Assembly: GCA_944319915.1 (NCBI GenBank)
Contig: CALUEY010000014.1
Coordinates: 1 to 41,020, forward strand
Direction: 5' to 3'
Source: an uncultured Prevotella sp.
GTDB taxonomy: Bacteria; Bacteroidota; Bacteroidia; Bacteroidales; Bacteroidaceae
DNA length: 41,020 bases
Below, in pieces: positions 1 to 41,020 of this stretch. Positions within the stretch are counted from its first letter, which is position 1; each line of letters starts with the position of its first letter. The position numbers were made by a program, and so were the translations under genes. Under the pieces are notes generated by a model. The model had not been told where the DNA came from and searched no databases. It saw nothing but the letters and a program-made list of their open reading frames with translations.

Positions 1-405
1 CAGTCCCCGTTAGTGTTCCGGAGACGGGTTCTGTCGTACAACTTACTTTATGGTAAAATTTCTCCGGACAGCAGTGATTTAATAAACAAGTTGACAGGTG
101 AAGTAGAGTACCCTGAAGGCCGTTTGGATGGTGTTTCTCCAGATGTAATCACAGATAAAGAAAACACAGTGATAGTTCCGGATAAGTTCAAAAAGGATAT
201 TGAGGCCTTGGAGAATTATACGGGCAGGAAACTTGAAAGCGGACTCTGCATTAAGGTTGACTTGTCCGAGCTTCTTACTGTAATACCGAGGGATAGGAAA
301 AGGACTGATGCTTATAACACATTAGTAAAGTTCCTTAAAGACGAGTTCGGGATAGACTTGATTATCAACTCAAAAAAGCAGAGAGGAGATACTCATGAAA
401 AATGA
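1..405 (+). CDS. Unknown mobile-element protein, 5' end cut by window
   Basis: The reading frame is open from the first base of the window, so the gene starts upstream; a GTG at 13 is only an internal possibility. I do not recognise the family. The C-terminal part (roughly the last 60 residues) carries GLCIKVDLSELL, then PRDRKRTDAY, then a short hydrophobic strand ending in NSKKQ. The same pattern recurs in the protein at 996-1256, so the two share a domain of about 50 residues. The next gene starts 11 bases before this one ends, which suggests translational coupling. Base composition is AT-rich like the rest of the element. Function unknown; a small basic DNA-binding or structural role is possible but is inference. 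Confidence 0.6.
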   Translation, partial: QSPLVFRRRVLSYNLLYGKISPDSSDLINKLTGEVEYPEGRLDGVSPDVITDKENTVIVPDKFKKDIEALENYTGRKLESGLCIKVDLSELLTVIPRDRKRTDAYNTLVKFLKDEFGIDLIINSKKQRGDTHEK

Positions 406-586
406 AAAGGTAAGGAACGGCGTAAGAACCTGTAAACACTTTGCCAAATCGATTAAAATCTCCGAAGACGGTTTATTGGTGGAAAAGGAGTTTACAGACC
501 ATGAAGATGGGAACAGGTTAACAAGGCTTGGTTCCTTTAATCACGAAAGCAAGAATAATAGTTCAATTGAGTGCCAAACCCCTTAA
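395..586 (+). CDS. Small hypothetical protein (63 aa)
   Basis: ATG at 395 overlaps the end of the preceding gene by 11 bases and is preceded by GAGGAG (about 381-386), a purine-rich ribosome site. The product is polar, with mixed charge and no membrane segment or recognised motif. The overlap and shared strand place it in the same transcription unit as the partial gene before it. It could be a real small element protein or a chance frame; the overlapping start and ribosome site are the only support. Confidence 0.45.
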   Translation: MKNEKVRNGVRTCKHFAKSIKISEDGLLVEKEFTDHEDGNRLTRLGSFNHESKNNSSIECQTP

Positions 587-702
587 CTATGGATATGCAA
601 AATGACAAATAATAATGAATTACAAACAGACAAAAAAATAAAAATCCAAGAATAATATGATGAAAATAAAAAAGACTGAATGACAATAAAGCAAGAGTCA
701 TA

Positions 703-999
703 ATGAGCAATGGTGACATAAGAGAAGTAAAGTACAAGTCTGAGTTGCTGGACCGGATAAGGGAGGACCTCATTGCCATTGAAAACGAATCGTCGGACTG
801 TGACTCGGAATCTTTCACCGAGGATGACGTCTGGTCGCTTTATGAGTTCCTTTTAATGAGGCACAAGAACGACTGGGTGGTGATTGACGATATGAAGGAT
901 GACGACACAGATGATTCCTATTATGAAGAAGAGGAGGAGTATTTTTATGAGGAGGAACATACTGTCAATGATGAATATGAAGATAAAACTGACTTATGA
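703..999 (+). CDS. Small, strongly acidic protein (98 aa)
   Basis: The first ~60 residues look like a small helical domain (MSNGDIREVKYKSELLDRI onward). The last ~40 residues are dominated by Asp and Glu, including DDDTDD and EEEEEYFYEEE, with interspersed Tyr. No family is recognised. Acidic small proteins on mobile elements are sometimes DNA mimics that block restriction or nucleoid proteins; here that is inference from composition only. The stop codon overlaps the ATG of the next gene by four bases (996-999), so the two are probably translated together. The 116-base gap before it holds no clear gene. Confidence 0.6.
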   Translation: MSNGDIREVKYKSELLDRIREDLIAIENESSDCDSESFTEDDVWSLYEFLLMRHKNDWVVIDDMKDDDTDDSYYEEEEEYFYEEEHTVNDEYEDKTDL

Positions 1000-1256
1000 A
1001 TATGAAGAAGCTGTTTAATATAAGTCCACTTTCTATTGGCGATGTATTTACGGTTGGCTTGAAAACCGGACTCTGCATTAAAACGACCTTGCAGGAAATA
1101 CTTGGAATATGTCCGCGTGAGAAAAAACGTAGCGACGCTTACAAAGGACGGGTCGGATATTTAAAAAGGAGTTACGATATAACATTGATAATTAAATCTC
1201 AAAAACAAGTAAAATATTATGAAGAAAAAGATATTATTAGTAGGCAAGGTTCGTGA
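996..1256 (+). CDS. Small protein sharing a domain with the gene at 1-405
   Basis: 86 residues. The central part reads GLCIKTTLQEIL, PREKKRSDAY, then LIIKSQKQ, matching the C-terminal part of the protein at 1-405 in order and spacing. This looks like a duplicated domain, here with a different N-terminus. The ATG overlaps the preceding acidic gene by four bases and the 3' end overlaps the following gene by 38 bases, giving a compact operon. Family and function are unknown. The conserved basic PR-x2-KR-x-DAY segment could contact nucleic acid, which is speculation. Confidence 0.6.
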   Translation: MNMKKLFNISPLSIGDVFTVGLKTGLCIKTTLQEILGICPREKKRSDAYKGRVGYLKRSYDITLIIKSQKQVKYYEEKDIISRQGS

Positions 1257-1659
1257 GATTGAACCTTCCACATTAATGAGTGTTCAACAGGAAATCCAGA
1301 ATGTTTTTGACAGTGTTACTGAAGATGAAGGTGAGCGCAGGGTGGTTTTCTCCGCTTGCAATCCGTCCGACAATGAATTCGAGTTTACATTCAACCGCAC
1401 ATCCTTGCAGAACTTGGTTGAGGAAGCCAAAATAAACTCCGCCGATGCCGATACCATAACAGGCACAGGGTTAAATGGTTTCAGAATGCCGGAGCCATAT
1501 CCAAGTGCTCCGTTCGGAAGTTATTTCAATACATTCATTGATATGGATGATTTTATTGAAAGCTACAAGAAGTCTGCAAGGAAGTTGGGTGCAAGCAGGA
1601 TGAAAGACATCAAACTGGAGATAACACCAGAGTATGTCAAGTTAAAACTGGTATATTGA
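1219..1659 (+). CDS. Hypothetical protein (146 aa)
   Basis: The frame opens with MKKKILLVGKVREIEP and has no signal peptide, membrane segment or motif I can assign. The start overlaps the previous gene by 38 bases; a later start is possible, but none is clearly better. Composition is mixed polar with short beta-like stretches near the C-terminus (EITPEYVKLKLVY). It is the last gene before a strong intrinsic terminator at 1693-1725, so it ends the first visible operon of the element. Confidence 0.6.
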   Translation: MKKKILLVGKVREIEPSTLMSVQQEIQNVFDSVTEDEGERRVVFSACNPSDNEFEFTFNRTSLQNLVEEAKINSADADTITGTGLNGFRMPEPYPSAPFGSYFNTFIDMDDFIESYKKSARKLGASRMKDIKLEITPEYVKLKLVY

Positions 1660-1692
1660 CAAAATGTAAAACGTAGTAAAAAGAACAACGTG

Positions 1693-1725
1693 CCGTCAGG
1701 AGTTACCCTCTTGGCGGTTTTTTTT
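1693..1725 (+). terminator. Intrinsic terminator of first element operon
   Basis: Inverted arms CCGTCAGGAG (1693-1702) and CTCTTGGCGG (1708-1717) form a 10-bp stem with two wobble pairs and a five-base loop, followed by eight T (1718-1725). It lies 34 bases after the stop of the 146-aa gene. Confidence 0.85.
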
Positions 1726-1846
1726 CTCCTTTCTTGAAAAATTACAAGCTGTTTTACGATAACAATGTCGTTTTATTGCGCAAAATGACAAAAAGGGAAA
1801 TTCTGAAGCCTCCAAATTCTTACTTGTGTGTTAAAAAAGAATAATT

Positions 1847-2830
1847 ATGAAAGAATTAAAACAATCAAATTCAAACAATCAAGAGAGTTTTGGTTTTAGA
1901 GTCCCTGTTACAGTAATACAGAGGATTAACTTTACAAAGTCAAACATGGCTTATGTGCCGGTTGAGAAAGTAATTGAGATCATGCGGAAGGGAGATTTCA
2001 CCCTGCATGACAACCAGTACGGAGATTACACTTTAAGACAGGCAGTGGAGTACATCAGGAGTTTGAATACCCATGCCGAGCAGCAGCAATGGAAGGCGAG
2101 ACTGTTACCTGCCGTAGCTTATAACGGTATGTTCTCGGAGGTTAACAACAAAGGACTTACCTGTTATTCTAATATTACGGCCATGGACTTTGACGATATT
2201 CACAACTATGACGAAATGTACCATTTATGGAGAAGGCTTATAATAACTCCCTGCGTGTATTCAGTTTTCGTTACACCGAGCGGAAGGGGATTGAAGGCGT
2301 TGGTTCTTCACGACAACACAGACCCGGCAATGCATGGAGACTTGTACAACCAGCTATTGCAAATGTTCAATGTGGCAAGCAAGGATGTAAGTTGTAGAGA
2401 CCTGGCAAGAAGAAACTACCTTAGCTACGACCCGAACATATGGGTGAATCCTAATCCCGTGCCTTACCATTACGTACCGACAATAAAATCAGTCAACAAA
2501 GTACAACAAGTAAGGCAAGTACAACCTAAGAATCATTACGCCCAAACAGGAAAGACAATATCTGACAGGAGCATAATAAGCATAATGAACTCTGTCTGGA
2601 AAAGAAACCATCCCGAATATTGGCAGGAAGGACACAGGGCTTGCAGTATATTCAAGTTGGCCTGTTGGTTCTGTAAGTGGGGAGTTGACGAGGACTTGGC
2701 ATTGGAGTATTTCATTGGTGGCTGGGAAAGTGATACCATGACAGAAGATGAAATATCAGGTCATGTAACTAATGCCTATAAAACAGAGAAAGACAACTTC
2801 GGTACTGTTGATTTTACGTTTTACAAATAA
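1847..2830 (+). CDS. BT4734/VirE_N-type primase-like protein
   Basis: 327 residues. The N-terminal ~210 residues match the BT4734-like (VirE N-terminal, PF08800) family, a branch of the archaeo-eukaryotic primase superfamily often found on Bacteroidales mobile elements. Visible signatures are the acidic motif AMDFDDI (residues 112-118), VTPSGRGLK (142-150) and CRDLARRNYLSYDPNIW (183-199), corresponding to the metal-binding Asp pair, the central Ser/Gly-Arg-Gly motif and the basic C-terminal motif. Residues ~240-327 resemble a primase C-terminal helical domain (EGHRACSIFKLACWF). In many relatives this domain is fused to a DUF3987 helicase; here that partner is a separate, oppositely oriented gene at 5536-7188. 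The likely role is priming element replication; this is inferred from family, not shown. Transcription starts after the 1693-1725 terminator. Confidence 0.75.
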   Translation: MKELKQSNSNNQESFGFRVPVTVIQRINFTKSNMAYVPVEKVIEIMRKGDFTLHDNQYGDYTLRQAVEYIRSLNTHAEQQQWKARLLPAVAYNGMFSEVNNKGLTCYSNITAMDFDDIHNYDEMYHLWRRLIITPCVYSVFVTPSGRGLKALVLHDNTDPAMHGDLYNQLLQMFNVASKDVSCRDLARRNYLSYDPNIWVNPNPVPYHYVPTIKSVNKVQQVRQVQPKNHYAQTGKTISDRSIISIMNSVWKRNHPEYWQEGHRACSIFKLACWFCKWGVDEDLALEYFIGGWESDTMTEDEISGHVTNAYKTEKDNFGTVDFTFYK

Positions 2831-2852
2831 CATTACAAAAACATTGCAGAAG

Positions 2853-3047
2853 ATGAAGTTCAAAGTAAACCGAAGGCAGGTATGTCATGTAATGGTAAAA
2901 AACAATAGGATAACCAACTCATGCGGCGTTGGCCTACATCTTACGAAAGAAAAAGAAGTGCAGGATTTTTTCCTTAAATTAGGGGTGATACTTATATATG
3001 CAGGATATTTGGAGATAAAAGGTTGCATACTGTTAACCATGAAGTGA
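2853..3047 (+). CDS. Possible small basic protein (64 aa)
   Basis: A frame starting MKFKVNRRQVCHVMV lies 22 bases after the primase-like gene, preceded by GCAGAAG. The first half is basic and the second half hydrophobic. It runs into the first copy of the repeat at 3021-3066, which argues against it being a conserved protein. No family recognised. It may be a chance frame. Confidence 0.25.
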   Translation: MKFKVNRRQVCHVMVKNNRITNSCGVGLHLTKEKEVQDFFLKLGVILIYAGYLEIKGCILLTMK

Positions 3048-3066
3048 CTAAGGTGCAGCTTTTTTT
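3021..3066 (+). repeat. Terminator-like repeat, copy 1
   Basis: A 46-base unit beginning GGTTGCATACTGTTAACC and ending GTGCAGC plus a T run. GTTGCAT and GTGCAGC can pair as a 7-bp stem directly before the T run, so each unit can act as an intrinsic terminator. A second copy lies 95 bases downstream and a fragment of the first half at 3247-3264. Confidence 0.65.
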
Positions 3067-3115
3067 AATGAAATACAGGTTGATACTTAAATACAATGAA
3101 ATCCAATGATAAAAC

Positions 3116-3159
3116 AGTTGCATCCTGTTAACCTTGAAAAGACTAATGTGCAGCTTTTT
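3116..3159 (+). repeat. Terminator-like repeat, copy 2
   Basis: Unit AGTTGCATCCTGTTAACC ... ATGTGCAGCTTTTT. It matches copy 1 at most positions, including the palindromic GTTAAC core and the GTTGCAT/GTGCAGC stem before the T run. Two such units in tandem between the primase-like gene and the helicase suggest a repeated attenuator or small-RNA unit rather than a single terminator. Confidence 0.65.
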
Positions 3160-3246
3160 ATGGATGGAATTTAAGCCACAACATTCTTTCTTCTTTCGTT
3201 TGAAGTAGGTTTGCACCGCATGAGCAAATGAATATAAAAGTAACAA

Positions 3247-3264
3247 TGCGTTCCGTTAACCCTG
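3247..3264 (+). repeat. Degenerate third half-copy of the 3021/3116 repeat
   Basis: TGCGTTCCGTTAACCCTG matches the first half of the two upstream units (TGCATnCTGTTAACC) with a few changes, but lacks the GTGCAGC-T run half. It sits 49 bases before the helicase start. Confidence 0.4.
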
Positions 3265-3312
3265 TAAATATTGGTGGAACGTACAACAATAACAATTTAA
3301 AAGATAGAAAAA

Positions 3313-4296
3313 ATGGAAAAATATTATGATATGCCCAAAGGTTGCAGGTACATGAGCGAAGACCCGGACCTATTACACTACTTGCGACAATTCAACAAGT
3401 TCATACTCAACAAGACCGTTACAGGCTGTGGAGGAACTTCGCTGTTCTTAAATTCAAGTATCGACGTAGTAATAATATCCCCACGCTTGCAGGCGCTGAA
3501 GGACAAACACGAACAACATCCCGACACATTCCTGTTCCATTCACCCTATACAAACAACGGGAAAAGGGCGGCAGACATAAAGAGGCTGATGTCGGATTTG
3601 AACAATTATATCAATAATCCTTTCAGCGTATATAACAAAGCCAAGATTCTCGTAACACTGGATTCATGCGACAAGGTGATAGATGTGCTGAAAGGTTACG
3701 GCGTTATAGACAGTTTTCTTTTCGTGGTTGACGAGTTCCAGTGCCTCATGGGTGACGCCACTTTCAAGGGTACGACAGACATGAACTTCCTCATCCGGCT
3801 TGACAACGAGGCTAAAAATATCTGCTACCTCTCAGCGACACCCATACAAGACATGTTCCTTGACTTTGTTCCACAATTTAAGGGCCTTCCGTACATAAAG
3901 CTCGAATGGGATAAAAGCGTGCTTGAAGAACCAAACGTAAGGGAGATACAAATGAAGAAGGACGAGAGCGCGGAGAAAATCTGTAGTAATATAATTCGTG
4001 ACTTTAGGGCTAACGGTTATTTTGCAAGGAAAGTGGTAGACGGACAAGTGGTTTATTCAACCGAGGCCTGCATATTCCTTAATGAAGTAAGGTCAATAAT
4101 AAACATAATCGTGAAGAACAACCTTAAGCCCGACGAGGTTACGATATTGTGCTCCGACGGTAAGGTATCAGGACTGCCAAAGGGTTTCAAGGCTGGAGGA
4201 CTATGTACAGACAAGTACAATCCACGTAACAAGACATTCACGTTCTGCACCAAGGCGTCGTTCGAGGGAGTCGACTTTTATTCAACAAACGCATGA
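3313..4296 (+). CDS. SF2 helicase-like protein, N-terminal part (split gene)
   Basis: 327 residues forming the first RecA-like domain of a superfamily 2 helicase and the start of the second. Motifs seen: TGCGGTS at residues 37-43 in the Walker A position, VVDEFQ at 138-143 (motif II, DEFQ rather than DEAD), and LSATP at 173-177 (motif III). The end of the protein, TKASFEGVDFYSTNA, looks like motif V. The frame then stops at TGA, but the protein clearly continues in the next frame (4293-5204), which begins with the missing motif VI. One extra base before the ATG at 4293 would join them. The Walker A segment lacks the usual Lys, an oddity I believe is shared by related Bacteroidales element proteins. 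Likely unwinds or remodels element DNA or RNA. Confidence 0.65.
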   Translation: MEKYYDMPKGCRYMSEDPDLLHYLRQFNKFILNKTVTGCGGTSLFLNSSIDVVIISPRLQALKDKHEQHPDTFLFHSPYTNNGKRAADIKRLMSDLNNYINNPFSVYNKAKILVTLDSCDKVIDVLKGYGVIDSFLFVVDEFQCLMGDATFKGTTDMNFLIRLDNEAKNICYLSATPIQDMFLDFVPQFKGLPYIKLEWDKSVLEEPNVREIQMKKDESAEKICSNIIRDFRANGYFARKVVDGQVVYSTEACIFLNEVRSIINIIVKNNLKPDEVTILCSDGKVSGLPKGFKAGGLCTDKYNPRNKTFTFCTKASFEGVDFYSTNA

Positions 4297-5204
4297 CCTT
4301 CGTATTCATCAACGCCGGAAAAGAATGGCAAACCTTGGACATAATGCTCGACATACCCCAGATACTCGGTAGGCAGAGGCTCGACATAAACCCTTTCCGG
4401 CACGATGCGGTCATATATTACAAGACAAAACCGAACTGCCTTTCGGAACAAGAATTCAGGTTGCAACAAAAGGCGATGGAACTTGAAACAGAACAATTCA
4501 TCAACGGCTTCAACAACGCTCCTGACTCGATGAAGGAAAGACTGATAAAATTAGTCCGTGACAGGGCAGACGACAAGAAGTTCATTGACGATTATGTTGA
4601 CGTGTTGCAGGTAAACGGAAGGCAGACACTCGGGATAAACACTCTCGTACAGATGGCGATGTGGAACAAATGGCAGCAGCGCACTCACTATTACTCACAT
4701 TCCTGCCAGCTGACTACAAGCATACAGTCCGCCATAAGCATGAACGTAAAGCCGCAGAAGGTAAAGGACTTTGAACAACAATACTACTCTGCAAGCGATA
4801 AGGATAGGCTAAAGATATATTCCGACTTCCGAAATTCACATTCACGATACGACCCATTCATCCTGCAAAACCCGTTCATCGACATACGCTTTCATGATTG
4901 GTACGGCAAATTAGGCTACAATGAACTTAAACGCCTTAACTTTGATGAACAGAAAGTTGAGCAGGAATACAACAGTTTTTGTAATCATGAGCCGATAATA
5001 CGGAAGTGCAGGGAAGCGTTCACGGTCGGCAGTTTTTACACTAAGCCCGAGGTTAAGAAAACCCTACAGCAAATATATGACAGTCTCGGCCTAATCGGAA
5101 AGAAAGCAAAGACGACCGAACTCTCACAATATATGTCAGTCCGTGAATGTATGATTACCTGTGCTGACGGCAAGAGACGTGAATGTTACGAAATACTGCC
5201 GTAA
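4293..5204 (+). CDS. SF2 helicase-like protein, C-terminal part (split gene)
   Basis: 303 residues that continue the helicase from 3313-4296. It opens with MTFVFINAG and reaches DIPQILGRQRL at residues ~21-30, the helicase motif VI (QxxGRxxR-like) that normally sits ~30 residues after motif V. The two frames overlap as ATGA (4293-4296). Either a single-base deletion, possibly an assembly error, has broken one ~630-aa gene, or the two halves are translated by stop-restart coupling and associate as separate chains. Codon use and composition do not change across the junction. The rest of the chain is polar and helical with no further motif recognised. The gene ends just before the origin-like repeats at 5215-5478. 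Confidence 0.6.
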   Translation: MTFVFINAGKEWQTLDIMLDIPQILGRQRLDINPFRHDAVIYYKTKPNCLSEQEFRLQQKAMELETEQFINGFNNAPDSMKERLIKLVRDRADDKKFIDDYVDVLQVNGRQTLGINTLVQMAMWNKWQQRTHYYSHSCQLTTSIQSAISMNVKPQKVKDFEQQYYSASDKDRLKIYSDFRNSHSRYDPFILQNPFIDIRFHDWYGKLGYNELKRLNFDEQKVEQEYNSFCNHEPIIRKCREAFTVGSFYTKPEVKKTLQQIYDSLGLIGKKAKTTELSQYMSVRECMITCADGKRRECYEILP

Positions 5205-5214
5205 TTTAACCGTG

Positions 5215-5258
5215 TTGTAAAAGGCCGTAAACCGCCTTGTAAAAGACCGCAAATTGCC
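5215..5258 (+). repeat. Two directly adjacent 22-bp imperfect repeats
   Basis: TTGTAAAAGGCCGTAAACCGCC-type unit at 5215-5236 is followed without gap by a second unit at 5237-5258 that differs at four positions. They start 10 bases after the helicase stop and open the 331-base region without genes between convergent transcription units. Confidence 0.7.
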
Positions 5259-5283
5259 CTCCGCTTGACCGCCTTTCACCGTA

Positions 5284-5300
5284 CAATATGCCGTATATTG
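5284..5300. repeat. Inverted repeat CAATAT-5-ATATTG
   Basis: Perfect 6-bp arms (5284-5289 and 5295-5300) around five bases, in an AT-rich tract between the 22-bp repeats and the iteron-like boxes. It is a plausible protein-binding dyad. Confidence 0.45.
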
Positions 5301-5307
5301 CAAAATC

Positions 5308-5478
5308 AGGGGTGTAAACTACCAGTCTTATATAATCCATATATAATTTTATATCGGTAAAACACTGTATAACAATGCATTAAGTCGGGAAGTAAAGACA
5401 GATAACATTGACACTTTACACCATATTTACACTCCCTCTGAATGACAGTTTACACCCCATGAGAAACAAGTCTACACC
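5308..5478. repeat. Iteron-like TTTACACC boxes (candidate replication origin)
   Basis: Five copies of a TTTACACC-like box: GGTGTAAA at 5311-5318 (opposite strand), TTTACACC at 5415-5422, TTTACACT at 5426-5433, TTTACACC at 5449-5456 and TCTACACC at 5471-5478. The four same-strand copies start 11, 23 and 22 bases apart, close to whole helical turns. The stretch between 5320 and 5412 is AT-rich. Phased iterons plus an AT-rich tract next to primase, helicase and DUF3987 genes fit a replication origin; a regulator-binding array is the alternative. Confidence 0.5.
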
Positions 5479-5498
5479 CACAAAAAGGACATGAAAAA

Positions 5499-5530
5499 GC
5501 CACCCCGAAGGGTGGCAAATTATTTTTTTC
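5499..5530. terminator. Bidirectional terminator between convergent genes
   Basis: GCCACCC (5499-5505), CGAA loop, GGGTGGC (5510-5516), then a T-rich run on the plus strand and five T on the minus strand. It separates the helicase unit from the leftward DUF3987 operon. Confidence 0.85.
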
Positions 5531-5535
5531 GCCAA

Positions 5536-7188
5536 TCAGTTTAGGCTGTTTCCGTACTTTTTCAAGGCGTTTCTTACATCGTCTTTTTCCATGCCCGGTA
5601 TCTTGGCAATCGTCCCATAACCTATGATATTTCCTTTATCATCAGTTTTGCCATGTTGGTTGTACCAGTATTCCAACTCTTCATCAGTAAGGCTGCGTTT
5701 GGGCTTTATTACGGAATGCAAACCTTGTGTAAGTTCCTCCAACCGTTGTTCCTTGTCAGGGCTGCTCTTGTAGAGGAAACGCTCCATGCAGTAATTGGCT
5801 ATGTAAACCGCCAAGTCACATATCTGCCTCCTCTTTTTCCATTCTTTAGGACCAGGACAACCGGTCATCATGTGCATTACCATGGCACAGCGGAAAGCCA
5901 TGCATGCAATTCGTGGCGAGATTCCTTTCCTTGCTTTGTCATTGCTATGGAACATCGTATCAAGCCATTGTTTAAGTACGCTATTAACATACGATAGGTC
6001 TATTGTTGTTTCCTGGGCAGGGATGTCCATACCATTCTCGTCAGTTTGGTAACAGTATTTTTTACGCCATTCGTCTATCTGGTCCTGCATGACAGACAGT
6101 CTTTTCAATCCTATTTTCTTGAAGTCGGGCATTTGGTCTCCAAGTTCCGGTATTACGGCGAAACAAACCCTTGAAGCGGTACCGTCCTCATATTCATCTT
6201 CTTTGAAGAAACGGTCAATTGCTTTGGTTGTCCCTGTGAAAGTGTAATTCAGGTACACAGGGAATGAACCGCGTGCATATGGTTTGGTTATCATGCTGTC
6301 CTGTGTTATATTTTCGTTAGAGAAAGCCTTTCGCAACAGTTCCGTGGCAAATCCGCCTTTCTTTTTTATACTCTCGGTCACTGCATCAATCTCGGGTTCC
6401 ATAACGTATATGTGTACGCCCTTGTTGGAAGCCAATATCATCTGGAACCTTGTCCTTGAAACTTCTGTACCGGTTATTTGTATGATATTGTCAGGATTTT
6501 CAGATTGTAATTTCAGTGAATCGCTCTTTATAACGCGTTCGAACAACATATAGAACATATCTTTGAACCTTCCCTTGCCAGAACTCTGAGCACCCTCTAT
6601 TACTACCTGTAAACTCGGTGACTGTTTATTGCCGTCAAGGTATACAGCTCTGACTGTTGGAAAGGCCAGTGCTCCGTACATTGCTGACATATGCATAAGC
6701 ATTGCTGGCCTGAAATCTTCCGGACAACAATTAAGTATGGTGTCAAGATGTGGGATGGTTGAATATTCCGGCATTGGATATTTCGAGTTGAACTTATCCT
6801 GCCATTCACGTAAGGAAATTTGAATGGTTGGGGCAGCTATCCTCCTGTTTATACACTTATATTCTTGGTCAATTTTCTTTTTTGCGCGATATGATTCCAA
6901 GTTTTGTTGGTTTTTTTCTTCATTCTTCTTTATGTCCAACCATGCCTTATGGTCGTCAACTTCCATCTTGTTTTTAGTTTTCTTGTCTTCAAGCTCGTTT
7001 TTCTTCTTGTAGCTCACAATGACGGGAATTAGGGCTGTTGCCAAGCAAAACACACCCGTAGTCACAGCAACACATATAGAAGTGCTGTTCTTGTTACCTA
7101 CATTGTTAGTGTTCGGTACACCACTGTTCCCATTGCAACCGTCATTTGGCTGCTGCATGAAATTTCCTTGCTTATTATTTCCTTTCAT
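5536..7188 (-). CDS. DUF3987-type NTPase/helicase with N-terminal membrane anchor
   Basis: 550 residues. The central and C-terminal part resembles DUF3987, a P-loop replicative helicase-like family of mobile elements: Walker A GAQSSGKG at ~199-206, a Walker B-like hydrophobic strand ending EPEID at ~264-268, and TASRVCFAVIPE further on. In front of this lie a Gly/Asn-rich stretch (1-36), one clear membrane segment (~37-60, ICVAVTTGVFCLATALIPVI) and a charged, Lys/Glu-rich linker (~61-115) likely to form a coiled coil. Known DUF3987 proteins are usually soluble and often fused to a primase; a membrane-anchored version is unusual. It starts one base after the stop of the upstream gene (7190-7546), which has its own membrane segment, so the pair is an operon. 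Likely role: membrane-bound ATP-driven DNA unwinding for the element (inference). Confidence 0.7.
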   Translation of the reverse strand: MKGNNKQGNFMQQPNDGCNGNSGVPNTNNVGNKNSTSICVAVTTGVFCLATALIPVIVSYKKKNELEDKKTKNKMEVDDHKAWLDIKKNEEKNQQNLESYRAKKKIDQEYKCINRRIAAPTIQISLREWQDKFNSKYPMPEYSTIPHLDTILNCCPEDFRPAMLMHMSAMYGALAFPTVRAVYLDGNKQSPSLQVVIEGAQSSGKGRFKDMFYMLFERVIKSDSLKLQSENPDNIIQITGTEVSRTRFQMILASNKGVHIYVMEPEIDAVTESIKKKGGFATELLRKAFSNENITQDSMITKPYARGSFPVYLNYTFTGTTKAIDRFFKEDEYEDGTASRVCFAVIPELGDQMPDFKKIGLKRLSVMQDQIDEWRKKYCYQTDENGMDIPAQETTIDLSYVNSVLKQWLDTMFHSNDKARKGISPRIACMAFRCAMVMHMMTGCPGPKEWKKRRQICDLAVYIANYCMERFLYKSSPDKEQRLEELTQGLHSVIKPKRSLTDEELEYWYNQHGKTDDKGNIIGYGTIAKIPGMEKDDVRNALKKYGNSLN

Positions 7189-7189
7189 A

Positions 7190-7546
7190 TTACTTATTTA
7201 TTTTAATTTTATTGTTCTTCATCTCAGCCTTTGCAATTACTTTTTTGACACTCACAAGATATTTGTTTACGCTTGCAAGCGACACATTGTACACTTTGGC
7301 TATTTCCGCCCTAGTGATACCTCTTTGGACCATACCCCTCCACTCCTTTACCATCTGTTTGGTGATTTTCACCCTTGGCTTACGTGTGGCTTTTAATGCT
7401 GTATCAACTTTAACAGTGTCAACATTAGTGGTCACATCGTATTCCATTGTCACACCTTTCTTTCGGTGTTCCTTGATTTTGTACCAAGCATAACCGAACA
7501 ATACGGCTCCGATGGCTGCGCTTATAAGACTGTTTTTATATTTCAT
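7190..7546 (-). CDS. Membrane-anchored helix-turn-helix protein (118 aa)
   Basis: I place the start at the ATG at 7546 (MKYKNSLISAAIG), because a consensus promoter box at 7565-7572 lies 18 bases upstream; a longer frame from 7606 would begin above that promoter. Residues ~6-24 form one membrane segment (LISAAIGAVLFGYAWYKI) followed by basic residues. The C-terminal half carries a helix-turn-helix of the kind seen in resolvases and homeodomain-like regulators (RGITRAEIAKVYNVSLASVN, ~70-90), flanked by Lys-rich ends. The domain order suggests a DNA-binding domain held at the inner membrane. The gene abuts the DUF3987 gene, so it may recruit element DNA to the membrane or control its own operon; both are inference. 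Confidence 0.65.
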   Translation of the reverse strand: MKYKNSLISAAIGAVLFGYAWYKIKEHRKKGVTMEYDVTTNVDTVKVDTALKATRKPRVKITKQMVKEWRGMVQRGITRAEIAKVYNVSLASVNKYLVSVKKVIAKAEMKNNKIKINK

Positions 7547-7564
7547 ACTTTTCTGTTTTTTCCG

Positions 7565-7596
7565 CAAAAGTATGCTTTCCAACAAATTTACGCAAT
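7565..7596 (-). promoter_or_regulatory. Promoter of the HTH/DUF3987 operon
   Basis: On the minus strand, ATTG (7596-7593), 20 bases, then TACTTTTG (7572-7565), a match to the Bacteroidota pattern TTTG-N20-TAnnTTTG. The leader before the ATG at 7546 would be only about 10 bases. Confidence 0.75.
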
Positions 7597-7718
7597 AAAA
7601 CCTCATAGGGGATTGGCACTGTAATTTTGCAGGTTATGATACAAATACGCTATATACTGGCACAATGCAATGATTTTTACAAATACAGGTAATAGGGGAT
7701 TTTATTATATTCCCTAAA

Positions 7719-7751
7719 ACAAAAAAAGCGATACCCATAAAAGTATCGCTT
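7719..7751 (-). terminator. Terminator of the 347-aa gene
   Basis: AAGCGATAC (7726-7734) and GTATCGCTT (7743-7751) form a perfect 9-bp stem with an eight-base loop. On the minus strand the hairpin is followed by a run of T (7727-7719). It lies 31 bases beyond the stop at 7782. Confidence 0.85.
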
Positions 7752-7781
7752 GAATAAAAAAGTCTTTCGAGAAGCAACAGA

Positions 7782-8825
7782 CTATGCCTTCTCTTCGGTT
7801 TCTTGTGGAGCGTGTTTGTTTATAGCCTCTTTAATCTGTTCTTCAAACCCCTTTGGTAATTTATCTGACGACGCATTGTCGCCGTTTGTTTGTCCTTGGG
7901 TATTCTGTTCTACGGATTCTTTGCTGTTTTTCTTTTTCCTAGACTTTAACTTTTCGGGATGAATGGCGATTTCCTTACCGTCAATGTCTTTTACCTTGAA
8001 AAATTTACAGATGACCGCCTTGTTGAAGTTTGTCATTTCCACTCCCATCGTCTTGAACAAAACATATAATGTTGAATAGTTCGGTGTGTGTGACTTGGCT
8101 ACGTCCAACCATAGGATTTTGCCTTCTGTGACATTTATCGTTGAATCGAATATGGACATGAATGTACTTCGCGTATCCTCATCAGAAGACATCTTACCGT
8201 TTTTAACAACAACATCAAATACGGCTCTAATTTGTTCAGGCGTTAACTTTATCGTAAGCGCTTCCTGCAACGTAAAGTCCTCATTCAATTTTATATGTTT
8301 CTTTTCACAAACTGCATCCGTAATTTTATAAAGACCTTTCATATACTCCCTGTATGCGCTTTTCCGTTTATTTATCACTTCTGGCTTTTGTATTTCACGT
8401 ATAGTGTCCAAGATAGTAAAATTATGCTTTTCCATTTCTTCTTTAACGAAATCATAACCATGGATCCCTTCTCTTGAATATTTACACAAGGCCTGATCCA
8501 ATGCCGCTTCAATGTCTAATCTACTTTTCATTGGACGATCAAATAAGCAGAATGGATAAATGTAAACCCAGCATCGATGTAAAAGACCGACAATATATAT
8601 AAGATCAGATGTATTTGATAATCTTGATAAATACCGCTCGAATGTGGTCAAGTCCGGAAATTTCAGGCTCAAATCAACGATGGCGCACCTTAATGAAAAG
8701 CACAAATCTTCAAGCCTCATAACATATTGCTCTTCTTTTGACTCCTCATTTTGCTTTTTTACTGCATTGTTCAGCTTTTCTAGTTCCGAAGCAAAATCCG
8801 ATTTATTTACTGAAAACTGTTTCAT
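7782..8825 (-). CDS. Hypothetical element protein (347 aa)
   Basis: No family recognised. The protein is mostly polar and helical, with one hydrophobic patch at ~75-95 (SDLIYIVGLLHRCWVYIYPF) that could be a buried helix, and a Lys/Glu/Gln-rich tail (~285-347) that looks disordered. The middle contains LTIKLTPEQIRAVFDVVVKN and LWLDVAKSHTPNY, segments that look like packed helices rather than catalytic motifs. It is a single-gene unit: terminator at 7719-7751 behind it, and the integrase gene with its own terminator at 8908-8942 in front of it. It may be element cargo or a replication or regulation factor; I cannot tell. Confidence 0.6.
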   Translation of the reverse strand: MKQFSVNKSDFASELEKLNNAVKKQNEESKEEQYVMRLEDLCFSLRCAIVDLSLKFPDLTTFERYLSRLSNTSDLIYIVGLLHRCWVYIYPFCLFDRPMKSRLDIEAALDQALCKYSREGIHGYDFVKEEMEKHNFTILDTIREIQKPEVINKRKSAYREYMKGLYKITDAVCEKKHIKLNEDFTLQEALTIKLTPEQIRAVFDVVVKNGKMSSDEDTRSTFMSIFDSTINVTEGKILWLDVAKSHTPNYSTLYVLFKTMGVEMTNFNKAVICKFFKVKDIDGKEIAIHPEKLKSRKKKNSKESVEQNTQGQTNGDNASSDKLPKGFEEQIKEAINKHAPQETEEKA

Positions 8826-8907
8826 CGCATAATAAATTTTTACTCAACCACAAATTTATTCATTATATCTGATAACCAAAATTTTTTCAGATAAAATATT
8901 TATGAAC

Positions 8908-8942
8908 GAAAAATCCCGCCTACCAATAAAGGCAAACGGGAT
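8908..8942 (-). terminator. Terminator of the integrase gene
   Basis: ATCCCG (8913-8918) and CGGGAT (8937-8942) form the outer stem, with CCT/AGG pairing inside. The minus strand continues into five T (8913-8909). It is nine bases beyond the integrase stop. Confidence 0.75.
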
Positions 8943-8950
8943 GTTATTTT

Positions 8951-10219
8951 TTATCCTCTGAACACATATTTTACGACCTTTGCGTTGGCCTTGTTCTCGT
9001 TAACGAAGTCGCGCTCTATGTAAATGTCTGTCACCCTCATCGATTCATCTACGTGGTTGAGGGCTGCATGAACTGTGTACTTATCAATTCCCACTTTGTT
9101 CAAGGCTATTGTCGCCCATGAATGCCGGGCAGCGTAATATTCCAAGTCGTCTATACCGAGTTGTGAGCCGATTTCCTTCAGGCCGTAATTGATTGCCTTG
9201 TTGAATGCCTTGTGGTCTGCGTAGTAATGGTGGAAGTTGAACAATCGTTGGCCGGTCTTGTCCTTGTATTTCTCAAGCAGGGGCAATATCAGCTTGGGGA
9301 CAATTACCTCCATCCTTGCACTGTCCAATCGGCGGTCCTTTGTCTTGGTGCGGTTGTAGATTATCCTGCCGTCTTTAAATTCAGTGGCGTTGTACAGGTC
9401 TACTGAGTTCATGCCCATAAGACAGAAAGACATGATGAAACAATCCTTTGCCAAATCATAACGGCAGGTGCTTTTATAACCTTTCACCTTATTCTTATAT
9501 GGCAACTTCCAAATGGCTTTTATCGTGTTTCTGTTCAATGCCCGTTTCCTTGTAGCTTCTTGTTTAGGAATTTTGAAATTATCAAAGGGTGAACCGGGTA
9601 TCAGGATAAAGCCGCTATCATAATCGTTGTAGGCATTCTGCGCTTCCTTGTATAAATGCCTTATGCTACCGAGATAAAGCGACATCATCCTGTTTGACGG
9701 AATGCGTTTGCCTGTGGTTCTCATCCGTGCTATTCTCTCGTTCCTTCGTTGGTTAAGATAATCGGAATACTTTTTCAGGAATGCATGGTTGATTTCCGAT
9801 ATTGGCAGGTAATCCCTTTGCATGAACGAAACAAGCGAGTTAATCACCGTAGCATAATTCTTGACGCCCTTGATTGCCGTGTTTTCAATCCATTTACGTG
9901 AGAAGGCGATGAAGTCAATATCCTGTTCTTTCCGCTCTTCAAACCTCAACCTCTCGAAAATGTCATCCAACGAGTAACGGTTAAGGTCTATTTGCATGAC
10001 GTTACACTTTTCCTGATAAGCCGCTACAAGTTTCTCAATCTCTTTGTAAACCGCAGTGCCTTTCCTGAAATCACCCGTCTTTGTCAGTTCATCAGGTTTC
10101 ACGAACAGACTTGTAGACAGTCTTTTCACCTTCCTATTTAGCGTAAATCTCAACTTTACATTGTACGTTCCGTCAACTTTCTGCCCATCTTTCTTAATTT
10201 CCGCCTTGATTGTCAGCAT
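8951..10219 (-). CDS. int: Tyrosine recombinase (integrase) of the element
   Basis: About 422 residues from the ATG at 10219 (MLTIKAEIKKDGQ); the frame runs upstream to 10306, but that extension is hydrophobic and unlike the family. The order is an N-terminal arm-type beta region (Bacteroidota integrase style), a SAM-like core-binding domain (~110-240) and the catalytic domain. Catalytic features seen: ARHSWATIAL (the R of the H-x-x-R group), LNHVDESMRVTDIYI with the His and the nucleophile Tyr in TDIYI. The usual first catalytic Arg position reads GMNSVDLYN, with Asn, a replacement I recall as common in Bacteroidota integrases. The gene sits next to the 3' end of a tRNA gene at 10371-10444, the classic arrangement for site-specific integration into a tRNA. 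Confidence 0.9.
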   Translation of the reverse strand: MLTIKAEIKKDGQKVDGTYNVKLRFTLNRKVKRLSTSLFVKPDELTKTGDFRKGTAVYKEIEKLVAAYQEKCNVMQIDLNRYSLDDIFERLRFEERKEQDIDFIAFSRKWIENTAIKGVKNYATVINSLVSFMQRDYLPISEINHAFLKKYSDYLNQRRNERIARMRTTGKRIPSNRMMSLYLGSIRHLYKEAQNAYNDYDSGFILIPGSPFDNFKIPKQEATRKRALNRNTIKAIWKLPYKNKVKGYKSTCRYDLAKDCFIMSFCLMGMNSVDLYNATEFKDGRIIYNRTKTKDRRLDSARMEVIVPKLILPLLEKYKDKTGQRLFNFHHYYADHKAFNKAINYGLKEIGSQLGIDDLEYYAARHSWATIALNKVGIDKYTVHAALNHVDESMRVTDIYIERDFVNENKANAKVVKYVFRG

Positions 10220-10317
10220 TTTACCATTGTTTTTAGAAGTAAACAATAGGTCAACAAACAACACAAATAGCATATAAAACGCTGATATCTTGAGCGGACA
10301 AGACATCTACCGGAACA

Positions 10318-10362
10318 AAAGAAAAAGTGCCAACTACCTGAACTTCAAGTAATTAGCACTTT
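10318..10362 (-). terminator. Terminator just downstream of the CAT tRNA
   Basis: On the minus strand AAAGTGC (10362-10356) through GCACTTT (10330-10324) forms a ~16-bp stem with three G-U wobble pairs, followed by a T-rich run (10326-10318). It begins nine bases after the tRNA 3' end. Because this side of the junction is element DNA, the element appears to bring the tRNA terminator with it. Confidence 0.75.
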
Positions 10363-10370
10363 CCTTTCGG

Positions 10371-10413
10371 TGGGCCATCCAGGGCTTGAACCTGGGACCT
10401 CCAGATTATGAGT
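10371..10413. other. Probable attachment site core (element/chromosome junction)
   Basis: The 3' half of the CAT tRNA, from the anticodon loop to the discriminator base, is the part most likely carried on the element as its attachment core. The tRNA promoter and 5' half lie on the chromosomal side, the terminator and integrase on the element side. The other end of the element, with its second core copy, would lie left of position 1 and is not in the window. Confidence 0.6.
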
Positions 10414-10444
10414 CTGTTGCTCTAACCAACTGAGCTAAAAGCCC
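10371..10444 (-). tRNA. tRNA with CAT anticodon (Met or Ile2), probable hybrid at integration site
   Basis: 74 bases, cloverleaf readable on the minus strand; anticodon CAT at 10410-10408 in the loop CTCATAA; T loop TTCAAGC; CCA not encoded. Pairing is imperfect: acceptor GGGCTTT against ATGGCCC gives a U-U mismatch (6-67) and a U-G pair (5-68), and the anticodon stem has A-G at 27-43. The D and T stems are perfect. All defects pair a 5'-half base with a 3'-half base, as expected if the 3' half came from the integrated element. CAT could mean elongator Met, or Ile if the C is modified to lysidine; I cannot decide. Confidence 0.85.
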
Positions 10445-10474
10445 TTGAATGCAGCTGTTCGCTTTATTCGGGTG

Positions 10475-10506
10475 CAAAGGTACGGCAAAATATCCAAACA
10501 ACCAAA
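10475..10506 (-). promoter_or_regulatory. Promoter of the CAT tRNA
   Basis: Minus strand TTTG (10506-10503), 20 bases, TACCTTTG (10482-10475); exact Bacteroidota consensus. It reads into the tRNA 5' end at 10444 and lies on the chromosomal side of the junction. Confidence 0.85.
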
Positions 10507-10567
10507 TGTTTTTCGCAAAAAGTTATAAAAAACATGGTGAGCATACCCGCATTAACCCATTTTTAGC

Positions 10568-10575
10568 TAACTTTG
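10568..10575 (+). promoter_or_regulatory. -7 box upstream of the P-type ATPase operon
   Basis: TAACTTTG matches TAnnTTTG; no convincing TTTG lies 19-21 bases upstream. It implies a GC-rich leader of ~130 bases before the ATG at 10714. I see no riboswitch that I recognise in that leader. Confidence 0.55.
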
Positions 10576-10713
10576 CCCCCGCTTAGCCATTGGCTTGCTT
10601 GCGGGCTGCCACTGCGCGCCCTGCGCCTCCTGGCGCCGCATCGTGCAGGCACAGCCCCGTGCGCGGTGAAAGTGGCTGGCATTGTTAGTGGGCAATTAAA
10701 TACATATTTATAT

Positions 10714-13323
10714 ATGGAAACAGAAAACATCACAGAAAACGCACGGCGCGGACTGTCGTCGGCACAAGCCGAGGAGAACCGCCGCCTGCACGGTGAGAAC
10801 GTGCTGACGCCACCGAAACGGACACCAATGTGGAAGCTCTACCTTGAGAAATACAACGACCCCATCATCAAGGTGCTGCTCGTGGCGGCCGCAGTGTCGT
10901 TGGTGCTGGCCATCATCGAGAATGAGTTCGTTGAGGTGATAGGCATCTTCCTGGCCATTTTCCTTGCCACTACCATCGGTTTCTACTTCGAGCGCGACGC
11001 CGCAAAGAAGTTCAACGTGCTCACGGCCATCGGCGAGGAGTCGCCCGTAAAGGTGATGCGCGACGGAAAGGTGCAGGAGATAGCCCGCCGCGACGTGGTT
11101 GTGGGCGACGTGGTGCTGCTCGGCGTGGGCGACGAGGTGCCTGCCGACGGAACGCTCTTCGAGGCAACCGACCTGCAGATAGACGAGTCTGCCCTTACGG
11201 GCGAGCCGATAATATCAAAGTACACCGACGTGAGGCAGGACGGTGCGACATATCCGTCGAACCATGCGCTGCGCTCCACTATGGTGATGAACGGCAGCGG
11301 CCGCATGGTGGTGACGGCCGTAGGCGATGCCACGGAGATAGGCAAGGTGGCGCGCAAGTCTACTGAGATGACCGCCGTGAAAACCCCGCTCAACCTCCAG
11401 CTCGACCGCCTGGCCAAGCTCATAAGCAAGGTGGGTACGGCTGTGGCCGTGGCCGCTTTCGTGATATTCCTCGGCCATGACCTGGTGACCAACGACCTCT
11501 GGCATTCTGACAACTACCTGCGCATGGCCGAGGTGGTGCTGCAGTACTTCATGGTGTCTGTTACCTTGATAGTGATGGCGGTGCCTGAGGGCTTGCCCAT
11601 GGCCGTCACCCTGGCCCTTGCCCTCAACATGAGGCGGATGCTGAAGAGCAACAACCTCGTGCGCAAGCTGCACGCCTGTGAGACCATGGGGGCCGTGACC
11701 GTGATATGCACCGACAAGACCGGCACGCTGACGCAGAACAAGATGCAGGTGCAGGAGATGTGGAGCGCTGCCGGGGATGGCGACGGCCTGCTGACCGCCG
11801 CCATAGCAGCCAACTCCACCGCCGAGCTTGACGGCGACAAACCAATAGGCAACCCCACCGAGGGCGCACTGCTGCTCTGGATGCAGCGCGGCGGCCACGA
11901 CTACCGCTCATTGCGCTCGGCCAACAAGGTGGTGTGGCAGTTGCCGTTTTCAACCGAGCGCAAGTACATGGCAACAATAGCCGAGGTGGGCGGCAAGCGT
12001 TACCTCTTCATGAAGGGCGCGCCCGAGATTGTGGCCACTTATTGCGACATTGCCGACGCCGACCGCGCCGCCCTCAAGGAGCGGCTGCTGGGCTACCAGA
12101 ACAAGGCCATGCGCACGCTGGCCTTTGCCTGCAAGGAGGTGGCCGCTGATATGGACAAGGCGGAGCTGTCGCCTGCCGACGCCCACCTCACGCTGCAGGG
12201 CGTGGCTGCCATCAGCGACCCGTTGCGGCCCGAGGTTCCCGATGCAGTGCGCCACTGCCGCAAGGCCGGCATAGACGTGAAGATCGTTACGGGCGACACT
12301 TCGGCCACCGCAATCGAGATAGCACGCCAGATTGGCGCGTGGGATGATGCAACGCCGGCCGAAGCACAGATAACCGGGCCCGACTTCGAGGCACTCTCTG
12401 ATGAAGAGGCTTACAAGCGCGTGGCCAAGCTCCGCGTGATGAGCCGTGCCAGGCCTACCGACAAGCAGCGGCTCGTGAACTTGCTGCAGAAGCGCGGCGA
12501 AGTGGTGGCCGTGACAGGCGACGGCACCAACGACGCGCCTGCCCTCAACCATGCCCACGTGGGCCTGTCGCTCGGCTCGGGTACGAGCGTGGCCAAGAAC
12601 GCCAGCGACATGACCCTCATCGACGACTCCTTCGGCAGCATAGTGCGCGCCGTGGAGTGGGGGCGCTCGCTCTACAAGAACATCCAGCGGTTCATCTTCT
12701 TCCAGCTCGTGGTCAACGTGGCCGCCCTGCTGCTCGTGCTTGGCGGCTCGATATTGGGCGTGCCAACCATCGATGGGGTGGCGTCTACGCCGCTCACCAT
12801 CACGCAGATACTCTGGGTTAATCTCATCATGGACACCTTTGCGGCCATGGCCCTGGCCTCGCTGCCACCGTCGCACGAGGTGATGCGCGAGAAACCGCGC
12901 AGCCAGGCCGACTTCATCATCAGCCGCCAGGTGGGCTGGGCCATCTGTTCGGTGGGCGTGCTGTTCTTCGCCGCCCTTATCGGTATGCTTGTATGGTTCA
13001 AGGCCAACGGCGTGGCCGACGTGAAGCACCTCACCATCTTCTTCACCGTGTTCGTCATGCTGCAGTGGTGGAACTTGTTCAACGCCAAGTCGCTCGGCTC
13101 GCGCCATTCGGCCTTCCACGGCTTCTTTGCCGACAGGGGCCTTATGCTGGTGCTGCTCATCATCCTTGTGGGCCAGTGGGTCATTGTCACGTTTGGTGGC
13201 AAGATGTTCCGCGTGGAGCCGCTTTCGCTCGATACGTGGCTGTGGATAATCGTCTGCACGTCGCCAGTGATGATTGTGGGAGAGGCCCTTAGGGCCGTTT
13301 CCCGGCTTAGGGGAAGGCAATGA
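10714..13323 (+). CDS. Calcium-transporting P-type ATPase (PMCA/SERCA-like)
   Basis: 869 residues from the ATG at 10714 (METENITENARRGLSSAQAE); the frame opens further upstream, but that part is GC-rich noise containing the promoter box. Order: N-terminal cation-ATPase domain with GLSSAQAEENRRLHGEN, paired membrane helices, actuator domain with LTGEP (residues ~161-165, Pro in place of the usual Ser), PEGLP in helix M4, the phosphorylated Asp in CTDKTGTLT (D334), nucleotide-binding domain, TGDGTNDAPA (~601-610), then six C-terminal helices. This is the type II family that exports Ca2+ from the cytoplasm using ATP. It is the first gene of a three-gene operon; its last bases overlap ribF as ATGA. 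Confidence 0.92.
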   Translation: METENITENARRGLSSAQAEENRRLHGENVLTPPKRTPMWKLYLEKYNDPIIKVLLVAAAVSLVLAIIENEFVEVIGIFLAIFLATTIGFYFERDAAKKFNVLTAIGEESPVKVMRDGKVQEIARRDVVVGDVVLLGVGDEVPADGTLFEATDLQIDESALTGEPIISKYTDVRQDGATYPSNHALRSTMVMNGSGRMVVTAVGDATEIGKVARKSTEMTAVKTPLNLQLDRLAKLISKVGTAVAVAAFVIFLGHDLVTNDLWHSDNYLRMAEVVLQYFMVSVTLIVMAVPEGLPMAVTLALALNMRRMLKSNNLVRKLHACETMGAVTVICTDKTGTLTQNKMQVQEMWSAAGDGDGLLTAAIAANSTAELDGDKPIGNPTEGALLLWMQRGGHDYRSLRSANKVVWQLPFSTERKYMATIAEVGGKRYLFMKGAPEIVATYCDIADADRAALKERLLGYQNKAMRTLAFACKEVAADMDKAELSPADAHLTLQGVAAISDPLRPEVPDAVRHCRKAGIDVKIVTGDTSATAIEIARQIGAWDDATPAEAQITGPDFEALSDEEAYKRVAKLRVMSRARPTDKQRLVNLLQKRGEVVAVTGDGTNDAPALNHAHVGLSLGSGTSVAKNASDMTLIDDSFGSIVRAVEWGRSLYKNIQRFIFFQLVVNVAALLLVLGGSILGVPTIDGVASTPLTITQILWVNLIMDTFAAMALASLPPSHEVMREKPRSQADFIISRQVGWAICSVGVLFFAALIGMLVWFKANGVADVKHLTIFFTVFVMLQWWNLFNAKSLGSRHSAFHGFFADRGLMLVLLIILVGQWVIVTFGGKMFRVEPLSLDTWLWIIVCTSPVMIVGEALRAVSRLRGRQ

Positions 13324-14291
13324 GGACGGTAAGGCTCACTTCTGGGGAGGCGGCGGGGCGGCCTTGTGTGGCCACGATAGGCTTCTTCGACGGCGTACAC
13401 CGCGGCCACCGCTATCTCATAAGCCATGTCATCGACACGGCCCGCCGGGAGGGGATGGAGTCGGCTGTGGTGACGTTCGACCGCCATCCGCGGCAGGTGC
13501 TCCACTCCGACTACAGGCCGCAGCTGCTCAGCACCACCGAGGAGAAGCTGGCCCTGCTTGCCCAGACGGGCATCGACAGGTGCGCCATGTTGCCTTTTGA
13601 CGCAGAGATGGCCGCCCTGCCGGCCCGCGACTTCATGCGCGACGTGCTGCTCGGTCGGCTTGGCGTGCGCAGGCTTGTCATTGGTTATGACAACCGTTTT
13701 GGGCATGACCGCACCGAGGGCTTCGACGACTACGTGCGCCATGGCCGCGAACTGGGCATTGCCGTTGAGCAGTGGCAGCCCATGTCGATAGGCGGTGTCA
13801 ACGTAAGCTCGTCGATGGTGCGCTCGCTGCTGCAGGCAGGAGAGGTGGAGATGGCCTCGCGCTGCCTTGGCTATGATTACAGGCTGGGCGGCACCGTGGT
13901 GCATGGACGCCATGTAGGGTCGTCGCTTGGCTTCCCCACGGCCAACGTCCAGCCGGCGGACCCGCTGAAGCTTGTGCCCGCCCGGGGCGTTTATGCCGCA
14001 GAGGTGAGCGTGGAGGGCGAGCCTGATCCTATGCCTGCCATGCTCAACATAGGCAACCGCCCTACGTTCGGCGATGGCTCTTCGACCACCATCGAGGCCC
14101 ATCTGATAGGTTTTGCGGGCGACCTCTACGGGCGTGGCGTGAGCGTGTCTTTTGTGGCCCGCCTGCGCGACGAGCGCAAGTTCCGCACTGCCGCTGAGCT
14201 TGCCTGCCAGTTGCGCCGCGATCTCATGGACGCTGAGCGTGAGATTTCAAAGAAGAACCAACCAAACAAAGATAAACAGCAAAAGCAATGA
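13320..14291 (+). CDS. ribF: Bifunctional riboflavin kinase / FAD synthetase
   Basis: 323 residues. It makes FMN from riboflavin and then FAD. The N-terminal nucleotidyltransferase domain has GFFDGVHRGHRYLI (residues ~20-33, the HxGH ATP site) and VIGYDNRFGHDR. The C-terminal riboflavin kinase domain starts near 185 with GTVVHGRHVGSSLGFPTAN, the flavin/ATP loop, and has NIGNRPTFG. Length is normal for the family, with a short Lys/Gln-rich tail. The start overlaps the ATPase stop (ATGA at 13320-13323), and the stop overlaps the next ATG in the same way, so the three genes are translationally coupled. The partners have no obvious metabolic link to flavins. Confidence 0.95.
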   Translation: MRTVRLTSGEAAGRPCVATIGFFDGVHRGHRYLISHVIDTARREGMESAVVTFDRHPRQVLHSDYRPQLLSTTEEKLALLAQTGIDRCAMLPFDAEMAALPARDFMRDVLLGRLGVRRLVIGYDNRFGHDRTEGFDDYVRHGRELGIAVEQWQPMSIGGVNVSSSMVRSLLQAGEVEMASRCLGYDYRLGGTVVHGRHVGSSLGFPTANVQPADPLKLVPARGVYAAEVSVEGEPDPMPAMLNIGNRPTFGDGSSTTIEAHLIGFAGDLYGRGVSVSFVARLRDERKFRTAAELACQLRRDLMDAEREISKKNQPNKDKQQKQ

Positions 14292-15070
14292 AGAACGCTA
14301 TAATTTACCTGCTGGTGTTTCTCGCCGTGCAGATAGGCATCACTAACGGAGTGTGTTACCTGTGGAAAACCGTTGCCGGCTCGCCCGACATCACCACGAT
14401 GATGCTCGTGGTTTCCATGGCGGCGTCGGCAGTGGTGGCGCTGGCGGTGTTTCTGCTGGCGCGTTGGTGCGTGGTGTCGCGCAGCTATGTGCGCTCTCGC
14501 CCTTGGGGGGCGCTCGTGTGGAGCATGGTGGCCGCCGTTGGCGCCGTGGTGCCGTCGCTCTGGCTGCAGGAGCTGATGCCCGAGCTGCCAAACGTAAGCT
14601 TGAATGAGCTATCGATGATTCTTGGCAACCGCTGGGGCTATTTTGCCGTAGGGTTGCTCGCCCCAGTGGCCGAGGAACTGGTGTTCCGCGGCGCCATCCT
14701 GCGCTCGCTGCTCGGCTGGACGGGCCGCCACTGGCTGGCCATAGCCCTGTCGGCGGTGCTCTTCGCCCTCGTGCATGGCAATCCGGCGCAGATGCCCCAC
14801 GCCCTGCTCGTGGGCTTGTTGCTCGGGTGGATGTACTGGCGCACGGACAGCGTGGTGCCGGGCGTGGCCTTCCACTGGGCCAACAACACGATTGCTTACG
14901 TGGGCTACAATGCCCTGCCCGTACCCGACGCTCCGCTTTCCTCCTATTTCGGCGGCAGCCAGCAGGCGGTGCTCATGGCCGTAGGCTTCTCGCTCTGCAT
15001 CTTCATCCCAGCCCTCATACAGCTCAACCTGCGCCTGCGCAAGGCGCAAGGCCCGGGCTTGCGCAGTTGA
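14288..15070 (+). CDS. CPBP-family intramembrane glutamic protease
   Basis: 260 residues, about seven or eight membrane segments. The CPBP (Abi/Rce1-like) motifs are all present: EELVFRGAILR (~129-139), ALVHGNP (~160) and HWANN (~197). In this family the Glu pair and the two His residues form the active site. Substrates of bacterial members are mostly unknown; some act in bacteriocin self-immunity or prenyl-protein processing. The ATG at 14288 overlaps the ribF stop. The operon ends at the strong hairpin at 15107-15146. Confidence 0.9.
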   Translation: MKNAIIYLLVFLAVQIGITNGVCYLWKTVAGSPDITTMMLVVSMAASAVVALAVFLLARWCVVSRSYVRSRPWGALVWSMVAAVGAVVPSLWLQELMPELPNVSLNELSMILGNRWGYFAVGLLAPVAEELVFRGAILRSLLGWTGRHWLAIALSAVLFALVHGNPAQMPHALLVGLLLGWMYWRTDSVVPGVAFHWANNTIAYVGYNALPVPDAPLSSYFGGSQQAVLMAVGFSLCIFIPALIQLNLRLRKAQGPGLRS

Positions 15071-15106
15071 GTGGCAGTGCTTGCCACGGCGCTAGCCCAA
15101 TGGGCT

Positions 15107-15146
15107 AACGGGCCGCCTCCATGATGTTACGTTGGGGCGGCCCGTT
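15107..15146 (+). terminator. Terminator of the ATPase-ribF-CPBP operon
   Basis: AACGGGCCGCC (15107-15117) and GGCGGCCCGTT (15136-15146) form an 11-bp perfect stem, followed by a T-rich tail (gttttgtgtttgtttt). A smaller dyad TAGCCC-AAT-GGGCTA sits just before it (15093-15107). Confidence 0.85.
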
Positions 15147-15149
15147 GTT

Positions 15150-15430
15150 TTGTGTTTGTTTTGCGGCTATCCAGTATGGCCACTCTTCCATTGAGCCTTT
15201 GGGGAGCGGCTCTGTTTGGGCGCCCTTGCCCCCGGTGGGCATGGATGGCGATGCGGCGGCATGGCTGGCCGGAAGCCCTGGCAATGTGGCGCAGGTGTCA
15301 AGAAAAGCGTCGCCGCCCATGGCTTGCCGCAGTGTTGGCATAGGTACATAAACGGCATTTCGTCGTGATTATTGCGTGGAAATGCGTGACATAAAGTAAT
15401 AATTTATTGTAAAATTGCATTTTGTTGCTT
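15150..15430. other. Intergenic stretch without a supported gene
   Basis: Between the operon terminator and the OmpA promoter. Short frames on both strands have no family resemblance and no start signals. The stretch turns AT-rich near 15360, where the OmpA promoter region begins. Confidence 0.5.
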
Positions 15431-15436
15431 TTTTTG

Positions 15437-15467
15437 TTGGCGGAATGGAAAGAAATGTCTATTTTTG
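15437..15467 (+). promoter_or_regulatory. Promoter of the OmpA-family gene
   Basis: TTG (15437-15439), 20 bases, TATTTTTG (15460-15467). The transcript would have a leader of about 45 bases before the ATG at 15517, which rules out the longer frame that opens at 15415. Confidence 0.8.
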
Positions 15468-15516
15468 CGAATACTACGACAAGAGGATATATAGTTTATG
15501 TAAAATTGGTATAGGT

Positions 15517-16674
15517 ATGAAAAAGTTATTAATCATGCTGGCTTTGGCCAGCGTCTCTGTGGCCGGAATGGCCCAGGACAACGAGTCGGAAGTGCCGCAG
15601 ATGAAGCACAGCGTGGCCACGAACTCCTTCTGGAGCAACTGGTTCTTGCAGGCTAATCTGGCCGGGAGCGCATTCTATAGCAACGAGGAGATGGAGAGCG
15701 GATTCTCCAAGAGTCCTTTCAAGGGCTTCCGCAACAACCTCGGCTTCTCGGTTGCCATCGGTAAGTGGTTCACTCCGGGCATAGGTCTGCGCACAAAGTT
15801 CCAAGGCATTTGGGGGCGCACGGTGGTGTCGGAAGACAAAGACCTCAACGCCAACAAGTATTGGGTGCTCAACGAGCAGGTGCTCTTCAACCTGAGCAAC
15901 ATGATCTTTGGCTATAACCCCACCCGCGTGTGGAACTTCGTTCCTTACATGGGCGCCGGCTTTGGCCGCAATATGAGCTACAACAGCTACGACATGAACT
16001 TCGGGCTGGGTATACTCAACACCTTCCGCCTCAGCCGCAAGGTGGCCATCAACCTCGACCTCTCGTGGTACTGCTTCGAGCCGGGCTTCGACGGAGTGCC
16101 CGCCATGATGCCCAATGTGGACGGCTTCGTGAAGAAGCGCGACAACATGGTAAACGTGGAGGTGGGCCTCACCTACAACCTGGGCAAGGCAACATGGGAG
16201 AAGACGCCCGATGTTGACGCACTCAAGGCTCTCTCGCAGGGCCAGATTGACGCGCTCAACGCCCAGCTGGCCGATGCCCAGTCGGAGAACGACAGGCTGA
16301 AGGACATGCTGTCGAAGCAGAGGCCCGTGCAGGAGACTAAGGTGGTGAAGGAAGTGGTTGCAGCCCCGGTTTCGGTGTTCTTCAACATCGGCAAGTCGAA
16401 GATTGCCTCGAAGAAAGACCTGCAGAACGTGAAGGACCTTGCTGAAGTGGCCAAGGCAAACAACAGCAAGATAGTGGTTACCGGCTATGCCGACAGCCAG
16501 ACCGGAAGCGCAAGCTGGAACAAGACGCTGAGCCAGAAGCGCGCCGAGACCGTTGCTGACGAGCTTGTAAACATGGGCATAAGCCGCGACAACATCGAGA
16601 TTGTGGCAGCCGGTGGCGTTGACACGCTCTCGCCTGTGTCTTACAACCGCCGCGCAACCGTTGCGATAAAGTAA
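15517..16674 (+). CDS. OmpA-family outer-membrane protein
   Basis: 385 residues. Signal peptide MKKLLIMLALASVSVAGMAQ, then an eight-strand-type beta-barrel (~25-230) with many aromatic-ended strands. A short helical linker with heptad character follows (ALKALSQGQIDALNAQLADA, ~240-275). The C-terminal OmpA peptidoglycan-binding domain (~290-385) shows FFNIGKSKIASKKDLQNV, VVTGYADSQTGS and LSQKRAETVADELV. It anchors the outer membrane to peptidoglycan and forms a small pore. It stands alone, between its promoter at 15437-15467 and the hairpin at 16699-16729. The start is chosen from the signal peptide and the promoter position. Confidence 0.92.
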   Translation: MKKLLIMLALASVSVAGMAQDNESEVPQMKHSVATNSFWSNWFLQANLAGSAFYSNEEMESGFSKSPFKGFRNNLGFSVAIGKWFTPGIGLRTKFQGIWGRTVVSEDKDLNANKYWVLNEQVLFNLSNMIFGYNPTRVWNFVPYMGAGFGRNMSYNSYDMNFGLGILNTFRLSRKVAINLDLSWYCFEPGFDGVPAMMPNVDGFVKKRDNMVNVEVGLTYNLGKATWEKTPDVDALKALSQGQIDALNAQLADAQSENDRLKDMLSKQRPVQETKVVKEVVAAPVSVFFNIGKSKIASKKDLQNVKDLAEVAKANNSKIVVTGYADSQTGSASWNKTLSQKRAETVADELVNMGISRDNIEIVAAGGVDTLSPVSYNRRATVAIK

Positions 16675-16698
16675 TTCTTAACCTTATACAAGCCGATG

Positions 16699-16729
16699 GA
16701 GGCCGGCGGGCATCTTGCCCGCCGGCCTC
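16699..16729 (+). terminator. Hairpin after the OmpA-family gene
   Basis: GAGGCCGGCGGGC (16699-16711), loop ATCTT, GCCCGCCGGCCTC (16717-16729): 13-bp perfect stem followed by a weak T tract (atttcgtt). Confidence 0.75.
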
Positions 16730-16927
16730 ATTTCGTTATGGCAAGCAGGCGTCAGCAGTGCGGAATATGGGTGGAGAGCCAACTAACGGTGCCTCACGTG
16801 TGATTGGTGTCCTAACGCGATTTGTGGTTAACGGCAAGGAAGCTTCATCCGGTCGCTGCTCAGCGCGGGGCCGGCTTGCTGATAAACGAAGTTTTTCCCA
16901 TTGTTTGCAAAAAAAGAGATGGAAAAA

Positions 16928-16959
16928 TTTGGTTGTTCAGATTTTTATCCGTACCTTTG
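16928..16959 (+). promoter_or_regulatory. Promoter of tRNA-Val (first copy)
   Basis: TTTG (16928-16931), 20 bases, TACCTTTG (16952-16959), exact consensus, 23 bases before the tRNA. The ~200 bases upstream hold no supported gene. Confidence 0.85.
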
Positions 16960-16981
16960 CACCCGCAAACAACAAGCATCC

Positions 16982-17056
16982 GGGCGCTTAGCTCAGCTGG
17001 TTTAGAGCATCTGCCTTACAAGCAGAGGGTCGGGGGTTCGAATCCCTCAGCGCCCA
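16982..17056 (+). tRNA. tRNA-Val (TAC anticodon), copy 1
   Basis: 75 bases, full cloverleaf: acceptor GGGCGCT/AGCGCCC, anticodon stem CTGCC-type with loop CTTACAA, T loop TTCGAAT, discriminator A, CCA not encoded. Identical base for base to the copy at 33102-33176. Confidence 0.95.
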
Positions 17057-17065
17057 CAACGTATG

Positions 17066-17097
17066 GAGACACTGCCTTGCGCGGTGTCTCTTTTTTT
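17066..17097 (+). terminator. Terminator of tRNA-Val copy 1
   Basis: GAGACAC (17066-17072) and GTGTCTC (17084-17090) stem followed by seven T (17091-17097). Confidence 0.85.
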
Positions 17098-17226
17098 ATG
17101 CCGTTAGTCTTGCTGCCGGGCCATGGGCGGCAGGCACAATGAGCCTCTCGGCGTGCAGTTTGGTCACGGAAAGCGGCATTATAACCACAAAGTGGCGCAT
17201 AGCGTTCATATTGCCATGTATTTGCG

Positions 17227-17257
17227 TTGGCATTTAAATGTTTTTTGATTAATTTTG
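17227..17257 (+). promoter_or_regulatory. Promoter of the outer-membrane barrel gene
   Basis: TTG (17227-17229), 20 bases, TAATTTTG (17250-17257), about 55 bases before the ATG at 17312. Confidence 0.75.
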
Positions 17258-17311
17258 CAAACGCAAAGTTGCACAATGCAAAATGTTTAAATAACCGAAA
17301 CAGGCACAGAC

Positions 17312-18064
17312 ATGAAAAAACTGTTACTTTCGCTCGCAGTGGCACTGGCTTCGCTGACGGGCGCGCAAGCTCAGGGAGAGGGCGAGTTTTATGCCCTTGG
17401 CAACCGCATCGGCATAGGTGTAGGCGTGGGTACAGAGGGTATCGGCATCGATGCCGCCACCTGCCTTACCAAGTATTGTTCCGTTCGCCTCGGCGTGAAC
17501 ATCATGCCCGACATCAACTTCACCACCGACGTGGATGTTACAGGCGTAGACCGCTTTGGCTCCGACTTTGAGGGAACTATGGAGGCCAAGGCATCGCTGA
17601 AGCGCACCACGGTAGACCTCAAGTTCGACTGCTACCCATTCCCTGATGCCAGCTCGTTCTTCGTGACGGCCGGCTTCTCGTTCGGTGGCAGCAAGATAAT
17701 CAAGATTACCGGACACAGCGACGAGTTTGCCGAGATGGCCCAGCAAGGCGCAGACCTTGGCATCGACATCGATGAGTACCGGATACCCATCAACGAGAAC
17801 GGTGATGCCGAGGGCGGGGTTAAGGTAAACGGCTTCCGCCCTTACCTTGGCCTTGGTTTCGGCCGCCTCATCCCCAAGGGGCGTGTGGGCTGCCGCTTTG
17901 AGCTTGGCGTGCAGTTCCACGGCAAGCCCAAGGTGTATGCCGAGGGAGTGGACGACCTGCAGGCCATCCTTGAAGAGGAGGCAGGCGACGACATCAGCGA
18001 GCTTATGGACAAGCTTACGGTTTATCCCGTGCTCAAGTTCAGCATCCGCGGCAGGATTCTCTGA
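17312..18064 (+). CDS. Outer-membrane beta-barrel protein
   Basis: 250 residues. The signal peptide MKKLLLSLAVALASLTGAQA is followed by repeated amphipathic strands rich in Gly and aromatic residues (LGNRIGIGVGVGTEGIGIDA; FRPYLGLGFGRLIP), ending in a strand (LKFSIRGRIL) typical of a barrel terminus. An acidic loop at ~210-235 (LQAILEEEAGDDISELMDKL) lies between the last strands. I do not recognise a specific family; it resembles the outer-membrane beta-barrel proteins common in Bacteroidales. Single-gene unit with its own promoter and a GC-rich hairpin after it. Substrate or partner unknown. Confidence 0.75.
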   Translation: MKKLLLSLAVALASLTGAQAQGEGEFYALGNRIGIGVGVGTEGIGIDAATCLTKYCSVRLGVNIMPDINFTTDVDVTGVDRFGSDFEGTMEAKASLKRTTVDLKFDCYPFPDASSFFVTAGFSFGGSKIIKITGHSDEFAEMAQQGADLGIDIDEYRIPINENGDAEGGVKVNGFRPYLGLGFGRLIPKGRVGCRFELGVQFHGKPKVYAEGVDDLQAILEEEAGDDISELMDKLTVYPVLKFSIRGRIL

Positions 18065-18115
18065 TTGCCGTTCCGCCGGTGGCCGGGCCGATGGGCAGCC
18101 CTGGCGTGAAAAGGG

Positions 18116-18154
18116 GCGCGGCCCCGCCATCCGTTGTGGGTGGCGGGGCCGCGC
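18116..18154. terminator. GC-rich hairpin between convergent genes
   Basis: GCGCGGCCCCGCCA (18116-18129) and TGGCGGGGCCGCGC (18141-18154) form a 14-bp perfect stem. There is no plus-strand T run; on the minus strand CCCTTTT follows, so it can act for both the barrel gene and the leftward operon. Confidence 0.65.
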
Positions 18155-18198
18155 TGCTTGGTGGTTGCCGCAGTGATGTGCGGGCTTTGTGCAGAGGC

Positions 18199-19035
18199 TC
18201 ACACGAGCCTGATGCCGTCGTCGCCTATGGTTATCAGCCTGCGGCGGTACAAGTCGCCCACGGCCTTCTTGAACGTTTTCTTGCTCACCTTGAACGTGTC
18301 GGCTATCAGCTCCGCCGGGCTTTTGTCACCAATGGAGCAATGGCCGTTGTTCTCGTAGAGGTAGTTGAGCAGCGTGTTGGCAAATTCCTCGGTCTGGCGC
18401 CTTCCCGAAGGCTGCAGCGCCACGTCGATTTTGCCGTCGGGGCGCACGCAGTCGATGAAGCCGGTAAGGCGGTCGCCGGTGTGCAGCGGTCGGAAAATCT
18501 GGTTGTCGTACACCAGTCCGGGGTAGCAGTTGTCTATTATCACCTTGAAGCCGAGGTCGGTCTTTTGCCACACCAGCAGGTCTACCTCGTCGCCGTGGAT
18601 GTAAGACGGCGGTTCGGGCATGAAGTGCCGCTCAATCTTGGCCGTGGCCATGATGCGGTAGCTCTCCTCATCGAGCGTAACGTACACTATGTAAGAGTTG
18701 CCTTTCACCATGCGCATTTTCTGCTCGCGGAACGGGCAGAAGAGGTCCTTCATCAGCCCCCAGTCGAGAAAGGCGCCGTACTCGTTCACCCAGTTCACCT
18801 TGAGGTAGGCAAAGTCGCCCACCTTGGCGAGCGGCTTCTCGGTGGTGGCCACGGGCCGTTCGTCCTGGTCGAGGTAAACGAACACGGTAAGCTCGTCGCC
18901 CGGCTTGCAGCCCTCAGGCACGTACCTGGCGGGCATCAGTATCTCGCCTTCATCACCCCCGTCGAGGTAAATGCCGAAGTCCACTTTCTTCACAACCGTC
19001 ATCTGGTTGTAGTCTCCAAGTCTTATCCCTTTCAT
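18199..19035 (-). CDS. CvfB-like S1 RNA-binding protein
   Basis: 278 residues. It resembles the CvfB/YitL family: S1-type OB domains (first ~1-65, [14 protein letters not shown]; second ~70-135, [20 protein letters not shown]; third ~150-215 with [16 protein letters not shown]) and a C-terminal winged helix (~225-278, [34 protein letters not shown]). Family members bind RNA and affect virulence-gene expression in firmicutes; the role in Bacteroidota is not established. The ATG overlaps the stop of the upstream LolD-type gene (ATGA at 19032-19035). It is the last gene of a leftward three-gene operon. Confidence 0.85.
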
Positions 19036-19745
19036 TGCTCAGCGTTGTTTGTTGCGTTGTAGTCATGTTGCGGCGCGGCGGCAGCCGTTTCTTCGCCGGC
19101 CAGCATCCCGTCGTTCATCTTTATTGTGCGGTCGGTGATTGAGGCCAGGTGCTCGTCGTGCGTGACGATGACGAACGTCTGGCCGAACCTGTCGCGCAAG
19201 TCGAAGAAGAGCTGGTGCAGTTCGTCCTTGTTCTTGCTGTCGAGGCTGCCCGAGGGTTCGTCGGCCAGTATCACGGCGGGGTTGTTCATAAGCGCGCGGG
19301 CCACGGCCACGCGCTGCTTCTCGCCGCCCGACAGCTCGGCGGGCTTGTGGCCGCCGCGGTCGGCCAGGCCCATGAAGTCGAGCAGCTCGGCGGCCCTCTT
19401 GGCGGCCTCCTTGGGCGGTGTGCCGGCTATGTAGGCCGGTATCATCACGTTCTCCGTGGCCGTGAACTCCGGCAACAGCTGGTGGAACTGGAACACGAAG
19501 CCCACGTGGCGGTTGCGGAAGTCGGCCAGGCGGTTGCCGCCGAGTGCCGACGTGTCGGTGCCGTCGATGGTTACGGTGCCGCTGTCGGGCTTGTCGAGCG
19601 TGCCGATTATCTGCAGCAGCGTGGTCTTGCCGGCCCCGCTGGGGCCCACTATGCTCACTATCTCGCCCTTGCCTATGTGCAGGTCGATGCCCTTTAGCAC
19701 CTGCAGCGGGCCGAAACTTTTCTTTATGCCTTTTATGTCTATCAT
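19032..19745 (-). CDS. lolD: LolD-type ABC transporter ATP-binding protein
   Basis: About 237 residues from the ATG at 19745 ([12 protein letters not shown]); an ATG six codons upstream (19763) overlaps the antiporter stop and is the alternative. ABC signatures: Walker [12 protein letters not shown]-loop [12 protein letters not shown], signature [15 protein letters not shown], Walker [13 protein letters not shown], switch His VTHDEH. It is closest to the MacB/LolD class that powers release of lipoproteins or extrusion of substrates. The matching permease is not in the window. The C-terminal ~17 residues ([14 protein letters not shown]) are a low-complexity extension beyond the usual end. It lies between the antiporter and the CvfB-like gene, overlapping both or nearly so. 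Confidence 0.85.
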
Positions 19746-19749
19746 AATC

Positions 19750-21903
19750 TTAGGTCTTGTCATGCGCTTTGTGCCTGCCCCACGAGCCTACCTTGCGGCT
19801 TGTCCACTCGCGCAGGGCGGCGTAGGCACTGCGTTCCTCGTGGAGCTGCGGTGCGGCGTAGGTCATCATGTTGGCCGCCTCGCCATACTGGTCGGGGTAT
19901 ATTATCATGAGGTTCTTGCCGCTGAAGTTCTGCGCCAGCTCCTCGGGCAGGTGTTCAAGGGCCGCCTTGTACGACACGGTTCCCTTTCTTGCTGTGACCA
20001 CCACGAACAGGTGGTCGGCTACTATCGACGCTGCCAGCTGCGGCAGCTCGTTCCAGTGCTCCATCGGAGTGTATGTGGCTCTCACCCCTTGGTGCGAGCC
20101 TTGCAGGTAAGCGGCAATGAGCTGCATCGTCTGCTGCCGCCCGTGGAACTGTAGACGGCACTCCAAGTTGGCGGCAAGGCGCGCCAGCCGCTCCAACCAT
20201 CGGTAGAAGCCAGGCTCGAACTCGGCCTTCGACGGCACGGCCACCTGTATGCGCCTGAGCGTGTTCAGCGGCTGGAGGCACCTCACGAGCACTATCTGCC
20301 GGCTCAGACCGCTGTAGAGGCTCTGCGCCAGCTCGCCGAGGAACTTGTGCGAGTGGCCGCTGCCCGGACACATACCAAGCACTATCTCCGAGGCGTTGAA
20401 CTCCTTGAAGGCGTGCTTTATGCCGTTGGTGATGTTGGTGGCTATGCGCACCTGCGTCTGCACCCGCACGTCGGAGGCGGCCGCCACCTTGGTTATGCGC
20501 TCCATGAGCCGGCGTCCCTGCTCCTGCCGTGGCAGGCGGTTGGCGTCGTCGTACACCACGTTGAGGGCCACCAGCCCGCGGTTCAGCTTCTTGTTGCGCA
20601 TCATCACGGCTATGGTTATCAGCGTGGCGGCGTTGTCGGGGTCGCGCAGCGGCACCATTATCTTCTCGTCGTCGGCCCCGTCTTCCTGCGGGGTGGTGGC
20701 GCGCGTTTCCAGCACCATGCTCTTTGCGGCGCGCTCGGTGGTGAACGAGCTGAACACGCACGTGACGAGGATCAGTATTATCGTGCCGTTGAGCACGTCG
20801 TCGTTGAGCACCCGCTGGCCGTTGGGCAGCAGCAGGTTGTAGCCCACGAGCACGGCGGCCAGCGTGGCCCCGGCCTGTGCGTTGCTCAGCCCGAATATCA
20901 TCTCACGCTCAAGCGCCCTCATGCCGAACATCTTCTGCGTGGCCAGCGAGGCCACCCACTTGCTCGCCAGGGCCACGGCTATCATCACGGCGGCCACCTG
21001 CAGCGTGCCCATGCCGCTGAAAAGTATCTTCACGTTGACCATCATGCCCACGCCGATGAGGAAGTAGGGAATGAAGATGGCGTTGCCCACGAACTCAAGG
21101 TGGGTCATCAGCGGCGACACGTTAGGCACGTAGCGGTTGAGCACCAGGCCCACGAGGAACGCCCCGAGCAGCCCCTCCATGCCGATGGCCTCCATGAGCC
21201 ACGCGCCCAGGAAAGTCATGGCGAGCACGAAGATGAACTGCGTAACGTTGTCCTCGTAGCGGCGGAAGAAGTAGCGGGCTATGCGCGGGAAGAAGAAGAA
21301 TATGGCGAAGAACACGGCGGATATCTTCAGGAAGAGCAGCAGCCAGTAGCCGCCGGTGATGTTGCCCTTGAATATGCCGCCCACGATGGCCAGCACCAGC
21401 AGCGTGAGCGTGTCGGTGATGGCCGTGGCTCCGACGGCGATGGTTACGCTGCGCTGCCGTGCCAGGCCGTAGCGCAGCACCGTGGGGTAGGCTATGAGCG
21501 TGTGCGAGGCGTACATGCTCGCCAGCAGCACCGATGTGATGAAGCCGTAGCCGAGCAGCGAGCGGTTGAGTGCGAAGCCCATGGCCATGGGTATGACGAA
21601 GGCTAGTATGCCGTGGGTGAAGGTGCGCACGCGGTTCTTGCGCACGTCGCCCATGTTCATCTCCAGCCCGGCCAGGAACATTATGTAGTACAGGCCCACG
21701 TGCCCGAACAGTTCCATTGAGCGGTCGTCGGCAAGGATGTTGAAGCCGTGGGGGCCCACGGCCACGCCGGCGAGCACCATGCCCACTATGTGCGGTATGC
21801 GCAGCTTGCCCATGATGATGGGTGCAAAGAGTATGATGCACAGCACGATGAAGAACGACATCGTGGGCGAGCTTATGGGCAGGTAGCTTGACAGGTCAGG
21901 CAT
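19750..21903 (-). CDS. Cation/proton antiporter of the CPA2 (KefB/NapA-like) type
   Basis: 717 residues. The N-terminal ~400 residues contain about twelve membrane segments with CPA2 features: [20 protein letters not shown] near the start, FLAGLEMN, and [14 protein letters not shown], an acidic site in the transport core. The C-terminal ~300 residues are cytoplasmic, with two segments resembling universal-stress-protein folds ([20 protein letters not shown]; later [18 protein letters not shown]), common in Bacteroidota antiporters of this kind. Likely exchanges Na+ or K+ for H+ and is regulated through its soluble domain. First gene of the leftward operon. Confidence 0.88.
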
Positions 21904-21943
21904 GGCTGGTGGGTTGGGTGTAGGTTGGAGGGCGGCTCCTGCC

Positions 21944-21962
21944 GCTTATCTTCTGCAAAGGT
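21944..21962. repeat. 19-bp direct repeat, copy 1 (carries -7 box for antiporter)
   Basis: GCTTATCTTCTGCAAAGGT, also at 22010-22028. With the following A it gives TACCTTTG on the minus strand (21963-21956), a consensus -7 box 53 bases before the antiporter ATG. Confidence 0.7.
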
Positions 21963-22009
21963 AATGCCAGCGAGGGCAATGTGAGCTTGCTCACTGATTG
22001 CCGAGCGCA

Positions 22010-22028
22010 GCTTATCTTCTGCAAAGGT
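22010..22028. repeat. 19-bp direct repeat, copy 2
   Basis: Identical to 21944-21962. Here the flanking base gives CACCTTTG on the minus strand, so the -7 box is no longer consensus. The 47 bases between the copies hold no gene. Confidence 0.7.
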
Positions 22029-22072
22029 GCAAAAAAAAATTCACAATTAAGTGGCATTTGGCCTAAAAGTTG

Positions 22073-22080
22073 TAATTTTG
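22073..22080 (+). promoter_or_regulatory. -7 box of asd
   Basis: TAATTTTG, matching TAnnTTTG, 35 bases before the asd ATG; no clear -33 box. It supports the start at 22116 over the frame opening at 21981. Confidence 0.65.
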
Positions 22081-22115
22081 TAGCCGAAACAGGTATTTTA
22101 TTAAGGTGTAAAGAC

Positions 22116-23126
22116 ATGAAAATAGCTATTGTAGGAGCCAGCGGAGCAGTGGGGCAGGAATTCCTGCGCGTGCTCGCTGAGCGGCAGTTTCCCGTGGACG
22201 ACCTGCTGTTGTTCGGGTCGGAGCGCAGCGCAGGGCGCAAGTATGCGTTCCGCGGCAAGGAGTATGAGGTAAAGCTTTTGCAGCACGGCGACGACTTCAA
22301 GGGCGTTGACATCGCCTTCGCGTCGGCCGGTGCCGGCACGTCGAAGGAGTTTGCCGCCGACATAACGAAACATGGCGCGGTTATGATAGACAACTCGAGC
22401 GCCTTCCGCATGGACGACGACGTGCCTCTGGTGGTGCCCGAATGCAACGCCGAGGACGCGCTCAACCGCCCGCGCGGCATCATTGCCAACCCCAACTGCA
22501 CCACCATCATGATGGTGGTTGTGCTGCAGCCAATAGAGAAGCTGAGCCACATACGCCGCATCCACATAGCCAGCTACCAGAGCGCCAGCGGCGCCGGGGC
22601 CGCCGCCATGGCCGAGCTGCAGCAGCAGTACGCCGAGATACAGCAGGGGCAGCCCGTTACGGTGAGCAAGTTCCCCTACCAGCTGGCCTACAACGTCATC
22701 CCGCAGATAGACGTTTTCCAGCCCAACGGCTACACCAAGGAGGAGATGAAGATGTACAACGAGACACGCAAGATAATGCACAGCGACGTGCGTTGCTCCG
22801 CAATGTGCGTGCGCGTGTCGTCGCTCCGCGCCCACTCTGAGTCGGTGTGGGTTGAGACCGAGCGCCCGCTCAGCGTCGAGGAGGTGCGCCAGGCCCTGGA
22901 GGCCGCCCCCGGCGTAACAGTGGAGGACGACCCCGCCAACCTCGTTTACCCCATGCCGCTCGACACCGCAGGCAAGGACGACGTGTTCGTGGGCCGCATA
23001 CGCAAGGACTTGGCCGACGACAACGGCCTCACCCTCTGGCTCTCGGGCGACCAGATACGCAAGGGCGCGGCCCTCAACGCAGTGCAGATAGCCGAGTACC
23101 TCATCAAGGTGGGCAACGTTAAGTAA
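22116..23126 (+). CDS. asd: Aspartate-semialdehyde dehydrogenase
   Basis: 336 residues. It reduces aspartyl phosphate to aspartate semialdehyde with NADPH, the branch point to lysine/diaminopimelate, threonine and methionine. N-terminal Rossmann motif [10 protein letters not shown] (~6-15), the catalytic Cys in [11 protein letters not shown] (~126-136), [10 protein letters not shown] (~153-162), and the C-terminal [20 protein letters not shown] with the return to the dimer interface. Length is normal. Start chosen at [13 protein letters not shown]; the upstream extension of the frame lies above the promoter box. Single-gene unit with a terminator at 23160-23206. Confidence 0.95.
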
Positions 23127-23159
23127 GCTTTGCCGCCAGATCCAATGGCGTAAAGAGCA

Positions 23160-23206
23160 AATCCCGTGCAGGGCAGGCAGCGAGCCGCCCCGCGCGGGAT
23201 TTTTTG
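23160..23206 (+). terminator. Terminator of asd
   Basis: AATCCCGTGC (23160-23169) pairs with GCGCGGGATT (23192-23201, one wobble), followed by a T run (23200-23206). Confidence 0.8.
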
Positions 23207-23238
23207 TTTACAAACACGGCTTTGCTCTGTGGCAAGTG

Positions 23239-23342
23239 GCGCATTGCCTTGCCAAACGGGTCGTTTCGCCTTGCGAAACAGCCCGTTTGGCAGCTTGAAA
23301 CGGGCTGTTTCGCAAGCTCAAACGGCACGCAGCGCAATGCGC
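23239..23342. repeat. Nested, mutually exclusive hairpin cluster
   Basis: Within 104 bases there are four inverted pairs: 23239-23247/23334-23342 (9 bp, outermost), 23251-23260/23282-23291 (10 bp), 23263-23269/23273-23279 (7 bp, three-base loop) and 23270-23288/23298-23316 (19 bp perfect, nine-base loop). The 10-bp and 7-bp stems compete with the 19-bp stem for the same bases. The recurring words are AAACGGG and GTTTCGC. It lies in a 630-base gap between asd and the BspA-like gene. It could be a REP- or MITE-like repeat or a switchable leader. Confidence 0.65.
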
Positions 23343-23488
23343 TGATTGCCAGTTTGTTGTGGAAACAATCCCCAATCGGAAATGTTTTTACATTTTTGCA
23401 AGCGGCTTTCGCGCTTTTGCGCAAACAATCAATGCTGTTAATTTTTACAAAAAAGCCTGCGATTCATTCAAGTTATCAATAAAAACAC

Positions 23489-23496
23489 TATATTTG
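23489..23496 (+). promoter_or_regulatory. -7 box upstream of a gene remnant
   Basis: TATATTTG matches TAnnTTTG, about 52 bases before the ATG at 23548 of the remnant. It looks like a surviving promoter of the decayed gene. Confidence 0.45.
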
Positions 23497-23547
23497 TGAT
23501 ATAAAACCATCTATAACATAATGTACTAATTTAAAAAACAATTTATT

Positions 23548-23727
23548 ATGAAACACTACCTGCATTTACGGCATGGGCGGCAAACAAATATACCAAATGC
23601 CAATTGCCGCCCGCGGGAACACTTATGTTGAAATGCCAGCACCGGGCTATGCGCGGGAATGTACCTCTACAGCCTCATCATAGACGGGCAACTCATTGAC
23701 ACCAAGCGGATGGTGGTGACAAGATAA
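23548..23727 (+). pseudogene. Remnant of the C-terminus of a surface/secreted protein
   Basis: Translating across two frames gives IYGMGGKQIYQMPIAARGN from 23564, then after a frame change GMYLYSLIIDGQLIDTKRMV up to the stop at 23725-23727. The pattern (xYxxxGKQI...PIAxRG...GMYLYSLIxDGxxIDTKRM) is what I recall from the C-terminal end of Bacteroidales tail-fibre/S74-like and sorting-domain proteins. Everything upstream of the last ~50 residues is missing and the frame is broken, so only a decayed tail remains. An ATG (23548) with an upstream promoter box now reads into it for only 27 codons. Confidence 0.55.
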
Positions 23728-23760
23728 ATTTGTTTTGAATGACATTTAAGCATTACGACC

Positions 23761-24909
23761 ATGAAGCAGCTATTATATACCTTGCTCGCGCTCTTCGCCA
23801 CCCTGCAACCGGCCATGGCGCAAGAGGACAACACCCACGTTACAGTAAACGTTGACGGCACGCCCTTGGAGAGCCTACTCACTGATGAGCAAAAGGCACA
23901 AGTTACCCACCTCTCCATAACAGGAACGCTTGCCGAGGATGACTACGCCGTGCTGTGCGAGCTTTTAGCCAACCAGCTTGAGGAACTAAACCTGCGCGAC
24001 GCCGACATAGACACCCTGCCCGCACACGCCTTTGACTGCACGTTGGAATACAGGCGTGAAGAACGTACCGTGGTTCTGCCCGAATCGTTGGTGCATCTGT
24101 CAGACTGTGCATTGAACATCATTGGCAGCAGATGTGCTTTCTTGATATCTGGCACATATCCAAGTTTTGGCAAATACCCATACGGTGGAGGAAACGATGA
24201 GTATAACATGTATAACGCGAGGGTCGCAATCCTAAAGCTTGCCGAGGGGAACACACGGTATAAATACGAGAACAACGCCATCTACTCATTGGATGGCGAC
24301 ACGCTTTATACACCAAACGACTTAACTGACCTTTTCTTTGCCAGCGGCGGCAAGCTGGCCATGGACGGCACAAAGGCCATGCTTGCCAATGCATACGAAC
24401 ATTCTCTTTTGCCATGGGACGCTGTGATTCCTGCCAGCGTGGACACTATAGGCAACCGGGCTTTTGCCGAAGTGGTAACTTCTGTTCCAGTTGGCGGAGA
24501 TTGGCACTTTTGGCTTATATGCGAGGCTGCGATTCCCCCGAAAATAGGGAAAGACACATTCAAGGACGCAGAATTCCAGAAGTTGCTCGTTCCACACGGA
24601 AGCATCGAACTTTACAAGAACGCCCCAGGCTGGAATGACTTCCCTATTTCCGCCATAGTGCCAAACGACATAACGGTGACAAAAAATGGTGGGATGCATG
24701 TGACAGACAACGGGAATGCATACATCGTAAAAGCCGGGCAAGTCATCGAACACATCAGATGCTACAATGCTGCCGGACAACAAGTGCTGTCACGGCCAAT
24801 AAACTCAACCACGGAAGAGATAAGCAAGGAACGCCTGCCACAGCCATACGCCATAATGCGCATAGCATTCGAGGACGGAACATCTGAAACCATAAAACTA
24901 AAGCCTTAG
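23761..24909 (+). CDS. BspA-like (LRR_5-type) secreted protein
   Basis: 382 residues. Signal peptide MKQLLYTLLALFATLQPAMA. The next ~70 residues contain leucine-rich segments (VTHLSITGTLAEDDYAVL, ANQLEELNLRDADIDTLP), and later VIPASVDTIGNRAFAEV and IPPKIGKDTFKDAEFQKLLV are typical of BspA-type repeats. The last ~75 residues (VTDNGNAYIVKAGQ, IRCYNAAGQQVLS, FEDGTSETIKLKP) look like a Bacteroidales C-terminal beta-sandwich sorting/anchor domain. Such proteins are exported and often bind host matrix or other cells. It lies between two gene remnants (23548-23727 and 24914-25273), so this is a turnover spot for surface genes. A TAAATTTG box at 23725-23732 is a possible promoter. Confidence 0.7.
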   Translation: MKQLLYTLLALFATLQPAMAQEDNTHVTVNVDGTPLESLLTDEQKAQVTHLSITGTLAEDDYAVLCELLANQLEELNLRDADIDTLPAHAFDCTLEYRREERTVVLPESLVHLSDCALNIIGSRCAFLISGTYPSFGKYPYGGGNDEYNMYNARVAILKLAEGNTRYKYENNAIYSLDGDTLYTPNDLTDLFFASGGKLAMDGTKAMLANAYEHSLLPWDAVIPASVDTIGNRAFAEVVTSVPVGGDWHFWLICEAAIPPKIGKDTFKDAEFQKLLVPHGSIELYKNAPGWNDFPISAIVPNDITVTKNGGMHVTDNGNAYIVKAGQVIEHIRCYNAAGQQVLSRPINSTTEEISKERLPQPYAIMRIAFEDGTSETIKLKP

Positions 24910-24913
24910 GATT

Positions 24914-25273
24914 ATGAAGCGAAACGTTATTTTCATTGCCATAGCCTTGCTCACACTGCTGCCAATTGCGCAAGCAAAGGCACAAATAGCAGGGCAAATA
25001 TCGGCGGACAAGGAGAACATCGTCTTGTCCGAAAAAGATGGGTACGACGTGATACGCATGCCAAGCTCAAATGCTCTTACGATAGATGTGGGAGCGCCGG
25101 AGCTGCCTGCCGTGCAGAAGTCGTTCGTAATACCACTGGACGCATCGGTCGTAGGCATAGACGTAACCACAAACCAACGCACGGATCTTACTCCCAAATC
25201 GTTAGAGTCCAAAACGATTCCATACTATTGCCGTGCAGATTGGCTGTCGCCTTTGTCGGCGGCGCTGTGGTAG
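24914..25273 (+). pseudogene. Truncated N-terminus of a gingipain-propeptide-like protein
   Basis: 119 residues, starting four bases after the BspA-like gene. Signal peptide MKRNVIFIAIALLTLLPIAQ, then ISADKENIVLSEKDGYDVIR and GAPELPAVQKSFVIPLDA, which resembles the propeptide of C25 (gingipain-type) cysteine peptidases and related secreted proteins. Such proteins are usually many hundreds of residues; here the frame ends after SKTIPYYCRADW, when the DNA changes to unrelated sequence with a palindromic repeat (25270-25297). No catalytic domain follows, so I read it as a truncated pseudogene. A short functional inhibitor-like propeptide is a less likely reading. Confidence 0.6.
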
Positions 25274-25297
25274 AGACGCGGCGCGCCACGTCTCTAC
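25270..25297. repeat. Short palindromic repeat GTAGAGACG...CGTCTCTAC
   Basis: Perfect 9-bp arms (25270-25278 and 25289-25297) around a ten-base loop with a GGCGCGCC core. It sits exactly where the 24914 gene breaks off. Such GTAGAGACG palindromes are, to my memory, dispersed repeats in several phyla. The rest of 25300-25580 shows no gene. Confidence 0.65.
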
Positions 25298-25580
25298 GTT
25301 GAGACAAAGCGGCAGACAAGATGTCGGCAAGAGAATGGAAGCGTTTGGAAAGCCGACCACTGGCACGAAAAAAGATGCTTCGCGGCTCTAAGGTCATTTG
25401 TAGAGGGCGAAAATCAGTTAATTATCCGTAAATAAAGCGCGGATATGGGCTTACTTGTCGGTTGATTTCGTAAATTCGCATACCGCAACGTTCCGTAGCA
25501 GTGCGAGTGTGGCTGCGGCGGGAATGGCGGAGAGAGTTGATAATAAAAGATGTGTGTAACCGCTAAAAGACTTTTGGCTT

Positions 25581-26279
25581 ATGAACAGGATCAAGGAAGC
25601 GGCAATATTGGCCGTGGGAATAATCGTTTTGGGCATCTGCATCAAGTGGGGCATCGACGACTTTGCCAGCAAGGATCGCACCGTTACGGTGAAGGGGCTG
25701 GCCGAGAAGGAGGTGGTGGCCGACAAGGTGACGTGGCCCATACTGACAAAGGAGATAGGCGACGACCTGCCCGCGCTCTACACGAAGATTAACGCCACGA
25801 CGGAGAAGGTGAAGGCTTTCCTGCTGAAGAACGGTGTGAAGGAGGCGGAGATAAGCGTGGGCGCCCCCGTGGTGGTAGACCTCAAGGCCGAACGCTACGG
25901 AGCCGAGAACCACCGCTACCGCTACAACATAACATCGACCATCACCGTTACCTCTTCGAACGTGAAGCTCGTGCGCGGCATCATTGCCCGGCAGGGCGAA
26001 CTGCTCAAGCAGGGCGTGGCCGTGGTTGACGGGGGCTATGGCTCGGGAGTGACCTACGAGTACGTGTCGTTCCAGAAGATGAAGCCCGAGATGATGCAGG
26101 AGGCCATAAAGAACGCAGAGCAGACGGCGCGCCAGTTTGCCGAGAACAGCAGCAGCGAGCTTGGCAAGATAATGACCGCATCGCAGGGGCAGTTCTCCAT
26201 AGACGACCGCGACGCCAACACACCTTATATAAAGAAGGTGCGCGGTGTGATAACCGTTACCTACTTGCTGCGCGACTGA
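25581..26279 (+). CDS. SIMPL-domain (DUF541) membrane-anchored protein
   Basis: 232 residues. One N-terminal membrane segment (~7-24, AAILAVGIIVLGICIKWGI) anchors it, with the rest periplasmic. The SIMPL pattern is clear: RTVTVKGLAEKEVVADKVTW, LYTKINATTEKVKAFLLKNG, ITSTITVTSSNVKLVR, AEQTARQFAENSSSELGKI and a last strand VRGVITVTYLLRD. Members of this family form oligomeric rings in the envelope; biochemical roles are mostly unknown, with some linked to oxidative stress or signalling. It stands alone, with an AT-rich upstream region and the next gene 136 bases away. Confidence 0.88.
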   Translation: MNRIKEAAILAVGIIVLGICIKWGIDDFASKDRTVTVKGLAEKEVVADKVTWPILTKEIGDDLPALYTKINATTEKVKAFLLKNGVKEAEISVGAPVVVDLKAERYGAENHRYRYNITSTITVTSSNVKLVRGIIARQGELLKQGVAVVDGGYGSGVTYEYVSFQKMKPEMMQEAIKNAEQTARQFAENSSSELGKIMTASQGQFSIDDRDANTPYIKKVRGVITVTYLLRD

Positions 26280-26415
26280 CACAGGCTCTAAATGGCAGCG
26301 CTGGAAGCAAAAAGGCAAAAGGGTGAAAAGGTGAAGGCTGCGAGGCGCAAGGGGCAGCCGGCACTCGTCTTGACTCCTTGTCTTTCTTGACTCACTAATA
26401 AACGACAAAGCAATT

Positions 26416-27288
26416 ATGAAACGGTTTCTTTATTTTGTCATGATGGCCATGGTGCCATTCGTGTTTGCCGCCTGCGATGACGGCGACGATTATTACGGCC
26501 CTCCAGGATGGCATCCCGGAGGAGGCGGCGACGGGGACGCGCTCAACAAGTATGAGGAAAACCTCGTGGGCAGCTATGTTTCTGACGACGACCCCGACAA
26601 CCCGTTCTACCTCGTGCTGCGCGACGACCGCACGGGCTACTTCGAGTCGGTGTCGGGAGGGCAGACCACCGGCGACGACTTCACTTGGTGGGCATCGGCG
26701 TCGACGCTATCAGTGGTCTACGAGTCTGACGGCGCGCGCGCCGACATGGAATACCATTACGCCGATGGGCATCTTTACGTTGACGGCATACCGCTCGTGG
26801 TGAACGACGGCGGCCAGGCGCCCGGCGGCGATGCCAACTACCTCATAGGGCAGTGGGAAGGAACGATAAGCCGATATTACAGCACGATGTTCGGCCTTGA
26901 CGACGACAGCTGCTTCACCACCTGCGAGTTTGCGGCCAACGGCGAGGGAGTGCAGCTCGACTACAACATTCACCGCCCACGCACCGACTATGCCTATACG
27001 CCGTTCACATGGGCTGAGGCAGGCGGAGTGATAGTGATAAACTATGTAGAGAACGACAACGAGTGGATGACGCGCGCCATCATCAGCGACTACGCTCTCT
27101 CGGCCACGCGCTTCAGCGGCACCGTGGCCTACGGCGCACGGCAGTTCGGCTTCGTCTTCACCGCCACCGAGGGGTTCGACTGGTCGCCATACATCGGTGG
27201 CGGAACGCGGGCTGCCGCATCGAGCCGCATGAGGATGGCCCGCAGGCTGAAGGCCGCCCCCGTGCGAAGCGGAGCATTCGCGCGGTGA
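26416..27288 (+). CDS. Surface lipoprotein with two related domains
   Basis: 290 residues. Lipoprotein signal MKRFLYFVMMAMVPFVFAAC with the lipid Cys at ~20, followed directly by DDGDD, an acidic surface-export signal of the Bacteroidota type. After a Gly/Pro-rich linker there are two similar domains: ~48-130 (LVGSYVSDDDPD, DDFTWWASASTLSVVYESDG, HLYVDG) and ~143-250 (LIGQWEGTISRY, YTPFTWAEAGGVIVINYVEN, ALSATRFSG). Both follow the lipocalin-like small-ligand or heme-binding pattern common in Bacteroidales lipoproteins. The last ~25 residues are Arg/Ala-rich and odd. Ligand unknown. Ends at the bidirectional hairpin at 27314-27347. Confidence 0.7.
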   Translation: MKRFLYFVMMAMVPFVFAACDDGDDYYGPPGWHPGGGGDGDALNKYEENLVGSYVSDDDPDNPFYLVLRDDRTGYFESVSGGQTTGDDFTWWASASTLSVVYESDGARADMEYHYADGHLYVDGIPLVVNDGGQAPGGDANYLIGQWEGTISRYYSTMFGLDDDSCFTTCEFAANGEGVQLDYNIHRPRTDYAYTPFTWAEAGGVIVINYVENDNEWMTRAIISDYALSATRFSGTVAYGARQFGFVFTATEGFDWSPYIGGGTRAAASSRMRMARRLKAAPVRSGAFAR

Positions 27289-27313
27289 TGCCTGCCGGCG
27301 ATGGAACAAATTA

Positions 27314-27347
27314 GGGCCGGGAGCTGCGCCAACGCAGCTCCCGGCCC
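27314..27347. terminator. Bidirectional terminator, 15-bp stem
   Basis: GGGCCGGGAGCTGCG (27314-27328), loop CCAA, CGCAGCTCCCGGCCC (27333-27347). It lies between the convergent lipoprotein gene and fabI. Confidence 0.85.
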
Positions 27348-27369
27348 TCTTTGCTTTGCCTATGAGGCT

Positions 27370-28227
27370 TTAGCCGTATATCACCTTTCCGTTCTCGTCC
27401 TCGTAAGGGGCCAGGTCCTTGGCGTACTGGTTCATGGCGCGCAGGCTCATGCCCATCGACGAGAACCCACCGTCGTGGTAGAGCGTCTGCATCGTCACCT
27501 TGCGCGTGAAGTCGGAGAACATCATCACGCAGTAGTCGGCGCAGTCCTCGGCAGTGGCGTTGCCCAGGGGCGACATCTTGTTGGCAAAGTCCATGAGGTT
27601 GTCCATGTCCTTTATGCCCTTGCCGGCCGTGGTGGGCGTGGGCGACTGCGAGATGGTGTTGATGCGCACGTTCTTCTCGCGGCCGTATATGTAGCCAAAG
27701 CTGCGGGCTATGCTCTCGAGCATGGCCTTGGCGTCGGCCATGTCGTTGTAGCCGAAGAAGGTGCGCTGGGCAGCCACGTAAGTAAGGGCAACCACCGAGC
27801 CGTAGTCGGCTATGGCGTCCTGCTTCTTGGCCACCTGGAGCATCTTGTGGAACGATATGGCCGAGATGTCGAGCGTCTTCTGCAGGTAATTGTAGTCGAG
27901 GTCGTCGTAAGTGCGGTGCTTGCGCACGTTGGGGCTCATGCCGATGGAGTGGAGCACGAAGTCGATCTTGCCGCCGAGCAGCCTCACCGACTCGCTGAAC
28001 ACCTTCTCCAAGTCTTCCACGCTCGTGGCGTCGGCGGCCACGATGGGGGCGTTGAGCTTCTCGCTCAGTTCGTTGAGCGTTCCCATGCGCAGGGCCATCG
28101 GCGTGTTGCTCAGGGTTATCCTTGCGCCTTCTTCCACGGCCTTCACGGCCACCTTCCATGCTATGGATTCCTCGTTGAGCGCGCCGAAGATGATGCCGCG
28201 CTTGCCTTGCAATAAGTTGTGGGTCAT
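27370..28227 (-). CDS. fabI: Enoyl-[acyl-carrier-protein] reductase (NADH), FabI
   Basis: 285 residues. It carries out the last reduction of each fatty-acid elongation cycle. FabI features: N-terminal GKRGIIFGALNEESIAWKVA (the modified nucleotide-binding loop), VLHSIGMSPNVR, and the catalytic Tyr/Lys pair in YNDMADAKAM (Tyr-x6-Lys), followed by the substrate-loop region INTISQSPTPTTAGKGI. C-terminal extension is typical of Bacteroidota FabI. Single-gene unit with a consensus promoter at 28264-28295. Confidence 0.95.
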   Translation of the reverse strand: MTHNLLQGKRGIIFGALNEESIAWKVAVKAVEEGARITLSNTPMALRMGTLNELSEKLNAPIVAADATSVEDLEKVFSESVRLLGGKIDFVLHSIGMSPNVRKHRTYDDLDYNYLQKTLDISAISFHKMLQVAKKQDAIADYGSVVALTYVAAQRTFFGYNDMADAKAMLESIARSFGYIYGREKNVRINTISQSPTPTTAGKGIKDMDNLMDFANKMSPLGNATAEDCADYCVMMFSDFTRKVTMQTLYHDGGFSSMGMSLRAMNQYAKDLAPYEDENGKVIYG

Positions 28228-28263
28228 TGTTTCACTGATTTAATTGTTGTTGTAATCACGGCA

Positions 28264-28295
28264 CAAAATTACAACAAATGTGCAACACTGGCAAA
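28264..28295 (-). promoter_or_regulatory. Promoter of fabI
   Basis: Minus strand TTTG (28295-28292), 20 bases, TAATTTTG (28271-28264): exact consensus, 36 bases before the ATG. Confidence 0.85.
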
Positions 28296-28399
28296 TCTTT
28301 GCGCCAAAAGATGCAAGGGGATGGGGGAGAGATGCCCCGCCCCGCGCCGTCCGCACGGTGGGTGCACGTAGGCCAAAGCGCCCCTTTTCGCCCAAAAAC

Positions 28400-28430
28400 T
28401 TGCAAATGCGGGAAAAAAGCAGTAACTTTG
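28400..28430 (+). promoter_or_regulatory. Promoter of parC
   Basis: TTG (28400-28402), 20 bases, TAACTTTG (28423-28430), 30 bases before the ATG at 28461. Confidence 0.8.
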
Positions 28431-28460
28431 AGGCAAATTTGCGATGACACCTAAAAATAT

Positions 28461-31181
28461 ATGAGCGACGAAACGATAGACAACGACATGACCATCGATG
28501 GGGAGAACCAGGCTGCCGAAGGACATTCAGACTACAAACCCGTGGACAGGTTTGACGCCTCGGCCGTGCATCACCTTAGCGGGATGTACCAGAATTGGTT
28601 TCTCGACTACGCATCCTACGTTATCCTGGAGCGCGCCGTGCCTCACATAGAGGACGGGCTGAAGCCCGTGCAGCGGCGCATACTGCACTCCATGAAGCGC
28701 ATGGACGACGGCCGCTACAACAAGGTGGCCAACATCGTGGGCCACACGATGCAGTTCCATCCCCATGGCGATGCTTCAATAGGCGACGCCCTCGTGCAGC
28801 TCGGGCAGAAAGACTTGCTCGTGGACACGCAGGGAAACTGGGGCAACATCCTTACCGGCGACCGCGCCGCCGCGCCGCGATACATAGAGGCGAGGCTGTC
28901 GAAATTCGCGCTCGACACGGTGTTTAACCCCAAGACCACCGACTGGCAGCTGAGCTACGACGGGCGAAACCGCGAGCCGATAACGCTGCCGGTGAAGTTT
29001 CCGCTGCTGCTGGCGCAGGGCGCCGAGGGCATAGCCGTGGGCCTCAGCTCCAAGATCTTGCCGCACAACTTCTGCGAGCTGTGCGAGGCCGCCGTGAAAT
29101 ACCTGCACGGCGAGGAGTTCCACCTGTACCCCGACTTCCCCACGGGCGGCAGCATCGACGTGAGCAAGTATAACGACGGGCAGCGCGGCGGCTCGCTCAA
29201 GGTGCGCGCCAAGATAGAGAAGATAGACAGCAAGACGCTCGCCATACGCGAGATACCATACGGCAAGACTACCACGACGCTCATCGACTCGATACTCAAG
29301 GCTATCGAGAAAGGCAAGATAAAGGCACGGAAGGTTGACGACAACACGGCGGCCGAGGTGGAGATACTGGTACATCTGGCGCCCGGCGTGTCGTCAGACA
29401 AGACGCTCGACGCCCTCTACGCCTTCTCCGACTGCGAGGTGAGCATATCGCCAAACTGCTGCGTCATCGCCGACGACAAGCCGCAGTTCCTCACCGTGAG
29501 CGACGTGCTGCGCAGCTCGGTTGACCGCACCATGGGCCTGCTGCGCCGCGAGCTGGAGATACGCCGCGGCGAGCTGTTGGAGCAACTGCACTTCTGTTCG
29601 CTCGAAAAGATATTCATCGAGGAGCGCATCTACAAGGACAAGAAGTTTGAGGAGGCCCCTGACGTTGACGCCGTATGCGAGCACATCGACAAGAGGCTCG
29701 CGCCGTTCTACCCGCAGATGGTGCGCCCCGTGACACGCGACGACCTTTTGCGCCTGCTCGAGATAAAGATGCAGCGCATACTGAAGTTCAACAAGGACAA
29801 GGCCGACGAGCTGATGGCGCGGCTAAGGGGCGAGATAGGCGAGATAGAGCGCGACCTTGCCAACATGGTGGAGGTGACGGCGCGCTGGTTCATCATGCTT
29901 AAGGATAAGTATGGCAAGGACCACCCCAGGCTCACCGAGCTGCGCAACTTTGACACCATCGAGGCAACGAAGGTTGTTGAGGCCAACGAGAAACTGTACA
30001 TAAACAGGCAGGAGGGCTTCATCGGCACGGGGCTGAAGAAAGACGAGTTCGTATGCAACTGCTCTGACATCGACGACATAATAGTGTTCTACAAGGACGG
30101 CAAATACAAGGTGGTGCGCGTGGCCGACAAGATATTTGTGGGCAAGAACATCCTGCACGTGGGCGTGTTCAAGCGCAACGACAAGCGCACCATCTACAAT
30201 GCCGTATACCGCGACGGGCGCAACGGCCCTTACTACATAAAGCGGTTCAACGTCACGGCCATGACGCGCGACCGCGAGTACGACCTTACCAAGGGTACGC
30301 CAGGCTCCAAGGTGGTTTACTTCACGGCCAACCCCAACGGCGAGGCGGAGGTGATAAAGGTGACGCTTGAGCCTACCGAGGCCAAGCGGCGCACAAGCAT
30401 CTTCTTCGACCGCGACTTCTCGACCATCGCCATAAAGGGCCGCGCCGCCCAGGGCAACCTGCTTACGCGCAAGGCCATCCACCGCATCGGGCTGAAAAGC
30501 CACGGCCACTCCACGCTCGGGGGGCGCAAGGTGTGGTACGACCCCGACGTCAACCGCCTCAACTACGACGAGCACGGGCGGCTGTTGGGCGAGTTCTTCG
30601 ATGGCGACATGATTCTCGTGGTGCTCCGCGGAGGCGACTTCTACATAACAAACTTCGACGCCAACAACCATTATGAGGACAACATCGAGCGCATAGAGAA
30701 GTACGACCCGCACAAGGTGTGGACGGCAGTGCTCTATGATGCCGACAACGAGGGCTACCCGTACCTTAAGCGTTTCCTCATGGAGGCCACCAAGCGCAAG
30801 CAGAACTACCTCGGCGACAACCCCAACAGCCGCCAGGTGGTGCTCACTGACCAGGCTTACCCGAGGATACAGGTGACCTTCGGCGGCAACGATGCCACCC
30901 GCCCGCCCTTGGAGATTGATGCCGAGCAGTTTGTGGCGGTGAAGGGATTCAAGGCCAAGGGCAAGCGCATCACCACGTGGACCGTAAGCGGCATCGAGGA
31001 GCTGGAGCCATTGCGCTTCGCCGAGCCTGAGGCCGAGCCTGAGGCCGAGCCGGGCGGCGACGAGACCTCAGGCGGCGGGGAGCCGCAGGAGAACCTTGAC
31101 CCCGACGCAGGCAAGTCGGAGCAGCAGGTGATAAACGAGATAACCGGGCAGCTAAGTCTTTTCAACGATGAAGATATGTAG
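28461..31181 (+). CDS. parC: DNA topoisomerase IV subunit A
   Basis: 906 residues. The breakage-reunion subunit that unlinks daughter chromosomes with ParE. N-terminal acidic tail (~1-30), then [20 protein letters not shown], the quinolone-region segment [17 protein letters not shown], and the active Tyr in [11 protein letters not shown]. Coiled-coil tower at ~330-470 ([14 protein letters not shown]), then a C-terminal beta-pinwheel-like domain ([20 protein letters not shown] onward). It is ParC-like rather than GyrA-like because the GyrA-box repeats are absent and the family form in Bacteroidota matches. The canonical quinolone Ser position reads Ala (HGDAS), probably natural for this lineage. 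The last ~45 residues are a Glu/Pro/Gly-rich tail with a repeated AEPE. Its 3' end overlaps the next gene by 14 bases. Confidence 0.92.
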
Positions 31182-31986
31182 CCTTGTCCTTGCCGCCCTG
31201 CTGTCAGCGCCGCTGTGCGTGGCGGCCCAGGAAACCGACTCCGTGCAGTCAGACCGCATCACCACGGCAGCCTACATGGTGGGCGTGGGCCGCACCCGCG
31301 TGCTCGACACTTACCTCTCGCAAGAGCACTTTGCAGGGCCGGGGGCCACCTTCCTTGCCGCCATAGAGCGGCAGCGGCCCGGCAGCCGCTGGCTCACGGC
31401 CATGCAGCACCAAGCCAACATAGCACTCACTGACGACCGCGCCGGGCAGGCCTCAGAGCTTGAAGGCTCTTACAATTTCTACTGGGGCCGCTACTGCAGT
31501 TGGCGGCTGCTTGCCGACAGGCTCACGCTCATGGCCGGGGGGATGGTGGATGCCAACATAGGCTTCATCTACAACACGGCCAACGGCAACAACCCTGCTC
31601 AGGCGCGCTTCCACGTCAACATAATGCCCTCGGCAGCCGCGTCATACAAGTTCCGAATACGCCGCAGGCGCATTGCGCTGCGCTATGAGGTGCAGCTGCC
31701 GCTCGTTGGGCTGATGTTCAGTCCCAACTATGGCCAGTCTTACTACGAGATGTTCTCGCGCGGCGACTACGACCACAACATTGTGCCTACAACGTTCGTC
31801 AGTGCGCCATGCTTCCGCCAGCAGCTCATGGCCGACGTCAACCTCGGCCGCCGCCTCACTCTGCGCTTCGGCTACCTCGGCGACTACCAGCAGGCCAGCG
31901 TCAACAACCTCAAGTCTCATGTCTATTCCCACCGCTTCATGATTGGCTTCGTAAAGCGGTTCAAACTTATCAGCTACCGCCCATGA
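31168..31986 (+). CDS. DUF3316-family outer-membrane protein
   Basis: 272 residues. The start overlaps the end of parC by 14 bases. Signal peptide [20 protein letters not shown], then [20 protein letters not shown], which is typical of the DUF3316 opening, and repeated barrel-like strands ([40 protein letters not shown]), ending in an aromatic strand with [17 protein letters not shown]. Members occur in Bacteroidales and are taken as outer-membrane proteins of unknown function. Its ATG overlap with parC and ATGA overlap with the next gene make a three-gene operon. Confidence 0.82.
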
Positions 31987-32996
31987 AACCCCTGCTCCAG
32001 TTCTTCCTCGTGTTTTTCCTGTCGCTTGCTTTTGCCTCGTGCGTTGACGAGGAGGAATTCGACGACACTCCCACGGGCAACTTTGAGGCCCTTTGGAAGA
32101 TAATCGACGAACGGTACTGCTTCTTCGACTACAAGGGAGAGGAATACGGCCTCGACTGGAACGCCGTGCATGCCAAGTATCGCGCCCGCGTCAACGACAG
32201 CATGAGCGACGACCAGCTCTTCGAGGTCATGGCCGATATGCTCGCCGAACTGCGCGACGGCCACGTCAACCTGTCGCGGGCGGCCGACTTCGCCCGCTAC
32301 TGGAGCTGGCAGGAGGACTACCCCGCCAACCTCAGCGACTCGCTGCTGCGCCGCTACCTCGGAACCGACTACATGATTGCCTCCGGGCTGCAGTACCGCG
32401 TGCTCGGCGACAACATAGGCTACGTGCGCTACGAGAGCTTCAGCGATGCCATCGGCGAGGGCAACATCGACGAGGTGATAAACCGCCTCATGCTCTGCCG
32501 CGGGCTGATAATCGATATCCGGGGCAACGGCGGCGGCATGCTTACCAACGCCGAGCGGCTGGCAGCCCGCTTTACCAACGAGCCTGTGCTTGTGGGCTAC
32601 ATCCGGCACAAGACCGGCCCGGGGCACAGCGACTTCTCCTCGATGGAAGAGCAGTGGATAAACCCATCGGCCAACCTCAGGTGGCAGAAGCCCGTATGCG
32701 TGCTCACTAACCGAAGCGTTTACAGCGCGGCCAACGAATTCGTGAAGTATATGCAACGCTTCCCGCAGGTCACCATCGTGGGCGACCGCACCGGCGGCGG
32801 CGCCGGCCTGCCTTTCAGCAACTCGCTGCCCAACGGCTGGGCGGTGCGCTTCTCGGCCTGCCCCATGTACGACGCCGACGGTCAGTCTACCGAGTTCGGC
32901 ATCGCGCCCGACTACTGCGTGGCGCTCACCGAGGCCGACTTCGCCCGGGGGCGCGACACCATCATCGAGTTCGCCCGCGCCCTGCTCAGCCGATGA
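31983..32996 (+). CDS. S41-family peptidase, surface lipoprotein
   Basis: 337 residues from the ATG at 31983 (ATGA overlap with the DUF3316 stop); the frame opens earlier, but inside the previous gene. Lipoprotein signal [20 protein letters not shown] followed by VDEEEFDD, an acidic surface-export signal. Tail-specific-protease features: N-terminal helical domain ([20 protein letters not shown]), [20 protein letters not shown], the Ser in [12 protein letters not shown] and the Lys-loop region [14 protein letters not shown]. It lacks an obvious PDZ domain. S41 enzymes cut proteins near the C-terminus; the substrate is unknown. A position at the cell surface is inferred from the signal. Confidence 0.85.
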
Positions 32997-33050
32997 GCGG
33001 CATCATTTAGGTCGTTTTTTGAGCCGCGGGCAAATTTTTCAGCAAAAAAG

Positions 33051-33082
33051 TTTGGCCGTTTCAAGAAAAGTGCTTACCTTTG
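33051..33082 (+). promoter_or_regulatory. Promoter of tRNA-Val (second copy)
   Basis: TTTG (33051-33054), 20 bases, TACCTTTG (33075-33082), 19 bases before the tRNA. The box and the bases after it (TACCTTTGCACCCGC) match copy 1. Confidence 0.85.
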
Positions 33083-33101
33083 CACCCGCTTACAAGAGCA
33101 C

Positions 33102-33176
33102 GGGCGCTTAGCTCAGCTGGTTTAGAGCATCTGCCTTACAAGCAGAGGGTCGGGGGTTCGAATCCCTCAGCGCCCA
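33102..33176 (+). tRNA. tRNA-Val (TAC anticodon), copy 2
   Basis: 75 bases, identical to 16982-17056, with the same anticodon loop CTTACAA and CCA not encoded. The flanks differ after the tRNA end, so this is a second locus rather than a tandem copy. Confidence 0.95.
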
Positions 33177-33183
33177 CCCGCGG

Positions 33184-33222
33184 AGATTCTGTTCCTGAGG
33201 ATGCAGGGCAGGATCTTTTTTT
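33184..33222 (+). terminator. Terminator of tRNA-Val copy 2
   Basis: AGATTCTG (33184-33191) pairs with CAGGATCT (33209-33216, one wobble), then seven T (33216-33222). Confidence 0.75.
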
Positions 33223-33250
33223 GTGCATTGGCATTTTTTAGGGGATGATA

Positions 33251-33282
33251 TTCGGTTAAATGGAATATAATGATTAACTTTG
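33251..33282 (+). promoter_or_regulatory. Promoter of purB
   Basis: TTCG (33251-33254), 20 bases, TAACTTTG (33275-33282), 33 bases before the ATG at 33315. Confidence 0.65.
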
Positions 33283-33314
33283 CGGCCTGTAATGTATTGA
33301 AGGATATAACACAG

Positions 33315-34661
33315 ATGGAATTAGACTCACTGACAGCCATTTCGCCCATAGACGGCCGTTACCGCTCAAAGACCGAGCCGCTGGCCGCCTATTTCTCCGA
33401 ATATGCGCTCATCCGCTACAGGGTTCGCGTTGAAATAGAGTACTTCATAGCCCTCTGCGAGCTGCCGCTGCCGCAGCTGGCCGCCTTCGACCACGGCCTC
33501 TTCGGCCGCCTGCGCGCCATCTACACCGACTTCAGCGAGGCTGGCGCGCGCCGCGTGAAGGAAATAGAAAAGGTGACCAACCACGACGTGAAGGCAGTGG
33601 AATACTTCATCAAGGAGCAGTTCGACGCCATCGGCGGGCTTGATGCCTACAAGGAGTTCATACACTTCGGCCTCACCTCGCAGGACATAAACAACACTAG
33701 CGTGCCGCTCTCGATAAAGGAGGCCCTGGCCGGCGTCTACTGCCCACTCGTGGAGGAGCTTATAGCCCAGCTGCGCCAGTATGCCGACGAGTGGGCCGGA
33801 GTGCCCATGCTGGCCAAGACCCACGGCCAGCCCGCATCGCCCACAAGGCTCGGCAAGGAGGTGATGGTGTTCGTCTACCGCCTTGAGCAGCAGCTCGCAT
33901 CGCTCAAGGCCGTGCCTGTTACGGCCAAGTTTGGCGGGGCCACGGGCAACTACAACGCCCACCACGTGGCCTATCCCGGCTACGACTGGCGCAAGTTCGG
34001 CGACGACTTCGTCTCAGCCAAGCTCGGCCTCGTGCGCGAGCAATACACAACCCAGATAAGCAACTACGACTGGCTCGGCGCCATCTTCGACGCCATGCGG
34101 CGCATCAACACCATAGTCATCGACCTCGACCGCGACTTCTGGATGTACATCTCCATGGACTACTTCAAGCAGAAGATAAAGGCCGGCGAGGTGGGGTCCA
34201 GCGCCATGCCCCACAAGGTGAACCCCATCGACTACGAGAACAGCGAGGGCAACCTTGGCGTGGCCAACGCCCTGCTGCAGTTCCTTGCCCAGAAGCTTCC
34301 CGTAAGCCGCCTGCAGCGCGACCTCACTGACTCCACCGTGCTGCGCAACGTGGGCGTTCCCATGGGCCACAGCGTCATCGCTTTCGAGAGTACGCTGAAA
34401 GGGCTGCGCAAGCTCATACTCAACGAGGCAAAGCTGAAAGAAGACCTCGACAACACATGGGCGGTGGTGGCCGAGGCCATACAGACCATACTGCGCCGCG
34501 AGGCCTACCCTCATCCCTACGAGGCACTCAAGGCGCTGACGCGCACCAACGCCGCCATCACCGAGCAGTCTATCCACGACTTCATAGCCACGCTCAACGT
34601 GAGCGACAGCGTGAAGGCCGAGCTAATGGCCATCACACCCCACAATTATACGGGAATCTGA
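33315..34661 (+). CDS. purB: Adenylosuccinate lyase
   Basis: 448 residues. It cleaves SAICAR and adenylosuccinate in purine synthesis, releasing fumarate. N-terminus MELDSLTAISPIDGRYRSKT contains the substrate-loop SPIDGRY; AKTHGQPASPTRLGKE holds the catalytic His; GSSAMPHKVNPIDYENSEGN is the family signature loop with the catalytic Ser. Length is that of the E. coli-type enzyme. Start chosen after the promoter box, not the frame opening at 33270. Single-gene unit. Confidence 0.95.
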   Translation: MELDSLTAISPIDGRYRSKTEPLAAYFSEYALIRYRVRVEIEYFIALCELPLPQLAAFDHGLFGRLRAIYTDFSEAGARRVKEIEKVTNHDVKAVEYFIKEQFDAIGGLDAYKEFIHFGLTSQDINNTSVPLSIKEALAGVYCPLVEELIAQLRQYADEWAGVPMLAKTHGQPASPTRLGKEVMVFVYRLEQQLASLKAVPVTAKFGGATGNYNAHHVAYPGYDWRKFGDDFVSAKLGLVREQYTTQISNYDWLGAIFDAMRRINTIVIDLDRDFWMYISMDYFKQKIKAGEVGSSAMPHKVNPIDYENSEGNLGVANALLQFLAQKLPVSRLQRDLTDSTVLRNVGVPMGHSVIAFESTLKGLRKLILNEAKLKEDLDNTWAVVAEAIQTILRREAYPHPYEALKALTRTNAAITEQSIHDFIATLNVSDSVKAELMAITPHNYTGI

Positions 34662-34680
34662 ACACAATCCACGGTCGTGC

Positions 34681-34702
34681 GGCAGCCCATGTGCTGCCGC
34701 AA
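34681..34702. other. Hairpin in the purB-rluB gap
   Basis: GCGGCAGC (34681-34688), six bases, GCTGCCGC (34695-34702): 8-bp perfect stem without a T run. The rest of the 288-base gap contains only a purine-rich tract (agttaaaggagttgcaag, ~34820) and no promoter box I can support. Confidence 0.5.
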
Positions 34703-34949
34703 GGCATGGGGAAGAATCAAGCCAGGCGGCATGAATCCGCCCATATCACTACGTACCAAGGCCGTGAGGCCTGAATTAACAACATTAAAAGAATGTTCGC
34801 AAAGCTTCTGTTCAAGTGAGTTAAAGGAGTTGCAAGAGTTTATCGCTCCGCTGCGCTGCGGCAAGGAGTTAGAAAACGTATGCTTATCCGCTTCAATATT
34901 TTCATTTGTATGGTAGATTGCAGACATCCAAAAAACATTATTTATCATT

Positions 34950-36437
34950 ATGGAATTAGAGAACGAGAAGAAACTGGGAGAAAAATCTGCAGAGCAGAGC
35001 GCAGGCAGCCGTGAGGGCTACCAGCAGGCAGGGCAGTCGGGCGACTACCCTAAGTTCCGGGCGCCGGGCCGTTCGCCCCGCCCACGCATCCACGTGCAGC
35101 GCCCATACGGCGCCGAGCGCGCGCCATATCAAGGCAAGAACTCTTCCGACGAGGGAGGCTTCCGCCCCGAGGGCTTTGGCGCAGGGCTTCAGTCGGCCCA
35201 GCAGAGGCCGCAGTATCGCCCGCGCTACGGTGCTGGCGACGCCAACAAGGGCTACCGCCCGCGCTACAACGCCGGCGGCGAGGACGGCTACCAGCAGCAA
35301 AACGGCTATGCAGGCCGCCAGGGTGGCTACCCGCAACGCGGCGGCTACCAGCAGCAAAACGGCTACGCAGGCCGCCAGGGTGGCTACCAGCAGCGTGGCG
35401 GCTATAACACCGGGGCAGGCCGCGGCGGCTACCAGCAACGCGGCGGCTACCAGCAGAACCGCCCCGGCGGCTACCAGCACAACTACAACGCCGAGGGCGA
35501 AGGCTATGGCAACTACCGTCAGGGCGGCTACCGCCAGCAGGGCGGAGGCTACGGCGTACAGCGCACCCCCTACGGGCAGAACCGCCCCGGCGGCTACCGC
35601 CAGGGCGGCTATGGCGCAGGCAGGCCCGGCGCTTACCGCCAGCAGGGCGGCTACGGCCAGGCCCCCAAGGCTAACTTCAAGAAGCGCATTGACTACAAGG
35701 AGGACGACCTCGACCCCAATGCACCCATACGCCTCAACAAATACCTTGCCAACGCCGGAGTGTGCAGTCGCCGCGAGGCCGACGAGTTCATACAGGCTGG
35801 CGTGGTTAAGGTGAACGGCAACGTGGTGACTGAGCTTGGCACCAAGGTGATGCGCTCCGACGAGGTGATGTTCCACGACCAGCCCGTGTCGCTCGAGAAG
35901 AAGGTCTACGTGCTCCTTAACAAGCCAAAGGACTGCATTACCACCAGCGATGACCCGCAGCAGCGCAAGACCGTCATGGAGCTTGTCAAGAACGCCTGCC
36001 CCGAGCGCATCTACCCCGTGGGGCGCCTCGACCGCAACACCACCGGCGTGCTGCTGCTCACCAACGACGGCGATTTGGCCAGCAAGCTCACGCATCCCAA
36101 GTTTCTCAAGAAGAAGATATACCACGTCCACCTCGACAAGAACGTGACCGCACACGACTTGCAGCAAATCCGCGACGGAATAATGCTCGAGGACGGCGAG
36201 ATAAAGGCCGACGACGTGCAGTATGCCGACCCCGTGGACAAGAAGCAAGTGGGCATAGAGATTCACAGCGGCAAGAACCGCATAGTGCGCCGCATCTTCG
36301 AGAAGCTGGGCTACCGCGTAAACAAGCTCGACCGTGTGCAGTTTGCGGGCCTCACCAAGAAAGGCCTGCGCCGCGGCGACTGGCGCTACCTCACGCAGGA
36401 GGAGGTGATCCGCCTGCGCACGGGTACCTACGAATAA
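34950..36437 (+). CDS. rluB: RluB-type 23S rRNA pseudouridine synthase with long low-complexity N-terminus
   Basis: 495 residues. Residues ~250-495 form a normal RsuA/RluB enzyme: S4 RNA-binding domain (IRLNKYLANAGVCSRREADE), then the synthase domain with YPVGRLDRNTTGVLLLTNDG containing the catalytic Asp, and GKNRIVRRIFEKLGYRVNKL near the end. It converts a uridine of 23S rRNA to pseudouridine. The first ~245 residues are very unusual: Gly, Tyr, Gln, Arg and Asn in repeats such as GGYQQRGGY, GYAGRQGGY and NRPGGYRQGGY, resembling RGG/prion-like tails. They probably bind RNA or drive clustering, which is inference. Glycine-rich RluB tails occur elsewhere in Bacteroidota; this one is long and regular. 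Confidence 0.85.
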   Translation: MELENEKKLGEKSAEQSAGSREGYQQAGQSGDYPKFRAPGRSPRPRIHVQRPYGAERAPYQGKNSSDEGGFRPEGFGAGLQSAQQRPQYRPRYGAGDANKGYRPRYNAGGEDGYQQQNGYAGRQGGYPQRGGYQQQNGYAGRQGGYQQRGGYNTGAGRGGYQQRGGYQQNRPGGYQHNYNAEGEGYGNYRQGGYRQQGGGYGVQRTPYGQNRPGGYRQGGYGAGRPGAYRQQGGYGQAPKANFKKRIDYKEDDLDPNAPIRLNKYLANAGVCSRREADEFIQAGVVKVNGNVVTELGTKVMRSDEVMFHDQPVSLEKKVYVLLNKPKDCITTSDDPQQRKTVMELVKNACPERIYPVGRLDRNTTGVLLLTNDGDLASKLTHPKFLKKKIYHVHLDKNVTAHDLQQIRDGIMLEDGEIKADDVQYADPVDKKQVGIEIHSGKNRIVRRIFEKLGYRVNKLDRVQFAGLTKKGLRRGDWRYLTQEEVIRLRTGTYE

Positions 36438-36445
36438 TGCCTCAG

Positions 36446-36470
36446 GGGCGCAGGCGTTGGGCTTGCGCCC
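36446..36470 (+). terminator. Hairpin after rluB
   Basis: GGGCGCA (36446-36452) and TGCGCCC (36464-36470) stem, followed by TTACATTTAT, a weak T tract. The ~175 bases from here to asnS hold no gene or consensus promoter box. Confidence 0.5.
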
Positions 36471-36647
36471 TTACATTTATACGAACATAATAACCAATAG
36501 AAGGATGTACGCAGCCTGCTTGGGCGGATGCAAGGCTGGGGCTGAGCCGCCCTTTTCCGTCGGCTCCTTGGCGCGGGCGGTGAGCGCATCGCCGCGGTGC
36601 CCATGGGCAGGTGGCTTGCGGATGTCCGATTAACCTAAAGAACCAAT

Positions 36648-38051
36648 ATGCAAAGCATAAAAAGGACAAAGGTAGTTGACGTGCTGCAGCGCACTGACTA
36701 CGGCGCGTTGGTAAACGTTAGGGGGTGGGTGCGCACCCACCGCAGCAGCAAGGCTGTCGACTTCATCGCGCTCAACGACGGCTCCACCATAAAGAACGTG
36801 CAAGTGGTGGTTGACCCCGCCAAGTTCGACCCCGAACTCTTGAAGCAGGTGACCACTGGCTCATGCATTTCAGTGAACGGCGAGCTGGTGGAGAGCCAGG
36901 GCGCAGGCCAGGCCGTGGAGCTGCAGTGCCGCGAACTCCAGGTGTACGGCACGTGCGGCAGCGACTACCCCATGCAGAAGAAGGGGCAGAGCTTTGAGTA
37001 CATGAGGCAGTACGCCCACTTGCGCCTGCGCACCAACACCTTTGGGGCGGTGATGCGCATACGCCACAACATGGCCATAGCCATCCACAAGTATTTCCAC
37101 GACCACGGCTTCTTCTATTTCCACACGCCGCTCATCACCGCCAGCGACTGCGAGGGCGCGGGGCAGATGTTCCAGGTGACCACGAAGAACCTTTACGACT
37201 TGAAGAAGGACGCCGAGGGCAAGATAACCTACGACGACGATTTCTTCGGCCGCCAGACGTCGCTCACCGTGAGCGGTCAGCTGGAGGGCGAGCTGGGCGC
37301 CACCGCGCTCGGTGCTATCTACACCTTCGGCCCCACTTTCCGTGCCGAGAACTCCAATACGCCGCGCCACCTGGCCGAGTTCTGGATGATTGAGCCTGAG
37401 GTGGCGTTCATCGAGCTTGACGACCTGATGGACCTTGAGGAAGATTTCATAAAGTACTGTGTGCGCTGGGCACTCGACAACTGCAAGGACGACCTTGAGT
37501 TCCTCAACAAGATGATAGACAAGACGCTGCTCGAGCGCCTCAACTCAGTGCTGGCCGACTCGTTCGTGCGCCTTTCGTACACCGAGGGGATAAAGATCCT
37601 GGAGGAGGCCGTGGCCTCGGGCCATAAGTTTGAGTTCCCCGTTAGCTGGGGCATGGACCTTGCCAGCGAGCACGAGCGCTACCTCGTGGAGCAGCACTTC
37701 CGCAAGCCAGTGATAATGCACGGCTACCCCAAGGAGATAAAGGCTTTTTACATGAAGATAAACCCCGACGGAAAGACCGTGCAGGGCACCGACGTGCTCT
37801 TCCCGCAGATAGGCGAGATCATCGGCGGCAGCGTGCGCGAGGAGGACTACGGCAAGCTGCTCGGCGAGATAGAGGGCCGGGGCATACCCATGAAGGATAT
37901 GTGGTGGTATCTCGACACGCGCAAGTATGGCACTTGCCCGCACGGCGGCTTTGGCCTTGGCTTCGAGCGGCTGATACTCTTCGTCACCGGCATGCAGAAC
38001 ATACGCGACGTAATCCCGTTCCCGCGCACACCCAAGTCGGCCGACTTCTGA
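36648..38051 (+). CDS. asnS: Asparaginyl-tRNA synthetase
   Basis: 467 residues. It charges tRNA-Asn. N-terminal OB anticodon-binding domain (~15-110, [20 protein letters not shown]), then class II catalytic core: motif 1 region around [20 protein letters not shown], motif 2 [20 protein letters not shown], motif 3 [20 protein letters not shown]. The [10 protein letters not shown] segment and GFGLGFER are typical of AsnRS rather than AspRS. Length matches the family. The start ATG at 36648 is preceded by AAAGAACCAAT, with no strong ribosome site, as usual in this phylum. Confidence 0.96.
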
Positions 38052-38125
38052 CGCCCCGTCGGCGTAGCCCAGGCCATGGTTGCATGGCCGTTGGCAAGTG
38101 CTGGTTGCGCAGGCTTACACACAAT

Positions 38126-38166
38126 CCCCGCACGGCGGCAGTCCTCTTTGGGTGCTCCGTGTGGGG
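38126..38166. other. Hairpin in the asnS-AraC gap
   Basis: CCCCGCACGG (38126-38135) and CCGTGTGGGG (38157-38166) form a 10-bp stem with one wobble. There is no direct T run, though a T-rich tract follows at ~38200. The 336-base gap otherwise holds only the AraC promoter region. Confidence 0.5.
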
Positions 38167-38263
38167 ATTCCTTGCCTTTCAGCAGCCATGTCCGGGTGTT
38201 CTTTTTTTTCTGTTTTTAACATGGCTGAGGCTAAACCGAACATAAATGGGTATTTATCCGACA

Positions 38264-38293
38264 TTGCTTTTTGGTGGATTATGACTTACTTTG
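38264..38293 (+). promoter_or_regulatory. Probable promoter of the AraC-family gene
   Basis: TTG (38264-38266), 19 bases, TTACTTTG (38286-38293), one mismatch to TAnnTTTG. It implies a ~90-base leader before the ATG at 38388. Confidence 0.5.
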
Positions 38294-38387
38294 CACGGCG
38301 CAAACTGTGTAGCATGGGGCGCAAACGCAAGCTTCCGCCAATGGTGGCGGCGCGAATGAACTGTAACGGCAAAAGGAAATATTGAAC

Positions 38388-39263
38388 ATGGACGATATGT
38401 CAGAGATTCTGGACGGCATAAGGCAGCAGGACCTGGCTGCCTACTGCGACGGCAGCATGGCTTTCATCGACAGCACCAACCATTTGGGCAGCGTAGGGAA
38501 AGTGAACACCGATGCGCTCATCCTCGGCCTGTGCCTCGGCGGCGGCACCACGGTGGCCATCGATGGGCGCGAGTTCGCCATGGCCCCGGGCGACCTTCTG
38601 GTGTGCCTGCCCGGGGTCACCATCGACCGCCACGATGCAGCCTCGGGCATGGACGGCCGGTGCATCTGCCTCTCGCAGGGCTGCCTCAAGAGGCTTTCGC
38701 TCATCAACATCGGCGACGCATGGAACGCACTGACCTCGCTCCACAACAAGCCCGTGCTGCGCCTTACCCCCGATGAGGTGCATACGTTCTGCACTTACTA
38801 CGACCTCATGCTCTCGCGCCTCAACCAACCGGCCCACCGATACAAGCAGAAGCTGGTGGAGATGCTCGTGCTGGCCTTCCTTTACGACTTCCACGGTCTG
38901 CTCGAACGGTTCTTCACCCCGGCCGACAAGCCCCGCCGCTCTGCCGAGAAAGCTTTCCGCGAGTTCATCGACCTGCTCACGTCTTCTTACCCCAAGCCGC
39001 GCGACGTGGCCTACTATGCCGACAAGCTCTGCCTCACGCCAAAGTACCTTTCTGCCGTGTGCAAGCAGGTGAGCGGCTCCACGGCCTCGCAGCTCATAGC
39101 CAGCTTCGTGGTAAAGGACATCAGGCGGCTGCTCGACGAGAGCGACAAGAGCGTGAAGGAGATATGCAACGAGCTGGGTTTTCCCAACCCCTCGTTCTTC
39201 GGCACCTACGTAAGGAAGCACCTTGGGCAGTCGCCCCGCCGCTTCAGGGAGAGCGTCAAATAG
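38388..39263 (+). CDS. AraC-family transcriptional regulator
   Basis: 291 residues from the ATG at 38388; an in-frame TTG two codons upstream (38382) is the alternative. The N-terminal ~170 residues form a cupin-like ligand/sensor domain (LGGGTTVAIDGREFAMAPGD). The C-terminal ~100 residues hold the two helix-turn-helix motifs of the AraC/XylS fold (VAYYADKLCLTPKYLSAVCK; VKEICNELGFPNPSFFGTYV), ending in the usual HLGQSPRRFRESVK. A transcription factor responding to an unknown signal. It is oriented toward the polysaccharide-type locus, but a strong terminator (39299-39356) separates them. Confidence 0.9.
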   Translation: MDDMSEILDGIRQQDLAAYCDGSMAFIDSTNHLGSVGKVNTDALILGLCLGGGTTVAIDGREFAMAPGDLLVCLPGVTIDRHDAASGMDGRCICLSQGCLKRLSLINIGDAWNALTSLHNKPVLRLTPDEVHTFCTYYDLMLSRLNQPAHRYKQKLVEMLVLAFLYDFHGLLERFFTPADKPRRSAEKAFREFIDLLTSSYPKPRDVAYYADKLCLTPKYLSAVCKQVSGSTASQLIASFVVKDIRRLLDESDKSVKEICNELGFPNPSFFGTYVRKHLGQSPRRFRESVK

Positions 39264-39298
39264 GGCGTCAAGTAGGGCAGGGCGGTCGCTACTGATGC

Positions 39299-39356
39299 GG
39301 AGAAAGCCCGGGCTGGTGATGCAGTGGCATCCCAGCCCGGGCTTTCTCCGCTTTTT
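39299..39356 (+). terminator. Strong terminator after the AraC-family gene
   Basis: An 18-bp perfect stem, 39299-39316 with 39332-39349 (arms begin GGAGAAAGCCCGGG), plus inner pairing GATGC/GCATC, followed by GCTTTTT. It insulates the region at 39403 from upstream transcription. Confidence 0.9.
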
Positions 39357-39402
39357 ACGAGTATGTAGTGGGAAATATTGCGCCGTGCTGGCTGACAGCA
39401 AC

Positions 39403-39430
39403 GTCCGTCTCCTGCCATGAGACGGACATT
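39403..39430. repeat. Left 28-bp inverted repeat of a probable invertible segment
   Basis: GTCCGTCTC, seven asymmetric bases CTGCCAT, GAGACGGAC, then ATT. The reverse complement occurs exactly at 39802-39829. Each copy is itself an imperfect palindrome whose centre gives it a direction. Confidence 0.85.
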
Positions 39431-39801
39431 CTGCGGGCAAAGGTAGCAAAAATTATCAATCGGATGGAATTTTGTGCTGATTTATTTGCATTAAATTTTT
39501 GGACATCGCGCAGGCGGGGTCGCAGCCCCCATGTTTGGCCGTGGCTGGTTGCAAAACCGCCACAACGTGGGTGGCGCAGGCTGGCTTGCGGCTAATCACC
39601 CGGCGCAGATGGAGACGTGGGGATGGGGTGCCATGCTTGCATATATGCAACTAAAATCTTGCTGGTTGAGGCTTGGCGGGAGCTGCCTGCGCCATTGCAT
39701 CGCGAAACAGTGCGTTCCGCAATTCTGCGCTTGTTGCCATTTGTTGACCAAGTTTTGGGGCGAGACGACTGTAAGCTACTGGTCAACAGCTGGTTCGCGG
39801 C
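39431..39801. other. 371-bp probable invertible segment
   Basis: The DNA between the two inverted repeats. I find no supported gene in it on either strand and no rightward consensus promoter. Its only clear signal is the leftward -7 box at 39438-39445. Composition shifts from AT-rich at the left end to GC-rich in the middle. Confidence 0.6.
39438..39445 (-). promoter_or_regulatory. Promoter -7 box inside the invertible segment, now pointing left
   Basis: Minus strand TACCTTTG, exact TAnnTTTG, seven bases inside the left repeat; the -33 position is weak. In this orientation it reads out through the left repeat toward the AraC terminator. Inverting the segment would place it next to the right repeat, reading into the UpxY gene. 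Confidence 0.6.
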
Positions 39802-39829
39802 AATGTCCGTCTCATGGCAGGAGACGGAC
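39802..39829. repeat. Right 28-bp inverted repeat of a probable invertible segment
   Basis: AAT, GTCCGTCTC, ATGGCAG, GAGACGGAC: the exact reverse complement of 39403-39430. It lies 155 bases before the UpxY ATG. The stretch 39830-39984 has no consensus promoter of its own. Confidence 0.85.
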
Positions 39830-39984
39830 AAACCATCCGTCGTGAAGACCGATGCTGGCGCCTGCGCCGGCATTGCGGCAGACGGAGACGCCGCTGAATT
39901 ATGGCAACCAACGGAAGTTTAACGCCTCGTCAATGTAACTGCTTGTCACCGTGGAGCTTACGGTAGCTTGCAGGATTAGATGCA

Positions 39985-40605
39985 ATGTCCCAAGCCCCAA
40001 CAATGTGCGAATCAAGCCCCAGCCAGCAAGCCGGCGCCGGAGCCGCGTGCGGTGCCGCCCCCGGCCAGCCGTCAGCGGGCAAGCAGTGGTTCGTGATGCG
40101 CGACCTCAAGCGGGCCAACGCCAAGCTGCCGGCCTACAGGCTGCTTGGCGCCATGGGCATGGAGACTTTCACGCCGATGGTGTGGAAGCTCGCCCTGCGG
40201 CGCGGGCGGCGTTGCCGCGAGCGGGTGCCTTTCATGCCCGACATGCTCTTCGTGCACAGCGCGCGGCAGGCCCTCGACCCCGTCGTTGAGAAAGAGAACA
40301 CTCTGCAGTACCGCTATGTGCGCGGTGGCTACAAGGTGCCCATGACCGTGAGGGAGGCCGACATGCAGCGTTTCATCCGCGCCGTGGAATCGTCCGACGA
40401 CCCCTGCTTCTTCACCCCCGGCGAGGTGACCCCCGGCATGGTGGGCATGCGGGTGCGCATCATTGGCGGCCCGCTCGACGGCTACGAGGGCTGCCTGCAG
40501 AAGATGCAGGGCTCCCGCGCCAAGCGCCTCTTCGTTGAGCTGCCGGGCATCATCACCGCCTCGGTGGAGGTACAGCCGGAATACATTCAAATAATTAAGA
40601 AGTAA
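39985..40605 (+). CDS. UpxY-type (NusG-family) transcription antiterminator
   Basis: 206 residues. After an Ala/Ser/Gly-rich N-terminus (~1-32), the NusG N-terminal domain begins with KQWFVMRDLKRANAKL, includes VPFMPDMLFVHSARQALDPV and YRYVRGGYKVPMTVREADMQ, and is followed by a KOW domain (TPGMVGMRVRIIGGPLDGYE ... YIQIIKK). In Bacteroides, UpxY proteins are the first genes of capsular-polysaccharide operons and let RNA polymerase read through the long leader of their own operon. Here it is 155 bases after the right inverted repeat, the place where an invertible promoter would act. The start at 39985 has no strong ribosome site; a shorter start is possible. Confidence 0.85.
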   Translation: MSQAPTMCESSPSQQAGAGAACGAAPGQPSAGKQWFVMRDLKRANAKLPAYRLLGAMGMETFTPMVWKLALRRGRRCRERVPFMPDMLFVHSARQALDPVVEKENTLQYRYVRGGYKVPMTVREADMQRFIRAVESSDDPCFFTPGEVTPGMVGMRVRIIGGPLDGYEGCLQKMQGSRAKRLFVELPGIITASVEVQPEYIQIIKK

Positions 40606-40705
40606 GAATTAAGAATTAAGAAAATATGCAGCGGGGGAGCAAGGGGAAAGAATTAAGAAGTAAGAATTAAGAAAATATGCAGCGGGGGAAGCAAGGGGGG
40701 GAAAG
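40593..40705 (+). repeat. Two tandem ~56-bp repeats overlapping the UpxY stop
   Basis: Unit AATTAAGAAGTAAGAATTAAG ... ATGCAGCGGGGG-A-GCAAGGGG at 40593-40650 and 40651-40705; copy 1 has an extra AATTAAG. The first unit begins inside the last codons of the UpxY gene. Confidence 0.75.
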
Positions 40706-40741
40706 TCTGACCCTTATTGCTCCCACGTTAACTCCCACGTT

Positions 40742-40790
40742 GTGGCGGGTTTGCAACCCGCCACCACCCCGTTCCGGGTCTCTGACCCGG
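40742..40790. repeat. Two short palindromes in the upxY leader region
   Basis: GTGGCGGGTT-TGC-AACCCGCCAC (40742-40764) and CCGGGTC-TCT-GACCCGG (40774-40790). Both are perfect hairpins without T runs. They lie between upxY and the next frame, where antitermination leaders occur. Confidence 0.65.
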
Positions 40791-40840
40791 CAGCCACAGC
40801 CTCTCCCCCGCTACATACACCTTATACCCCATTTACATAT

Positions 40841-41020
40841 ATGCTCACGGCAAGCCAGTTCATTTCCGCGTGGCGGCGCCGCCACCACCCGTCAGCCAAC
40901 GTTGAGGCCGATGCCGCTTTCTACTATCGGCTCTACTGTCAATTGCATGGCATCGCGGAGCGCAACGCGCGGAACTTCAGCGAGGCCCACCTGCTCTCGC
41001 TGCTGCTCTATGCCGAGAAT
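40841..41020 (+). CDS. Start of an unknown gene, cut by window (possibly UpxZ-like)
   Basis: The frame opens at the ATG at 40841 and stays open for 60 codons to the end of the window: MLTASQFISAWRRRHHPSAN, then AFYYRLYCQLHGIAER and FSEAHLLSLLLYAEN. It looks helical and soluble. In Bacteroides polysaccharide loci the gene after upxY is often upxZ, which inhibits the UpxY proteins of other loci; position fits and the Tyr/Leu-rich helices are compatible, but I cannot recognise the family from 60 residues. Confidence 0.5.
   Translation, partial: MLTASQFISAWRRRHHPSANVEADAAFYYRLYCQLHGIAERNARNFSEAHLLSLLLYAEN

Follow-up and report, generated by a model that had tools for sequence, protein, structure and literature searches.

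The DNA between positions 39403 and 39829 of the window, i.e. of the whole 41,020-nucleotide stretch that was analysed, is very probably a promoter inverton, stored in the OFF orientation before a gene for a UpxY-family antiterminator. To judge from sequence comparisons, the enzyme that flips it is very probably a tyrosine recombinase, with the product of C13:40382-41587 in the same genome as the likeliest candidate. The assembly comprises 2.63 Mb in 45 contigs and is 89.8% complete; the window corresponds to its contig C14, whose last base is number 41020. Switches of this class, the phase-variable capsule promoters, are already known, and the window is a further case. The part that a specialist would not have expected, and which matters more than the switch, is a new, apparently undescribed hairpin in the leader of upxY. 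Its conservation is well supported, and UpxY may use it as the signal for joining RNA polymerase.

The features follow one another in the order araC-type gene, terminator-like hairpin, inverton, upxY, and a gene cut at the contig end (Table 1). An earlier note on this DNA had described exact 28-bp inverted repeats 371 bp apart, a -7 box just inside the left repeat and facing left, no gene between the repeats, a strong terminator upstream and upxY downstream, all of which is borne out. The two arms, of 28 nt each, are 100% complementary; by our own arithmetic, about 1e-8 exact inverted 28-mer pairs are expected in a 41-kb window. Each is a 9-7-9 quasi-palindrome, GTCCGTCTC-CTGCCAT-GAGACGGAC, a shape expected of a tyrosine-recombinase core site. 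The 7-bp spacers of the left and right arms are reverse complements of each other, so that strand exchange would invert the segment. The hairpin behind the araC-type gene folds with -55.3 kcal/mol (z -10.6) and is followed by TTTTT; a simple terminator scan did not flag it.

Table 1. Features of the inverton and its surroundings (window positions).
Feature	Position	Strand	Basis
araC-type gene	38382-39263		
Intrinsic-terminator-like hairpin behind araC-type gene	39297..39351	+	20-bp perfect inverted repeat, fold, TTTTT
Left arm, putative recombination site GTCCGTCTC-CTGCCAT-GAGACGGAC plus ATT	39403..39430	+	exact 28-bp inverted repeat; near-identical copy at C13:41865
Predicted invertible segment	39431..39801	.	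sequence, arms; same geometry in relatives
-7 box TACCTTTG of the putative invertible promoter, facing left (OFF)	39438..39445	-	7 bp inside left arm
Right arm	39802..39829	-	exact reverse complement of left arm
upxY leader, right arm to upxY start	39830..39984	+	sequence
Conserved covarying leader hairpin	39939..39973	+	covariance-model match 39931-39981; no Rfam family
upxY, UpxY-family transcription antiterminator, 206 aa	39985..40605	+	NF033644 131.6 bits (cut-off 100); Pfam NusG
Next gene, start only, cut by contig end	40841..41020	+	related to gene after upxY in G285:C57

After inversion, the -7 box is predicted to lie on the plus strand at 39787-39794, 7 bp before the right arm. A single box of this kind is weak evidence, since TAnnTTTG is matched 29 times in the whole window versus 18.4 expected. 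Since no -33 TTTG is evident by eye at the usual spacing, the promoter call rests on the -7 box together with the comparison with relatives. The claim that no other rightward promoter precedes upxY held for TAnnTTTG, which does not occur on the plus strand between 37633 and the contig end; a sigma-70-type scan returned one weak plus-strand site at 39628-39657 (0.5 expected). A gene inside the inverton was considered and rejected: three open reading frames of 93-104 aa (listing threshold at least 80 aa) lie mostly within it, and none of the three has a Pfam match close to its cut-off. A fourth, of 349 aa, lies across from the araC-type gene, on the minus strand, and touches only the left arm and the first inner bases. 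As is characteristic of Bacteroidales promoter invertons, the inverted repeats flank a promoter beside a locus that UpxY and the corresponding locus of a relative mark as a probable surface locus. Separately, a 31-nt inverted repeat (94%; 39541-39571 and 40734-40764) links the inside of the inverton with DNA behind upxY.

When the genome was searched with the arm, allowing up to 3 mismatches, the two window arms and one further copy were found, at C13:41865-41889. The earlier note had held that a 28-bp palindrome dispersed over many unrelated loci would speak against a switch; this is not the situation in this genome, and a chance palindrome or dispersed repeat was rejected on the strength of the single extra copy and because none of 25 arm matches outside Bacteroidota is accompanied by a partner arm. 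The C13 site differs by one base from the window arm, has the same spacer, and lies some 280 bp past the 3' end of the tyrosine recombinase gene C13:40382-41587 (PF13102, PF00589), whose reading frame is open. The contig ends 57 bp behind this site, and only one end of the C13 inverton is assembled. The 26-bp stretch from the -7 box inwards is identical at C13:41899-41924, and the inner DNA beyond it differs. A tyrosine recombinase gene thus adjoins an inverton with the same site, as in systems of the Tsr type. A related recombinase on C15, 50% identical to that of C13, could act instead.

Two more invertons of this genome have half-sites resembling those of the window and different spacers, and the promoters of both face away from their gene. 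The inverton C30:273/458 (L155:273-472) precedes a 950-aa open reading frame which, to judge from its start, may encode a lipoprotein-like product and has no Pfam match above the cut-off. The other, C31:32679/32866 (L156:5180-5381, G000:C31:32679-32880), precedes a UpxY-like frame (L156:5525-6199; it scores 52.3 bits where the cut-off is 100), followed at some distance by a gene that we labelled Wzc-like (AAA_31 above the cut-off, Wzz below). One enzyme could serve the window, C13, C30 and C31 sites, with the spacers keeping the loci apart. The arm pattern is held by 2 of 398 genomes of the genus, this one included; in the other, G227, an inverton with window-like arms lies before a protein that begins like the 950-aa C30 product (L158). 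Among the literature matches listed for the motif letters GTCCGTCTC/GAGACGGAC with inverted repeats, no open-literature title was on this subject.

Mpi, a serine recombinase, inverts seven capsule promoters of B. fragilis. That an enzyme of this kind also inverts the window promoter is hardly credible, even though the order of inverted repeats, promoter and upxY is that of the known B. fragilis loci (PMC12632263, in the part available). Read against the Mpi-type motif given in the available part of PMC8375218, ARACGTTCGTN and a GTTCGTTTAA repeat, the window arms contain neither, and relatives of the window site stand behind tyrosine recombinase genes. The parallel with B. fragilis drawn in the earlier note stands for promoter inversion before upxY; the enzyme is very probably a tyrosine recombinase encoded on C13, comparable to Tsr19 of B. 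fragilis and not to Mpi.

The association of sites with recombinase genes extends across genomes. A site pair was present at 15 of the 30 recombinase loci returned by a similarity search; the reversed motif, as a control, gave no pair in 955 kb of partly overlapping loci. With three further loci added, 20 of 33 yielded a site that was used and 13 none; the 20 include L088 and L089, with a single site at the contig end, while L093 and L109, likewise single, were left out. The used sites always lie behind the 3' end of the recombinase gene, at 8-671 bp (20 loci). The more alike two recombinases are, the more alike are their arms (Mantel r 0.57, p 0.0002); spacers follow this trend less closely (r 0.43, p 0.0012), shared ancestry being retained in both values. 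The pattern GTCCGTCTC-N7-GAGACGGAC was matched by 39 stretches in a collection covering 84,980 species. A partner arm (up to 7 mismatches of 25) accompanies 8 of the 14 assigned by title to Bacteroidota, each with TAnnTTTG inside, and none of the 25 outside Bacteroidota. Two viral contigs also match the arm pattern (L153:662-686 and L154:60-84).

The assembly of this genome contains the window inverton in one orientation only. The earlier note had proposed a search for both orientations in related assemblies, and these were found. In one genome, G285, the closest relative of the C13 recombinase lies on contig C60 (71%) and that of the upxY in the window on contig C57 (70%). These contigs share 76 bp, comprising the left flank and arm, and then diverge, one running into one end of the inverton and the other, in its last 54 bases, into the reverse complement of the opposite end. 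The G285 assembly thus holds both orientations, with the recombinase directly upstream of upxY. The two orientations could have come from different strains in a mixture; that, too, would imply inversion. A second pair of relatives of recombinase and upxY in G285 (63% and 63%) lies on a single contig, C51. Opposite orientations of one inverton were also found in the near-identical loci L133 and L134 (G079:C34 and G080:C78), which align with 159 identities in 168 columns when reverse-complemented and 100 otherwise (200 shuffles: mean 100, maximum 108).

In all, 17 upxY loci were compared, the window included, chosen as the best similarity matches plus three with an adjoining recombinase gene (G164, G079 and G080:C78). 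Paired TCTC-N7-GAGA sites with reverse-complementary spacers occur at 11 of them; two of the remaining six have a single site and a fixed rightward promoter, and four have no site. Within the 11 paired loci a strict -7 box faces upxY in two (L118, L132), faces away in seven (window, L122, L124, L127, L128, L130, L134) and is missing in two (L120, L133). The central proposal of the earlier note, an invertible promoter recorded OFF before a UpxY polysaccharide locus, is well supported by these alike loci and by the opposite orientations in G285 and in L133/L134. One locus, L128:2305-2914 (G102:C3), has two tandem invertons with different spacers and one upxY behind them, and several contigs end within an inverton (L003:1501-1582, L006:1501-1633 and L119:1-130, the last being from G285, where the other contig has the opposite orientation).

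The inverton might instead be a relic with arms and promoter intact that is no longer inverted, leaving upxY silent in this lineage. The single assembled orientation would fit, and locking seems to occur, G087:C132 and G080:C18 keeping a single site with a fixed rightward promoter. Against a relic here speak the identical 28-bp arms and the fact that the genome has an open reading frame for a recombinase, with a matching site; we regard it as very unlikely. L129 and L131, where upxY is left with one site and a promoter fixed in the rightward direction, may be locked-ON relics. For the window, we infer from these comparisons an active inverton, the enzyme that acts on it, and the expression that follows.

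Besides inverting locally, the C14 and C13 sites might recombine with each other, rearranging the genome or exchanging DNA upstream of polysaccharide operons. They share the spacer and have arms one base apart, the C30 and C31 pairs having other spacers; the closest upxY relative has the recombinase gene upstream rather than araC; and the araC relatives in G133 and G285, the two closest in 16 genomes searched, have no site pair and no UpxY match behind them. No rearranged junction was seen, though, and binning or assembly loss would also explain the break 57 bp behind the C13 site. Such exchange is unlikely, if less so than loss of inversion. The junction between araC-type gene and inverton (window 38382-39403) may not be conserved.

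Because the contig ends soon after upxY, the product of the operon has to be judged from a relative. The gene start at 40841-41020 is 50% identical over 60 aa to the gene that follows upxY in G285:C57, a polysaccharide locus with a flippase-type and a pyruvyl transferase gene, and the window operon thus probably makes a polysaccharide too. Neither the window copy, cut by the contig end, nor its full-length relative (L160:1137-2261) has a Pfam or NCBIfam match. The position after upxY is where upxZ is often found. Between upxY and this gene, at window 40600-40700, lies an imperfect direct repeat (gaagtaagaattaagaaaatatgcagcggggg).

An alignment of 18 upxY leaders revealed a fixed block before upxY. 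Twelve leaders were taken by the flanking letters TAACT and GCAGGA, not by pairing; left out were G164:C99, which fits a looser pattern only, and five without a match. Folded singly, the 12 give much the same hairpin. In their alignment 95.8% of pair cells are standard and 6 of 10 pairs change on both sides. The covariation score is 0.541 against 0.236 for shuffled alignments (reached in 0 of 500); sliding gave 0.156 at the most. The consensus loop has 11 nt and its own conserved flanks, and in the window only 11 nt separate the hairpin from the upxY start. A conserved start codon 9 nt behind GCAGGA, seen by eye in 11 of the first 12 sequences, was dropped, as G655 and G418 break the pattern.

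A covariance model built on this element found 14 sites, that of the window among them, with E < 1e-8 in 299 genomes of the genus, each immediately in front of a upxY gene; apart from the 12 rows used for training, they comprise G015:C105 and G087:C180, which are new. Counting that of the window, 16 upxY genes reach at least 40% identity, and 14 of these have the hairpin before them; the fifteenth, G285:C42, has a degenerate copy (14.9 bits, E 0.12) and that of G093:C15 none. At the 18 fetched loci of UpxY matches less than 40% identical (L070-L087) no hairpin was detected at E up to 1, nor was one found at the C31 UpxY-like locus. At L030 and L043, two Bacteroidales loci fetched by inverton arms only, the inverton is followed by the hairpin and then by UpxY (L043 UpxY: 97.0 against the cut-off of 100). 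The genus search gave 33 rows at E up to 0.01, and 17 of the 19 below the best 14 were fetched; no UpxY-like frame lies within about 1.5 kb of these, one (G093:C7) precedes a polysaccharide operon, and BLAST of the others with 14 polysaccharide-locus proteins gave only a transferase-like frame upstream of L211. At E up to 1, Rfam has no family for the hairpin, its seven weak hits of miRNA or sRNA type lying elsewhere in the stretch searched, and it gave nothing at gathering score at four loci. No description of a UpxY leader hairpin appeared in titles or abstract starts among the literature matches listed, a search whose scope excludes most subscription journals.

Beyond the genus, 374 genomes of the order yielded 19 matches besides the window at E 0.001. 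The five with E < 1e-7 comprise four before upxY and one before a polysaccharide operon; over all 19, six precede upxY (in five families by tool labels), two precede polysaccharide operons without upxY, and 11, taken as chance, have neither a UpxY-like frame nor a match to the 14 polysaccharide-locus proteins in the fetched stretch. The element was absent at E up to 1e-4 from 295 further genomes of the phylum, at least two of them of the window's own family. A 24-row alignment, in which the model-found rows lean towards the model, has 89.6% of cells paired and 8 of 10 pairs changing on both sides. A.C mismatches are depleted (7 versus 15.4 in shuffles, 0.1% of which are as low) and G.U pairs are near the shuffled number (24 versus 28.7), which favours the sense strand. 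In the 12 of 24 rows with an inverton pair within 450 nt, the element lies 98-130 nt behind the right arm, as it does in the window (106 nt), where the pair is wider; in 10 of the 11 other rows a TAnnTTTG that faces right lies 87-187 nt before it.

Three polysaccharide operons have the hairpin 140-260 nt before their first gene and no nearby upxY. These are G655:C64 (19.5 kb read), with CpsB/CapC, polysaccharide export, Wzc-like and flippase-like genes; G724:C215 (10-kb contig; a weak match, E 6e-4), with polysaccharide export and Wzc-like genes; and G093:C7 (19.5 kb; E 7e-6), with acyltransferase, flippase-like and glycosyltransferase-like genes, the Wzc, flippase and glycosyltransferase names being ours, from sequence starts. 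Each of the three genomes has upxY elsewhere, which suggests that UpxY from elsewhere can act on these operons. L234, L235 and L236 are polysaccharide operon loci with the hairpin and without nearby upxY.

These observations can be combined into a model. The tyrosine recombinase would bind the 9-bp half-sites of each arm and carry out strand exchange within the 7-bp spacer. As assembled, the promoter would fire left into the araC terminator region (OFF), and after inversion through the right arm and the 155-nt leader into upxY and the polysaccharide operon (ON), so that inversion would set whether the operon is transcribed at all. The ON transcript would carry the hairpin, where UpxY, the first product of the operon, probably joins RNA polymerase, which it would then carry through the long operon. 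In the leader, UpxY keeps transcription from terminating prematurely (PMC7819879, in part), and the mode of its recruitment is described as unknown in the available text of PMC7593976. It is quite conceivable, at somewhat short of even chances, that the hairpin is a recruitment element, as RNA or nontemplate strand, for a large subgroup of Bacteroidales UpxY proteins, used both in cis and in trans; UpxY loci without it are common, which counts against such a role. A lesser but still considerable chance attaches to a role in translation of upxY or in mRNA stability, UpxY being recruited via DNA instead. The 11 nt between hairpin and start would suit such a role, GCAGGA could resemble a ribosome-binding stretch, the 18 loci of more distant UpxY matches are without the hairpin, and UpxY is cited, in the part available of the LoaP paper (PMC12691694), as contacting the upstream DNA duplex. 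It accounts poorly for the element before the three operons without upxY.

With a covarying hairpin as a mark of UpxY operons in several families, the recruitment of UpxY can be tested directly; the switch gives a concrete prediction, a recombinase acting on a distant locus. If recruitment at the hairpin is true, UpxY would be the second NusG paralogue, after LoaP, that makes use of structure in a leader, here combined with a promoter whose inversion depends on a tyrosine recombinase shared between loci. As described in the accessible part of PMC12691694, LoaP is likewise a NusG paralogue, and the leader of its long target operon, dfn, contains an RNA hairpin; the dfn hairpin has a UNCG-type loop, whereas the window element has an 11-nt loop and flanks of its own. 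The Mpi-controlled PS promoters of B. fragilis are also invertible promoters before upxY and a polysaccharide operon, but the Mpi system differs in its serine recombinase and site motif (PMC8375218 and PMC4747536, both in part). In the gut Bacteroidota invertons covered by the available portions of PMC11892184 and PMC8748976, UpxY genes are again placed so as to be inverton-driven; the tyrosine invertase adjoins and is oriented so as not to be driven, a feature shared here. By enzyme type and distant recombinase, the window inverton would resemble Tsr19 (BF2766) of B. fragilis, for which the available text of PMC4747536 likewise describes one tyrosine recombinase with a local and a distant inverton, a promoter inside, control of polysaccharide and surface genes, and a local promoter that is mostly OFF. 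Unlike that of Tsr19, the distant target here is a UpxY locus, and it is near-identical sites, not deletion mutants, that link the two loci.
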